Numbered from the stretch's first letter, positions 1-64,000 are shown. The stretch is 64,000 bases of DNA from Candidatus Reidiella endopervernicosa (GCF_013343005.1 NZ_CP054491.1:1780501-1844500); one strand, 5' to 3'. Numbers and translations are program-made. The notes: generated by a model not told the origin, from the letters alone.

Positions 1-189
1 GAAGAAGATGCAGCAGCGGCTTTATGTCGGCGTAGAGTCACTGAGGAGTTGTGTAGAGCCGCGAAGAGGTGATTACGCAACGAACGCAGGACGGTCGGGG
101 CGCCGTAGGCATAAACGGTCGCGTGAAGTTTTTGCTGTTTGCTTGGGCTTGATGCCCAAAACAAACTTTCGCAAAATAGCGACTCCCGG
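1..189 (+). repeat. 282-bp dispersed element, copy 1 (cut by window start)
   Basis: About the last two thirds of the element. It runs from the stretch before the central stem to the terminal block ending GCGACTCCCGG. It shares the long terminal hairpin with the other copies (TTTTTGC arm, GGGC/GCCC tip, GCAAAA arm). The orientation is the same as seven other copies. The flank on its right is decayed DNA, so no host gene can be named. Confidence 0.9.
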
Positions 190-717
190 GGCGTGACTTA
201 GATCCATGGGTAGTACCGGATAGTGCTTAGGGAGTGATCATCATAGCGCAAACGACGTGTGAAGTTGAGTGCGCTGCTCTGTTACAAATGGGGTAGGTTG
301 TCTGCTCGAAATCGGGAATGCTACGGAAATCGTGAGCCGAAGAGATGTGAAGGTACACGAAGAAAATACGTTAAATCTTTCACAAACACTCTTTAGAAAG
401 GTGGTTGTTCAGACCTGATCTGGCAGTCGGCGTAAGATTTACTCGTCTGTTGTGCGACCGTAGTGGACTTCAATGTAAATAGACTGCTATGTCCGCTACC
501 AGCCTCATAGCAGACATGGCTCTGGTAGGAGAGAACATAAGGATGTGCTCGGTCACTGTGGTGTTGCTAAGGTCTATCGCCATCTCTAGATTCACATACT
601 AAACACAACGTTTTGCTGCTAGAAAAGCAAGGCGACTCGAATATTGCCGTCTATTTTATGCGATAGCTTGTTCCGTCATATACTCATACCTATGAGATTG
701 AGCGATGGTGTTTTGTT
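190..717. other. Non-coding or decayed stretch
   Basis: I find no convincing gene in this 528-bp stretch between the element copy and the cytidylyltransferase remnant. Its base composition is mixed and stops are frequent in all frames. It is probably part of the same decayed accessory region that continues to about 2450. Confidence 0.5.
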
Positions 718-1097
718 TTATTTTAGAGGATGAAGTGCGTTGATTATAAAGAACCTGGATAATTTGTTTCCCTTCGCTTTTAGGTAAGATTCCACCGCGA
801 TATTATGGGGTTTGTTTCCCAGTCTTCCAACTACAAAGATATCGACGTTCAATTCCTTGCAGCCAGATACATATTCAAGCTCATAGTAAGGGCGCACAAT
901 GTCGACGCAGCGTAAACCTCTCAGCATCTCCTCTCGTTGATCAAGTGGAATGACTGGTACATTGGGTTGTAAGAGTTCACTACACTATCGGATGCAACGC
1001 CAACGGCCACAACATCTCCTAATGTTCTGCAATACTCTAGCAAAGCAAGGTGTCCTACATGCAATAAATCAAATGTGCCTACTGTGTATATAACCAT
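718..1097 (-). pseudogene. Cytidylyltransferase-like (TagD family) remnant
   Basis: Starting from the ATG at 1097, the minus strand reads MVIYTVGTFDLLHVGHLALL, with the nucleotidyltransferase signature GTFD...HxGH. It then runs to about residue 47 before a one-base frameshift near 955. The other frame continues VIPLDQREEMLRGLRCVD, the expected second motif of glycerol-3-phosphate cytidylyltransferase-like enzymes, and ends at 718. Family members activate a phosphorylated alcohol or sugar with CTP or ATP. The break makes it a pseudogene unless it is a consensus error. It lies close to a CDP-alcohol phosphatidyltransferase remnant, which suggests a former two-step CDP-alcohol pathway; that link is inference. 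Confidence 0.75.
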
Positions 1098-1483
1098 TGT
1101 ATTATTTTACTCCGAAGTAAACTGATTTTCGTTGTGATGCTTTAATGATTTCGTTTCTTGCTATAAAAGTTTCCAGCTATAGATTCCTGTTATTCCTAAG
1201 TGTAAATAGCAAGGATATAGACATTGAGCGTGACTTCCTGACAGTTTTGGTTTTTGATTTGAGAGACATTTAAAGCCGCGATCCCATGTACGCTGACATA
1301 AAGGATGACTGAAAAACTTCCCCACTAAAAATTGTCTCAAACAAAAATATGAAGACAAATAAGATGTTATTGTTGTCGAGGGCCATTCCTGTGTATTTGG
1401 AATCTCAATAGACCGATGTATTAAAATAGCTTAACCGAAAGCACTGGTCCAATAATTATTAAAGCGCCGAACAAAAATATGGC

Positions 1484-1802
1484 TCAGATCTTCCATAGCT
1501 CAGCAGAAGAATGGCCGGGTGACTCCATAGCTACGATGTCTATTAACGAATCAAGTTGCCCACCAAAATTCCGGTCATTACCAGTCCGTTCTGTTATTCT
1601 GCGAGCGATAAGTCCATCACCCCAGTCAAAAGCAACGGCCCAGATCATGCCAATCATTGCTGCGTAATAGACACCCAAAACAGTGAAGTAGATAGCTAAC
1701 AGCGTGCAGACTAACCCTGCAAGAGAGCACAGATTAGGAAGGTCTTTTACAAAAGAAGAATGGTTGGCTGTAACTCTGAGATTCTATTCTATCGGTGGTC
1801 AT
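1484..1802 (-). pseudogene. CDP-alcohol phosphatidyltransferase remnant
   Basis: The minus strand carries the family motif D-x2-D-G-x2-A-R...G-x3-D-x3-D, here DWGDGLIARR followed by GGQLDSLID. It is preceded by a hydrophobic stretch (ALAG LVCTLLAIYF type) that matches the first membrane helices of this family. An ATG at 1802 starts a different frame, so at least one frameshift lies near 1730. The motif-bearing frame stops at 1484, well before the roughly 200 residues of a full enzyme. Such enzymes transfer a phosphoalcohol from a CDP-alcohol in the membrane. Here the gene is clearly broken. The substrate is unknown. Confidence 0.7.
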
Positions 1803-2523
1803 TGTGTTCCTTATAAAATCATGTGAGATAAACTTTGTAGAGATAACGCCTTCAACTATTTGGCGTTGTAGATGCTATTCACTGGAATCGTCTAATCAAT
1901 GTAATTCAAACCTGATACTTGGCATCACGTACGCAAAGCCCTGATAGGAGCTGATGAGCTTATGGTGCTCGATGGTATTCATGCATATATAAATCAATTA
2001 CCCGGTAATGAACCAGATAACGGGAAAAATAGATATACAGACAGATGGAGGATAAGAGCTGAAGCAGAGGCAACGATCCATCTACAGAATCATCGTCCGC
2101 TTTCTTCATTCTATTCAGGCAGTTAAGTTAGCCCAGCAGGTTAAACTGGAGAAAAATTCCTAGAGTAGTTACTACGCTGCAGAATTTTATAAAGCTAGGT
2201 AAGGATTATCAGAGCTGCTGATTCTATCATGTCTAACACAATATATCGATCCAAGCCCTCACAGCGCACTCGCCATGGGGCAGTTAAGTATAAAAAGATC
2301 GGTGTAGTAATAGATCGCATTGGCATCAATGAAGATGACGTATTTATTAATAAAATAACAACATGTAGAACGGGTTTGATGTGATTTAAGTCGTCAGGAC
2401 TAAATATTCCACACTAGACTATTGAAAATGGCTGCACGGTTAGCTGATTGGTTTTATAACTTGTGTGGAACAACCGTTGTAAGGATTTCCCAGATTATAT
2501 TGCTCCTGAGCCGTACAACATTC
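1803..2523. other. Decayed or non-coding stretch with short ORF-like pieces
   Basis: Two short open stretches can be seen. One at about 1903-2123 (+) reads ALIGADELMVLDG in its first part and has no start codon. The other is a possible 51-codon ORF at 2229-2384 (+) beginning MSNTIYRSKPSQ, with no good ribosome binding site. Neither resembles a family I know. I treat the region as decayed accessory DNA. Confidence 0.4.
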
Positions 2524-3432
2524 TTACCTGGCGTGCTTGATGGTGCGTTGTGCAGCGATCTGCTCGGGTCGCCAGTGCTCGATAGCCCACCGCAGTAGCT
2601 CGTCATGCTCGGCATCTCTGAGTTCAGAGTCGGGCTTTTGACCAAGAAATTGCAGTGCCTTGATAAGCAGTGGTACTGGGTTATCGAATGGGATGGCGGT
2701 GGCGAAGGTCTGTTTGCTTAGCTTCTCTCCGGCGGCGTTGACCGCTACCGGCAGGTGGAGATAGTCGGGCTGTGGCAGACCTAGGCGCTGCTGTAGAAGG
2801 ATTTGACGTGGGGTTGAGTCGAGCAGGTCGGAGCCGCGTACTACCTCGGTGATGCCCTGTGCGGCATCATCGATCACCACTGCCAGCTGGTAGGCGAAGA
2901 GGCCGTCGGCGCGACGAATCACAAAATCACCTACTTCACGGGCCATCTGCTGGGATATTTCGCCCTGCAGCGAATCATTAAATCGGATCGTCTCATTTTC
3001 GATCAGCAGGCGTACTGCGTGATGGCCATGTGGTGGTTGGGTGGTGCTGCGACAGCTGCCGGGATAGACGCCACTGGCAAGGCCTGCCTGCTCTGCTGCC
3101 GTGGCAATCTGTTTGCGGCTGCAACGACAGTAGAAGAGTGCGTCGTCATGATGGAGTTGATCGATCGCTTCCAGGTAGGCCTCGCTGCGCTGGCTCTGGT
3201 AGAGCGTCTCGCCATCCCAGTGGAGGCCGTAGTGGTCGAGGGCTCTCAGTATCTCGTCGGTGGCGCCGGCCACCTCACGCGGTGGATCGATATCTTCAAC
3301 GCGTAGCAGCCACTGGCCGCCACGACTGCGTGCCTGTAGATAGCTGCCGAGGGCGGCGACCAGTGAGCCGAAGTGGAGTGGGCCAGTCGGGGAGGGGGCG
3401 AAGCGGCCGATGTAGTTAGAGACGTCGGTCAT
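2524..3432 (-). CDS. gluQ: Glutamyl-Q tRNA(Asp) synthetase
   Basis: GluQRS activates glutamate and attaches it to the queuosine base at the wobble position of tRNA(Asp); it is a shortened GluRS lacking the anticodon-binding domain. The protein opens with GRFAPSPTGPLHFGS, containing the HIGH-type signature as HFGS, and has KLSKQ as its KMSKS-type loop around residue 230. A zinc-site pattern CRC...C lies near residues 100-125. At 302 residues it has the usual family length. gluQ near dksA is a common proteobacterial arrangement; here a nitroreductase gene lies between. The downstream end abuts the decayed region. Confidence 0.95.
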   Translation of the reverse strand: MTDVSNYIGRFAPSPTGPLHFGSLVAALGSYLQARSRGGQWLLRVEDIDPPREVAGATDEILRALDHYGLHWDGETLYQSQRSEAYLEAIDQLHHDDALFYCRCSRKQIATAAEQAGLASGVYPGSCRSTTQPPHGHHAVRLLIENETIRFNDSLQGEISQQMAREVGDFVIRRADGLFAYQLAVVIDDAAQGITEVVRGSDLLDSTPRQILLQQRLGLPQPDYLHLPVAVNAAGEKLSKQTFATAIPFDNPVPLLIKALQFLGQKPDSELRDAEHDELLRWAIEHWRPEQIAAQRTIKHAR

Positions 3433-3449
3433 CGTTGGACAGTTGTCTG

Positions 3450-4127
3450 TTACTCAAACCACTGGGTGAACGACTCAACCGGCTCTCTTTCAGTACGGTA
3501 GCTGTTCACTGGATGGTCGGGATCGGCGTAGCCGAGTGCCATGCCACAGACCACCTGTTTGTCGCTGCTATAACCGAGTGTCTCGCGCACGATATCGGGG
3601 TACTCCGCCAGCGCTGCCTGTGGGCAGGTGGCCAGGCCGAGTGACTGGGCCGCGACCATCACGCTCTGCAGGAAGAGGCCCATGTCGATCCAGGCACCCT
3701 GTGAGAGATCGCTATCGATGAAATAAACCAGACCGACCGGCGCATCAAAAAAGCGATAGTTGCGATACCACGCCTCGCGCTGTTTATCCCTATCCTCACG
3801 GCTGATCTTCAGCGCGCTGTAGAGTGCCAGTCCGGTCGCCTTGCGGCGCTGTTTGTAGGGTTCACGCCACTCAGAGGGGTAGTAGGCGTAGTCGGGGTTC
3901 TCGGTCGCACCGCTGTCTCGGGCGGCGATTATGCGTTCACCGAGCAGCCGCTTGGTTTTACCTGTAACCACCGCCACCTGCCAGGGCTGGATATTGACCC
4001 CGGAGGGGGCGTAACGGGCGGTATCGAGCAGGGTGGTGATCAGCTCTCGGCCCACCGGCTGGTCGAGGTAGGCGCGGGTGGAGCTACGCTGTTTGATTGC
4101 ATCGATGGCGTTGAGTGGTTCGGTCAT
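3450..4127 (-). CDS. Nitroreductase family FMN oxidoreductase
   Basis: This 225-residue protein has the nitroreductase fold signatures: RSSTRAYLDQPV near the N-terminus (FMN phosphate binding) and APSGVNIQPWQV around residue 40. The C-terminal part (VCGMALGYADPDHPVN) is the usual second FMN-contacting segment. Such dimeric enzymes use NAD(P)H and bound FMN to reduce nitroaromatics, quinones or related compounds; the physiological substrate is not visible. It lies 17 bp upstream of gluQ in the same direction, so the two may be co-transcribed. The dksA terminator separates it from dksA. Confidence 0.9.
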   Translation of the reverse strand: MTEPLNAIDAIKQRSSTRAYLDQPVGRELITTLLDTARYAPSGVNIQPWQVAVVTGKTKRLLGERIIAARDSGATENPDYAYYPSEWREPYKQRRKATGLALYSALKISREDRDKQREAWYRNYRFFDAPVGLVYFIDSDLSQGAWIDMGLFLQSVMVAAQSLGLATCPQAALAEYPDIVRETLGYSSDKQVVCGMALGYADPDHPVNSYRTEREPVESFTQWFE

Positions 4128-4174
4128 GGCTATCGGCTCGCTAATCAGGGTGCATTTATGGAGCTAGAAACAAA

Positions 4175-4199
4175 AACGCCTCTCACAGGGAGAGGCGTT
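4175..4199 (-). terminator. Rho-independent terminator of dksA
   Basis: A perfect 10-bp stem (AACGCCTCTC with GAGAGGCGTT) with a 5-nt loop is followed on the minus strand by a T run. It lies just after the dksA stop, so it should end dksA transcription before the nitroreductase gene. Confidence 0.85.
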
Positions 4200-4222
4200 G
4201 TTTGCTCTACAGATCGCTACGA

Positions 4223-4825
4223 TCAGCCGCGCTGCTTCTCGCGGATCTCATCGAGGGTCTTGCAGTCGATGCAGAGGGTGGCGGTGGGGCGTGCCTCAAG
4301 GCGACGAACACCGATCTCAATACCGCACGACTCGCAGTAACCGTAGTCACCGGCCTCAAGGTTCTCAAGGCTCTCGTCGATCTTCTTGATCAGTTTGCGC
4401 TCACGATCACGGGTGCGAAGCTCAAGGCTGAACTCCTCCTCCTGGGTGGCGCGATCGTTGGGATCGGGGTAGTTGGCCGCATCGTCCTGCATGTGGTGCA
4501 TGGTGCGGTCGACCTCTTCCATCAGCTCATGCTTCCAGATCATCAGCAGATCACGGAAATGCTCGACGTGATCGTCGTTCATGTACTCCTCACCCTTCTT
4601 CTCTACATAGGGTGTGAAGCCAGTGGCTGTACCGGTATCGGCAGCGGACTTCTTCTTAGCGCTCTTCTTCTTAGGAGCCGCTTTTTTAGCGACAGCTTTC
4701 TTTTTAGGAGCAGCCTTCTTTGCTGGAGCAGCCTTTTTAGCGGGTGCTGCCTTCTTGGCAACAGCCTTCTTTTTCGGGGCTGCTTTTTTGGTTGCTGCTT
4801 TTTTGGTGACTTTCTTTACCGCCAT
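4223..4825 (-). CDS. dksA: RNA polymerase-binding transcription factor DksA with a Lys/Ala-rich tail
   Basis: Residues from about 80 to 200 are a standard DksA: the coiled-coil core ([20 protein letters not shown]) and the four-cysteine zinc finger (CESCG...CIDCK). DksA binds the RNA polymerase secondary channel and, with ppGpp, reprogrammes rRNA and amino-acid promoters. The unusual part is residues 1 to about 58: a low-complexity run of [18 protein letters not shown]-type repeats resembling histone H1-like or AlgP-like tails. At 200 residues it is about 50 longer than E. coli DksA. The start is the only ATG before the tail. The tail probably binds nucleic acid; that is inference. Confidence 0.93.
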
Positions 4826-5023
4826 TTTAATAGGCTCCTGCCTGCTAAAAACAAAGCCGGAATTCTATACCAAAAGCAGATTGAGGTGCCAATAGTCTTA
4901 TTAATGGCCGTATACCGAATAAAAAGTCATTTTTTACAATGTCTTACAATCTGTGGCGGCGGTGTGGCTGCATGAGTTCAGGGGTTGCGGTATGCTTCGG
5001 CGCTCGAAAGTAGGAGAGAAAGA

Positions 5024-5785
5024 ATGAGTCAACTGGAAGCACTATTGTTCGATGTCGATGGCACCCTTGCCGATACAGAGCGAGATGGTCACCGCGTCGC
5101 CTTTAACCTCGCCTTTGCCGATGCCGGTCTCGACTGGGAGTGGTCAGAGGAGCTCTACGGCAAACTACTGGCAGTAACCGGGGGTAAGGAGCGCATCCGC
5201 TACTACCTCGATAACTACAACACCGAATTCAAACGTCCCGATGATCTCGATGAGTTCATCGCCGGACTGCACAAGGCGAAGACCGCCCACTATGTGAAGC
5301 TGCTCAGTAACGGTGTGATTCCACTGCGCAGCGGTGTTAGACGTCTGATCGACGAGGCGCGTGCGGCAGGTCTGCGACTGGCGGTCTCGACCACCACCAC
5401 ACCGGCCAACGTCGAGGCGCTACTGGAAAATGCACTCGCACCCGGCTCAATGGCCTGGTTTGAAGTGATCGCCGCAGGCGATATCGTCCCGGCGAAAAAA
5501 CCCGCTCCCGATATCTACGACTATGCGATGGAGCAGATGGGGCTCAAGCCGGAGCAGTGCATCGCCTTTGAAGACTCTTATAACGGTATTCGCTCCTCGC
5601 TTGGTGCCAAGCTGAAGACCATCGTTGCAGTGAACGGTTACACACGCGATGAGGATTTTGAGGGTGCTGAAATCATCCTCAATGAGTGGGGTGAGCCCGA
5701 TGCACCGTTCGAGGTGATCAACGGTGATGCGAACGGTTCAAACTGTCTCGATCTTGAGATGGTAAGACGTCTGCATGGCGGCTGA
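5024..5785 (+). CDS. HAD-superfamily hydrolase, CbbY type
   Basis: The first HAD motif is at the N-terminus (LLFDVDGTLADTE). Thr in STTTT is motif II, the lysine in VPAKKPAPDIY is motif III, and FEDSYNG is the motif IV acid region. The helical cap between residues 15 and 90 is of the CbbY/beta-phosphoglucomutase type. CbbY enzymes dephosphorylate sugar phosphates such as xylulose-1,5-bisphosphate; the substrate here is not certain. I chose the ATG at 5024 because AGGAGAG lies 8 bp upstream and the conserved motif follows at once. The 3' end overlaps the next gene by 11 bp, so they are probably translated together. Confidence 0.9.
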   Translation: MSQLEALLFDVDGTLADTERDGHRVAFNLAFADAGLDWEWSEELYGKLLAVTGGKERIRYYLDNYNTEFKRPDDLDEFIAGLHKAKTAHYVKLLSNGVIPLRSGVRRLIDEARAAGLRLAVSTTTTPANVEALLENALAPGSMAWFEVIAAGDIVPAKKPAPDIYDYAMEQMGLKPEQCIAFEDSYNGIRSSLGAKLKTIVAVNGYTRDEDFEGAEIILNEWGEPDAPFEVINGDANGSNCLDLEMVRRLHGG

Positions 5786-6968
5786 GCAGCCACCTGAGGC
5801 CCATATCGCCCAGCGCATGGGCGAGATTGAACCGTTCCATGTCATGGATCTACTGGCGCGCGCCCGTGCGCTGGAGGCAGAGGGGCGTTCCATCATCCAT
5901 ATGGAGGTGGGTGAGCCCGATTTCGTAACACCAGAACCGATTATCGAGGCGGGTAGGGCGGCACTGGCGGCAGGTAAGACCCACTACACGCCAGCCGTCG
6001 GTCTACCTGCACTGCGCGAGGCGCTCTCCGCATACTACCGCGATCAGCTGGGTGCCGATGTGCCTGCCGAGCGATTCATCATTACCCCGGGTGCCTCCGG
6101 TGCCCTGCAGTTGATCATGGGTGTGCTGGTCGATCCGGGTGATGAGGTGTTGATGGCCGATCCGGGCTATCCCTGCAATCGCCACTTCGTAAGACTCTTC
6201 GAGGGGAAGGCCGTCGGAATCCCCGTCGATGCAGAGAGCGGCTACCAGCTCACCCTCAAACAGGTCGAGGCGCACTGGAGCGAGCGGAGTCGGGCCGTAC
6301 TGCTCGCATCTCCTGCCAATCCGACCGGCACGATCGTGCCCGAGGATGAGCTGAGGGCAATCGTTGAGTTTGTGAATGCGAAGGGTGGCCGGGTCATTGT
6401 CGATGAGATCTACCACGGCCTGATCTACGCCGATCGTCCACCGAGTGCGGCGGCGATTTCCGATCAACTCTTTATCGTCAACAGCTTCTCGAAATATTTC
6501 GGCATGACCGGATGGCGACTCGGATGGATAGTTGCACCTGAGTCCTACGTGCGTGAAATCGATAAGCTTGCACAGAACATCTTTCTTGCCGCACCAACAC
6601 CGGCACAGCATGCCGCACTGGCCGCGTTTGAAGTGGATACGCTAGCGATACTGGAGCAGCGTCGCATTGAGTTTGGTAAAAGGCGTGACTACCTGTTGCC
6701 AGCACTACGACATTTGGGTTTCGATATTCCGATTACCCCACAGGGAGCCTTCTATCTCTATGCCGACTGTTCGCGCTTCAGTAGTGATAGTTATCAGCTG
6801 GCCAACAGCCTGCTAAATGATGCAGGCGTTGCCATTACACCGGGGCTCGACTTTGGTTCGAATCAACCGGAGCGCTACCTACGCTTCGCCTACACAACCT
6901 CGATTGAAAAATTGAAAGAGGGTGTGGCGCGGATCGAGGCGTGGCTCCACAACAATAAGAGAAAATAG
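5775..6968 (+). CDS. PLP-dependent class I/II aminotransferase
   Basis: A 397-residue fold-type I aminotransferase. Key signs are MEVGEPDF in the N-terminal arm, NPTGT (substrate carboxylate site), and the PLP lysine in NSFSKYFGMTGWRLGW. RYLRFAYTT near the C-terminus carries the substrate-binding arginine. The family covers aspartate, alanine and aromatic aminotransferases; the exact amino donor cannot be read from the sequence. It overlaps the upstream HAD gene by 11 bp and is followed directly by a tiny lipoprotein gene, suggesting one operon. Confidence 0.9.
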   Translation: MAAEQPPEAHIAQRMGEIEPFHVMDLLARARALEAEGRSIIHMEVGEPDFVTPEPIIEAGRAALAAGKTHYTPAVGLPALREALSAYYRDQLGADVPAERFIITPGASGALQLIMGVLVDPGDEVLMADPGYPCNRHFVRLFEGKAVGIPVDAESGYQLTLKQVEAHWSERSRAVLLASPANPTGTIVPEDELRAIVEFVNAKGGRVIVDEIYHGLIYADRPPSAAAISDQLFIVNSFSKYFGMTGWRLGWIVAPESYVREIDKLAQNIFLAAPTPAQHAALAAFEVDTLAILEQRRIEFGKRRDYLLPALRHLGFDIPITPQGAFYLYADCSRFSSDSYQLANSLLNDAGVAITPGLDFGSNQPERYLRFAYTTSIEKLKEGVARIEAWLHNNKRK

Positions 6969-7076
6969 ATGATGAAAAAAATGGCCCAACTCATTACCAC
7001 ACTGGCTGTTCTGGCGCTGCTCACCGCCTGTGCCGTACCCGATCTGCCGGGTCCGATCGGCATTCCCGGTCTCTAA
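6969..7076 (+). CDS. Small lipoprotein, 35 residues
   Basis: The ORF starts immediately after the aminotransferase stop (TAGATGATG). It encodes a lysine-containing n-region, a hydrophobic segment, and the lipobox LTAC followed by only about fourteen residues rich in Pro and Gly (VPDLPGPIGIPGL). This is the shape of a minimal lipoprotein that is lipidated and anchored in the envelope, as with entericidin-like or LptM-like peptides. The lipobox falls at residues 18-21. Function is not known. Its tight coupling to the gene before supports that it is real. Confidence 0.7.
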   Translation: MMKKMAQLITTLAVLALLTACAVPDLPGPIGIPGL

Positions 7077-7145
7077 TAATACGTCGCCTGTCGACGAGTG
7101 ACGTCGAATAGGTAAATGGAGTAGGTTTGTGAAAAGGGGGCAGAT

Positions 7146-8117
7146 ATGGTGACCGTTTCTGTTGCACTGTGTACCTATAACGGTACTCGTTTTCTGGCGC
7201 AGCAACTCGACTCCATTCTTGCTCAATCTCATCGGCCCGATGAGATAGTCGTTTGCGATGATGCTTCGCACGACGGTACGGTGGAGATTATTGAGGAGTA
7301 TTCGAGAGCATACCCCGGTCTTTTCAGGAGCGTTTATAACGAGCGAAATTTAGGCTACATAAAAAATTTTCAACAAGCAGTTTTACTTTGTAACGGCGAT
7401 CTGATCTTCCTCTCAGACCAGGACGACATCTGGCACGAAAATAAGGTCTCCACCCTGGTTGATTCCATGCAAGAGAATGAGGGCGCAGGCTACGCCTTCT
7501 CGGATGCGGTACTGGTGGATGAGGCGGGAAAAGGGATTGGAAGGGAGCTCTGGAGAAGCGTGGGGTTTTCACTCAGGAAGCGAGATCGCTACCTCCAACA
7601 CCATCTGCAGGGCGAGATGCTGTTGGCCAGAAATTATGTGACCGGTGCGGCTCTCTGTTTTAGGGGGCATTTGAAAGGTTTGGTGTCGCCGTTTCCTGGT
7701 TTTATGGTTCACGACCACTGGCTTGCACTGGCGTTTTCCACTCAGGGCCACTATGGCGTTGCTGTCGAAGAGCCGCTGTTTCAATACCGTCTGCATAGCG
7801 GACAGTCGCTGGGTCTGAAAGTGAGATCTCCTATTAAGGAGGTGATTCACGGTTGGCATTTAAAACGGATGAAACTGAGAAAGCTTATTGAGGTGGAGGC
7901 TATTGCGACCTGGTTCAGGAGTACTTTGGGTGTAGAGGGCTATCGCGAACGGTGTGGCTTTGTCGATGAGAAGATGGCGTACTGCAACAAACGACTGGAG
8001 ATAGGTCGTGAAAGGGTGTTTCACAAAAGGGTCACCCGGATAGTGGCAATGCTGATGCGTGGTGAGTATGGACGGTTCGAGTCAAACATGACGTTGTTCA
8101 AGGATATTCTGAGCTAG
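7146..8117 (+). CDS. Glycosyltransferase family 2
   Basis: A 323-residue GT-A glycosyltransferase. The N-terminus VSVALCTYNGTRFLAQQL and VVCDDAS are the nucleotide-binding start. FLSDQDDIW is the metal-binding aspartate motif typical of rhamnosyltransferase-like family 2 enzymes. Such enzymes add a sugar from an NDP-sugar to a growing lipopolysaccharide or polysaccharide at the inner membrane. GGGGG-type Shine-Dalgarno bases precede the ATG at 7146. A broken second glycosyltransferase lies downstream on the other strand, so this was probably a small surface-sugar locus. Confidence 0.88.
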   Translation: MVTVSVALCTYNGTRFLAQQLDSILAQSHRPDEIVVCDDASHDGTVEIIEEYSRAYPGLFRSVYNERNLGYIKNFQQAVLLCNGDLIFLSDQDDIWHENKVSTLVDSMQENEGAGYAFSDAVLVDEAGKGIGRELWRSVGFSLRKRDRYLQHHLQGEMLLARNYVTGAALCFRGHLKGLVSPFPGFMVHDHWLALAFSTQGHYGVAVEEPLFQYRLHSGQSLGLKVRSPIKEVIHGWHLKRMKLRKLIEVEAIATWFRSTLGVEGYRERCGFVDEKMAYCNKRLEIGRERVFHKRVTRIVAMLMRGEYGRFESNMTLFKDILS

Positions 8118-8270
8118 TCTACAACTACATCTAAGTAGTCGGGCTGGATTGCCTAAATGTTCACCCTGTTTCCACAGATCCCCATTTTGTCGTGGAGATA
8201 GACGATGAGCATGAAAAAGAGCTCTCCAGGACACCGTTCATCCTTACAGTGCATCCATTAATTATAACCC

Positions 8271-8700
8271 TTAATAGATTACTTCTTCGATTCTCTGCGT
8301 AGTCGCAGAAGTCGGCATATCGTTTATCGAGTAGGGTGAGTTCCTGACAGTGAAGTAGCTTCTTTTGGGTGGGTGGTTTTTAACCGTGTTTTGATGAAGC
8401 TTCCGTATCGTTGCTTCTGCCCCAGATTGTGTTCCATCAAGCATGCTGGGTCCTGAAAGAATCTGCACCCTTTGCTCTTTGCTCGCAGACAGAAATAATG
8501 GTCGACCTCATCGATAAACAGCTTCTTCTCGAATCCCCCCCCAATCCGTGGGCTATGTCGACATTCAGCGGGTTTCCGGGGGCCATTACTAACGTTTTCA
8601 TTTCGATACCAGAGTCGGAGCCACTTTCGCAGCCATGGTTGGCTTTGAGAATGGTCGTGTCGGCGGGTAGAGCGGAGAGCTGAGTGTAGTGCCGACTGTT
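8271..8700 (-). pseudogene. Glycosyltransferase family 2 (rhamnosyltransferase-like) remnant
   Basis: Fragments in three minus-strand frames join into the C-terminal part of a family 2 glycosyltransferase. They are a piece reading LNVDIAHGLGG, then FEKKLFIDEVDHYFCLRA and CRFFQDPACLMEHNLGQ, then NHPPKRSYFTVRN, and finally YADFCDYAENRRS near 8285. At least three frameshifts separate them. The N-terminal catalytic half is missing or unrecognisable above about 8700. This is a genuine decayed gene rather than a single sequencing slip. The rest of the gap 8118-9015 shows nothing else I can name. Confidence 0.75.
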
Positions 8701-9015
8701 GCGAATTGATTAAGAGATTATGGGGTGTGGTCTGTGTGTGGCAGGGAGCAGGAGGGCGGCTTCTTCTCTTGCGCATCGATACCGGAGCAGCGGTGAGTTG
8801 TCGGGTGGAGTGAGTCGTGAAACAGAAGTTTACGCTTCGACTGAAGATTAATTGGCTATTGGTGTATAGACCTGTCGATATTTATTACCGTTGATTAACA
8901 ACCACCTAACGAAAACATCTACGCCGCTCACTATAACTGTTGTCAAAAACCATAGTATACAAGTCGAGAATTGCGTCTACGCTGAAAATTAGCTGATGGG
9001 GTTGGCCAGAGGGGC

Positions 9016-9859
9016 GTGGCAATGCACAGAGAGAGTGGAACACGGGCGCGGGTCATTGCAGTGACATCGGGCAAGGGAGGAGTCGGAAAAACCAATATCG
9101 CGGTGAGTCTATCGATTGCACTGGCTAATCTTGGTGAGCGGGTGATCCTGATGGATATGGATATGGGGCTGGCCAATATCGATGTCATACTCAATCTGCG
9201 CGTGACAGATAATTTGGCTGATGTGCTTGCGGGTCGAAAGCGTATCGATGAGATTATGATTGAAACGCCCTACGGTATCGGGGTAGTGCCGGGTGCCTCT
9301 GGCGATGAGCACCTTGCCAATCTGAGTGAGGATGAGCAGTTGCAACTGCGTGATGCACTCTACTTTCTCAGCGGTGCGGCGGATTACCTCATCATCGATA
9401 CCGGTGCGGGAATCTCGCGTAACACCACGATGTTTACTGGCAGTGCCGATGAGGTGCTGGTGGTGGCAACGCCCGAACCGACCTCGATGGTGGATGCCTA
9501 TGCAGCGATAAAGACGGTCCATGGCATGGCACCCGAGGCGGATATCCACCTGTTGCTCAACATGGCACGTAGTAAACAGGATGCAGAGCGGGCGACCCGC
9601 CGAATCAGTCACATCGCGCTCAATTTCATTCATAGTCGCCTACAGAATGATGGATATATCCTCTTTGATGGGGTGGTCTCCGATGCCGTACGAAAAAAAA
9701 CGCCCATTCATCATGGAATATCCGAGCAGCGAGGCGGCACACGCCGTACGCCGCATCGCCAGGACCTTGAACAGCCACCAGTCACACCACGTCGAGCAGA
9801 AGCCAGAGCGAACCGATGATGGTTTTATCTATCGATTGATGCATGCTCTGGCCAGTTAG
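9016..9859 (+). CDS. MinD/ParA-family ATPase, FleN (FlhG)-like, with a frameshift
   Basis: The protein begins with the deviant Walker A SGKGGVGKTN, then MDMDMGLANIDV (switch I) and DYLIIDTGAGIS (switch II). This subfamily, FleN/FlhG, limits flagellar number and position by antagonising the master regulator; no flagellar genes are in this window. The frame breaks at the A8 run near 9697-9704. In the first frame the tail becomes arginine-rich. In the next frame it continues EYPSSEAAHAVRRIAR...GFIYRLMHALAS and ends at 9859, which is the natural family C-terminus. I read it as one gene of about 280 residues with a homopolymer error or a real frameshift. Start at ATG 9022 is an alternative. Confidence 0.82.
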
Positions 9860-9948
9860 TGAATGGTTAAGTGAACTCATTCGATCCCAATAGTTGACTA
9901 TAATAGTATGGAAAGCTTTGGGCTCACGCATGTGAGAGGAGGTGGGTG

Positions 9949-10182
9949 ATGGCTAGACAGGTACAGGTGAATCTCGATCAGGCGGTCTATGATCGTCTGT
10001 TGGAACTGCAGGTTGCCCCCTATAGCGATATCAATGCGGTGATTGATCGGCTACTGTTCCACAGTGGTCACAAAAGCCGAGAGGTGCAGCAGCTAGAGGC
10101 AGATGAGCAGCACTTCAGTACTGACGAGGAGTTGAAACGCGATCGTGATGGCGTCTACGTCAGTTCGGGTATCTCATCTTAG
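9949..10182 (+). CDS. Small conserved-looking protein, 77 residues
   Basis: A strong ribosome binding site (AGAGGAGGTGGG) lies just before the ATG at 9949, supporting a real gene. The protein reads MARQVQVNLDQAVYDRLLEL and continues with a predicted helix (INAVIDRLLFHSGHKS) and an acidic tail. The beta-strand then two-helix layout resembles ribbon-helix-helix DNA-binding proteins, but I cannot confirm that. No toxin-like partner lies beside it; the next gene is a radical SAM protein on the same strand. Confidence 0.7.
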   Translation: MARQVQVNLDQAVYDRLLELQVAPYSDINAVIDRLLFHSGHKSREVQQLEADEQHFSTDEELKRDRDGVYVSSGISS

Positions 10183-10271
10183 GGTTACGGCCTGGTCTCT
10201 ATTGACAGTGAAGCGCCTCATGGCGATTCGAAGAGGTTGATTGCCAGTCGGGTACTGCCTCAGGGACTCTT

Positions 10272-11234
10272 TTGGCCAGGATTGGTCAGGGTGAGTGTGT
10301 AATTATTTCCGATGTGGTTCGGGCTGGGGGGAGTGTGGGTCTTCGTTCGTTGTTTACCAGCAAGGTGAGACAGAAGGTCTGTTGCGAAATCAATGTGGTC
10401 GATCACTGCAATATTACCTGTCGTGACTGTAATCACGGCTCCCCCGGTGTTGCCGAGCGCTTTATCGATCCTGATCAGCTAGGTCGAGAGCTGTCAGCGC
10501 TGAAGAGACACTATCTACCATCAACAATAAAGCTGATTGGCGGTGAACCGCTACTGCACCCACAACTGCTCGAGGTGATCCGGGTGGTTCGAGAGAGCGG
10601 CATTGCCCCCCGAATCTTATTAGTAACAAACGGTATCTTGCTACCGAAGATGGAGGATGAATTGTGGCGTGCGATTGATGCTCTCGATGTCTCAATCTAT
10701 CCCAAGCCGGGGCTCTCTGATGAGACGGTTGAACTGATCAAGAGCAGGGCGGCAGCGTTCAATGTTGAGTTGGAACTGCTGCAGTTTAGTGAGTTCAGAG
10801 TCCAGTATTCGACGCACAATAATCGCGATAGTACGCTTACCCGAAGAATCTTTGAGTCATGCAGGATGGTGCAGTTGTGGCGGTGTGATGTTATTCATGA
10901 CGGTTACTTCTATCGCTGTCCACAAAGCATCTATGGACCTAGGCTTGCGGGCGAACAGACTCCGTTTGAGCATGATCGATTGCGTATTGAAGACTCGCTT
11001 CGATTTAGAAAACGGTTAAGTGACTTTCGTCATTCGCAGCAACCGCTGGCAGCCTGTCGCTACTGTTTGGGGACGGCAGGTATGACTCGAACACACCAGC
11101 TAGAAAGAAAGAATCTCTGGTCTTCAACTATTGAAGCCCCGGTAGAAACGGTGGTTGATATTCCCTTCATGGAGCGGGCAGAGCAGGATATCCGTCTGCG
11201 CCAGGGGTGTCGCAAAAAAATGCAGGAAGGATAA
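10272..11234 (+). CDS. Radical SAM protein
   Basis: The radical SAM cluster motif C-x3-C-x2-C is present as CNITCRDCNH about 45 residues in. It is followed by the SAM-contacting KLIGGEPLLHP and a TIM-barrel-like continuation (ILLVTNGILLP). Late cysteines (SCRMVQ, YRCPQS, CRYCLG) may bind a second cluster, as in SPASM or twitch domains. Such enzymes make radicals from S-adenosylmethionine to modify peptides or small molecules; the substrate is unknown. No peptide precursor is obvious next to it. The annotated start is a TTG at 10272; a GTG near 10315 is possible. Confidence 0.85.
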   Translation: MARIGQGECVIISDVVRAGGSVGLRSLFTSKVRQKVCCEINVVDHCNITCRDCNHGSPGVAERFIDPDQLGRELSALKRHYLPSTIKLIGGEPLLHPQLLEVIRVVRESGIAPRILLVTNGILLPKMEDELWRAIDALDVSIYPKPGLSDETVELIKSRAAAFNVELELLQFSEFRVQYSTHNNRDSTLTRRIFESCRMVQLWRCDVIHDGYFYRCPQSIYGPRLAGEQTPFEHDRLRIEDSLRFRKRLSDFRHSQQPLAACRYCLGTAGMTRTHQLERKNLWSSTIEAPVETVVDIPFMERAEQDIRLRQGCRKKMQEG

Positions 11235-11465
11235 CTGTTCTCGAGTCTACTCTTTATTCAAAAAGAGAGTGTGACGGTCACGGCCCAGATGCTTTGAGCG
11301 GTAGAGCGCGTTGTCAGCGCACTTGATCAGTTCATCAGCGGTGGTGCAGCAGTCTGGGAAAATCGAGATGCCAATGCTGCAGCTTACGTGGAGTCTGTTG
11401 CGACCTATGCTGATCGGTTTTTTCAATGAAGCAGACATCTTCTCGGCAACGGCTGATGCGGCTTC

Positions 11466-11746
11466 CGCTGACCGCCATGGAGAGCGAAGTGAGGGCGGTT
11501 AGTCCCGATAGTCGACGCCGTCTGCATATTCGTAGTTGAGGCGTGAGCGAACGACGGAGAAGATGCAGCAGCGGCTTTATGTCGGCGTAGAGTCAGTGAG
11601 GGAGTTGTGTAGAGCCGCGAAGAGGTGATTACGCAACGAACGCAGGACGTCGGGGCGCCGTAGGCATAAACGGTCGCGTTAAGTATTTGCCGCTTGCTTG
11701 GGCTTGGATGCCCAAAACATGCTTCCGCAAAAATAGCGACTCCCGA
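11466..11746 (+). repeat. 282-bp dispersed element, copy 2
   Basis: It runs from CGCTGACCGCC to GCGACTCCCGA. It sits in the GGDEF domain region of the diguanylate cyclase gene. It belongs to the minority sequence type, with GCCGCTTGC in the left arm and CATGCTTCC in the right arm of the terminal hairpin, shared with copy 8. No target duplication is seen. Confidence 0.92.
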
Positions 11747-12655
11747 GGGATTGGCGATATCAGTGAGAATAGCCGTGAACTCATCACCCCCCAGTCTTGC
11801 GACAGTATCGGACTCGCGTACACAGCCGGAGAGCCGATCAGCAACGCCACAGAGCAGTCGATCTCCGACATCGTGACCATGCTCATCATTGATCACTTTG
11901 AAATAGTCGAGATCGATGAACATCACCGCAATACGACGCTCATCACGCCGTGCCTGAACGATCGCCTGGGAGAGTCGGTCATAGAAGAGGGCGCGGTTAG
12001 GCAGCTCGGTCAGCGGGTCGTGGTGCGCAAGTCGTTGTAGTCGATCTACCTGAGCCTTCTGTTCGCTGATGTCGGAGAAGATGCCGACGTAGTGGTTGAC
12101 CTGTCCTGTGGCATCGGCCACAGCAGTGATTTTTAACCACTTCGGGTAGACCTCACCGTTTTTGCGCCGATCCCAGACCTCACCCTCCCAACGACCAAAG
12201 TTGAGCAGGCCCTTCCACATCGCCTCATAGAAGGCGTGGTCATGTCGTCCTGACTTTCCAAAATTGGGGTTCTTGCCTAGTACCTCGCTACGCTCGTAAC
12301 CGCTAATGGCACAGAAGGCGGGATTGACCTCGAGAATGTTGCCTTTGCTATCGGTGATTAGAATCGCATCGCCGGCATTCTGAAAGACCTTTGCTGCCAG
12401 ACGCCGCTCACTCTCGGCCTCATTCTGGTCGCTGATATCTCGAGCGTTTACGACCATGCCAATAATTTTGTCGTTGTGATCTTTTGCCGGTGAGTAGCTG
12501 ACGTCCATCAGCCGACGACCAGGCCCTTTGAAATCGAACCAGCCTTGATAGCTAATTGTTTCACCCGCCAGGCAGCGATCTATTCGCGGTTTAATGTCTT
12601 CGAATATCTCCTGCCCGAGTAGATCGGCAACGTGTGTATCGACAATCTCCTCATA

Positions 12656-12937
12656 CGCTGACCGCCATGGAGAGCGAAGTGAGGGCGGTTAGTCCCCGAT
12701 AGTCGACGCCGTCTGCCTATTCGTAGTTGAGAGCGCGAGCGAACGACGGAGAAGATGCAGCAACGGCTTTATGTCGGCGTAGAGTCACTGAGGGAGTTGT
12801 GTAGAGCAGCGAAGAGGTGATTACGCAACGAACGCAGGACGTCGGGCGCCGCAGGCATAAACGGTCGCGTGAAGTTTTGCTGTTTGCTTGGGCTTGGATG
12901 CCCAAAACAAACTTTCGCAAAAATAGCGACTCCCCGG
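12656..12937 (+). repeat. 282-bp dispersed element, copy 3
   Basis: It runs from CGCTGACCGCC to GCGACTCCCCGG inside a PAS domain of the same gene that holds copy 2, about 0.9 kb away. It has the majority hairpin type (GCTGTTTGC and CAAACTTTC). No target duplication is seen. Exact removal leaves the host one base out of frame, so either the edge or the flanking sequence is imperfect. Confidence 0.92.
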
Positions 12938-13437
12938 CTCAAGTTGTGGGCTTCAAGATAGGCGTTGTTAACGGCTCTGTAGATGTAGTTGCTGTCAACA
13001 AAAGAGAGGTGACCGCTGGAGGCAGAGACGATACGTTCGAACATCTCAGCACGCTTTTTTGAGCGTCGTAGTTCAGTAATGTTGTTACCGGTGCAGACGA
13101 TACCGTCTATCTCACCCTTGCGATCAATTAGAGCCGTGTTGGTCCACTTGATGCTGTACTTTTCCCCCTCACGCGTGAAGAGGTGGTTCTGATACTGGAA
13201 GGGGAACTGATCTCGACGGAGTGATTCAAAGCGGCCCTGTATGGTCGACTGTTGATGTGCTGAGAAGAGTAGTGACCAGATGGTCTTGCCAATCGCCTCC
13301 TCTTCACTGTAACCACTCAAAGTTTCACAGGCACGATTAAAGCGGACGATCCGACCGCTTCTGTCGAGAAGGATAACGAGTTCAGTGATGGAACTTAAGA
13401 GGGTGTCAAGAAAGGCCTGGCCGCATTCGCTACTCAT

Positions 13438-13860
13438 CTCAATAGCCCAGCGTCATGCAATTTTACATGGCTTATAACGGTGAACGGTCTTTCTGCTCTC
13501 AACACTGCTTTATCAACACTCGCTACAAAAAACTTCCTTGATATTGGCTGTAATGTTCTCCGAACCTTTCCGATGTTCTAACCTGACCTTAGCGGGAGGG
13601 TGGTCTTTATGCAAACGAAAATGATTCGCATATATGTCATGTCTGACATGAAGGCTGTGATGTATATAGACCAATTCTCAGAAAGAGAGGGAGAGGGGAA
13701 GGTCAGTTTAATTATTTAGAAATGATCTATTGTCGGGGCAGTGCAAAATGCAACTATTCTGGGCGGATTTTTCTTACGAATGGTTGTTAGAAATGTGATG
13801 ATCCATCGGGCTATTTGGCGTTACCGCTGGGCGATATTCTGCAGTAAAAGATGTGATGGT
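13438..13860. other. Intergenic region upstream of the PAS-GGDEF gene
   Basis: This 423-bp stretch holds no gene I can support. It contains a possible Fur-like site and a perfect short palindrome (listed separately). It should contain the promoter of the PAS-GGDEF gene, which starts at 13437 and reads leftward. The lipoprotein gene at 13861 ends here. Confidence 0.5.
13617..13651. promoter_or_regulatory. Possible Fur-like box followed by a palindrome
   Basis: Bases 13617-13635 (GAAAATGATTCGCATATAT) match the classical 19-bp Fur consensus at roughly 14 positions. Right after it, 13637-13651 is a perfect palindrome, TCATGTC-T-GACATGA. Both lie about 180-210 bp upstream of the PAS-GGDEF start. 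The site may tie that gene to iron or to another regulator; this is a pattern match only. Confidence 0.35.
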
Positions 13861-14304
13861 TTAGCACTGCTCCTCGTCACGCAGCAGCCAACGACGCAGA
13901 TCGTCGGCCACGTAGGTGTGGGCCGCGTGGGCGTGGTGCACGGTGATACGACTGTTGCGACCATCGATGGCAGTGATGGTGGTCATGAAGTAGTAGCCGA
14001 AGCCGCCGAGCAGATCGGGCAGTGAGGCGGTGATCTCGGCCTCTTTAATATCGGGGAAAATCACGCCCTTGATCGAAAAGCCGCCGGTGAAGCGATTTGC
14101 CTCGTAACAGTCGCGCATCATGATGAAACTAACGCGGTAGGCCTTCTGGTATTCAAAGGGAACGACAAAACTGTGGTGGCCGAGTGACCGGTCCTGTTTG
14201 AGCTGTTTGATTGAAGAGGCGCCGCAGGCGCTGAGTATTGCGCTTAATATCAGTATCAAGAGTGGTTTTATAACCCCCGTCGTTTGTGGATATCTTTCAT
14301 TCAT
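13861..14304 (-). CDS. Lipoprotein of about 147 residues
   Basis: A hydrophobic signal segment (IKPLLILILSAILSAC) ends in the lipobox LSAC at about residue 27, so the mature protein should be lipidated. The mature part is about 120 residues with FVVPFEYQKAYRVSFIMMRD and FGYYFMTTITAIDGRNSRIT. This resembles a group of uncharacterised proteobacterial lipoproteins, but I cannot give it a function. It lies divergently to the ABC exporter genes. Confidence 0.75.
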   Translation of the reverse strand: MNERYPQTTGVIKPLLILILSAILSACGASSIKQLKQDRSLGHHSFVVPFEYQKAYRVSFIMMRDCYEANRFTGGFSIKGVIFPDIKEAEITASLPDLLGGFGYYFMTTITAIDGRNSRITVHHAHAAHTYVADDLRRWLLRDEEQC

Positions 14305-14430
14305 TCAGTCAAACCCTCCTGCGCCAGAGTGAGCATAACCGATACGGTCATAATCTGACTCGAACCGTTCGGTAAGCGGCGTGTTGCACGCTACAATGGC
14401 GCCACAGATGTGAAGGATAGATGGATAGCG

Positions 14431-15308
14431 ATGAACGAGCAGAGTGGAGTGGTATCGGCGCGGGGGTTAACCAAGCGCTACGGTGATGCAGTGGCGGTCG
14501 ATGGGATCGACTTCGATATCGCACCGGGGCGCTGTTTCGGTTTCCTCGGTCCTAACGGTGCAGGCAAGACCACCTCGCTACGCATGACCCTGGGACTGAC
14601 TCCGATAAGCGAGGGTACGCTCAGCGTGTTCGGGCTGCCGGTCGGTCAGTGTGATCGGGAGATTCGTGCCCGTGTCGGTATCGTGCCGCAGGCTGATAAT
14701 CTCGATCCCGACTTTACGGTTGCTGAGAACCTCGCCATCTACGCCTCCTACTTCGGCATGGCTCACGACTCACCGAACGGCGTGATGCCAAGACCGATAC
14801 CCTCTCCGGTGGTATGCAGCGTCGCCTCACCATCGCCCGTGCACTGGTCAACGACCCCGAGCTGGTGGTGCTCGATGAGCCGACCACCGGCCTCGACCCG
14901 CAGGCGCGCCACATCATCTGGGGGCGACTCGCCGAGCTGCGTGATCAGGGCAAGACGCTGATCCTGACCACCCACTATATGGAGGAGGCGGAGCGGCTCT
15001 GTGATGAGTTGGTGATTATGGATCATGGTCAGATCCTCGATCAGGGCTCGCCGCGTGAGCTGATCGAACGTCATGTTGAACCGGAGGTGGTCGAGGTGCG
15101 TAGTGAGGTTGATCCGGCTTTTCTGGAGATGGCCAGGGTGAACAACTGTCGTCTCGAGAAGATGGGTAACAGCCTCTACTGTTATACCCACACCGTTCCA
15201 GCGCTGCTGAAACAGCTGCAGGATCAGAGTGGGGCGGTCTATGTACACCGACCGGCGGGGCTTGAGGATGTCTTCCTGAAACTGACCGGCAGGGAGCTGC
15301 GCGACTGA
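14431..15308 (+). pseudogene. nodI: NodI-like ABC transporter ATPase with an internal deletion and frameshift
   Basis: Walker A is GPNGAGKTT, Q-loop region GIVPQADNLDPDFTV, signature LSGGMQRRL, Walker B LVVLDEPTTGLD and H-loop LTTHYMEE. The DNLDPDFTVAENL stretch is typical of NodI, the ATPase paired with NodJ in lipo-oligosaccharide or related export. Between YFGM and LTERRDAKTDTLSGG about 15 residues normally present are missing and the frame shifts (near 14760-14790). The gene as read cannot make a whole protein. I chose the ATG at 14431 since the conserved start follows. The next gene starts within its stop codon region at 15308. Confidence 0.82.
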
Positions 15309-16084
15309 TGTTGAACTGGAAACTACCAAGATTAAGACGCGGCGCACTGGCGGTTTGGCGGCGCAATGTACTGGTCTGGCGCAAGCTGATGGGGCCTGCC
15401 ATTTTGATGAACTTTGGCGAGCCGACACTCTATATGCTTGGCCTCGGTTTCGGTCTCGGCAGCTTTATCGGCGAGATGTCACAGCTGCCTTACCTCGCTT
15501 TTCTCGCCTCGGGCATTATTGCCTCATCATCGATGACCACCGCCAGTTTTGAGGGTATGTATTCGGTCTTCACCCGCATGGTGCCGCAGCGCACCTATGA
15601 GGCACTACTCGCCACGCCACTGGAGGTCGATGATATCTTCGCCGGTGAGATGCTCTGGTGTGCCACCAAGAGTGCGATCAGTGGCGCGGCGATTCTGATC
15701 GTGGCGACTCTGCTCGGTGTGGTCGATAGCTGGCACGCCATTATGGTGATCCCGGTCGCCTTTCTGATTGCTCTGTTTTGCCGGCCCGGCGATGGTGATG
15801 AGTACCGTGGCGAGTAACTACGATTTCTTCAGCTACTACTGTGCGTTGGCTATTACACCGATGTTTATGCTCTGCGGTGTCTTCTACCCAATCGATACGT
15901 TACCGACAATGGTGCAGGGGCTTTGTGCAAGCTGCTGCCACTGACCCATGCGGTGGCACTGACTGACCGCTGGTGACGGAACACCGCTGACTCAACCGCT
16001 ACTGCATATCTCGGTGCTCTGCTCTATGCCGCAGTCAGTTACTACATCGCGGTGGTGTTGGCACGGCGCAAACTACTGGTGTGA
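15308..16084 (+). pseudogene. nodJ: NodJ-like ABC-2 permease, frameshifted
   Basis: The first 155 residues are NodJ-like: an N-terminal WRRNVLVWRKLMGPAILMNF, then helices and the family motif MTTASFEGMYSVFTRM. The frame breaks near 15778 (the product of that frame ends RPGDGDEYRGE). It resumes in other frames as NYDFFSYYCALAITPMFMLC, then CKLLPLTHAVALTD and the C-terminal YIAVVLARRKLLV at 16084. At least two more frameshifts are present. With the NodI-like ATPase it would form an inner-membrane exporter; both genes are broken in this sequence. Whether this is decay or consensus error cannot be told here. Confidence 0.8.
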
Positions 16085-16261
16085 GCAGATACTCCTATTT
16101 CCCCGTAATCTGCACGTTTTCACCATATTTCGCTTACGCTTCTTAGTAAACAGGGGTAATAACGACCTCCGGCACATAACATAAAGTAAGTATGGTTTTG
16201 TGGTAGCCGATGCCATTATGGCCTGACAATTTCGGGTTTAATTTCAATTCAGGGAAGTAGT

Positions 16262-17898
16262 GTTGCTGCAGCAGTTGAAGCGTCTGACGGGAAGGGGAGG
16301 TGTGGCGGTAGCTGCAACGGCCCTGCTTATAGGGGGCTGACGACCACATCCGTTCAGGCGGCCGATGAAGATGCACTGCTGGAACGTGCACGACAGCTGC
16401 TGGAACGGGCGATGCCACCGCTGCCGCTGAACTCTCGATAGCGCACCTTACAGCTCCCGGACTTCCCTCCTACGACTACCTGCTAGGCCTTTCGCTCGAC
16501 CGGGCCGGTCGAGGTGATCAAGCGATGTTTGCCTTGAGCGTGTGGTGATTGTCGCACCGATCATGTCGATGCACGGTCAAGATTGCGGCAATGGCGCTCG
16601 AAAAGAGCGTATTACCTATGCACGGAGATGATCGAACCGCTCAGACGTCTGCCGTGACCCCGCGCAGCGGCAAGAGCAGCAGCGTATCGAAACGGCACTG
16701 CCTGCCTTCTCAACGATCGGTGACCTTGCGGTGAGTGGCTACCTTCAGGCGGGATTCGGTTGGGATAGCAATGTCACCCGAGGCCCCGATGAGCCCGAGC
16801 TCGATATCCCCGATCTCGGTGTTACCAGCATGGGTGATGCGGCCGCGGCGAGTGATCGAACCTCAACGGTGGAGGGAGTGTCTCAGCACGCTATACGCTT
16901 GATGAGAAACTCTGGCTGTTGGGTGGTGCCAGTCTGCAGCGCAACTATAACGGCCGTCGTACCGATGTGAATGAGGGATTTGATAACCTCTATGTGGGTC
17001 TGTCAGCACTGCGCGGTGACAACCTCTTCACTGCAACGCTGCTTGGGCAGGACTACGAGATTGAGGGTGAGCAATATCGCCGTTCCACGGGAGCGCGGCT
17101 CGACTGGTTGCACGCCCTCTCTACCCGCTCGCGGCTGAGCGGTTATCTTCAATATCTCGATTTTGTCTATCCAGATCACTCGGACGATGACTCCGAGCGC
17201 TCGGTCGGTGGTCTGAATCACGATGTGTCATTTGATAGTGGTTCACAGAAGTGGTTGGTCCAGTACGGCTTCTATCTGGGCAAAGAGACGGCGAAGGCAT
17301 CCGATAAGCAGCACTTCGGCTACCACGTGGCAGGTCTACAGCTCGGTGGTGTGACGCCCGTGAGTGATGAGCTCTCACTCTCCGTCGGCCTGGCCTATGA
17401 GCAGCGCCGCCATCTGACCGACGATGCGCTCTACTACTATCGACGTGAAGATAACCGGGGAGTCGCTATTTTTGCGAAAGTTTGTTTTGGGCATCCAAGC
17501 CCAAGCAAACAGCAAAAACTTAACGCGACCGTTTATGCCTTCGGCGCCCCGACGTCCTGCGTTCGTTGCGTAATCACCTCTTCGCGGCTCTACACAACTC
17601 CCTCAGTGACTCTACGCCGACATAAAGCCGCTGCTGCATCTTCTTCGTCGTCCGCTCGCGCTCTCAACTACGAATAGGCAGACGGCGTCGACTATCGCGG
17701 ACTAACCGCCTTCGCTTCGCTATCCATGGCGGTCAGCGACAGCTAAGTCTCGGCCTCTCTGCCGACTACCGCTTTGCCGATAACTGGCATCTGATACCGC
17801 AGTACACCTACACCGATAACCGTTCCAATACCGAGCTCTACGACTACGATCGCAACACCTACTCACTGGTGTTGAGGAGGGATTTCAGTAATGAATAG
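16262..17898 (+). pseudogene. TPR plus outer-membrane beta-barrel protein, frameshifted and interrupted
   Basis: The first 400 bp in mixed frames give a signal-like start, a TPR-like helix pair (LLERARQLLERG; GLSLDRAGRGDQAMFALERV) and several frameshifts. From 16870 to 17454 a clean frame reads alternating beta-strand sequence (LDWLHALSTRSRLSGYLQYL). Copy 4 of the element interrupts it at 17455. After it, SLGLSADYRFADNWHLIPQY and the final YSLVLRRDFSNE (ending in a charged residue, not Phe) complete a barrel. Layout and length resemble Slam-like/DUF560-type barrels. It sits directly before fecR-type and cyclase genes, with which it may form a surface-sensing module. Confidence 0.65.
17455..17738 (-). 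repeat. 282-bp dispersed element, copy 4 (only inverted copy)
   Basis: It is read in the opposite direction to the other eight, from CCGGGGAGTCGC to GGTCAGCG on the plus strand. It lies inside the beta-barrel gene. Removing it joins YYYRRED to QLSLGLSADY in frame with no extra bases. At 284 bp it is the longest copy. Confidence 0.92.
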
Positions 17899-18747
17899 AC
17901 TCAGACAGCGTGTTTCAGGCTACCTCATATTCAGCCGCTGGCTGATTCTCGCCTTCTGGTTGGCGTGAGTCCCAACCTCTCAGCCGTGGAGCTGGCGGGT
18001 ACGATTCTCGCTATCAGTGGTGATGTGGTTGCAGAGCAGGGCGGTGAACAACGTCGGCTCGAGCGTCTCTCTACCGTGAATAGCGGCGATACGGTCATCA
18101 CCGGAGAGGGCAGGTGCAGCTGCGTTTTGAAGATGGAGCGTTGCTCACCCTCTATAGCGATACCCGCTTTGTCGTCGATGAGTATCGCTACGGATCGGGC
18201 AAAAATCGCGTGCCCACTTCAGTCTGTTAAAGGGACTGATGCATACCCTGACCGGTGAGATGGGTAAGGATAACTATAAACTCAAGACACGACTCGCCAA
18301 CCTGGGAGTGCGAGGCACCGAGTTCGAGGTGCGTCTCGATAATGCACTGCTGGTAAGTGTGCATCAGGGACGTGTGGTAGTCAGTAACGGTGGTGGCTCG
18401 GTTGAGGTGCCGGCTGGTAGCAGTCTCCGGGTGACCGATCGTCAGGGCATGCCGAGTCGATTCCGAAGAAGCTCAATATGCGCAAGGGGCAAGGCGGAGG
18501 GCAGGGCGGAGGTAGCACGCCACCACCCGCCGCACCGCCTAAAGGCCAGGGCTCGGGAATGCCTGGAGGGGGCAGGCCGGTGGAGGTGGTGGTCCGACAC
18601 CGCCTGGAATCCGTGACCTTCGAGAGAATCCGCCCGGACCGCCACCCCCGCCTCCACCACCGCCTCCTCCACCCCACCGCCGCCCCCACCACCCTAGCGG
18701 TAGTTTGGTGTGGGTCGAGGTAACGCCATCTGATGGTTTCGCATAGC
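17891..18747 (+). pseudogene. FecR-domain periplasmic protein with proline-rich tail, frameshifted
   Basis: The ATG at 17891 overlaps the end of the barrel gene. It gives a membrane or signal segment (YLIFSRWLILAFWLA), then a frameshift. The FecR domain follows: AGTILAISGDVVAEQ, LQLRFEDGALLTLYSD (in another frame) and the signature LANLGVRGTEFEV. The C-terminus is a glycine-rich then proline-rich linker (18480-18700) ending GSLVWVEVTPSDGFA at 18747, overlapping the next gene. FecR-like domains here usually act as periplasmic ligand or matrix sensors coupled to a neighbouring CHASE2 protein. There are two to four frameshifts. Confidence 0.75.
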
Positions 18748-20886
18748 ACTAAGCAGAAGCGGGGCGGGAGTCGTCTAACGACGAGACTCCTGCGCCAGCT
18801 TCTGCCTGCAGTGGTAGTGGTGACAGCACTACTGTTCGATTATTTTGATCCGCTACTTCACTCGCGCATCCAGCACTACGCCTTTGATCAACTGCAACAG
18901 CTCTCACCGGCACCTTATGATGCAGAGCTTCCGCTACGTGTAATTGCCATTGATGACGAGAGTCTGCTGCACAATGGTCAGTGGCCCTGGTCACGTGATC
19001 GGTTGAGTGAGCTGCTTGATCGGTTAACGGCGATGGGCGCAGCGGTGGTTGTTTTGACGTGCTCTTTGCAGAACCCGATCGCAGCTCACCCGAGCAGGCG
19101 GCACAAAATTGGCCCCTGCCCGCCGAGTTGAAAAACGTGCTGTCGCAGATGCCTTCGAATGATAGTGTCTTCGCCGAGTCGATGGCTGCTAGCCAGGTGG
19201 TGACAGGATTCCCCATTGAGGCCAAGGGCGGTGCAACACTCCCGAGTCCCAAAGGACGCTTTATCAGCTTCGGCGGTGATGCGAGCCACTATCTGCATCC
19301 CTACACAGGCGGGTAGCCAATCTGCCGGTGATCGATGCGGCGGCGGTGGGCAGTGGTGTTATAACCATTCCGCCTGATGATGACGGTGTGCTGCGAACCA
19401 TGCCGCTGCTCTATCGTGTTGGGCCGCGACTCCATCCCAGTCTCGGACTTGAGACACTGCGTGTGGTGGCCGGTGTGAATAATGTCTCGCTTCACGTCAC
19501 CGATGAGCAGGGCAGTGGTGCGGTCAATGGGATTAACACTGTGCAGCTCGGTGAACTGATTCAGATAACAACCCGAACTGACGGTGCGATACCGATTCAT
19601 TTTCACCCCTATCAGGCCTCACGCTATCTCTCCGCCCATCAACTCCTTTCGGGTAAAACCGATCCGTCACAGATCAGTGGGCATATCGTCTTTATTGCCG
19701 CCACCGCCAAGGGCCTGGGCGATACCATCTACACGCCGCTTGGCGATGCCGTGCCGGGCGTGGAGGGGCATCTGCAGTTGGTTGAGCAGGTGTTGAGCGG
19801 TCGCTCACTCACTACACCCGGTTGGCAGAGTGATCTACTGCTGTTTGTGCTGCTAGGTATCTGGATTATCAGCAGTTACATGCTGAGCCGATTTAAACCG
19901 GCCTGGTCGGTTGGGTTGGTGGTGGTGACGATTGCGGCTCTTTTCTGCTCTCCTGGCTACTCTTTACCCGGCAGCAGCTACAGCTCGACCCGCTCTTCCC
20001 TCACTCGCCGCTGGGCTGCTCTTTATCGCCATCATGGTGCCGCGCTATCTGGCAACAGAACGCGAGCAACGCTGGATACGCGATGCCTTCTCACGTTACG
20101 TCTCCCCAACCGTGTCCGCTACCTGCACAACATCCCGAACACCTCGAGCTGGGCGGTGAGTATCGTGACTGCTCCTTCGTGATGAGTGATCTCGAAGGCT
20201 TTACCGCGATGATGGAGCGTTACGAACCAGCCGTTATCTCAACTATCCTCAACGACTACCTCGACGGCATGATCAAGATCGCCTTCGAGCACGACGGCAC
20301 CCTCGATCGTATTGTTGGCGATGCGGTGGCCGTCATCTTCTCTGCACCCGTCGTACAAGCCGACCACGCCCAGCGTGCCTACGACTGCGCACTGGCGATG
20401 GATCGTTTCGCAGAGGCCTATGCCGAGCAACAGCGTGCAGCCGGTGTGGCGCTCGGTTCAACACGCATCGGTGTCCACACCGGGCGTGTGTTGATCGGTA
20501 ACTTTGGCGGCAATGAGATGCTCGACTACCGTGCGCTGGGTGATCCGATCAACACCGCCTCACGACTGGAGACGGTCAACTCACAGCTCGGTACACGTAT
20601 CTGTGTCAGTGGGGAGACGATAGAACAGTGCAGCTCCGTATCCGTGCGTCCAGTGGGTGATCTGGTGCTCAAGGGCAAGCAGGAGGCGATCGCTGCCTAC
20701 GAACCGTTGGCGGCGAGTCGTGTGGGTGATCTGGATGCGTATCTGAACAGCTATCAGCAGATGTGTGAGAGAAGTGAAGAAGCAAGAACGGCGTTTTCCC
20801 GACTGGCCGAGTCAGCGCCGGATGACCGGCTGGTGCAATTTCATAACAACAGACTGATGGGGGAGAGTCGGGGTGTCGGGTTGTGA
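18733..20886 (+). pseudogene. CHASE2-domain class III adenylate/guanylate cyclase, frameshifted
   Basis: An N-terminal helix (LLPAVVVVTALLFDY) is followed by a CHASE2 sensor (LPLRVIAIDDESLLHNGQWP; ISGHIVFIAATAKGLGDTIY). Next come two to three membrane helices around 19840-20060. The cytosolic class III cyclase has metal-site SDLEGFTAMMERY, IVGDAVAVIFSAP and the catalytic GDPINTASRLE. It would make cAMP or cGMP in response to a periplasmic signal, probably relayed by the FecR protein. The frame breaks near 19055, 19313, 19950 and 20095; the cyclase domain itself (20083-20886) is intact. Confidence 0.82.
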
Positions 20887-21127
20887 TGAACCGAAAGTAG
20901 TAAAGAAGCGGTATTCGAAAAATGATATGCAGAGTTGAGGTTTTTAGTGTTCTGATCCCTTGATTCGACATCAAGGCTGGGCGGCGCAATGCAGTCCTGA
21001 TTTTGAGAGTGCGAAAAATCCGATAGAGTGTAGTGACAAAAGGAAATAGTCAGAGGGAATTGAAATGAAAAGCCACAGACCTGTGCATTCAAACAACAAA
21101 TTCCACAAATTGATGAGAATTTTTGGC
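20887..21127. other. Spacer before the cassette array
   Basis: No clear gene. A 31-codon ORF at 21065 (MKSHRPVHSNNKFH) with weak GGGAATTG upstream runs into the first attC-like site. It could be the tail of a worn cassette, but I would not call it a gene. Confidence 0.35.
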
Positions 21128-21192
21128 GGCATAACGCAATTATACGAGCCAGCCACATAACGCATTATATGTGCCGTCCACATAATCAACTG
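21128..21192 (+). other. attC-like recombination site (attC0)
   Basis: The site starts with GGCATAAC, contains a central hairpin (GCCACATA with TATGTGCC), and ends CAACTG before TTAGCTC. The cut G^TT at 21192/21193 fits the integron consensus. The next cassette begins TTAGCTC, which is complementary to the first bases of its own attC (GAGCTAAC at 21646); this is the hallmark of a cassette. Confidence 0.6.
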
Positions 21193-21232
21193 TTAGCTCT
21201 ATAAACGAAATACCAAGGAACTGGGTAATGTA

Positions 21233-21639
21233 ATGACAAACTCACATTTAGTTATAAGTAAACAATCTCTGTCTTACTTAATGGGGGTATTTATATCCTC
21301 CGCTATTGTTCAAATCATATTCATTTTTTCAGCAATTCATTTCAACTATTTCTCAGGCATAGACCCTACTAGTACCGTTTCCTATATCCCTATGCACGTA
21401 TTAATGTGGGCTTTGCTGGCCTGTTGATTTTCATTACATTAAGGCTATTTAAAGTCGCTCTAATTGCGCGTCCCTGTGAATACTTCATGGTTGGTATTGT
21501 TCTAGGCTTAGGTAATTTAGGTGTAGTAATTAAGTTCTGGATTCTCGCTGGGTACATTGAAGATATTTCCTATATAGTAGCGATAGGGTGCGCCATTCTT
21601 CTCTCTATAACCGCTGACGACAAGAAATCTGTACGTTAA
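21233..21639 (+). CDS. Integron cassette membrane protein, frameshifted
   Basis: Two overlapping frames make one small hydrophobic protein. The first reads MTNSHLVISKQSLSYLMGVF with a membrane helix VQIIFIFSAIHFNYF. After a shift near 21410 it continues GFAGLLIFITLRLFKV and YIVAIGCAILLSITADDKKS. That makes about four helices in 135 residues. AAGGA lies upstream of the ATG. The gene lies between attC0 and attC1 in the sense of the array, typical of a gene cassette; the function is unknown, as for most such cassettes. Confidence 0.6.
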
Positions 21640-21645
21640 ATGAAA

Positions 21646-21673
21646 GAGCTAACAAGAAGTTCAACTCGGACAT
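21646..21673 (+). other. attC1, left part
   Basis: GAGCTAACAAGAAGTTCAACTCGGACAT has the typical start of an attC: a RYYYAAC-type core followed by a spaced TTCAA...GGAC. GAGCTAAC is exactly complementary to GTTAGCTC at the start of the same cassette. The site is cut here by the IS3-family element; its right part lies at 23493-23565. Confidence 0.65.
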
Positions 21674-21738
21674 TGAACATCCCCGATAAAACGGACACCA
21701 ACTTCTAACTGAAGGGGTGTTTAATGCCAAAATACAAT

Positions 21739-22020
21739 CGCTGACCGCCAAGGATAGCGAAGCGAAGGCGGTTAGCCCCCGATAGTCGACGCCGTCTGTA
21801 TATTCGTAGTTGAGAGCGCGAGCGAACGACGGAGAAGATGCAGCAGCGGCTTTATGTCGGCGTAGAGTCACTGAGGGAGTTGTGTAGAGCCGCGAAGAGG
21901 TGATTACGCAACGTACGCAGGACGTCGGGGCGCCGTAGGCATAAACGGTCGCGTGAAGTTTTTGCTGTTTGCTTGGGCTTGGATGCCCAAAACAAACTTT
22001 CGCAAAATAGCGACTCCCAG
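21739..22020 (+). repeat. 282-bp dispersed element, copy 5
   Basis: It interrupts orfA of IS3 element A five codons after the start and runs from CGCTGACCGCC to GCGACTCCCAG. Removal gives MPKYN(N)PRKTWRYTDEF in frame. The element is antisense to the transposase gene. Confidence 0.92.
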
Positions 22021-22732
22021 AACCCACGAAAGACGTGGCGCTACACAGATGAATTCAAGGTAAAAGCTGTCCAGCTAAGTTTTCTGGAAGGAGTTCAGGT
22101 TAAAGAGGTTGCTGACACGCTCGACATCCATCCGTTTATGCTGTCACGATGGCGAAAAGAGTATCGAGAAGGTGTGATTGTGGCAAATAAGAGAAAAAGG
22201 TGACCAGTATTCGCCGAGAAGCTTCTGAGCTGGATAAGATGAAGAAGCTGAAAAAGGAGGTTGCCCGACTCAAGCAGGAGAATGATCTGCTAAAAAGTGG
22301 CAACGGTTTCTTGCGGAAGAACATCAGAACGATATCGATTCATCCAGAGAAACCGGAAACTCGGAGTAAAGTACATGTGCGAGTGGCTGGGCGTGTCCCG
22401 CAGTGGCTATTATGACTGGTGCAAACGCCCAGCGGCTGAAAGAACAAAGGAAGATGCGTACCTGACCAGAAAGATCGTGAAAATTCATCGTCAGAATCGC
22501 GGCGTCTATGGCAGCCAAGAATACATCAGACACTGCGCAATCAAGGCGTTCGCATCGGCAAGAAGCGTGTTGAGCGCCTGATGCGAGATAATGGCGTGGT
22601 TGGCCGAGTCGTTAAAGTTACGCGACGACGCCTGGATTAAAACGATTTAAAGCTGAGGGTGAAAACCTGAAACGGCTTGCGCCGAACCCAGACAAGATCA
22701 ATCAAGTGTGGGTTGGAGATGTTACCTACTTG

Positions 22733-23015
22733 CGCTGACCGCCATGGATAGCGAAGCGAAGGCGGTTAGTCCGCGATAGTCGACGCCGTCTGCCTATTCG
22801 TAGTTAGAGCGCGAGCGGACGACGAAGAAGATGCAGCAGCGGCTTTATGTCGGCGTAGAGTCACTGAGGGAGTTGTGTAGAGCCGCGAAGAGGTGATTAC
22901 GCAACGTACGCAGGACGGTCGGGGCGCCGAAGGCATAAACGGTCGCGTTAAGTTTTTGCTGTTTGCTTGGGCTTGGATGCCCAAAACAAACTTTCGCAAA
23001 AATAGCGACTCCCGG
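22733..23015 (+). repeat. 282-bp dispersed element, copy 6
   Basis: It interrupts orfB of IS3 element A right after WVGDVTYL and runs from CGCTGACCGCC to GCGACTCCCGG. Removal brings TYL next to KVKG, the expected residues. It is antisense to the gene and is the second copy in one IS. Confidence 0.92.
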
Positions 23016-23492
23016 AAGGTAAAGGCGCATGGCGATATTTGGCCACAGTAATGGATGTATTTAGCCGTCGAATTATTGGGTGGTCTTTAGGTCGAGATAG
23101 AACAACCAATCTCACGCTTAAAGCGCTAAGGCATGCACTCAGGGACAGGGAGCCAGAGAAGGGAATGATATTTCATACAGATCGAGGGATTGAGTACACA
23201 GCACATCGATTCAGAAATGAGTTAAAAGGCATGAAATCCGCCACAGTGTAAACCGTCCTGGCTACTGCACAGATAATGGACACATGGAATCATTTTTCAC
23301 ACATTAAAGGCAGAACTGATTCGTGGATCGCACTTCGATCATGATGTTAAATTACGGTTTGCACTAAACAGCTATATCAATCAATTCTATAATCACCGAA
23401 GAATGCATTCGGGGATTGGGTATATGCCACCAGCTTATTATGAGCGGATGGTTGCGTGAAAATAGCGTGTCCGATTTATCGGGTGAAGATCA

Positions 23493-23565
23493 AAACCTGC
23501 GGCGTACAATTTTGTGCTCAAATAGCACAAAATGCACGCCGCGGAGGTATACCGTTAACTAAGCG
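23493..23565 (+). other. attC1, right part
   Basis: It holds a long imperfect palindrome, GCGGCGTACAATTTTGTGCT against AGCACAAAATGCACGCCGC, and then a right-end core AAGCG^TTATAAGGC. The next cassette begins TTATAAGGC, complementary to GCCTTATAAC that opens attC2. Confidence 0.7.
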
Positions 23566-23583
23566 TTATAAGGCAAAAGGAAC

Positions 23584-23942
23584 ATGTCGCCAGTTTTAGT
23601 CAAAAAGCACTGATTATATGCGCCACTTGGATAGTGCTGTATCTGTTGGCTGTGTATAGCGTGTACTGGTCTATCAAATATGGACCTGGGCATTATCTAG
23701 CTACGCCAATCTGGATATTGCTATATTTAGTGCCCGGATATTTGGCTGGTTATTACATGCACCGAAACTGGGTCGCCGCCTCTGTCATAGTAGGTGTTTT
23801 AGGTAGTATGGTTTGGTTAATTCATGCGCAATTACCCATTGCAAACACAGGCGCTCTGGCTAGCACGTCGTTTCATGTACTACGCAGTTTCTTTGGTGCA
23901 TGGTTAGGTAAGCGGAAAGCATGGAAGTTAAATGCCTTATAA
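23584..23942 (+). CDS. Second integron cassette membrane protein
   Basis: A protein of about 118 residues with four predicted helices: ALIICATWIVLYLLAVYSVY, IWILLYLVPGYLAGYY, ASVIVGVLGSMVWLIH and a short last one, ending GAWLGKRKAWKLNAL. The frame from 23634 is clean. The upstream part reads on from SFSQKAL, but the only good start, ATG 23584 with AAAAGGAAC before it, is one base out of frame. I infer one small frameshift at the start. The stop codon overlaps the opening of attC2, as is usual in cassettes. Function unknown. Confidence 0.6.
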
Positions 23943-24037
23943 CAACATGCTCAAACGACCACTTCCGCGGTACATGTTTTGTGCAAATTCGCACAAAACA
24001 AGCACCGCTCCAGTGGTCGGTATAGCTAGGAATAAGT
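23934..24037 (+). other. attC2 recombination site
   Basis: It opens with GCCTTATAACAACATGCTC. Its core is a palindrome with arms of about 29 bases, ending GTTTTGTGC and GCACAAAACA around a short loop, with the outer arms CGACCACT and CCAGTGGTCG. The right end (GGTATAGCTAGGAATAAG) is worn compared with its own left end. IS3 element B begins ten bases later. Confidence 0.7.
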
Positions 24038-24109
24038 GGGGTCAGATTGAACCTCCCCAGTTTAACGGGTACTTTAATAAGCGACAATGTCGCCATAGGA
24101 GATATCCAA

Positions 24110-25556
24110 ATGACTAGAAAACGCAAGCCATATAAGACCTACACCAAAGAGTTCAAATTAGAAGCGGTTCGCCTGATGGATGAGTCTGATAGACCAGCCA
24201 CTGATATCGCTATGGAGCTTGGTATTCGGCGTAATCAACTCTACAAATGGAAAGAGCAGTTATCCAACAAAGGAAACAAAGCCTTTGAAGGTCCGGGAAG
24301 GCCAAAGAAGCAGGATCAAAGCGAAGTCACCACCCTTCGCCAAGAGAATGAACGAGCTGAAAGAGGAGCTTGAAATCCTAAAAAGCCGCCGCGTACTTTG
24401 CGAGGGATCTCAAGTGAAGTACGCCTTTATTCAATCGCTCAGCACAAAGCATCGAATTATACGGCTCTGTCATGCGCTTGATGTATCAGTGAATGGCTAC
24501 TATTCATGGTGCAACCGACCTGAAAGCAAGCGCTCCATTGAGGATCGCCAGCTCACCGCTAAAATAAAGCTGTTTCACAAGGCAAGTCGGCAGATCTATG
24601 GATCGCCTCGCATCCATAAAGATCTGCAAGAGATGGGAGAACGTGCGCTGACCGCCATGGAGAGCGAAGTGAGGGCGGTTAGTCCCCGATAGTCGACGCC
24701 GTCTGCATGTTCGTAGTTGAGGCGCGAGCGGACGACGAAGAAGATGCAGCAGCGGCTTTATGTCGGCGTAGAGTCACTGAGGAGTTGTGTAGAGCCGCGA
24801 AGAGGTGATTACGCAACGTACGCAGGACGTCGGGGCGCCGTAGGCATAAACGGTCGCGTTAAGTTTTGCTGTTTGCTTGGGCTTGGATGCCCAAAACAAA
24901 CTTTCGCAAAAATAGCGACTCCCCGGTTGGTGTTAATCGTGTGGCCAGACTGATGAGGGCAAATGACATTGCATCTAAGATGGCTAGAAAGTTTGTCATA
25001 ACGACTAACTCAAAGAACACGATGCAGCCCGCGCCAGATCTGCTTAAGCGAGAGTTTGATGTGGAAAGACCTGATAAAGCCTGGGTCTCTGACACCACCT
25101 TCATACCGACGCGGCAAGGGTGGCTTTATCTGGCCGTCATCATTGATCTCTCATTCAAGGCATGTCATTGGCTGGGCTATGAGCAACAATAATAACACTC
25201 TACTGGTGAAGGACGCACTCACGATGGCTATCTGGCGAAGAGGCCGAGTAGAGTCAGTAGTTGTGCACTCAGACCAGGGCAGCACCTATGCTTCAGGTGA
25301 CTACCAGAGGCTGTTGAAAGAGAGCTCATTACGCTGCAGCATGAGCCGTAAAGGTGAATGCCTGGATAATGCGGTGGCGGAAAGTTTCTTCGGTACACTT
25401 AAGACCGAACTGGTAGATTACGAAGATTACAAAACCAAACAGGAAGCAAAGCAGAGTCTGTTTGAATACATCGAAGTCTTTTATAACAGACGCAGGCGTC
25501 ACTCGTACTTGGGGTATGTAAGTCCTGCAGAATACGAGGCAAAGTGTGCCTCTTAA
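24110..25556 (+). pseudogene. IS3-family transposase orfA/orfB, interrupted
   Basis: OrfA runs from MTRKRKPYKTYTKEFKLEA at 24110 through a helix-turn-helix to AAAYFARDLK, overlapping orfB at AAGTGA. The frame slips between 24345 and 24385 near a run of five As, the usual place of the programmed shift in IS3 elements. OrfB starts with GTG at 24413 (VKYAFIQSLS). DDE residues are D in WVSDTTFIP, D in HSDQGSTY and E in AVAESFF. Copy 7 divides QEMGER from VGVNRVARLMR, and one more frameshift lies near 25160-25190. Without those breaks the enzyme would be complete. Confidence 0.85.
24646..24926 (+). repeat. 282-bp dispersed element, copy 7
   Basis: It interrupts orfB of IS3 element B and runs from CGCTGACCGCC to GCGACTCCCCGG. 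Exact removal gives EMGERVGVNRVARLM, the normal family spacing with no added codon, which argues against a target duplication. It is antisense to the gene. Confidence 0.93.
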
Positions 25557-25561
25557 TTATT

Positions 25562-26566
25562 TCATCCGTTAAACTGGGGAGCCTCACCCACGGTAAAGGC
25601 CTGTTCACGAACCAGCCCCTGATCGGCCGCAAGCGTTTCGCACATACGCGCACGCAGCAGTGCGGTGGTCATCAGCTCATGCGGCTTGTCGTTACCACCC
25701 TTGGCCATCAGCATCAGGCTGAGCCAGTTTTTGATGTTCTGCAGACCGAGCAAGACAATCGCCTGGTGTACCGATTCGACCTCACGGCGCAGGGCAAAGC
25801 TGGCGCAGTTGATATAGCGCAGTAGACGGAAGCTGAGGGTGACGTTGTTGGTGATCTTCTCCTCCAGGGTAGAGATCTCTACCTCTGGATTCTGTACCTC
25901 GGCCAGCAGATTCATCACTGCGATGCGATTGGAGGGGAGCTGCTTGCCCTGGATGATCTTCGGTTTGCAGAAGAAGTAACCCTGGAAATAGTTGAAGCCG
26001 AGCGCCTGGCAGCGGGTGAACTGGCCGTAGCTCTCCACCTTCTCGGCAAGTAGGGTCGCGCCCCGCTCTTTATAGAGAGCAACCAATTCTGGAAGCTGCT
26101 CGTCAGAGACGTGCGCCACATCAACCTTAACGATGTCCGCGTAGTCGAGCAGCACCTTGTGCTGGTCATCGTAGATGTAGTCGTCGAGAGCGATACGGAA
26201 ACCGTTCTCTCTCAGCTGGGTGAGTCCATCGAGTACGGTCTGGTCCGGGTCGATATCCTCGAGAAACTCGAGTACCACCTGCTCTTTGGCGAGCGGGAAG
26301 GGTTGGTCGCCGTTAAAAAAGCCGCGGGTTAGATTGATAAAGGCGAGGCTGCTGCCGACGATGTTCTCGAGCCCCAGCTCCATGAAGGTGTTGATGATGA
26401 CCTGGGAGGAGGCGTAGTCACCATCGTTGAAGTTGGCGTTGTTGTTGCTGTTGTCACGGTAGAGCAGCTCATAACCGACCAGTTCAAGCTTGGCGTTATA
26501 GATGGGCTGACGTCCGATATAGACATCTTCATTAATATGAACGTCTTCATGTAGCTCATCAGCCAT
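25562..26566 (-). pseudogene. EAL-HDOD signalling protein, C-terminus cut by IS3 element B
   Basis: Residues 15 to 200 form an EAL domain of the YuxH class. The EAL motif is changed to YELLYRD, but IALDDY and LLAEKVE are kept; such domains are usually not active phosphodiesterases. Residues 200 to 327 form the start of an HDOD domain (RLLRYINCASFALRREV; HQAIVLLGLQNIKNWLSL). The last seven residues (EAPQFNG) come from the IS end, so 60 or more natural residues are missing compared with the roughly 400 of the family. These proteins act in c-di-GMP-linked control of motility or biofilm. Confidence 0.88.
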
Positions 26567-26669
26567 GCTTTACCGATCCTTGTTTGCTTGTTGTTCGTGA
26601 AGGTCGAGCCAACGCAATCTCCCTATGTTGCCACGATTGGCGTATCAATAAAACAGTACAAAAAGTGCT

Positions 26670-27332
26670 TCAGGAGGTGGGCTTATGGAGCAGAATTACG
26701 TCGTTGGCGATAAATTGCAGATCGGCCTCCCAATGAAGCGAAAGCCACTCGAAACTCTCACGAGAGAAGAAGCTGATGTGGGTGAGGTCATTCTTGTAGT
26801 GCCAGTGTGCGAATCGCTCCCGATCCAGTGCCAGTTTGGTCATGATGCCGAGTACGCCGCCCGGCTTCAGGCAGTGCCAGAGCCGCTCGAGTTCTGTGAT
26901 TGGCTGTTGCAGGTGTTCGACCACCTCGGTGGCGGTGATGAAGTCGTATGGTTGCTCGAATACGGTGCTGTCGGGGGCGTAGAACTTGTCGTAGATCGAG
27001 ACGCGGTGCCCAGCCTGTTTAAACATCAGTGAGAGGGTAGGGCCGGGACCTGAGCCGAAGTCGAGTCCGCTGCTGCCTGGGGGCAGCGTTGCATTCATCG
27101 GTTCGAGGAGCCGATTGAGAAAATGACGATACCCCTCGTCCTCGGGTGAATTGATGTGTAGGTCGTATTCGTGCCGCTCCATCGCCTCGCTGAGGTGGTA
27201 ATGAGCGGGTACAGAGATGAGCTGGCAGTGGCCGCAGCGTAGATATTCGCGCCGCGGGTCTCGATAGAAGGGGACTAGTTCGTGTTGGTTACAGAGCGGG
27301 CAGGGGAGGTCGATGTCGGTGGTTGGTTCCAC
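26670..27332 (-). CDS. Class I SAM methyltransferase with N-terminal zinc-ribbon
   Basis: A 220-residue protein. An N-terminal four-cysteine motif (CPLCNQH...CGHCQ) is followed by the SAM-binding glycine motif GLDFGSGPGPTLSLM around residue 90. EVVEHLQQP and LKPGGVLGIMTK are the later methyltransferase motifs. This layout is common in SAM methyltransferases with unknown small-molecule or sugar substrates. The ends are clear and there is no frameshift. It is preceded on the same strand by a DUF3592-like gene. Confidence 0.85.
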   Translation of the reverse strand: MEPTTDIDLPCPLCNQHELVPFYRDPRREYLRCGHCQLISVPAHYHLSEAMERHEYDLHINSPEDEGYRHFLNRLLEPMNATLPPGSSGLDFGSGPGPTLSLMFKQAGHRVSIYDKFYAPDSTVFEQPYDFITATEVVEHLQQPITELERLWHCLKPGGVLGIMTKLALDRERFAHWHYKNDLTHISFFSRESFEWLSLHWEADLQFIANDVILLHKPTS

Positions 27333-27351
27333 AGTGAGATCGAGAAGCGGG

Positions 27352-27837
27352 CTATCTTCTCATCAGCCCGATAGCGCCGAAGCCGATCATCGCCAGGGCC
27401 AATCCGAGGAACAGCGGTAGTGAGCCACGATACCCTTTCACCACGACCGCCTCGGCAGGGGAGGATGGATTGTAGTAGAGATCGATCTGGCTACCCGGTT
27501 GGTAGAGGCGTTCAACACCGACCTCTCCAATCAAGTAGTCGTAACCACCCTGCAGTTTGTTCGGTAGGCCAAAACCATCGATCTCGTAGTTGTCTGAGCT
27601 GTGCTCAATGCCGTTGGCACTGTAGCGGTAGCGAAGATCGACATAGTAGGTCTCATCTGGATGGGGGCCCTTGCGCCTGTCACGCATATGCTCATCCTGC
27701 TGGATCAGCTCATAGGAGATCACTTCGCCGGTCGTTTTGACCCAGCTCTCGGTCGCGCTGCCGCGCTGATAGCCGTAGAGGGCGCCCGCCAGCAGAGCAG
27801 TGCCGATTAGCAGCATTAGCAGACGGATCTTCTTCAT
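27352..27837 (-). CDS. DUF3592-like membrane protein
   Basis: A 161-residue protein with one helix at each end (LLMLLIGTALLAGALYGY; LPLFLGLALAMIGFGAIGLM). Between them lies an extracytoplasmic beta-rich part containing WVKTTGEVISYEL and YDLYYNPSSPAEAVV-like sequence (IDLYYNPSSPAEA). This is the typical DUF3592 pattern. Its function is unknown. The start overlaps the stop of cysZ by 4 bp, so they are probably co-transcribed. Confidence 0.8.
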   Translation of the reverse strand: MKKIRLLMLLIGTALLAGALYGYQRGSATESWVKTTGEVISYELIQQDEHMRDRRKGPHPDETYYVDLRYRYSANGIEHSSDNYEIDGFGLPNKLQGGYDYLIGEVGVERLYQPGSQIDLYYNPSSPAEAVVVKGYRGSLPLFLGLALAMIGFGAIGLMRR

Positions 27838-28571
27838 GACTGTTGTGAGAGTCGTTTAACCCACATAGAGGTAGCACCGCAGACGGCTGCCGGCATTACC
27901 AGGAAGTTGAGCACAGGGATCATCGTTGCCAGCAGCGTAGTGCCACCGAAGCTGAGTGAGAGCAGGCGGTTGCGGCGCAGTTTCTGGCGCTGATCCTTAA
28001 AGCGGATGTTGTGGTTGCCCATCGGGAAGTCGGCGTACTCGAGGCTCAGCATCCAGGCGCCGTAGATTGCCCAGAGGAACGGAGCGAAGGGGGTGAAGAT
28101 CGGGATGATGGAGATGATCAGCAGCGGAATCGCCCAGAGCAGGGCGTAGATCAGCTTGCGGATCTCATCGAAGATCGCACCCGGTGCACCCTTGATCGCC
28201 GCGGTAATGCTGCTCGCCGGTGGCGGTTCTTGCCCACCCAGGTGGCGTTCCACCGCTTCAGCCAACAGGCCATTGAAGGGGGCGGCCACAAGATTGGCAA
28301 GCAGGGAGAAGCCGAAAAAGACCATCAGTGCCGCGAGCAGGGCGAAGATGAACCAGAGGATCGACTCGAGCCAGCTGAGCCAGCTCGGCAGGCTTGGCAG
28401 CATCCAGTTAATCAGCTCGTCGAATTGACCGGCCAGTACGGCGATGACGATGGCAAAGAGCACCACGTTGATGGTGAGTGGAATCGCGACAAAGCGTTTT
28501 ACGCCGGGTTTGAACATCAGGCCAATTCCCTGAAGAAAGAGGCCGGCGCCTCTGAATGGATCTGCGAGCAT
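27834..28571 (-). CDS. cysZ: Sulfate transporter CysZ / EI24 family
   Basis: A 245-residue membrane protein starting FRGAGLFLQGIGLMFKPGVK, the CysZ opening. It has four or more hydrophobic segments and the conserved FSLLANLVAAPFNGLLAE and YALLWAIPLLIISIIPI stretches. CysZ imports sulfate at the inner membrane, mainly for cysteine synthesis. No other sulfate genes are next to it here. Confidence 0.85.
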   Translation of the reverse strand: MLADPFRGAGLFLQGIGLMFKPGVKRFVAIPLTINVVLFAIVIAVLAGQFDELINWMLPSLPSWLSWLESILWFIFALLAALMVFFGFSLLANLVAAPFNGLLAEAVERHLGGQEPPPASSITAAIKGAPGAIFDEIRKLIYALLWAIPLLIISIIPIFTPFAPFLWAIYGAWMLSLEYADFPMGNHNIRFKDQRQKLRRNRLLSLSFGGTTLLATMIPVLNFLVMPAAVCGATSMWVKRLSQQS

Positions 28572-28675
28572 GAAAACTATCCTGTTTGATTGAGTCGACA
28601 GGCGTCGCAGGATAGCAGTTTAGGGCGTCACTGTCCTTGGTGCGCGTGTCAGATAGGGTGGGCGAAAGGGCTCGC

Positions 28676-31155
28676 TTAACCAGTGGGTAGCGTCACTTCA
28701 ATTCGCAATCCGCCCAAGGGTGAGCTGTCGAGTTTGAAATCGCCGCCGATGGCGCGTGTTCGCTCACGTATACCGGGAAGACCGAAGCCGTCGCCAAGCA
28801 GATCTGACTTCAATCCCTCGCCATCGTCTTCGATGGAGAGCACAACGCGTGGTTCATCACGCTCGTTCTGAACGCTGTTGATGGAGATGAGGATGTTATT
28901 AGCGTTTGCGTGGCGGGTTGCATTCACCACGCCCTCTTGAACGATGCGATAGAGGGTGATGGCGAGCGTCTCGTTGAAATCGTCGATCGGTGTGTTGATC
29001 TCTATCCGGTAGCTGATGTGCGGGTGGCTGGCCTCGATCTGCTCAATCAGCCCCTTCAGGCTCTCGGCCAAACCAAAGTGCTCTAGCAGACTGGGACGCA
29101 GCTGATTGGCCAGACTGCGGATGGAGTGGTGCATCACCTTGGCGTTTTCGTCGATGATCGAGGCACTTCTCTGAATATCATCAAAATCGGTGCTCGTATG
29201 GATGGTCCGAGCGTTAAGGTGAATGGCGGTTAGTAGCTGTCCGAGTTCATCGTGCAGTTCATGGGCGAGGTGGCGACGCTCCTCCTCCTGAATGGTGAAC
29301 ATCTTATCGGTCAGGCCCCGGTTCTGCTGCAGTAGCTCCTCGGTGAGTGCCTCGGCTCTATTGCGTTCAGTGATATCGATGCCGGCGCTCAGAGAGCCGA
29401 CAATATTGCCCTGTTCGTCGTGGTCAAAGCTGTTATGCCAGGCGATCAGTCGCCGTTCACCGCTTGAGGTGACGATATGGTTCTCGTTGTAGGTGACTTC
29501 ATCTAAAACGCCAGAGATGATCTTTTTGAATATTTCGTAAATGACCTCATGCCCTTCAGGCTGAGGCAGGAAGTTGTCAAACCAGTTCATGCCGATCAAC
29601 TCATCCTCGCTCAAGCCGATGAGCTCACAGCCTCGACGGTTGATTAAGGTGATATTGCCATCTGGGTCGAGCGCGATGATCACCGCCTCGACGGTCTCCA
29701 GATAGCGCTCGGCGCGGCTAAACTCTCGACCCAATAGATCAAGCGTGGTTTTGTGACGAGAGACCTCTTCGGCGAGTTTCTGATTGGTCTCGCCCTGAAT
29801 CTTAATGCTCTTCTCGATGTCGCGGGTGTAGTGAAGTCTGTTGGTCAGATGAACGATCAAAATCACTGTTAGCAGTAGTGAGGTGATGAGTACGCCATAG
29901 GCCTGCCATGACGGTGTCTGTTCTAGCGCTGAGGCGGAGGGAACGAAGAGTAGCTCCCAGGTGCGGCCCGCAACGGAGAAGCGCTGCTGCCACTGACGCT
30001 GACCGCCATGGAGAGCGAAGTGAGGGCGGTTAGTCCCCGATAGTCGACGCCGTCTGCCTATTCGTAGTTGAGAGCGTGAGCGAACGACGGAGAAGATGGC
30101 AGCGGCTTATGTCGGCGTAGAGTCAGTGAGGAGCTGTGTAGAGCCGCGAAGAGGTGATTACGCAACGAACGCAGGACGGTCGGGGCGCCGTAGGCATAAA
30201 CGGTCGCGTTAAGTATTTGCCGCTTGCTTGGGCTTGGATGCCCAAAACATGCTTCCGCAAAAATAGCGACTCCCCGGAAATTTTGTGTCAGCGTCTGATA
30301 ATCGCGAGGTTGGCTGTTGGCGGCTGAGGTGGCGGGAATGAAGTGGAGAAGATTGTGTTCATCCCCGTTGGTTATATCGTATAGGTAGAGCTGGCCATCG
30401 ATGGCCGTCAGTGGCGCTAATGCCAGATCGACGATGTGGCCGATTCGCAGCACCTCGACCAGTACGCCACGGCGTGCGGCGTGGCGCTGTTCAACCGTCT
30501 CAATGGGCTGATCGAGGTGGTAGATGGGTAGCAGGATCAGAACTCCGGCCTGCTGCTCCGACTCCTGCACCAGCTTGATAGTGGCTGTGGCGGTCAACTT
30601 CCCGCTTAAGAAAGCGCGTTTGGTTGACTGTTTTCGAATCGTCTCAGAGGCGATGTCGTAGCCCAGTGCGGCTTCGTTCCCCTGGTAGGGCTCTATGTAG
30701 TAGACGATGACGTACTCATCCCGCTCTGATGCGGGGATCAGCCCGTCGCTGCTCCGCTCGGTGAAGATGAAGTCGCGTGACAGCTCTCGGCTGGCGAGCA
30801 TCTCGTAGTAGTCGCGCTCAGAGTGGTCGATAACGGGATTCCAGGAGAATCCCTGGATGCCGGGGTAGCGCTCCAGCGTGTTGCGTACCAGTGTGCTGAA
30901 TCTTGAGCGGCTCAGCCCGGGATTGCTTCTGACGCAGTCACTGATCAGGTTGATGGTGCCGATGTGATCGTGGATGACGCTCTTTATGGTGTTGGAGTAG
31001 AGCGTTGCGTGGTTTGAAAAACGCACCTGCTGGTTCTGCAGTTCCCAGTTATTGGTGGCCTTATAAAGGGTGATGGAGAGTGCGACGCCGATAATAAACG
31101 TCAGAAATATTGGAGCGTACCGCTTTGCCTGGTGCAAGAGGGTTGTCCTTTGCAA
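28676..31155 (-). pseudogene. CHASE-PAS-HisKA_3 sensor histidine kinase, interrupted by the element
   Basis: From 31155 down there is a membrane helix (YAPIFLTFIIGVALSITLY) and a CHASE sensor domain (YPGIQGFSWNPVI; LGYDIASETIR). Copy 8 then splits the gene after TLTQNF. The second part resumes QWQQRFSVAGRTWELLFV (end of CHASE), a second helix, a PAS domain (LDPDGNITLINRRGCELIGL), the histidine box RRHLAHELHDELGQLL and an ATPase domain (GEGLKSDLLGDGFGLPGIRER). This is a NarL-type kinase. The two parts sum to 2199 bp, exactly 733 codons. No response regulator is adjacent. Confidence 0.9.
29997..30277 (+). repeat. 282-bp dispersed element, copy 8
   Basis: It runs from CGCTGACCGCC to GCGACTCCCCGG inside the CHASE domain of the sensor kinase. 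It shares the minority hairpin type with copy 2. Exact removal restores the kinase to one unbroken frame. No target duplication is seen. It reads in the opposite direction to the kinase gene's template numbering, so its ORF-like strand is sense to the kinase. Confidence 0.94.
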
Positions 31156-31262
31156 CGAGACTCCGGTGGTCGTTGCGCTGAGGGCGATGTTCTCGGATGA
31201 GTGTTGTGAAGCAGTCTAGCAGAGAAAAATGAGGCTGCTTCAAGCCGTGCGTCTACCTGTGG

Positions 31263-32543
31263 CTATGATGCGGGTAATCCGTCGAGTGCCAGCAGCGCAG
31301 CGCCGTAGGCGGCCTCAAGATGATCGGCCTCAAGCATCGGTACACCGAGCTGGCGTTGCCGGATATCTCGCCAGACGAGATTCCGGGCGCCTCCACCACA
31401 GCTTCGGACTGAGCTGGGATAGGGGGCACCGCTCTGTGCCAGCAGGGTGTAGCCATCACACTCGATACGGGCGATTCCCTCCAGCACTCCCTGGAAGAAG
31501 CGTGTCTCATCTTCGGGGTGGGGAGTCAGTCGTGGTTCCAGGGTTGGGTCGTTATGTGGAAATCGCTCGCCAGGGCGGGGCAGGGGGTAGTAGTTGAGCC
31601 CGGTATGTTCGTCGGGTTTGAGCTGTGGAGTCAGCTTCTCCATCTGCTCATTGCTGAAGAATTGACGTAGTACCGTACCGCCGCTGTTGGAGGCGCCACC
31701 GGTGAGCCACAGGTCACCCAGTCGGTGGCTGTATATACCGTATAGCGGATCGTAGATTGGGTAGTCACTAATCACCTTGAGTACCAGCGTCGAGCCGAGT
31801 GAGGTGACCGCCTCACCGACCTCTTTTGCCCCCGAGGCGATAAAGGCGGCAATGCTGTCAGTGGTGCCTGCCTTGATCAGGGTGTCCGGATGGAGACCAA
31901 ATTGATCAGCGAGGAATTTATTAATCTTATCAATTGGTTCACCGGGTCTCTTAACCTCAGGTAACAAGCTTTTGTCGATGCCAAGCTGTGCCATCCACTC
32001 GGGCCAGCAGCGTCCCATCGGGTCGTAACCGAGCTTCAGGGCGTTGTTTTCGTCGCTGATACCGAAGCGCCCACTGAGGCGTCCTGCCAACCAGTCGGCC
32101 TGGTGCAGGGCGTAGCGAGACTCCTCGGCCTGGGGTAGTAGATGGAGCAGTTTTGCCAGCGAGCTACTGGCGCCGTGTGCACCGGAGAAGGGTGGGGCAA
32201 TGGCGGCGATCTGCTCCGCCTCAGTGCGGCTTCGCGAATCGTTATATATCAATGCGAGAGTCAGGGGCTGGCCGATCTCGTCGCAAAGTAGCAGGGTGCC
32301 GGAGGTGGCATCAACGGCGATCGCCTGGCTATTGCGCAGATCGGTGCTTTCACCGAGTTGTTTGAGTGCCGCAGAGAGGGCCTGCCACCAGATCTCAGGG
32401 TTTTGCTGCTGTTCGACGCCGTTGCCCTCAGGAGCGGGCATGCAGACTGCGCTTTCGGCGACGATCTGGCGTGAAGTATCAATCGCGATGGCACGGCACC
32501 CGGAGGTGCCGACATCGATACCTATATAGAGGGGATCACTCAG
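31263..32543 (-). CDS. FGGY-family carbohydrate kinase
   Basis: The N-terminal ATP-binding start [17 protein letters not shown] is in frame upstream of the first ATG, so translation must start earlier. The likely start is CTG at 32543, whose CTGA overlaps the queF stop; ribosome coupling would explain the rare start. The body has the hexokinase-fold motifs [29 protein letters not shown] and near the C-terminus [14 protein letters not shown], with [14 protein letters not shown] kinases phosphorylate sugars such as xylulose, ribulose or sedoheptulose; the exact one is not readable. The length is about 426 residues. Confidence 0.85.
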
Positions 32544-32929
32544 GGGAGGGTGACCGGCTGGGGTGGATTCCAGTCTGCGGCACGGTGCTCAGCGATCACG
32601 GTGGTGTAGATACCACCGCGTACGTTGAACTTGCCGGTGACGCGCATGAAACGGGGGTTACAGGCGGCGACAAAGTCGTCCAGCATGGTATTGGTTACCT
32701 TCTCGTGGAAGGCTCCCTCCTCGCGGTAGGCCCACATGTACATCTTCAGCGACTTCAGCTCGATGCACGCCTTGTCGGCCACGTAGGCGATATGGATGGT
32801 CGCGAAGTCGGGCTGGCCGGTCTTAGGACAGAGACAGGTGAACTCGGGGATGTCGATGCGAATGGTGTAATCGCGCTCAGGCATCGGGTTGTCGAAAGTT
32901 TCAAGTTCCTTACTGGGCTGGCTAGGCAT
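32540..32929 (-). CDS. queF: NADPH-dependent 7-cyano-7-deazaguanine reductase
   Basis: QueF reduces preQ0 to preQ1 in queuosine synthesis. This is the short, 129-residue type (YkvM-like), with the catalytic cysteine in [14 protein letters not shown] and the substrate motif [21 protein letters not shown]. The aspartate and histidine of the active site lie in DFA and FHE. With gluQ at 2524 the window holds two queuosine-linked genes, though they are not adjacent. No preQ1 riboswitch was recognised upstream. Confidence 0.95.
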
Positions 32930-33145
32930 GGGGTGCTCTTCGTGGTAGTTTTGTCGGCCCGGAATTGTAGCCGAAAAGTCGTGCGAGACGAAGGTACTTT
33001 AAACCGGTCAGGGAGGATATTTCAGGGTTCTTTTTTATGAGAAACTAGATTAATAAGTTTCTTCAACCTTTTGATTTAAGGATAATAATCCTGAATATTT
33101 GGTTGAATAACCAGAGCTGTTCCACACTTTATCGAATAACACACT

Positions 33146-36100
33146 ATGCGTCTGAGCAAGATTAAACTCGCCGGTTTTAAGTCGTTTGTTGACCCAACCA
33201 GCATCCAGTTTCCCAGCAATCTGACCGGTATTGTCGGTCCCAACGGCTGCGGCAAGTCGAATACCATCGACGCCGTGCGCTGGGTTATGGGTGAGAGTTC
33301 GGCCAAACATCTGCGTGGTGAGTCGATGGCCGATGTCATCTTCAACGGCTCCTCGGCACGCAAGCCAGTCGGACAGGCGAGTGTTGAGCTGATCTTCGAT
33401 AACAGCGATGGCGCGGCCGGTGGTGAGTACGCCAAGTACAACGAGATCTCGATTCGTCGCGCCGTCTCGCGTGATGGTCAGTCGGCCTACTCACTTAACG
33501 GCACCCGCTGTCGTCGTAAAGACATCACCGGTCTGTTTCTCGGCACCGGCCTCGGTCCACGTAGCTACTCGATTATCGAACAGGGAATGATCTCTCGTGT
33601 CATCGAGGCGAAGCCCGAAGAGCTGCGCACCTATCTCGAGGAGGCGGCCGGTATCTCCAAATATAAGGAGCGCCGCCGCGAGACCGAGAACCGCATCAAA
33701 CACACCCGTGAAAACCTCGACCGCCTCAGTGACCTGCGCGAAGAGCTGGAGAAGCAGCTTGATCGTCTGCAGCGTCAGTCCAAGACGGCTGAGCGTTTCA
33801 AGGAGCTGAAGCAGGATGAGCGGCTGCTCAAGGCGGAGCTGTTGGCGCTGCGTTGGAAGGAGCTTGATGTTGATGGTGGCGGTTTTGAGCGCACCATCCA
33901 GGAGAAGGAGACCGAGCTTGAGGCGGTAATCGCCGAGCAGCGTTCCGCCGAGAGCGAGCTGGAGAAGCTGCGTGGTGCCCATATCGAGGCGAGCGACCGC
34001 TTCAATGAAGTGCAGAGCACCTACTACGGTCTTGGTGCAGATATCACTCGTATTGAGCAGAGTATCCAGCACGGCAAGGAGCGCATTCAGCAGCAGACAC
34101 ACGATCTTCAGCAGGTTGAGCAGGCCTATAGCGAGGCCAAATCACACATCAATATCGATACTCGCCGCCTTGAGGAGCTCGAGAGCTCGCTTGAGACGCG
34201 CCAGCCTGAGTTGGAGCGTGCTGAGGCGGCGCTGGAGGAGTCGGCAGCCGATCTGGAGCAGAGCGAGCAGGCGGGCCACGACTGGCAGGGCGAGTGGGAA
34301 GATTTCAACCGCCGCGCCGCAGAGCCGGCGCGTGCCGCCGAGGTGGAGCGCACCCGGATTAGTCAGATTGAGAGCACGCTGATGCAGCTCGAAAAGCGCC
34401 GCAGTCGTGCCGAGGATGAGCTGCAGGGGCTCTCCGGTGAATCGCTGCAGACGGAGATCGAGCAGCTGATCGAGGAGTCGACCATCCTGCAGAGCGAGGT
34501 GACGGCCCGTCAGCAGGAGCTCGAAGGGGTGCTGGAACGGCTGCAGCAGACCCGTGAACAGAATAATCAGGACAATAATGAACTGCATGAGCGTCGTCAG
34601 CGTCTGCAGAACATCAGTGGTCGTCTCACCTCGCTTGAGGCGCTGCAGGAAGCGGCGCTCGGCAAGAGCGAGGGTGTCGTTACCGAGTGGCTGCAGAGTG
34701 CTGGCTTTAGTGAGGCGCCGCGTCTGGCGCAGAACATTGAGGTCGACTCGGGCTGGGAGCGCGCGGTCGAGACGGTGCTGGGTCAATATCTGCAGGCAGT
34801 CTGCGTGGATGGCTTTGATGCCGCCAGCGATCTGCTCGGGGAGCTCTCGAGTGGTTCACTGACCCTGTTTGATACGACTGTGGCGGCGGGTGCCGCGGAG
34901 GCCAATGCCGCTACGCCGATCCTTAATAAGGTGCGTGCCCCCTGGGCGGTCGACTCGCTGCTGGGTGGTGTCTATTGCGTTGATGATCTGGCTGGGGCGA
35001 TGGCACTACGTGCCAATCTGGCTCCCCACGAGTCGGTCATTACCCGTGATGGTATCTGGCTCGGAGCCGGTTGGCTGCGTGTGGCACGAGATGCCGATGA
35101 GCAGGCGGGTGTTCTGCAAAGAGAGAGTGAAATCAAAGAGCTATCTTCATCTATTGAAGAAGAGTCTAGCATGGTTTCACAGCTTGAAGAGCGCATCGAG
35201 GCGGGACGTGAGATGCGTCGCACGCTTGAAGGACGTCGTGAGGATCTGCAGCGCCAGATCAACCAGGAGAACCGTCGTCACGCCGAGATCAACGGTCAGG
35301 TAGAGGCGCGCAAGGGGCGTCTGGAACAGGTGCGTTCGCGTACCGAGCAGCTGCGCGGGGATATCGAAGAGCTGCGCGGTCAGACCTTGCAGGAGGAGGA
35401 GACGCTGCGCGGTGCCCGTACCACCATGAATGAGGCGGTGGTGCAGATGGAGGCGCACGAGCAGCAGCGCGAAGCGATGGTGCGTCAGCGTGACCGTCTG
35501 CGTGAGGGGCTCGATGCGATCCGTCGACGCGCCCAGCAGGATCGTGAGGCGGTGCACAAACTGGCGCTGCAGATCGAGTCGATGAATACCGCGCACACCT
35601 CGACCACCGAAAATCTGGTCCGTATGGAGGCGCAGCTGACCCAGTTCAGTGCCCGTCGTGATGAGCTGCAACAGTCGCTCAGCGGTGGTAGTGAGCCGAT
35701 CCAGCAGCTGGAGACGGATCTGGAGCAGAAGCTCTCCGCCCGTAGTGAGGTAGAGCGCAAGCTGAGCGAGGCGCGTCGTGGCGTCGAAGAGATCGACGAG
35801 TCGATGCGCAAGGTGAGCGAGTCACGTAGCGGTGTCGAACAGCGGGTGCAGACGATTCGTGAATCACTGGTGCAGACCCGCATGCAGTGGCAGGAGATTA
35901 CCGTACGCCGTCGTACTCTCGAGGAGCAGGTCGCCGAGACCGACTTCGAGCTGGATAAGCTGCTCGAACAGCTCGACGCCGGGGCCGAGGCGAGCGCCTG
36001 GCAGCAGAAGGTGGAGGAGATGGAGCGCCGTATCCAGCGTCTCGGTCCGATCAACCTCGCCGCCATCGATGAATATAAGGAGCAGTCGGAGCGCAAGGTC

Positions 36101-36655
36101 TACCTTGATGCGCAGAACGACGATCTGGTTGAGGCGCTGGAGACCCTGGAAGGGGCGATGCGCAAGATCGACCGCGAGACCCGTACCCGTTTCAAGGAGA
36201 CCTTCGATCAGGTCAACTCCGGCATCCAGCGTCTCTTCCCGCGTCTCTTCGGTGGCGGTCACGCCTACCTGGAGCTGACCGGTGACGATCTGCTCGAGAC
36301 CGGAGTGACGGTCATGGCGCGTCCGCCCGGCAAACGCATCTCCAATATCCACCTGCTCTCCGGTGGTGAGAAGGCGTTGACCGCCGTATCGCTGGTATTT
36401 GCCATCTTCGAACTCAATCCGGCCCCCTTCTGTATGCTTGATGAGGTCGATGCGCCACTCGATGAGGCCAACGTGGGCCGTTTCTGCGAGATGGTCAAAG
36501 AGATGTCGGAGCAGGTACAGTTCATCTTTATTACCCATAACAAGACCACCATGGAGCTCTCCAATCAGCTCTCCGGTGTGACGATGCACGAACCGGGTGT
36601 GTCGCGGCTGGTGGCGGTCGATGTTGCCGAGGCTATACAGCTCGCCTCGGCCTGA
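33146..36655 (+). CDS. smc: Chromosome partition protein Smc
   Basis: A 1169-residue SMC. The head has Walker A GPNGCGKSN at residues 32-40, the R-loop, signature LLSGGEKALTA and Walker B CMLDEVDAPLDEANV at the C-terminus. Two coiled-coil arms span about 170-490 and 670-1000, with the hinge between them (GYLQAVCVDG-like, residues 520-650). Smc with ScpA and ScpB (scpA and scpB are at 53.5-55.6 kb) compacts and segregates the chromosome. The start ATG is followed at once by RLSKIKLAGFKSFVDPT, the normal SMC opening. zipA follows 10 bp later. Confidence 0.97.
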   Translation: MRLSKIKLAGFKSFVDPTSIQFPSNLTGIVGPNGCGKSNTIDAVRWVMGESSAKHLRGESMADVIFNGSSARKPVGQASVELIFDNSDGAAGGEYAKYNEISIRRAVSRDGQSAYSLNGTRCRRKDITGLFLGTGLGPRSYSIIEQGMISRVIEAKPEELRTYLEEAAGISKYKERRRETENRIKHTRENLDRLSDLREELEKQLDRLQRQSKTAERFKELKQDERLLKAELLALRWKELDVDGGGFERTIQEKETELEAVIAEQRSAESELEKLRGAHIEASDRFNEVQSTYYGLGADITRIEQSIQHGKERIQQQTHDLQQVEQAYSEAKSHINIDTRRLEELESSLETRQPELERAEAALEESAADLEQSEQAGHDWQGEWEDFNRRAAEPARAAEVERTRISQIESTLMQLEKRRSRAEDELQGLSGESLQTEIEQLIEESTILQSEVTARQQELEGVLERLQQTREQNNQDNNELHERRQRLQNISGRLTSLEALQEAALGKSEGVVTEWLQSAGFSEAPRLAQNIEVDSGWERAVETVLGQYLQAVCVDGFDAASDLLGELSSGSLTLFDTTVAAGAAEANAATPILNKVRAPWAVDSLLGGVYCVDDLAGAMALRANLAPHESVITRDGIWLGAGWLRVARDADEQAGVLQRESEIKELSSSIEEESSMVSQLEERIEAGREMRRTLEGRREDLQRQINQENRRHAEINGQVEARKGRLEQVRSRTEQLRGDIEELRGQTLQEEETLRGARTTMNEAVVQMEAHEQQREAMVRQRDRLREGLDAIRRRAQQDREAVHKLALQIESMNTAHTSTTENLVRMEAQLTQFSARRDELQQSLSGGSEPIQQLETDLEQKLSARSEVERKLSEARRGVEEIDESMRKVSESRSGVEQRVQTIRESLVQTRMQWQEITVRRRTLEEQVAETDFELDKLLEQLDAGAEASAWQQKVEEMERRIQRLGPINLAAIDEYKEQSERKVYLDAQNDDLVEALETLEGAMRKIDRETRTRFKETFDQVNSGIQRLFPRLFGGGHAYLELTGDDLLETGVTVMARPPGKRISNIHLLSGGEKALTAVSLVFAIFELNPAPFCMLDEVDAPLDEANVGRFCEMVKEMSEQVQFIFITHNKTTMELSNQLSGVTMHEPGVSRLVAVDVAEAIQLASA

Positions 36656-36665
36656 GGAGAAGAGA

Positions 36666-39727
<3,062 letters not shown>

Positions 39728-39782
39728 TCTGATGGGGCTTTTAAAGGCCCGTTTTAGTATTGACAGTAAACATAAGTGAGTA

Positions 39783-41048
39783 ATGGGACGTCGCAATATG
39801 GGAATCTGCGGATTCGATTTTGGAACAAGCAATTCTACGCTTGGTGTTATTCGAGGTGGTTTTCCAGCGCTAGTTGATCTGGAAAATGGAAAGAAGCCAC
39901 TTAGGTCGGCAATGTTTTTTAATGAGCTTGATCACTCGATTAGCTTTGGTGAGATAGCTGTCGAGAATTATCTTAATCATGAAGAAGGGCGATTGCTGAC
40001 ATCTCTGAAAAGCGTCCTGGGAACATCGACGATGAACGCTTCCTCGGTGATTTTTAATCAGCATAAGTCATTTAAAGAGATTATTGGTTTTTATGTTGCC
40101 CATGTAAAATCGATTGGTGAATCACTTGTAGAAGCAGAGTTGTCCAATGTGGTTGTGGGTCGTCCAGTACATTTTAATGACCGAGATTCAAAAAAAGATA
40201 AAGCGGCTGAAAATGTACTAAGAGAAGTGTTTGTTGAGCAGGGATTTAAGGATATTGAGTTCCAGTTTGAGCCAATTGCTGCTGCGAAAACGTTTGGCCA
40301 TGAAAATACAGCGGATAAGCTGGCCATGATTGTCGATATTGGTGGCGGTACGTCCGATTTCAGTATAGTAAGAACAGGAGACGATGCCGATGGATCATCT
40401 GGCGACATTGTTGCTACTGCAGGAATTCATATAGGCGGTACAGATATAGATCAGGTGATCGCCTTACATAAGGTAATGTCTAAGCTTGGTATGGGTGGGA
40501 CGATGATATCGTCTTCAGGAAAAGAGTTGCCATTACCAAAGTCCTATTTTTATGACATGACAATGTGGCATTTGGTGAGCCAGCTCTACAGTCCAGGAAC
40601 AGTAAGGAAGATAAAGGATACTTTTCGATATGCCTGCAATATGGATGAGGTGACCAAGTTTTTACAGGTTATCGAAAAACAGGATGGGCATAGGGTGTTA
40701 GCAAGTTGTGAGAGCGCCAAAATTGATTTGGTTAGTCATGGTGAGGCACAGATAGATCTTGAATTTGTTGAGACTGGTTTTTCCATATGTTTGTCTCATT
40801 CGGATTTGAAGGGTTTGATAATCGAGAAAATTAATAGCGTGCTTAATGAAATAAAATCGATGCTCAAGTCTGTCGGGCTTAGTGGTGATGAAGTCGATGT
40901 TATTTATTACACGGGTGGAACAACTAAGATAGATTTTATTAAAAATAGAATCGGTGCCTTGTTTAGAAATGCTCGTACGGTTGAAGGTGATGCATTTGGA
41001 AGTGTAGGAACTGGTCTTACTTACGATGCCATGGAGAAATTTAAGTAG
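39783..41048 (+). CDS. Hsp70-like protein (YegD family)
   Basis: A 421-residue actin-fold ATPase with CGFDFGTSNSTLGVI (phosphate loop), VGRPVHF, IVDIGGGTSDFSI and YYTGGTTKIDF. These are the Hsp70 nucleotide-binding motifs, but there is no substrate-binding domain, as in YegD. Its role is unknown; YegD-type proteins are thought to be atypical chaperones. The sequence is AT-rich compared with ligA next to it, and it opens a four-gene island with a different base composition. The second ATG (39798, MGICGFD) is a reasonable start, as the family begins there. Confidence 0.88.
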   Translation: MGRRNMGICGFDFGTSNSTLGVIRGGFPALVDLENGKKPLRSAMFFNELDHSISFGEIAVENYLNHEEGRLLTSLKSVLGTSTMNASSVIFNQHKSFKEIIGFYVAHVKSIGESLVEAELSNVVVGRPVHFNDRDSKKDKAAENVLREVFVEQGFKDIEFQFEPIAAAKTFGHENTADKLAMIVDIGGGTSDFSIVRTGDDADGSSGDIVATAGIHIGGTDIDQVIALHKVMSKLGMGGTMISSSGKELPLPKSYFYDMTMWHLVSQLYSPGTVRKIKDTFRYACNMDEVTKFLQVIEKQDGHRVLASCESAKIDLVSHGEAQIDLEFVETGFSICLSHSDLKGLIIEKINSVLNEIKSMLKSVGLSGDEVDVIYYTGGTTKIDFIKNRIGALFRNARTVEGDAFGSVGTGLTYDAMEKFK

Positions 41049-41249
41049 ATACTAGTCTCAAGCTGAGAGGCGTGGTTTGGTTGTTCATGGAGTGATCAAG
41101 CAGGCTAGATTTCTATGATATAAGACGGGTTAATCGTTTGAAATAGATCGCAAGTCAGGTGTTTTGATCGGGTATATCAGTAAGGTGGATTGATTAGTGC
41201 TATTCCGGTTTGGTTAGGGTTGTCGTTTTATATGCAACTCTTTTCTTGT

Positions 41250-41255
41250 TATAAT
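41250..41255 (+). promoter_or_regulatory. Possible -10 box before the fusion enzyme gene
   Basis: TATAAT lies about 40-80 bp upstream of the coding start. No good -35 box is found at 17 bp spacing. It is the best promoter candidate in the 283-bp gap after the Hsp70-like gene. Confidence 0.35.
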
Positions 41256-41331
41256 ACAAAGCGTTATTCGTCGATACACGGATTTAGATATCAATACCAA
41301 AAAAACAATTATTACTTATGGGACATTCGAT

Positions 41332-42651
41332 ATGTTCCATCAGGGCCATTTGCGGCTGCTGAAACGTGCCAAGGCGTTAGGTGACTACCTTATAGTGGGT
41401 GTTACTGACGAAAACTATGACCGCTCACGTGGCAAATTGAATGTTATCGAAAGCACGCAGAAGCGGGTGCAGGCAATCGAGGCGTTGGATATTGTCGACA
41501 AGGTCATTATGGAGAAACACAAAAAGCAAAAAGCGGAAGATATGGTGAAATATGATGTTGATATTTTTGCCATTGGCGATGATTGGGAGGGTGTGTTTGA
41601 TTACCTGAATGAATACACCCACGTTGAATACCTTCCTCGTACAAAGGGTATATCCAGCACCTTGCTGAGACGAGACAACTTTGACCTTATAAAGTTGGGT
41701 GTTGTTGGTCTTGGTCGTGATACTAAAGCCTTTATAGATGAGGCTAAACATGTGCCAAATCTAAAGGTCAATCGGATCTATTCGCCTGACTTGCCAGCCT
41801 TAAAGAAATTTACCCAAAACAATGAAAGCATAAGGTATGGTCACGACAATTACGATGAGTTCTTAGATACAAGTATTGTTGCGGTCTATATTGATACTGC
41901 GCTAGAAAAACATTATCCGCTTATCAAAAAAGCATTAATAGCCAAAAAGCATGTGTTGTGCGAGAACCCTCTTGCACTGAATAAAAGTGAACTAATAGAG
42001 TTGCTCTCATTGGCGAAGAAAGAGAGGGTTCTACTGCTTTCTGCGCTCAAGACTGCGTTTTTGCCTGCCTTTAATCAGCTGTTGACTGAGTTGAATAAAG
42101 GAATAATTGGTGATGTTAAAGAGGTTAGAGCGACACGTACTTCACTTTATAAAGAGAAAGATTATCCCGACACCTTTATGGCTCAAGGTGCCACCAATAT
42201 TTTGTCTTCTTACCCCTCCTTGTTGGTCAATAAGATTTTAGGAGAAAGCAAAGATATAACTTTTTTTGATCAGGGTAATGAAGGTTATGATGTTTCCAAT
42301 CTTATTATCAGTAAACATAAAGGTGGTGCTGTCGGGATATCGAACGTAGCTACTGGAATTAAGTCGGAAGGTGACGCAGTGATCTCTGGGACAAAGGGTT
42401 ATGTTTATATCCCTGCGCCATGGTGGTTAACAAAGCAGTTTCATGTGCGCTTTGAAGATGAAAATAAAAGCCAAACATTCAAATATGAGTTCGATGGCTG
42501 CGGGCTGCGCTATATGATTGCAGAATTTGCTTCGTTGATCCAAAGAGGTAAGCGTAAATCTAGTATGTTGTCGCCTAAAGATATGATCGGAATTAATAGG
42601 GTTCTTTTGGAATATAACGAAAGAAAATTTAAGGAATTGGGGAAGGCTTGA
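41332..42651 (+). CDS. Cytidylyltransferase (TagD-like) fused to Gfo/Idh/MocA dehydrogenase
   Basis: Residues 1-130 are a TagD-type nucleotidyltransferase. The essential YGTFDMFHQGHL motif straddles the annotated ATG: in-frame codons upstream of 41332 read KKTIITYGTFD, but no canonical start codon precedes them, so the start is either unusual or lost to an indel near 41270-41290. Residues 135-439 are an oxidoreductase: LGVVGLGRDTKAFI is a Rossmann nucleotide site and HVLCENPLALNKSE matches the EKP-type motif of Gfo/Idh/MocA. The fusion would both oxidise or reduce a polyol or sugar and attach CMP or AMP to it. The downstream aminotransferase and LicD fit a decorating pathway. Confidence 0.8.
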   Translation: MFHQGHLRLLKRAKALGDYLIVGVTDENYDRSRGKLNVIESTQKRVQAIEALDIVDKVIMEKHKKQKAEDMVKYDVDIFAIGDDWEGVFDYLNEYTHVEYLPRTKGISSTLLRRDNFDLIKLGVVGLGRDTKAFIDEAKHVPNLKVNRIYSPDLPALKKFTQNNESIRYGHDNYDEFLDTSIVAVYIDTALEKHYPLIKKALIAKKHVLCENPLALNKSELIELLSLAKKERVLLLSALKTAFLPAFNQLLTELNKGIIGDVKEVRATRTSLYKEKDYPDTFMAQGATNILSSYPSLLVNKILGESKDITFFDQGNEGYDVSNLIISKHKGGAVGISNVATGIKSEGDAVISGTKGYVYIPAPWWLTKQFHVRFEDENKSQTFKYEFDGCGLRYMIAEFASLIQRGKRKSSMLSPKDMIGINRVLLEYNERKFKELGKA

Positions 42652-42653
42652 AT

Positions 42654-43733
42654 ATGATTTTTGAAGATTACGCTATTTTCACCCCAGGTCCCGTAAAGAT
42701 GTCTGAAGAGATACTGCAGGTGGGTGCTAAGCAGACGCCCTACTTTAGAAATAGTGAGTTTTCGGATGTGACCTTCGCCTGTGAAAACGGGCTGTTAGAT
42801 ATGGTCAATGCTCCAGAGGGTTCAAAGGTCATTTTCTTAACGGCGTCGGGTACTGCAGGTATGGAGTCTGCGGTGATGAATTTACTCCATAAAGACGATA
42901 ATGCTTTAGTGGTCAATGGTGGTGGATTTGGTGCACGATTTGTCGATATTTGTGCCACACATGAGATACCGCATACTAACTTCAAGGTTAACAATACTAA
43001 TCTAACCGACATTGAGCGTTTAGCGCCAGATGATAATTACACGGCGCTAGTCGTTAATGCACACGAAACATCTGTTGGCCACCTTTATGATTTGGATGCT
43101 ATGGGTGACTATGCGATTAAAAATGAGATGCTCTACATTGTAGATGCGATCTCTATGCTGGTGACCGATCCGCTCGATATGCAGCAGTCAAACATCGACG
43201 TTGTTATTGCAAGTTCTCAAAAAGGTCTGGCCTTGCCGCCTGGGCTTACCATGGTGGTGCTTTCCCCTAACGCACTAGAAAACTTACAAGATATCAATTC
43301 TCTGTACTTTAACTATAAAGATTATCTGGTTAATGGTGAAAGAGGGCAAACCCCCTATACACCGGCTGTTACGATAATGTTGCAACTGCAGGCGAGACTC
43401 AATCAAATAAGCAGGCGTGGTGGTGTGGAACAGAGTATCGCGAGTGCAAAAGAGGTCGCTAACTACTTTAGGGAAAGCATAAAGGCGTTACCGTTAAAAG
43501 AATATACACCCTATATGCCAAATGCGATGACCACCCTAACCCCAACCGATGGAAAATCGGCAATGGACATCGTTAATGCTTTAGAAGAAAACTACAAAGT
43601 TATGGTTTGTCCTAATGGTGGTGCGGAGCGTGATGTTGTCTTTAGGGTCTCCCATATGGGTGAAATGACAAAGGAATATACCGACATACTCATTGATGCC
43701 TTGCATGAATATTATGCTGTGGTTAGAGCATAG
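42654..43733 (+). CDS. Class V aminotransferase, 2-aminoethylphosphonate transaminase-like
   Basis: The N-terminal FTPGPVKMSEEILQ and the PLP lysine in IASSQKGLALPPGL are typical of the PhnW/AGXT class V group. ASGTAGMESAVMNLL is the cofactor phosphate loop. I chose ATG 42654 because GGGGAAGG lies 8 bp upstream; a TTG six bases earlier is less likely. The stop of the preceding gene overlaps the start region. 2-Aminoethylphosphonate or another amino compound is a plausible substrate but not shown. Length about 359 residues. Confidence 0.82.
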   Translation: MIFEDYAIFTPGPVKMSEEILQVGAKQTPYFRNSEFSDVTFACENGLLDMVNAPEGSKVIFLTASGTAGMESAVMNLLHKDDNALVVNGGGFGARFVDICATHEIPHTNFKVNNTNLTDIERLAPDDNYTALVVNAHETSVGHLYDLDAMGDYAIKNEMLYIVDAISMLVTDPLDMQQSNIDVVIASSQKGLALPPGLTMVVLSPNALENLQDINSLYFNYKDYLVNGERGQTPYTPAVTIMLQLQARLNQISRRGGVEQSIASAKEVANYFRESIKALPLKEYTPYMPNAMTTLTPTDGKSAMDIVNALEENYKVMVCPNGGAERDVVFRVSHMGEMTKEYTDILIDALHEYYAVVRA

Positions 43734-43745
43734 CGGTATAGCCTG

Positions 43746-44519
43746 ATGATAGACCCTCAGGTTTTACGTAAAGCCCAGTTGATTATGCTCGATATGCTAA
43801 TCGAGTTTGATGCAATATGTAAAAAGCACCAGCTTCAGTATTGGTTGGATTCTGGAACATTATTAGGCGCAGTTCGTCATCAGGGTTTTATACCGTGGGA
43901 TGATGATATAGATCTTTCGATGCCCATCGAGGATTATAACGAATTCTTGAAAATAGCTGAAAGTGAGCTTTCGAGTGATATATTTCTTCAAACATCCATA
44001 ACCGATAAAAACTTCAAATTTGATTACATTAAACTACGTTCTAATAAGGCTCGGATTGTAGAGTTTCACGAACAAGAGAGCGATGTAAATTACCACCAGG
44101 GCGTATTTGTCGATATTTTTCCAATGCTTGCCATAGAAAATACAGAGGAAAATAAGGACTATTACGACAGGACGCTTAAAGCGATAAGAGAACTCTCAGC
44201 TACAAGCCTGCACACACCAGATGGAAAGGATGATCCTCTAACCAGAGCTACCCTGGCTTCATCTTTAAAACAAATGCACCAGGGGTGGGAATACGATCAT
44301 TCAAAGGTTATCTATAGCGGTGAAATGCCGGATGTGGCTGCCTGGTTTGATATTGCAGAGGTTTTTCCTCTTTCTACGCTGGAGTTTGAAGGGCTATCTT
44401 TCTCTGCTCCAAAAAATGCAGATCACTATCTGGATGCGATCTACAGCTTCGACTATAGGCAGCTACCACCGGAAGATAAGCGAGTGATTCATGCGCATAG
44501 CATAGAGTTATCTCCTTGA
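43746..44519 (+). CDS. LicD-family phosphotransferase
   Basis: The LicD/fukutin signature is clear: YWLDSGTLLGAVRHQGFIPWDDDIDLSMP, with the DDDID metal site. LicD proteins transfer phosphocholine (or a related CDP-activated group) to a cell-surface glycan. It lies 12 bp after the aminotransferase, so one transcript is likely. Together with the CMP/AMP-transfer fusion enzyme it could form activation, amination and transfer steps of a surface modification. Length 257 residues. Confidence 0.9.
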   Translation: MIDPQVLRKAQLIMLDMLIEFDAICKKHQLQYWLDSGTLLGAVRHQGFIPWDDDIDLSMPIEDYNEFLKIAESELSSDIFLQTSITDKNFKFDYIKLRSNKARIVEFHEQESDVNYHQGVFVDIFPMLAIENTEENKDYYDRTLKAIRELSATSLHTPDGKDDPLTRATLASSLKQMHQGWEYDHSKVIYSGEMPDVAAWFDIAEVFPLSTLEFEGLSFSAPKNADHYLDAIYSFDYRQLPPEDKRVIHAHSIELSP

Positions 44520-44679
44520 GTTCTTTTGTCGTGAGCGTCCATCTATCTATCTATACACAGCAAATTATGTGTGTCTCTCCAATCAGGAAAAGGGTAGTCA
44601 ATGATCCTCTCCATTATCAACGTTAGAATCTATATTCCATAAGCATTCAACCGACGCGTACAAAAACGCGGTTCACCAC
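44520..44679. other. Spacer before element copy 9
   Basis: No gene is seen between the LicD stop and the element. It contains a short ATCT tetranucleotide run near 44540. Confidence 0.4.
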
Positions 44680-44962
44680 CGCTGACCGCCATGGATAGCG
44701 AAGCGAAGGCGGTTAGTCCGCGATAGTCGACGCCGTCTGCCTATTCGTAGTTGAGAGCGCGAGCGGACGACGAAGAAGATGCAGCAGCGGCTTTATGTCG
44801 GCGTAGAGTCACTGAGGGAGTTGTGTAGAGCCGCGAAGAGGTGATTACGCAACGTACGCAGGACGGTCGGGGCGCCGTAGGCATAAACGGTCGCGTTAAG
44901 TTTTTGCTGTTTGCTTGGGCTTGGATGCCCAAAACAAACTTTCGCAAAATAGCGACTCCCGG
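44680..44962 (+). repeat. 282-bp dispersed element, copy 9
   Basis: It runs from CGCTGACCGCC to GCGACTCCCGG, between the LicD gene and the SPOR protein. It is the only complete copy here that is not within a coding region. No target duplication is seen. Confidence 0.92.
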
Positions 44963-45148
44963 TTCTCAATGAATGATTTCACAAATGTGCGATCTGATGC
45001 TTTCATTCTGCCTCAACAACAGCCGCCTTCTTCAGCGCTCTTAAAACAGTAAATCCCTTCGAATAGTGTAGAAAGTGGAATTCTTGCTCAATTCGGCTAG
45101 AATGTTAGCATTTACTAATATACTCAGGCTGATAATAGGGACAATCCG

Positions 45149-46321
45149 ATGCCGCAACAGCAAACTACAAATTATGATGGTCAGTCACAGGGCGACGATA
45201 ACGCCGAACAGACTGGTCTAATCGCACATGAATCTACGCAGTCTGTATCGACGGTTATACCTTTTAACGAAGAGATCACTACTGCAAAGAATCGTCTGCA
45301 TCTGCTGCTCGAACGTCTGAGCGAGGATAGTGTCGAGCTACGCCGACGTCTTGATCTGCTAGAGCCGAGACAGGTCGAGGCAGAGCAGGCGCTGCGCCAG
45401 CATCTCGCAGAGCTTGAGACTCTTACCGAAACGACCCGCGCTATAAGCTCCACTCTGCAGACAGTTGAGGAAGGACAGGGACAGCTCAAAGAGCAGACCG
45501 CTGCGGAATTTAAAGAGCTGTTTCTCGCTTTGGAAAAAATAGACCACCGCGTCGTCGCGCTTGAACCGACGCCCGCCAAGGTTCGTCTGCTTGATGAAAA
45601 ACTAAGTCGTGTTGATGAACAATTAAACAAGAGCACTGAGGAGCTATTTGCTCAGACTAACGAGCTAGGGCGTAGGAGCGATCGCAACGAAAGTTATATA
45701 AGTGACCTCAAGCGACGAAACTATAAGCTTGAAGAGTTTACCCATCATCTGAGCGTTGCCAGTAAACGATTGGGGCAGTCGTTCAGTTTCCGCAGCCGTC
45801 TGTTTGGCGCGGGTTTGGCGCTGGTATTACTGGCGCTTCTTACATTGGGTTACCTGTTCGATCAGGAGCATCAGCTGAACGAATTGCAGCAACTTCATCA
45901 AGCCTCTAACCAAGCCCTCATTCAAACCAATCGTGAGGCACTCACGGCACAGAATGAGAACATTAAATCGATTGAGCAGAGTATTAACCCAAGCTTCGAC
46001 GTAAATTCTAGTGCGATTACCATTGCCGTGCACGATAGTGACTGGGTGTTGTTGCAAAAACCTGAGCAGATGACCATCGAACTCTACGGCACTCGCAACA
46101 AGTCAGAGGCCTTTAACTATATCCGTAAGGTGCAGTCTCTGCTGGTTGAACCGGTCTCATATGTGAAGACAGAGCTCCGTGGGCGCGACTGGTATGTGGT
46201 GCTCTATGGTATCTATGCAACTGAGGTTGAGGGTAGGGCGATGATGAGCGTGTTGCCATCGGTATTACGACAGCAGAACCCAACCGTTCGTCAGTTTGGT
46301 TGGATACAGCAGCTGCTTTAA
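45149..46321 (+). CDS. Coiled-coil SPOR-domain protein, DamX-like
   Basis: A 390-residue protein with a cytosolic coiled coil of about 200 residues (rich in Glu, Leu and Arg heptads) and one membrane helix (LFGAGLALVLLALLTLGYLF) near residue 220. Its C-terminal domain reads TIELYGTRNKSEAFNYI and GRDWYVVLYGIYATEVEGR. That C-terminal part is of the SPOR type, which binds denuded peptidoglycan at the division septum. It probably takes part in septal peptidoglycan remodelling. Confidence 0.78.
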   Translation: MPQQQTTNYDGQSQGDDNAEQTGLIAHESTQSVSTVIPFNEEITTAKNRLHLLLERLSEDSVELRRRLDLLEPRQVEAEQALRQHLAELETLTETTRAISSTLQTVEEGQGQLKEQTAAEFKELFLALEKIDHRVVALEPTPAKVRLLDEKLSRVDEQLNKSTEELFAQTNELGRRSDRNESYISDLKRRNYKLEEFTHHLSVASKRLGQSFSFRSRLFGAGLALVLLALLTLGYLFDQEHQLNELQQLHQASNQALIQTNREALTAQNENIKSIEQSINPSFDVNSSAITIAVHDSDWVLLQKPEQMTIELYGTRNKSEAFNYIRKVQSLLVEPVSYVKTELRGRDWYVVLYGIYATEVEGRAMMSVLPSVLRQQNPTVRQFGWIQQLL

Positions 46322-46540
46322 CCAAATTAACGACAACAATGGACTGACGGACTGGGAAGGAGTCACAGTTCATCAGTTATTTTATCGGGTGTTTCGTTTG
46401 ACCACAGTCATATTTAATTGAGTGGAGTAGAGACATCGGCGTTAGATCGTATTTCTTACTAATAATAGGGTAATCTCTGTTCTGGAGCCGATAGTCGCGG
46501 TATCTGTTTTTACCAGTAATTGCTATGGATAAGCCCTGTT

Positions 46541-47053
46541 ATGACTCTATCTGTTAGTCCTGTTATTCATCAAGAAATTGAGGTTGTGCGTGTCGAAGTA
46601 GAGGATTTTGAGCTCATCAAATCACTCTACTATTCGAGTGATCTCTATCACTACGAACAGATGCCTAATGAGTTCAGAATGCCAGGTGATATTTCAGAGC
46701 ACTGCACCCTTGAAGGATTCAATGCGCTGTATTCAAGCAGTGACTATGTGATGCTGATGGCAAGAGTTGATGGTGATGTCTGCGGAATCGTCTCAGGTTC
46801 TTTAATCGACCAGAAATCATTGATTCATAAGAGCCGTTTGGTTGGTTATATCGATGAGCTATCTGTAGCTAAGCCATTCCGAAGGATTGGTGTGGCTCAA
46901 ATGCTTGTCGCCGAAATTGAGTGCTATTTTCAGAAACTTGGTGCCGAGGAGATGGTGCTCTCTGTTTATGAGTTTAATGACTCCGCATTAGATCTCTATG
47001 CGAAGCTTGGATATCAGAGCAAGCTGAAAAAACTATCGAAGTCGTTATCTTGA
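46541..47053 (+). CDS. GNAT-family N-acetyltransferase
   Basis: A 170-residue GNAT protein with the acetyl-CoA loop FRRIGVAQMLVAEIE and the following VLSVYEFNDSALDLYAKLGYQ, a common C-terminal motif. It acetylates an amine on a small molecule or protein; the acceptor is unknown. The start is ATG 46541. A LysE gene follows in the same direction. Confidence 0.82.
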   Translation: MTLSVSPVIHQEIEVVRVEVEDFELIKSLYYSSDLYHYEQMPNEFRMPGDISEHCTLEGFNALYSSSDYVMLMARVDGDVCGIVSGSLIDQKSLIHKSRLVGYIDELSVAKPFRRIGVAQMLVAEIECYFQKLGAEEMVLSVYEFNDSALDLYAKLGYQSKLKKLSKSLS

Positions 47054-47111
47054 CGGTCGTAGAATTTAACATCGAAAGTTGTTTGTATGACTTGTTGCTG
47101 AGTGATGTTTT

Positions 47112-47708
47112 ATGAATCTCGAATTGGTGTTGCTGTGGTTTGTTACGCTACTGCCCATAGTCATTAGTCCGGGTCCAGCCAACATTCTCTATGCCGCATC
47201 AGGCAGTGCCTTTGGGGTGCGTGGGACAGTCCCGTTTTGGCTGGGTACCAATATCACGAGTGTGTTCCAGACATTGGCTGTCGGCTTCGGTCTTAACTAT
47301 CTGATCACGCGTTTTCCAGGAATTCTTGATGCGATACGGTACGTGGGTATCGCATTTCTACTCTATCTCGCCTACAAGTTTTTTAGGCTCTCCACCTCCT
47401 ATAAAGAGGCCCTGACACCGTTGAGCTTTAAGGATGGTGTGATCGTTGAGGCATTGAATGCCAAGTATCTCCTGATTCCCATGATCATGTTCTCGCAGTT
47501 CTATCGACCGGAACTAGATGGTCATGGTCAGATAGTATTTCTCACTCTGGCGCTGGTTTCGCTGACGTTAACGACCAGTATGATCTGGATTGTAGGTGGT
47601 AAGACGCTGGCAATGCTGGTTTCAAAACGTGGTAATCAACAGATGCAGGGGCTCCTATTTGGATCACTGCTTACTATTACCGCGTTGTGGCTATTTGTGA
47701 GTGGTTAA
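47112..47708 (+). CDS. LysE/RhtB-family amino acid exporter
   Basis: A 198-residue, six-helix protein starting FVTLLPIVISPGPANILYAA, the family's SPGP motif. It exports amino acids or their analogues out of the cell; the substrate is not readable. A bidirectional terminator follows it. Confidence 0.85.
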   Translation: MNLELVLLWFVTLLPIVISPGPANILYAASGSAFGVRGTVPFWLGTNITSVFQTLAVGFGLNYLITRFPGILDAIRYVGIAFLLYLAYKFFRLSTSYKEALTPLSFKDGVIVEALNAKYLLIPMIMFSQFYRPELDGHGQIVFLTLALVSLTLTTSMIWIVGGKTLAMLVSKRGNQQMQGLLFGSLLTITALWLFVSG

Positions 47709-47769
47709 GGCTCGTTAGGCATGGTTTAGTTGGTAGGTGTTTCGCGATCGCTGAATTATTCGCAATGAA

Positions 47770-47797
47770 AAAGGGAGGTGCAGATGCACCTCCCTTT
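47770..47797. terminator. Bidirectional terminator
   Basis: A 12-bp perfect stem (AAAGGGAGGTGC with GCACCTCCCTTT), a 4-nt loop and A/T runs on both sides lie between two converging genes. It can end transcription from either side. Confidence 0.9.
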
Positions 47798-47820
47798 TTT
47801 AATGAGCTAACGGTAAAACG

Positions 47821-48678
47821 TTAGTTCATCTTTACATCGGCCTTGGTACGAAGATCTTCGAGATAAGCCTTCAGTGCATTACGTTTCATGAGCTCAGTCA
47901 GCTGTGGTTTGACCTGCTCGAGGCTCGGTGGAGTCACATCACGGCTCTCTTCAAGCAGGATGACGTGCCAGCCGAACTGGGTCTTTACCGGAGTACTGCT
48001 GTACTTGCCTGTCTCCATCGCCTTGAGGGCATTTCCAAATGGCTCGACCATCTGTGAAGGGCTGACCCAGCCGAGGTCGCCGCCGTTGGCACCAGTTGGG
48101 CCGGTCGACTTCTCTTTAGCTAGTGCAGCAAAATCACCACCAGCGTCGAGCTGGGTGATGAGCTCTTTGGCGCTCTCTTCAGCCTCAACCAGGATGTGAC
48201 GTGCCTTGTACTCCTGCTCCTTGGTGTTGAAGTGCTTCTCGTACTCTGCCTGTACTTCAGCATCGCTGAAGCTGACGGTCGCGAGCTGTTCTTTGAGCAG
48301 CGCGTTGGCAAGGATGCCGTCGCGACGGGTCTGGATCTGCGACTTGATCTCAGGGCGACTCTCAAAACCGAGCTTCTCAGCCTGCTGTACCAGCACCGTG
48401 TGGTTGATCAGGGCATCGGTGGCGGCCTCGCGCAGCATCGCAGGGTCCAGTTCGGACATGCCTGGCTGGCTGCCCATGCGCTTGGCCTGTGCATCGATCA
48501 TGGCATCGGTAATCGCCATGCCGTTGACGGTTGCAACTGCAGCGGCAGTTTCGACCATGGCTGCGGTGGCAGCAGGCTTGGGTGCGCTCTCTGCGGTTTC
48601 ACTCTTGTCGTTACAGCCAAAGAGCAGAGTGGCTGAGAGGGCTGCTGCTACCGCGAGAGCGGCTTTCCTGTTTTGCAT
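47821..48678 (-). CDS. PpiC/SurA-type peptidyl-prolyl isomerase lipoprotein
   Basis: A 285-residue protein. Signal and lipobox: LFGCN at residues 20-24, so it is anchored in the envelope. A SurA-N-like chaperone region (residues 50-140) is followed by one parvulin domain (YKARHILVEAEESAKELI; GGDLGWVSPSQMVEPF; FGWHVILLEE). It should help outer-membrane or periplasmic proteins fold. It resembles PrsA/NifM-type foldases in layout. Confidence 0.9.
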   Translation of the reverse strand: MQNRKAALAVAAALSATLLFGCNDKSETAESAPKPAATAAMVETAAAVATVNGMAITDAMIDAQAKRMGSQPGMSELDPAMLREAATDALINHTVLVQQAEKLGFESRPEIKSQIQTRRDGILANALLKEQLATVSFSDAEVQAEYEKHFNTKEQEYKARHILVEAEESAKELITQLDAGGDFAALAKEKSTGPTGANGGDLGWVSPSQMVEPFGNALKAMETGKYSSTPVKTQFGWHVILLEESRDVTPPSLEQVKPQLTELMKRNALKAYLEDLRTKADVKMN

Positions 48679-48711
48679 CGGTAGGTTTCCTTGGTGGTTG
48701 TTGTCGTTTAA

Positions 48712-48984
48712 TTAAATTTCTTCGGGGGCCTTGGCGTTGATGCTCAAGGCGTGAATCTCACTCTGCATTGCATCGCCGAGTGCGTCGTAGACCATACGAT
48801 GACGTTCGATCAGGCTTTTGCCGGAAAAGTTCCCGGAGATGAGGGTGACGATGAAGTGGCCGCCACCGCCTTTGGCACCGGCGTGACCGGCGTGTTTGGC
48901 GCTCTCATCGATGATATCGATCTGAGTTGGGCTGAGTGCGGCATCGAGACGCTCGCGAATCATAGTGATGCGATCTGTACTCAT
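48712..48984 (-). CDS. BolA-family protein
   Basis: A 90-residue protein with the BolA signature: SAKHAGHAGAKGGGGHFIVT, then FSGKSLIERHRMVYDALGD and IHALSINAKAPEE. BolA-type proteins work with monothiol glutaredoxins in iron-sulfur handling. It overlaps the YciI gene by one base, so they are co-translated. Confidence 0.92.
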   Translation of the reverse strand: MSTDRITMIRERLDAALSPTQIDIIDESAKHAGHAGAKGGGGHFIVTLISGNFSGKSLIERHRMVYDALGDAMQSEIHALSINAKAPEEI

Positions 48985-49283
48985 TAGGGCAGTACCTTCT
49001 TGAAGGGTTTAACGGTGACCTTGGCGTAGACGCCTGCCTCGAGGTAGGGGTCGGCATCGGCCCATGCCTGTGCGGCCTCGAGTGATGCGAATTCGGCGAC
49101 GACCAGACTGCCGCTGAATCCAGCCTCACCCGGCTCTTCGCTGTCGATGGCGGGGTGCGGGCCGGCGAGCAGCAGGCGTCCATCGGCCTTGAGTGCCTGC
49201 AGGCGCTCAAGGTGAGCGGGGCGGGTCTCGAGTCGTTTTGCCAGGGTGCCTTCGGCATCTTCACTGATAATGGCGTATAGCAC
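48984..49283 (-). CDS. YciI-family protein
   Basis: A 99-residue YciI-like ferredoxin-fold protein with [22 protein letters not shown] and the conserved aspartate-rich [13 protein letters not shown]. YciI homologues have weak dehydrochlorinase-like activity in some bacteria; the role is unclear. It sits between bolA and yciB, the usual order in this class. Confidence 0.88.
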
Positions 49284-49948
49284 TATTCGTTCTCCTCGCT
49301 GGGTTGTTCCTCATCGGGTGCATGGCGGGCCAGATAGAAGGCCTGTCCGATGACAAAGACAAAGGTGAGCCCCATCATGCCGAACAGCTTGAAGTCGACC
49401 CAGTCCTCCTCGGCGGTTTTGGCCGCTTCGCAAAGGGTGAGCAGACTGCCCTGCAGGGTGGTGGCGCAGGTGTCGAGGTCGACAGCTTCGCCGGCGGCCA
49501 GGTTGAGACTCAGCTCCGCCTGGAAGAAGAAATTGGCGACGTAGAGGTTTGCCAGACCCATCGCTACAAAAAAGATCACCCAGCTGAAGTTGAGTCGCGA
49601 CCAGATGTTGGCGGGGATCTGAATCGCGTGGCCCATCATGCGCTCAACGATCGGTTTCTGACCGATGAACTGACTGCCGAGAAAGACCAGTGCAAAGAGC
49701 CAGTTAACCGCTGTCGGCTTCCACATGAAGAAGGCGCGGTCCTGAAAAATCAGCGTGGCACCACCGAGCACGACAATCAGCGCCATGGTGATCAGGTGCA
49801 TCTTCTCGAAGCGACGGTGTTTGAGCCAGAAGAAGGCGACCTGGGCGACCGAGGCGGCGATGGCCACCGCGGTGGCTGTAAAGATCCCGTAGGTCTTGTA
49901 GGCGAGGAAGAAGAGCAGGATCGGGAAGAAATCGAAGAGAAATTTCAT
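49283..49948 (-). CDS. yciB: Septation protein A (YciB)
   Basis: A 221-residue inner-membrane protein opening [20 protein letters not shown], with five helices and [20 protein letters not shown]. YciB affects cell envelope and septum formation. It carries an insertion near residues 150-190 with charged residues ([19 protein letters not shown]) not present in E. coli YciB. It overlaps yciI by one base. Confidence 0.9.
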
Positions 49949-50096
49949 AGTTATCTTAAGTCACGCCCATCTTGGGCAAAGCGGCATTCTAACCCACTCT
50001 GGGGTGTGATACTCAACCTCTCGTCACGCTTTACGCACACCCGATACACAAGGTATAGGAGGGGCTTTTGCCAGGGGCATGGAGTACAATGCCCTG

Positions 50097-50954
50097 ATGT
50101 CTCAACCCTACGATCTACACGCCCATTCAACTGCATCCGACGGCACCCTTTCGCCGACGGCGCTGGTGGCGCGTGCCCATGAGAAGGGTGTGAAGGTGTT
50201 GGCATTGACCGACCACGACAACACCGCTGGGATCGAAGAGGCGCGCATCGAGGCTAACAGGCTCGGTATTGAACTGGTTGCAGGCGCTGAGATCTCGGTC
50301 ACCTGGGGCGCACAGGTGGTCCATATCGTCGCGCTTAACGTCGATATCGAGAATGCCGAACTGCAGACAGGATTGAATCGACTGTGTGATTTCCGCGAGT
50401 GGCGTGCCGAGGAGATCGGGCGCCGACTGGAGAAGGCGGGGATTGCCGGTGCCTATGAAGGTGCACGCCGTTTTGCCAAGGGACGCATCGTGGGTCGTAC
50501 CCACTTTGGCCACTTTCTGATCGATGCGGGCCACGCCAAGGATATGCGCCAGGTCTTCAAACGCTATCTGGTGCGCAATAAACCGGGCCATGTATCTGGC
50601 GAATGGGCCGCAATCGATGAGGCAGTTGGCTGGATCAAGGCCGCCGGTGGTCAGTCAGTGATCGCCCACCCGGCGCGCTACTCCATGACGGCGACCAAAC
50701 TGCGCCGTCTGTTTGGGGCGTTTAAGGAGTGTGGCGGTGATGCGCTTGAGGTGGTCTCCGGAAGCCACAGCGCCAGTGAAAATATCGTCATGGCGAGCCA
50801 TGCCCGTGCCTTCGATCTACTCTCATCATCCGGCTCCGACTACCACGGACCGGAGACTCCCTGGACCGAACTGGGACGACTACCCGATCTGCCCAACGGC
50901 TGTGAGCCAATCTGGGCCGACTGGCACCCTGCCGAACGCGTCAGCAACGCCTGA
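50097..50954 (+). CDS. PHP-domain phosphoesterase (YciV/RNase AM type)
   Basis: The PHP signature DLHAHSTASDGTLSP and LALTDHDNTAGIEEA, then GRTHFGHFLIDAGHAKD and VIAHPARYSMT, are as in YciV/TrpH. E. coli YciV is a 5'-3' exonuclease that acts on 3',5'-bisphosphonucleotides and RNA 5' ends. It is 285 residues. The next gene is yciO-like, matching the E. coli order. Confidence 0.9.
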   Translation: MSQPYDLHAHSTASDGTLSPTALVARAHEKGVKVLALTDHDNTAGIEEARIEANRLGIELVAGAEISVTWGAQVVHIVALNVDIENAELQTGLNRLCDFREWRAEEIGRRLEKAGIAGAYEGARRFAKGRIVGRTHFGHFLIDAGHAKDMRQVFKRYLVRNKPGHVSGEWAAIDEAVGWIKAAGGQSVIAHPARYSMTATKLRRLFGAFKECGGDALEVVSGSHSASENIVMASHARAFDLLSSSGSDYHGPETPWTELGRLPDLPNGCEPIWADWHPAERVSNA

Positions 50955-50981
50955 TTTTCCCCTTTTACCGAAGAATTATTA

Positions 50982-51605
50982 ATGAGCCAGTTTTTTGCTA
51001 TCCATGCCGATAACCCGCAACCGCGCCTGATCAATCAAGCAGTCGAGATCATTCGCGGTGGGGGATTGGTGGTCTATCCGACCGACTCCTGCTACGCACT
51101 CGGCTGCCATATCGGCGACAAACGCGCCCTCGATCGCATGCGTGCCCTGCGCAGCGTCGATGATAAACACAAGTTCACCCTGGTCTGTGGTGACCTCTCT
51201 GAAATCACCACCTACGCCAAGGTCGATAACATCGCCTACCGACTGATGAAGAGCCACACACCCGGCCCCTACACCTTCATCCTCAAGGCGACCCACGAGG
51301 TGCCACGCCGCCTGATGCACCCGAAGCGGCGTAATATCGGTATCCGCATTCCCGATAACGCCATCGCCCTGGCGCTCATCGAGGCGCTCGGCGAGCCGCT
51401 GCTCAGCACCACGCTGCTGCTGCCGGGTGAGGAGTTCCCGTTGACTGATCCCTATGAGATGCGTCAGATTCTGGAGCATCAGGTCGACCTGGTGATCGAT
51501 GGGGGTTACTGCGATATCGAGCCGACCACCGTGGTCCACCTCGAGGAGGGCGATGTGCAGGTGACCCGTGTTGGTAAGGGTGACATCTCAGGGATGGAAG
51601 GGTAG
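50982..51605 (+). CDS. YciO-type Sua5/YrdC-family protein
   Basis: A 207-residue protein with GLVVYPTDSCYALGCHIGDKR, typical of the Sua5/YrdC/YciO fold that binds ATP and threonylcarbamoyl intermediates. YrdC makes threonylcarbamoyl-AMP for tRNA t6A; YciO's own role is less clear. It follows the YciV-like gene by 27 bp. Confidence 0.88.
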   Translation: MSQFFAIHADNPQPRLINQAVEIIRGGGLVVYPTDSCYALGCHIGDKRALDRMRALRSVDDKHKFTLVCGDLSEITTYAKVDNIAYRLMKSHTPGPYTFILKATHEVPRRLMHPKRRNIGIRIPDNAIALALIEALGEPLLSTTLLLPGEEFPLTDPYEMRQILEHQVDLVIDGGYCDIEPTTVVHLEEGDVQVTRVGKGDISGMEG

Positions 51606-51645
51606 CCCGTTATGGGTGCTCTGGCTGAACGGATATAATCGCGCG

Positions 51646-52299
51646 ATGGAAGAACTCAACATGGTTCAGCGGGTTGCGGTATGGGCACTGCCGGTGCTGT
51701 TCGCAATTACCGTACACGAAGTGGCCCACGGCTGGATGGCTCGTCGTCTTGGCGATCCGACCGCGATGATGCTCGGTCGTCTAACGCTAAACCCGATCAA
51801 ACATATCGATCCGGTGGGTACCGTGATCGTGCCGCTACTGCTGTTGATGCTGGGCGGTTTCATCTTCGGCTGGGCCAAACCGGTACCGGTGACCTGGCAG
51901 AATTTAAAACACCCGAAACGCGATATGGCGCTGGTGGCTGTTGCCGGACCGCTCTCTAATCTGCTGATGGCAATCTTCTGGGCTATCGTGATGAAGATCG
52001 GTCTGTCAGTTGGCGATAGTGTGGCCTGGATGGCGCTGCCGATGATCTATATGGGCGGAGCGGGGATCTTTATCAATACGATCTTGATGGTGCTGAATAT
52101 GTTGCCACTGCCTCCACTTGATGGCGGGCGAGTGGCGATGGGGCTACTGCCCGGTCCGCAGTCCTACCAGCTGGGTCGTCTCGAGCCCTACGGATTCTTT
52201 ATACTATTGGGCCTGCTGGCAACCGGACTGTTGGGTAAGATCATGGGTCCGGTGGTCTTCGGTGTGCAGGATATGCTCTACAAATTGATCGGTTTATAA
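51646..52299 (+). CDS. Site-2 protease family (M50) membrane peptidase
   Basis: A 217-residue membrane protein with the zinc motif HEVAH (AITVHEVAHGWMARRLGDP) and the second metal ligand in NMLPLPPLDGGRV. The start is ATG 51646; the longer reading frame runs into the preceding gene. It would cut substrate helices in the membrane. trpS follows 27 bp later. Confidence 0.88.
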   Translation: MEELNMVQRVAVWALPVLFAITVHEVAHGWMARRLGDPTAMMLGRLTLNPIKHIDPVGTVIVPLLLLMLGGFIFGWAKPVPVTWQNLKHPKRDMALVAVAGPLSNLLMAIFWAIVMKIGLSVGDSVAWMALPMIYMGGAGIFINTILMVLNMLPLPPLDGGRVAMGLLPGPQSYQLGRLEPYGFFILLGLLATGLLGKIMGPVVFGVQDMLYKLIGL

Positions 52300-52326
52300 A
52301 TTACTAGAAGAATTTTAGGAGTCACC

Positions 52327-53544
52327 TTGAGTTCCAATCCATCGCAGAATAAGCGCGTCCTCTCCGGTATGCGCCCCACCGGCAAGCTCCACCTCGGTCA
52401 CTACCACGGTGTGGTGAAGAACTGGGTCAACCTGCAGCACGAGTTTGACTGCTTCTTCTTTGTTGCCGACTGGCATGCGCTGACGACCCACTATGAGGAT
52501 GTCGCGATCATTGAGGAGAGCGTCTGGGACATGGTGATCGACTGGCTAGCGGCGGGTGTTGATCCTGGCTCAGCCAAACTCTTTATCCAGTCACGCGTAC
52601 CGGAGCATGCCGAGCTGCACCTGCTGCTCTCGATGATGACCCCACTCGGCTGGCTCGAGCGGGTGCCGACCTACAAGGATCAGCAGGAGAAGCTCAAGGA
52701 GAAGGATCTGGCCACCTACGGTTTCCTCGGCTATCCGCTGCTGCAGAGCGCTGACATCCTGGTCTACAAGGCGGGCGGTGTGCCGGTCGGTGAGGATCAG
52801 GTGGTCCATGTCGAGCTGACCCGTGAGGTGGCGCGTCGCTTTAACCATATCTACGGTCGCGAGCCGGGTTTCGAAGAGAAGGCCGAGGCGGCAGTGAAGA
52901 AGATGGGCAAGAAGGGGGCGAAGCTCTACCGTGAGCTGCGTCGGCTCTACCAGGAGCAGGGTGATGGCGAAGCGCTGGCGAAGGGCCAGGCGCTGCTCGA
53001 ATCGCAACAGAACATCTCTATCAGCGACCGTGAGCGGTTGTTCGGATTTCTTGAGGGGAGTGGTCGCATTATCTTGCCCGAACCGCAGGCGATGCTGACC
53101 CCTGCATCCAAGATGCCGGGACTCGATGGACAGAAGATGTCGAAGTCCTACAACAACACCATCTCACTGCGTGAGGATCCCGATGCAATTGCGGAGAAGC
53201 TGCGCCGCATGCCGACCGATACCAACCGCGTGCGCCGTAACGATCCGGGTGATCCAGCGGTCTGCCCGGTGTGGCAGCTGCATGAGGTCTACTCGAGCGA
53301 TGAGACCAAGGATTGGGTGATGGAAGGGTGCCGTAGCGCCGGAATCGGCTGTATCGAGTGCAAACAGCCGGTAATCGAAGCGGTACAGGCGGAGCTGGAG
53401 CCGATCCGTGATCGCGCTCGCGAGTTTGAGAACGATTCCGATCTGGTACGCCAGATCATCGCTGAAGGAAGTGAGTCGGCGCGTGATGTGGCGCGCGAGA
53501 CGCTGGATGAGGTACGTGAGGCGATGGGCCTCTCCTACCGATAG
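52327..53544 (+). CDS. trpS: Tryptophanyl-tRNA synthetase
   Basis: A class I synthetase: HIGH-like GKLHLGHYHG near residue 19 and KMSKSYNN near residue 271. The start is TTG 52327 with AGGAG about six bases before. At 405 residues it is longer than the E. coli form (334), with an extra segment between residues 180 and 255, as in the long subtype found in many gammaproteobacteria. C-terminal cysteines (VCPVW; GCIECK) are kept. Confidence 0.95.
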   Translation: MSSNPSQNKRVLSGMRPTGKLHLGHYHGVVKNWVNLQHEFDCFFFVADWHALTTHYEDVAIIEESVWDMVIDWLAAGVDPGSAKLFIQSRVPEHAELHLLLSMMTPLGWLERVPTYKDQQEKLKEKDLATYGFLGYPLLQSADILVYKAGGVPVGEDQVVHVELTREVARRFNHIYGREPGFEEKAEAAVKKMGKKGAKLYRELRRLYQEQGDGEALAKGQALLESQQNISISDRERLFGFLEGSGRIILPEPQAMLTPASKMPGLDGQKMSKSYNNTISLREDPDAIAEKLRRMPTDTNRVRRNDPGDPAVCPVWQLHEVYSSDETKDWVMEGCRSAGIGCIECKQPVIEAVQAELEPIRDRAREFENDSDLVRQIIAEGSESARDVARETLDEVREAMGLSYR

Positions 53545-53552
53545 AGAGTGAA

Positions 53553-54515
53553 ATGGAAATCGAAGAGCCAGAGGTAGAGAGCACAGAGGCGGAGACGGCA
53601 GAGCAGGACGCTGCCGAGCAGCCGAGTGCCGAGCAGGCGCCACCGGCCGACGGTACGCAGGGCGAAATGCCGTTCGCGATGGTAATGGGCGAGCAGGTTA
53701 CCCAACTGCCGCAGGATCTCTACATTCCACCCGATGCGCTGGAGGTCTTCCTCGAGGCGTTTGAGGGACCGCTCGATCTGCTGCTCTATCTGATCCGTCG
53801 TCAGAACCTCGATATCGTTGATATTCCGATTGCTGAGATTACCCGCCAGTACATGGGTTACATCGATATGATGAAGGAGATTCGTCTCGAACTGGCCGCT
53901 GAGTATCTGGTGATGGCGGCGATGCTGGCTGAGATCAAATCGCGCATGCTGCTGCCGCGTCCACCGACTGAGGAGGGCGAGGAGGGAGATCCACGCGCTG
54001 AGCTGGTGCGCCGTCTGCAGGAGTATGAGCGCTACAAGCAGGCCGCCGAAGATATCGAGGCGTTACCGCAGGTGGGGCGCGATACCTTCCCCACCAGTGC
54101 GGTGGCTCCCGAGCGTGTCCAGACCCAGGACGATCCTGATGTTGAGATGCGCGAGCTGCTGCTAGCCTTCAAGGATGTACTGACCCGCGCCGAGATGTTT
54201 ACCTCACACCATATCCAGCGTGAGGCACTCTCGGTGCGTGAGCGTATGTCGAATGTGCTCAGTGTGCTCGAGGCCGATAAGTTTACCGACTTCACCAGTC
54301 TGTTCGATGTTAAGGAGGGGCGGCTTGGAGTGGTGGTCACCTTCCTCTCGATCCTTGAACTGATCAAGGAGTCGCTGGTGGAGATTATCCAGTCCGAGCC
54401 CTTCGCGCCGATCTACCTCAAGGCCGCCGGTGGCCACAGCGGGGTCGAGCCGGTTGAACAGATAGAAGAACAAGAGATGCAGGATCCAACTGCAGAAAGT
54501 GACGATGATGAATGA
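53553..54515 (+). CDS. scpA: Segregation and condensation protein A
   Basis: The kleisin partner of Smc. After an acidic N-terminal leader of about 65 residues the conserved FEGPLDLLLYLIRRQNLDI appears, then LAAEYLVMAAMLAEIKSRMLLP. The C-terminal winged-helix part includes VVTFLSILELIKESLVEI. Length 320 residues. The gene lies 8 bp after trpS and overlaps scpB by 17 bp. Confidence 0.95.
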   Translation: MEIEEPEVESTEAETAEQDAAEQPSAEQAPPADGTQGEMPFAMVMGEQVTQLPQDLYIPPDALEVFLEAFEGPLDLLLYLIRRQNLDIVDIPIAEITRQYMGYIDMMKEIRLELAAEYLVMAAMLAEIKSRMLLPRPPTEEGEEGDPRAELVRRLQEYERYKQAAEDIEALPQVGRDTFPTSAVAPERVQTQDDPDVEMRELLLAFKDVLTRAEMFTSHHIQREALSVRERMSNVLSVLEADKFTDFTSLFDVKEGRLGVVVTFLSILELIKESLVEIIQSEPFAPIYLKAAGGHSGVEPVEQIEEQEMQDPTAESDDDE

Positions 54516-55557
54516 AGAGAAACTGACCCATATCGTTGAGGCGTCGCTGCTTGCAGCGGGGCGCCCCCTGACCCTCGATAATCTGCTGGCGCTGTTTGCT
54601 GATGATGATCGTCCCGACAAGGGCGAGCTACGCAAGGCGATCGAGCAGCTCAATGAGCTCTACGCCGAACGCGGTATCGAGATCCTTGAGGTGGCCAGCG
54701 GTTATCGCCTGCAGGTGAAGAGCGATATGGAGCCGTGGGTCAGCCGCCTTTGGGAGGAGCGCCCAACGCGCTACTCACGCGCACTGCTCGAGACCCTGTC
54801 GCTGATTGCCTATCGCCAGCCGATTACTCGTGGTGAGATCGAGGATATCCGTGGTGTCAGTGTTAGCAGCAACATCGTCAAGACCCTGCTCGAGCGTGAG
54901 TGGGTGCGTGTGGTCGGCCATCGTGATGTGCCGGGCCGTCCTGCCATGTACAGCACCACCCGTGAATTCCTCGACTACTTCAATCTAAAAGGTCTGGGCG
55001 ATCTGCCACCGCTCTCTGAGCTTCGCGACATCGATAGTATTAATGCTGAGCTTGATCTGGCACTCCCCGGTGAGGGCAAGAAACCGTTGGGTGGTGTTGA
55101 GGGTGATACAGAGGCCGAGGACGGGACCGCTGGTGAGGGTGAAGACACTTCAGTAGCAGAATCGGATCAGGCAGAAACGGACGATGCTGCTGATGGCGAG
55201 TCAGAAGATGCTTCGGAGGAGGCCTCGGGCGAGGCTGAATCTAATAACGGCGATATTGATGCCGTAGAGAATGAGATTGCTGCAGAGCCAGTAAGCGGTG
55301 ATCCGGTCGAAGGTGATGAGTCAGAAGCTACTCCCGATAATGAGTCGGAAGAGATGTCTCGGGACGTAAGTGCCGAATCTGATGCTAATAGTGACGCCAC
55401 GGAAGAAACGTCGGTAGAAGCGGATACTGAAGTTGCTGCGACAGTGACGGACGAGAATGAAACAGCATCGGATACCGATGCGGAGCAGCCATCGGAGAGT
55501 GATGAGGCTGCTGAAGTTGAGATACGCAAGGACGCCGACAGTGAGCAGGCGCAATAA
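54499..55557 (+). CDS. scpB: Segregation and condensation protein B with a long acidic tail
   Basis: The first 185 residues are ScpB: IVEASLLAAGRPLTLDNLL, winged-helix RALLETLSLIAYRQPITRGEI and GRPAMYSTTREFLDYFNL. The final 160 residues are an acidic, Ser/Glu/Asp/Ala-rich run with no fold I recognise, roughly doubling the usual length. GTG 54499, or one of the ATGs at 54505/54508, is the start. Confidence 0.9.
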   Translation: MTMMNEEKLTHIVEASLLAAGRPLTLDNLLALFADDDRPDKGELRKAIEQLNELYAERGIEILEVASGYRLQVKSDMEPWVSRLWEERPTRYSRALLETLSLIAYRQPITRGEIEDIRGVSVSSNIVKTLLEREWVRVVGHRDVPGRPAMYSTTREFLDYFNLKGLGDLPPLSELRDIDSINAELDLALPGEGKKPLGGVEGDTEAEDGTAGEGEDTSVAESDQAETDDAADGESEDASEEASGEAESNNGDIDAVENEIAAEPVSGDPVEGDESEATPDNESEEMSRDVSAESDANSDATEETSVEADTEVAATVTDENETASDTDAEQPSESDEAAEVEIRKDADSEQAQ

Positions 55558-55563
55558 CAGACT

Positions 55564-56400
55564 ATGGCTGAACGACTACAGAAGGTTCTGGCAGCGGCTG
55601 GTCACGGTTCACGGCGTGAGATAGAGCGCTGGATCGAGGCGGGACGCATTAGCGTTAATGGCGTCATCGCCGAGCTCGGCATTAAGGTGGGCGGGCACGA
55701 CAAGATCCGTATCGATGGCCGCCTGATTAAACTCAAGAGCGCCGATGCGCAGCCAGAGCGGCGCGTGATTATCTACCACAAACGAACCGGTGAGGTGACC
55801 ACCACCTCCGATCCAGAGGGACGTCCCACCATCTTCGATGGCCTGCCGAAGTTGAAGGGGAGTCGCTGGATCAATGTTGGCCGACTCGATATCAATACCT
55901 CCGGTCTGCTGCTGCTAACCAACGATGGTGAGCTGGCGCACCGTCTGATGCACCCCTCCAGCGAGATCGATCGTGAGTACTCTGTGCGAGTGCTGGGTGA
56001 GGTGACACCCGAGATGATCAAGGCGCTGCAACGTGGTGTCGAGCTCGAGGATGGTCGGGCACGATTCGACAAGATTTCCGAGGGGCGTGGTGATGGTGCC
56101 AACCACTGGTACCACGTCGTCCTCAAAGAGGGGCGTAACCGAGAGGTGCGTCGTCTGTGGGAGTCGCAGGGTGTGCAGGTTTCACGTCTGACCCGGACCC
56201 GTTTCGGACCGATCTCGCTGCCGCGTCGTCTGCCTCGCGGTGCCTGGCGAGACCTTGAGGATGGAGAGCTGAAGCAGCTACTCAATGCCGTTTCAATGCA
56301 GGTTGAAAAACCGTCACCAGCACCGGGACAGAAGCAGGCGCACAAATCCGCCAAAAAACACTCCTCTCCCTACAAGAAGTCACGTCCATCTAAAAAATAG
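55564..56400 (+). CDS. rluB: 23S rRNA pseudouridine synthase RluB
   Basis: An S4 domain at the start (MAERLQKVLAAAGHGSRREIE) is followed by the RsuA-family core with WINVGRLDINTSGLLLLTNDG, where the catalytic aspartate is in GRLD. GRNREVRRLWE follows. RluB makes pseudouridine 2605 in 23S rRNA. The C-terminal 45 residues are a basic Lys/Ser-rich tail. 278 residues; it follows scpB by 6 bp. Confidence 0.93.
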   Translation: MAERLQKVLAAAGHGSRREIERWIEAGRISVNGVIAELGIKVGGHDKIRIDGRLIKLKSADAQPERRVIIYHKRTGEVTTTSDPEGRPTIFDGLPKLKGSRWINVGRLDINTSGLLLLTNDGELAHRLMHPSSEIDREYSVRVLGEVTPEMIKALQRGVELEDGRARFDKISEGRGDGANHWYHVVLKEGRNREVRRLWESQGVQVSRLTRTRFGPISLPRRLPRGAWRDLEDGELKQLLNAVSMQVEKPSPAPGQKQAHKSAKKHSSPYKKSRPSKK

Positions 56401-56727
56401 CGCACTTCCAATTGTCTGGGTGACGGACAATCGGGGCGCACAGCATCGAAATCCGGGACCATTAATCCCGGCACAATCTATGGCCGACACCCCTCCCTTT
56501 TGAGTCCCATATCGGACTCTGTGATCGGTTTTTCATCGGTCATTTTGTGACCGCCAAATTTAGGTTGAATGCAGACGTGGCTTGGCTTGTTGCATTGATT
56601 GCGACTGCATATACTGAGAAGCACGCCTCGCATCTGAGGTGTTAAAGCTGTCCAGCGTTATCTTCAACTATCACTGTAATTGAACCGCCTAGAGTGCTGT
56701 CTGTCTCTGGCTGAATAAGGGATTCCC
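56401..56727. other. Intergenic region before the RND operon
   Basis: A 327-bp gap with no gene. It contains a 6-bp hairpin (GAGTCC/GGACTC at 56502-56519) and the inverted repeat at 56537-56553. The pump promoter probably lies in the last 150 bases. Confidence 0.6.
56537..56553. promoter_or_regulatory. Inverted repeat, possible operator
   Basis: CGGTCA-TTTTG-TGACCG is a perfect 6-bp inverted repeat about 175 bp upstream of the RND adaptor gene. It could bind a repressor of the pump or act as a weak terminator for rluB; no regulator gene is adjacent. Confidence 0.4.
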
Positions 56728-57930
56728 ATGAGATCAGGAAAACAGTTGCTCTCTCTTCTGCTGCTGGCAACGGTCGTGTCGATGAGCGGTTGTGATAGCA
56801 GTGAAGCTGTGGATGAATCGGCCGGTGGTGAAATGCCTCCAGCGAGTGTCACGACTCTGCTCATCAAGCAGCAAGATGTGGCACTGCAGTATGAGTATGT
56901 GGGGCAGATTGCCGCCTCACGTGAGGTCGAGGTTCGAGCGCGTGTTACCGGTCTCGTTGAGCAGCGGCACTATGAGGAGGGTGGTCTGGTCGATGCGGGC
57001 GATCTTCTATTTCAACTTGAGCCCTCAACCTATGAAGTGCAGCTTGCACAGGCCGAGGCTGAGTTAGCCAGTGCAGAGGCAGAGCTTAAGCGTGCCAAAC
57101 GTGAACAGCTACGCATGAAGCCGCTATTGGCGAAAAACCTGGTGAGTCAAAATCAGCTTGATGACGCAGACTCTGCACGCGACCTGGCAGAGGCGGCGGT
57201 CAAACTCGCGCAGGCAAGGGTGAAAAGCGCAACTATCAATCTCGATTACACGCAGGTGACGGCACCGATTGCAGGTGTTGCCGGTCGGGCGCTGAAGGTC
57301 GAAGGCGGGCTGGCTGAAGAGGGTGGCGATAGTCTGTTGACCACCCTGGCACAGACCGATCCGGTCTACGTCGATTTTGGCGTTGCCGAGGCGGTACAGC
57401 TGGATATTCGACGTGAGACCAAAGAGGGAAAGATTAGGCTCCCCGAGGGTGGCTTTAAAGTCGCTCTCTTCTCCGCCACGGGTGAGGATTTAAATCATAT
57501 CGGTGCGATCGACTTTCAGGACTATAAGATCGATAGCCGCACCGGTAATTTTGCCACCCGTGCCATCGTAAATAATTCCGATGGGCTGCTGGCACCCGGA
57601 CAGTTCGTCAATGTGAAGCTGCAGGGTGCGGTCCGTACCGATACGATCGTGCTGCCGCAACGCTCAGTATTAGACGATCCAGAGGGCAAGTATGTTTACG
57701 CCATCGCTAAGGATGAGAGCGATCAATCGATCGCCTTAAAACGTCACGTGGTGGTGGGCGAGTGGGTGAAAAATGTCGAAGGTATAGAGAACGGCTGGAT
57801 TATTCGTTCTGGCCTGGAGTCGGGTGATGAAGTGGTGATCGACGGATCGGCGCGGATCTTCTTCCCGGGCATGTCGGTTAGTGCCACCCCGCACGGTGCT
57901 GAGCCAGCGCAAGATAGCAGTGTGGAATAG
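56728..57930 (+). CDS. RND efflux periplasmic adaptor (AcrA type)
   Basis: A 400-residue lipoprotein (signal ending SMSGC) with the membrane-fusion layout. It has a biotinyl-lipoyl hairpin with a coiled coil (VRARVTGLVEQRHYEEGG; AQAEAELASAEAELKRAKRE), then a beta-barrel domain (VYVDFGVAEAVQLDIRR) and a membrane-proximal part ending GARIFFPGMSVSAT-like sequence. It links the pump next to it to an outer-membrane channel; none is encoded here. Confidence 0.93.
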   Translation: MRSGKQLLSLLLLATVVSMSGCDSSEAVDESAGGEMPPASVTTLLIKQQDVALQYEYVGQIAASREVEVRARVTGLVEQRHYEEGGLVDAGDLLFQLEPSTYEVQLAQAEAELASAEAELKRAKREQLRMKPLLAKNLVSQNQLDDADSARDLAEAAVKLAQARVKSATINLDYTQVTAPIAGVAGRALKVEGGLAEEGGDSLLTTLAQTDPVYVDFGVAEAVQLDIRRETKEGKIRLPEGGFKVALFSATGEDLNHIGAIDFQDYKIDSRTGNFATRAIVNNSDGLLAPGQFVNVKLQGAVRTDTIVLPQRSVLDDPEGKYVYAIAKDESDQSIALKRHVVVGEWVKNVEGIENGWIIRSGLESGDEVVIDGSARIFFPGMSVSATPHGAEPAQDSSVE

Positions 57931-57943
57931 GGAGCCTATCTAA

Positions 57944-60900
57944 ATGATCTCCCGCTTCTTTATCGACAGGCCCATCTTCGCCTTTGTCATTTCGATATTC
58001 ATTATCCTGGCCGGATTGGCCTCCATGCGTACGCTGCCGGTCGCCCAGTATCCGGAAATTGCGCCTCCTGTGGTTCAGGTCACGGCCATCTACCCCGGTG
58101 CTTCGGCAACGGTAGTCGAGGAGACCGTCTCGTCCCCGATTGAGAACGCCATCAACGGTGTTGAAGGCATGATCTACATGGCCTCGACCTCGACCTCCAG
58201 TGGCGTCACTACCATCTCGGTCACGTTTGAAATCGGCACCGATGTCGATAAGGCAGCGCTCAATGTTAATAACCGGGTAAAACAGATCGAAGCGCGTCTG
58301 CCCCTGGAGGTCAGGCGTCAGGGCGTGGTTGTTGAAAAAAGCTCCTCATCGTTTTTGCAGGTACTGGCCTTCTATTCGCCCGATGGGCGGCATGACGATC
58401 TGTTCACTTCCAACTACGTCACCCTGAATGTGCTTGATCGCCTCAAGCGTATTCCGGGAAGTACCAACGTGCAGATCTTTGGTGCCAAGGATTACGCTAT
58501 GCGTATCTGGCTTAAACCCGATCGCATGACACAGTTGGGTGTGGCGGTGAACGAGGTGATTGCCGCTGTTAACGAGCAGAATGCCCAGTTCGCAGCGGGC
58601 AAGATCGGTCAGAAACCGACGGGGAAATCCCAGGAGATGGTCTATACCATCACCACGCAGGGAAGGCTCTCTACGCCGGAGGAGTTCGGCAAAATCATAA
58701 TTCGCTCGAATGCAGATGGCAGCGCGCTGAGGCTGAAAGATATCGCCCGCGTGGAGTTGGGTTCGAAGGATTACGACTTTGTCGGGCGCATCAACGGCAA
58801 ACCCGCCACACTGGTCGGTATCTTCCTGCAGCCGGGAGCCAACGCACTGGATGTCGGGCAGAGTGTCGAAGATACAATGGCGGAGTTGGAAGCTGACTTC
58901 CCAGAGGGTTTGACCTATTCAATCCCTTACAACACCACCCGTTTTGTCGAGGTATCTATCCGTGAGGTACTCAAAACGCTCGGTGAAGCGATGTTGCTGG
59001 TATTCCTGGTGGTCTACCTGTTTCTACAAAACTTCCGTGCTACTTTGATTCCAATACTGGCAGTGCCGGTCTCCCTGTTGGGTACCTTTGCCGGGCTGCA
59101 GATGTTGGGTTACTCGATAAATACCCTGACCCTGTTCGGTATGGTGCTGTCGATAGGTATCGTCGTCGATGATGCAATCGTGGTACTGGAGAATGTCGAA
59201 CGCATCATGCATGAGGAGGGGCTCAAGGCACGCGATGCTGCCATACAGGCGATGCGTGAGGTGAGCGGGCCTATCATCGCCATTGTGCTGGTACTGGTTT
59301 CAGTGTTTGTACCGATTGCTTTCCTCGGTGGACTGACCGGCGAGTTGTATCGACAGTTTGCCATTACCATCTCAATCTCGGTGGCGATCTCCGGTGTGGT
59401 CGCACTCAGCATGACGCCTGCGTTATGCATGTTGATACTGAAACATGAACACAAGGCGAGCAACGCCTTTTTTCGTTGGTTTAATCACTGGTTTCATCAG
59501 GTCACCGATCACTACGTTAAAGGCGTGGGGGTTCTGTTGCGTCGCTCTCTGCTCACGATGGGACTGTTTCTGGGAATGGTCGCCATCACAATTAATCTGT
59601 GGCAGAGCACACCGGGTTCTCTAGTGCCCGATGAGGATCAGGGTTATTACATCGCGGCGGTTTTCCTACCAGACGGTGCTTCACTCGAGCGCACCGATGC
59701 AGTCGTGGGTGAGGTGATCGAAGCGATTCAATCCAATCCCAATAATTTCGATGTGGTCTCTTTTACCGGTCTGGATTTTCTCGGTGGCAGCTTTAAAAAT
59801 AGCGCTGCAACCATGTTTGTTACGCAAAAGCACTGGGATGAACGAGAGGTGCCGGTCAAGGCGCTGGTGGATGAGTTGTTCATGAAGACGGGTGCTATCA
59901 ATGAGGCGCTGGTATTGGCGTTTAATCCGCCAGCGATCTTTGGTCTGGGTAATACAGGCGGATTTGAGTTCTACATTCAGAATCGTGGTGAGGGTGGGGC
60001 GGCTGAACTGGCCAGGGCGATGGAGGGCTTCAAGGGTGCGACACACGAAGAGCCGCGTCTCGGTATGGTCAACTCTCTCTGGCGTGCTAATACCCCGCAA
60101 CTCTATGTCGATGTGGATCGAGAGCGGGCCAAGTCTTTAGGTATCAAGCTGGATGACGCCTTTAATACCCTGGCAGCGACGCTGGGCAGCTACTACGTTA
60201 ACGACTTCAGTCGTTACGGCAGGGCGTGGCAGGTGTTGATCGGTGCCGATGTGCACTACCGTCAAACACCTCAGGATATCGGCCAGCTATTTGTGCTCAG
60301 TACGCAGGGGGAGATGGTGCCGGTCTCAGCCTTCGCACGTGTTGAGTACAGTTCCGGTCCTGACACTCTGGATCGCTTTAACAACCTGCCTGCAGTAAAG
60401 CTCTTTGGTGAGGGTGCCCCGGGTGTGAGTTCGGGACAGGCTATCCAGGCGATTCAGGATGTGGCCGATAAGTCATTGCCCAAAGACTTCTCCGTCGACT
60501 GGTCGGGTGCCTCCTATCAAGAGGTCCGATCTGAAAACACCGCCTTCATCAGTATGGGCATGGCGGTGGTGATGGTGTTTCTGATTCTTGCGGCCCTCTA
60601 CGAGCGCTGGTCGTTACCGCTGTCGGTGCTGCTGGCACTGCCCTTCGGTACCTTCGGTGCCCTGGCTGCAGTCTGGATGCGAGACTTTACCAATGACGTC
60701 TATTTCCAGATCGGCCTGGTAACTCTGCTCGGACTGGCGGCGAAGAATGCCATTCTGATCGTAGAGTATGCGCTGTTGAAGTATCAGGAGGGGTGGTCCG
60801 CTGCTGCTGCGGCCATGGAGGCGGCGCGGCTAAGATTCCGTCCAATTATTATGACCTCGCTAGCCTTTATTCTCGGTGTGTTGCCTCTGGCGCTCTCGAC

Positions 60901-61081
60901 CGGAGCGGGAGCGGGTGCCAGACAGTCGGTGGGAACCGGTGTGATGGGGGGTATGCTCGCCGCGACCTTCCTCGCGGTCTTCTTCCTGCCCTTCTTCTTC
61001 AAACTGCTGATCACCCGAAGGTTGCGCGCGCAAGCCGATGAGTTTGAGAGGCCGGTGAACTCGGTTAAACCGCAGTCGTGA
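57944..61081 (+). CDS. RND efflux pump permease (AcrB type)
   Basis: A 1045-residue HAE1-family transporter. It opens FFIDRPIFAFVISIFIILAG. The proton-relay aspartates are in IGIVVDDAIVVLENVER and the lysine partner in LAAKNAILIVEYALLK. Two large periplasmic loops carry substrate-binding parts. It exports hydrophobic drugs or metabolites through the AcrA-like adaptor encoded 13 bp upstream. A TolC-type gene is missing locally. Confidence 0.96.
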   Translation: MISRFFIDRPIFAFVISIFIILAGLASMRTLPVAQYPEIAPPVVQVTAIYPGASATVVEETVSSPIENAINGVEGMIYMASTSTSSGVTTISVTFEIGTDVDKAALNVNNRVKQIEARLPLEVRRQGVVVEKSSSSFLQVLAFYSPDGRHDDLFTSNYVTLNVLDRLKRIPGSTNVQIFGAKDYAMRIWLKPDRMTQLGVAVNEVIAAVNEQNAQFAAGKIGQKPTGKSQEMVYTITTQGRLSTPEEFGKIIIRSNADGSALRLKDIARVELGSKDYDFVGRINGKPATLVGIFLQPGANALDVGQSVEDTMAELEADFPEGLTYSIPYNTTRFVEVSIREVLKTLGEAMLLVFLVVYLFLQNFRATLIPILAVPVSLLGTFAGLQMLGYSINTLTLFGMVLSIGIVVDDAIVVLENVERIMHEEGLKARDAAIQAMREVSGPIIAIVLVLVSVFVPIAFLGGLTGELYRQFAITISISVAISGVVALSMTPALCMLILKHEHKASNAFFRWFNHWFHQVTDHYVKGVGVLLRRSLLTMGLFLGMVAITINLWQSTPGSLVPDEDQGYYIAAVFLPDGASLERTDAVVGEVIEAIQSNPNNFDVVSFTGLDFLGGSFKNSAATMFVTQKHWDEREVPVKALVDELFMKTGAINEALVLAFNPPAIFGLGNTGGFEFYIQNRGEGGAAELARAMEGFKGATHEEPRLGMVNSLWRANTPQLYVDVDRERAKSLGIKLDDAFNTLAATLGSYYVNDFSRYGRAWQVLIGADVHYRQTPQDIGQLFVLSTQGEMVPVSAFARVEYSSGPDTLDRFNNLPAVKLFGEGAPGVSSGQAIQAIQDVADKSLPKDFSVDWSGASYQEVRSENTAFISMGMAVVMVFLILAALYERWSLPLSVLLALPFGTFGALAAVWMRDFTNDVYFQIGLVTLLGLAAKNAILIVEYALLKYQEGWSAAAAAMEAARLRFRPIIMTSLAFILGVLPLALSTGAGAGARQSVGTGVMGGMLAATFLAVFFLPFFFKLLITRRLRAQADEFERPVNSVKPQS

Positions 61082-61131
61082 TTATCGCTCTGGCTATCGG
61101 TGCGCCTGGCAATTCTGGTTCGTAACGTTTG

Positions 61132-61800
61132 GTGAAAAAACTAACGCTACCCAAAAGGAGTCTCAAGGCGCACTTCAACACTCTGCAGAAGTGCTACGGG
61201 GAGCTGTCGTGGTGGCCTGCTGATTCACCCTTTGAGGTGATGGTCGGTGCGATCCTGACCCAGAACACCAACTGGGTAAATGTCGAACGGGCGATCGCTA
61301 ATCTCAAAGCGAAGGGAAAACTCTCGGCCGAGGCGATCGTAAAGAGTCGTCACGACCATCTGGCTGCCTGGATCAAACCCTCGGGCTACTTCAATATCAA
61401 GGCGAAACGACTGCGTGCCTTCTGTGAGTGGTGTCAGGCAGAGGGGGGTTGCGAGGCGCTCTCTGACCGTGAGACCAATCTGTTACGTCATCAGCTGCTG
61501 GCTATTCACGGTGTGGGACCGGAGACGGCCGACGATATGCTGCTCTACGCGTTTGAACGTCCGGTGTTTGTGATCGATGCCTATACGCGCCGAATATTCT
61601 CCAGGGTTGGATTAATCGATGGGGAAGAGGGGTATGAGGTGTTGCGAGCCGCCTTTGAAGCGGCACTGGGCGAGGATGTTGTCTTATTTAATCAGGCGCA
61701 TGCGTTGATTGTTGAGTATGCCAAACAACACTGCCGTACTAAACCGATTTGCGAGAATTGTCCGCTGGTACGGAATTGTCAGTCCGCCGCTGCGGGGTAG
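61132..61800 (+). CDS. MagIII-like endonuclease III family DNA glycosylase
   Basis: The HhH motif is GIHGVGPETADDMLLYA, where the lysine of true EndoIII is replaced by glutamate. The conserved aspartate is in VFVIDAYTRRIF. Four cysteines at the end (C-x6-C-x2-C-x5-C in HCRTKPICENCPLVRNC) should hold a 4Fe-4S cluster. Changed lysine and kept aspartate point to a MagIII-like 3-methyladenine glycosylase without lyase activity. The start is GTG 61132 or TTG 61129. Length 222 residues. Confidence 0.85.
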   Translation: MKKLTLPKRSLKAHFNTLQKCYGELSWWPADSPFEVMVGAILTQNTNWVNVERAIANLKAKGKLSAEAIVKSRHDHLAAWIKPSGYFNIKAKRLRAFCEWCQAEGGCEALSDRETNLLRHQLLAIHGVGPETADDMLLYAFERPVFVIDAYTRRIFSRVGLIDGEEGYEVLRAAFEAALGEDVVLFNQAHALIVEYAKQHCRTKPICENCPLVRNCQSAAAG

Positions 61801-61993
61801 TCTCCGCAACGGTGCTGGTTAATGCAGCTGTTCTCGTTTGTGCTCACTGTGCAGTACGGTAAAGCCCGTATCGTAGATCGCATGCTGATCAGTGTGGTGG
61901 TGTAGCTCGGCCTTGCTGTGATGAGGCATCGAAACAAGAACCGGGGTGCCACGACTGGTCGTTGAGATGAAGTGACCATTAGGTGGTAGCAAT

Positions 61994-62932
<939 letters not shown>

Positions 62933-63193
62933 TGTTCTATCCTCGCGGTCGGTTTGTTCCTACTCATGCGAGAGTCGTGCCAATTATTGCCGTTAACTAT
63001 AACCTTATGTAATAACAAAGAATAATGCGGGTGAGTTGGCGCGGCGATGGGTCTGTGACGTCATCTTGACGCTTGGAGCAGGAGGGGGGCGGTAAGAGTT
63101 TGCCGCCGATGACGATGATCTGGCGCAGCCCCAATGACAGGGAAGAGGGCATATAATGAGGGTATGCATTAAGGGTGGTGGAGAAAAAGAAGA

Positions 63194-64000
63194 ATGGAAG
63201 AGTATAAGGTCCACGATGCGGCCGACGTGGTCGATCTGCTGAATCATATTGGTCCACTCGGTGAACGCCATCTTGGCGAGATCCTGATTGAAGAGGGGCA
63301 GATTACCGAGGAGCAGCTCGAAAAGGTGCTAGATGACCAACGCGAGTCGCTGACCTATCACCACCTCGGCACGATGATGGTTGAAGAGGGGTTGATCTCC
63401 CGTGAGCAACTCCACATCGCGCTGGCCCACAAGTTCAATATTCCCTACGTCTCGCTCAGGGAGTTTGAGATTGATGACAACGTCCTGTCGAAGATCCCCT
63501 CCGACCTGGCGCTTCAGTACAACGTGCTGCCGCTGGCTGAGAATGATGGCAAGTTGATCGTTGCGATTGAAAATCCACTCGATTGGGATGCGCTCGATGC
63601 GATTCGTTTCAACACCAACCGTTCAGCTGAAGTGGTGGTGACCTCAGCACGCGATATCAGTCTGGCCCTCAATCGCCACTACAGTGAGTTCGATGAGAAT
63701 ACGCCACTCGATGAGTTCGAACTCTCGCCAGTATCCGGTGCTAATGCCTTTGAAGAGGAGTCCTATGAGGATGACCTCGAGCAGCAGGCGATGCAGAAGC
63801 CGGTGGTGCGGCTACTCAATGCAATCATGTGGCAGGCGGTTCGGCGCAAGGCCTCCGATATCAATATTCGTCCGGAGAAGGATCGTGCCAGCGTCTACTA
63901 CCGCATTGATGGCGTGTTGCAGTTCGTCCGTACCCTGCACAAATCACTGCTCGCCCCACTGGTCAGCCGTATCAAGATCACAGGGCGAATGAATATTGCC
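63194..64000 (+). CDS. GspE/PilB-type secretion or pilus ATPase, N-terminal part
   Basis: The reading frame from ATG 63194 stays open to the window end (269 residues). Two copies of the N-terminal T2SSE-N motif are seen (LGEILIEEGQITEEQLEKVL; GTMMVEEGLISREQLHIALA), followed by FNIPYVSLREFEIDDNVL. The start of the ATPase core follows (RKASDINIRPEKDRASVYYRIDGVLQ). It powers pilus or MSHA-type assembly, or type II secretion; the deciding neighbours are outside. Confidence 0.9.
   Translation, partial: MEEYKVHDAADVVDLLNHIGPLGERHLGEILIEEGQITEEQLEKVLDDQRESLTYHHLGTMMVEEGLISREQLHIALAHKFNIPYVSLREFEIDDNVLSKIPSDLALQYNVLPLAENDGKLIVAIENPLDWDALDAIRFNTNRSAEVVVTSARDISLALNRHYSEFDENTPLDEFELSPVSGANAFEEESYEDDLEQQAMQKPVVRLLNAIMWQAVRRKASDINIRPEKDRASVYYRIDGVLQFVRTLHKSLLAPLVSRIKITGRMNIA

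Follow-up and report, generated by a model that had tools for sequence, protein, structure and literature searches.

A three-gene cassette shared between phyla has a predicted role in CDP-linked, aminated surface modification

Three adjacent genes on the plus strand (41290-44519) of the window, the whole 64,000-nucleotide stretch of DNA analysed here, form one unit encoding a fusion of a TagD-like cytidylyltransferase with a Gfo/Idh-like domain, a class-V aminotransferase and LicD (Table 1). We propose, with a probability of roughly 0.6, that this unit is a self-contained, transferred operon whose products attach a small aminated group, through phosphate, to a surface molecule that is already there. 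Specifically, the TagD-like domain, by homology to glycerol-3-phosphate cytidylyltransferase, would move CMP from CTP onto a small phosphorylated compound; the aminotransferase would aminate a carbonyl carbon, either before activation (e.g. on dihydroxyacetone phosphate, giving serinol phosphate) or once the ketone or aldehyde is CDP-linked; and LicD would pass the phospho-amino group from CDP to the acceptor. In related fusions free of an aminotransferase, a lysine-bearing Gfo/Idh domain probably reduces the carbonyl, whereas in the cassette lineage the aminotransferase would take over the carbonyl and the Gfo/Idh domain would remain as a binding or structural part. The substrates, the order of the steps and the acceptor in this scheme are what we infer; the gene content and the strict linkage of the three genes support the original prediction that LicD transfers an aminated group from a CDP-linked donor. 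If the scheme is right, an aminated CDP-activated building block would join the known surface decorations.

Table 1. Features of the cassette, in window coordinates
Feature	Position	Strand	Evidence
Fusion gene: TagD-like cytidylyltransferase (residues ~1-127) and Gfo/Idh/MocA-like domain (~131-452)	41290..42651	+	Pfam, NCBIfam, homologues, start codon comparison, AlphaFold model
Class-V PLP aminotransferase, 359 aa, PLP-lysine motif SSQKGLA	42654..43733	+	Pfam Aminotran_5, PDB match 3f0h, alignment
LicD-family phosphotransferase, 257 aa, PWDDDID motif	43746..44519	+	PF04991 E 1.3e-42, alignment
Promoter-like site TTTATA-17-TATAAT, extended TG -10, ~35 bp 5' of the fusion start	41227..41255	+	Consensus scan, 10/12 with TG

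Pfam assigns four plus-strand ORFs of the window to HSP70, CTP_transf_like plus GFO_IDH_MocA (in one protein), Aminotran_5 and LicD; the four genes in a row that had been predicted therefore exist, yet the unit leaves out the Hsp70 gene. LicD scores 146.9 bits with PF04991 against a gathering cut-off of 22.6 and carries the DDDxD motif of the family, with PWDDDxD kept in 12 of 12 aligned LicD sequences. Its best NCBIfam match, the Mycoplasma Mf1-type diacylglycerol cholinephosphotransferase NF045866, is likewise a LicD-family CDP-dependent phosphotransferase, but the match is well below the cut-off (76.6 versus 225 bits). The TagD half reaches 121.9 bits with TIGR01518 against an equivalog cut-off of 165.4 and is filed as TagD-like only, although it keeps the cytidylyltransferase motifs HxGH and RTxGIS(S/T)T as HQGH and RTKGISST when aligned with 1coz and 2b7l. 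Similarly, the aminotransferase scores 162.7 bits with TIGR03301 (PhnW/AepZ) against an equivalog cut-off of 360.8, and its best PDB match, 3f0h (E 2.3e-159, 533 bits), is a member of the same family with unassigned function. The labels TagD-type and PhnW-like thus hold as family resemblances and not as equivalog assignments. The Gfo/Idh half fits the N-terminal profile PF01408 (58.3 versus 24 bits). The host genome is complete (3.45 Mb) and encodes one LicD, and a search for RNA families gave no match.

The ATG at 41332 is not the beginning of the fusion gene; the conserved N-terminal sequence extends upstream to the predicted start codon, an ATC at 41290-41292. In eight loci (the window, L005, L007, L010, L011, L013, L014 and L022), the interval from the previous in-frame stop codon to the ATG within the GTFDMFH motif contains no ATG, GTG or TTG, and in six of them a TAA lies two codons before the conserved N-terminus. 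Homology of the fusion in these loci starts at ATC, or at ATT in L013; the aligned start codon is ATG in L012, the Campylobacterota fusions start with ATG, GTG or TTG, and L006 and L008 are ambiguous, their frames being open further upstream. Taken together, the fusion gene probably starts at AUC or AUU in the gammaproteobacterial and Lentisphaera copies. Both are non-canonical starts against which IF3 discriminates (PMC4611024), and their conservation would be a rare, possibly expression-limiting feature. Related gammaproteobacterial cassettes have a TGTATCAT/TGTTATAAT-type box at a similar distance upstream of the fusion; the promoter-like site of the window is not evidence alone, since the consensus scan finds a site total no higher than in shuffles.

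The three genes occur in the same order and on the same strand in 25 loci, the window and 24 others, from Gammaproteobacteria, Lentisphaerota and Campylobacterota; these loci come from a genome-collection search with the fusion, which found 32 loci, together with Campylobacterales loci. The survey of gene order that had been suggested as a check therefore finds the linkage preserved, beyond chance. Clustering of the ORFs of the loci shows that fusion, aminotransferase and LicD share order and strand and that almost no other gene is common, with a metallophosphoesterase gene between aminotransferase and LicD in L012. The cassettes are instead surrounded by unrelated regulators, transporters and c-di-GMP enzymes, and no conserved neighbours were found except in close relatives (Sulfurovum L019 and L020). 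LicA, LicB and LicC are neither in the cassette nor recurrent beside it in these loci, and no cassette lies within a recognisable LPS gene cluster. The gammaproteobacterial cassettes do not adjoin glycan genes that would point to a particular acceptor, LPS or other.

DNA similarity to the window is confined to approximately 41223-44515, starting just before the fusion and stopping at LicD. At the protein level, identity of the fusion amounts to 87-93% among most Gammaproteobacteria (75% for L025), and to 82% with Lentisphaera marina and 69-82% with Campylobacterota. Of 369 genomes sampled from the window's class, two have a full-length close match, and 8 of 299 sampled Campylobacterales have the fusion, seven of them together with the aminotransferase. 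This patchy distribution, the 82% identity to a member of another phylum, the cassette-confined DNA match and the unrelated neighbours support horizontal movement of the cassette between phyla, in line with the transfer originally predicted from base composition. At the cassette itself, no convincing transposon-marking flanking repeats were found. Carriage by phages or plasmids was considered and rejected: the only fusions found, in IMG/VR, on short, unannotated 'phage' scaffolds of faecal origin and on a plasmid of Ruminococcus, are distant ones, and no close cassette was among them. With its occurrence in sulfur-oxidising and other marine lineages, the cassette would represent a portable surface-modification module.

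The two domains of the fusion do reside in one protein, as had been noted; the oxidoreduction ascribed to it is doubtful, since neither the catalytic lysine nor the acidic position of the Gfo/Idh domain survives in any cassette. The AlphaFold model of the fusion (mean pLDDT 81.9) shows a Gfo part that folds like 3evn (Foldseek E 9e-23), 3e9m, KijD10 and dihydrodiol dehydrogenase. The EKP motif of 3e9m, whose lysine is the key catalytic residue of the family, is replaced by ENP, ESP or ETP in every cassette fusion. In a wider sample of 62 fusions, 23 bear the lysine (class A) and 39 lack it (class B). Class A has EKP in 23 of 23 and a GTGRIA-type NAD motif in nearly all; six columns separate the classes, two of them being the lysine and a Glu conserved throughout class A, and all six fall in the Gfo domain and none in the TagD domain. 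The domain is therefore probably not a working dehydrogenase in the cassettes. According to a first alternative, it is one: the TagD domain would make CDP-glycerol or a similar compound, the Gfo/Idh domain would oxidise it to a CDP-aldehyde or CDP-ketone, the aminotransferase would aminate this product and LicD would transfer it. Such an oxidise-then-aminate logic fits the combination of fusion and aminotransferase, the domain is strongly conserved and so does something, and the cassettes retain GLGRDT-type motifs and, in most cases, SYP motifs close to the usual places of NAD binding and Tyr. Weighed against the substituted lysine, the lost acidic residue and a GxGxxA motif that is itself degraded in Firmicutes aminotransferase-linked fusions, this alternative appears improbable.

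Returning to the proposed takeover of the carbonyl by the aminotransferase, loss of the lysine is associated with the presence of an aminotransferase. An aminotransferase is found in the locus or genome of 35 of the 39 Lys-less fusions, whereas the loci of 21 of the 23 Lys-bearing fusions contain none (within ~7 kb), whole-genome absence of a class-V enzyme having been checked in only a few Lys-bearing cases. The exceptions are L126 and L128, Lys-bearing with a class I/II aminotransferase nearby, and L027, L060, L138 and L139, Lys-less with none detected. Additionally, the aminotransferase of the Lys-less L113 and L122 belongs to another Pfam class (class I/II), and Lys-less L114 has none in its locus and a class-V enzyme elsewhere in the genome, compared with no Lys-bearing genome in the same search. 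In a sample of 295 Lachnospirales genomes, three encode the cassette-type aminotransferase, all with Lys-less class-B fusions; one of these genomes (G690) also has a class-A fusion. L135, a class-A fusion from a campylobacterotal genome without aminotransferase, is sister to the cassettes (SH-aLRT 100). The tree shows four or more changes at the lysine position, and a tree-based pair test of the association is not significant because only about two losses coincide with an aminotransferase; the association is therefore supportive, not proof. The aminotransferase may replace the reductase of the aminotransferase-free relatives, and the two kinds of fusion would offer a direct in vitro comparison of whether the carbonyl is reduced or aminated. 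Two class-A fusions (L116 and L118) adjoin a glycerophosphodiesterase gene.

CDP-serinol is the leading, as yet unproven, product candidate, because Campylobacter jejuni converts dihydroxyacetone phosphate into (S)-serinol phosphate with a PLP aminotransferase, Cj1437, for a surface polysaccharide (PMC11800397). In that pathway Cj1438 joins serinol phosphate as an amide, and neither CDP activation nor a LicD step is described. The lack of class-specific columns in the TagD domain leans weakly towards activation of a common non-aminated substrate. Amination of a CDP-ketone is also plausible, since activation precedes reduction in CDP-6-glucitol synthesis of C. jejuni HS:5, where a cytidylyltransferase and an oxidoreductase make a CDP-polyol (PMC10918830); unlike the cassette, that pathway uses separate IspD-type and SDR proteins and no aminotransferase. 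The Haemophilus Bcs1-type CDP-ribitol synthase, a bifunctional enzyme cited in the same source, combines reductase and cytidylyltransferase in one protein (PMC10918830). Both halves of that synthase are active, whereas the catalytic residues of the cassette Gfo domain are lost. Its folds are unlike those of the TagD and Gfo/Idh fusion. In the open-access literature, we found no paper joining cytidylyltransferase, LicD and serinol, and none on such a fusion. We offer the most specific form of our proposal tentatively: an undescribed CDP-linked amino-polyol donor such as CDP-serinol would be made by a cassette of three genes that moves between phyla and initiates its first gene at AUC or AUU, a transaminase having replaced the fused reductase and the dead domain being kept as a scaffold.

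The wider context of the aminotransferase, together with the glycerophosphodiesterase gene beside L116 and L118, points to a small phospho-amino group on CDP, possibly a three-carbon one. Five further Campylobacterales genomes have the aminotransferase family and lack the fusion; in all five of these loci a gene of ~237 aa follows closely 3' of the aminotransferase, and the three examined encode MobA-like nucleotidyltransferases. In L182, CDP-glycerol-type glycerophosphotransferases flank the aminotransferase on both sides, and in Ruminococcus albus a capsule cluster contains the aminotransferase, with LicD on one side of it and the fusion on the other. As a separate observation, the Campylobacterales cluster at L182:6778-12315, with the order glycerophosphotransferase, aminotransferase, nucleotidyltransferase, methyltransferase and glycerophosphotransferase, resembles a pathway for a teichoic-acid-like polymer, here in a Gram-negative bacterium. 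The Campylobacterales loci L179:6537-8963 and L180:6806-9235 encode proteins of ~810 aa in which a ~450-aa N-terminal part, by eye similar to an alpha/beta-hydrolase (GNSMGGYAA), precedes the class-V aminotransferase; a nucleotidyltransferase gene follows.

A second alternative holds that the aminotransferase makes phosphoethanolamine or 2-aminoethylphosphonate and that the cassette carries out Pnt-type tailoring, echoing the link to 2-aminoethylphosphonate first suggested. In Treponema denticola, the cytidylyltransferase PntC is fused to an aminotransferase (6pd1), and CDP-2-aminoethylphosphonate and LicD-like transferases co-occur in phosphonate clusters (PMC6697681). Pnt and the cassette share a nucleotidyltransferase, a class-V aminotransferase, a LicD-like transferase and a CDP-aminoalkyl donor; PhnW/AepZ is the best NCBIfam match of the aminotransferase, and 6pd1, a nucleotidyltransferase-aminotransferase, is among its PDB matches. 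The PhnW/AepZ cut-off, however, is missed by half, the cytidylyltransferase is TagD-type and not of the LicC type found in Pnt, and Pnt has no Gfo/Idh domain. Pnt also needs a PEP mutase, and none over the family cut-off was found in the complete genome of the window or in 12 other genomes or records with the gene set, which makes the phosphonate route unlikely; it was rejected on this ground. The cassette, as we propose it, would work like the Lic and Pnt pathways, with membership of neither shown by the tests run.

The Hsp70 gene (39783-41048) is a mere neighbour outside the cassette. It scores 239.6 bits with the YegD-type chaperone model NF008673 against a cut-off of 331 and is YegD-like only. 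A terminator-like hairpin (39735-39750) precedes it, and ~240 bp separate it from the cassette. As a partner it was considered and rejected: the Hsp70 match in L014 is a different Hsp70, and only in L008 does a homologue lie beside another cassette, on the opposite strand. That all four genes form one stress-linked functional unit is mostly refuted and very improbable, for although the genes are adjacent on one strand, equally low in G+C (41.0 and 41.8%) and matched by a YegD-like relative in L008, Hsp70 is missing beside the other cassettes, the L008 homologue is 38% identical compared with 90% for the fusion, and the cassette has a separate promoter-like site.

A base composition differing from both ligA and the SPOR gene had also been predicted. 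G+C is ~41-43% at 40-44 kb and 58-60% at 36-39 kb (ligA ~60%), so the difference from ligA stands; the low-G+C stretch extends beyond LicD, at ~45-49% as far as 48 kb, and includes the SPOR gene. The ligA gene itself (37448-39728) is split over several frames, with breaks near 38.8, 39.35 and 39.6 kb; the genome is listed as 100% complete, and an error of assembly or sequencing is a more probable cause than an essential gene having been lost.

Downstream of LicD lies a 281-bp structured repeat (44680-44960, plus strand; folding energy about -105 kcal/mol), with further copies at 11465, 12656, 17450 (minus strand), 21739, 22733, 24646 and 29997 and one cut at 1-189, giving nine copies in 64 kb. 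The copy at 44680 has no Rfam match. At least 41 scored genome copies, of 363 first-look candidates, are 97-99% identical, and on visual inspection two copies appear to break into reading frames of IS3-type transposases. The repeat appears to be a small mobile element that is very abundant and was active recently.
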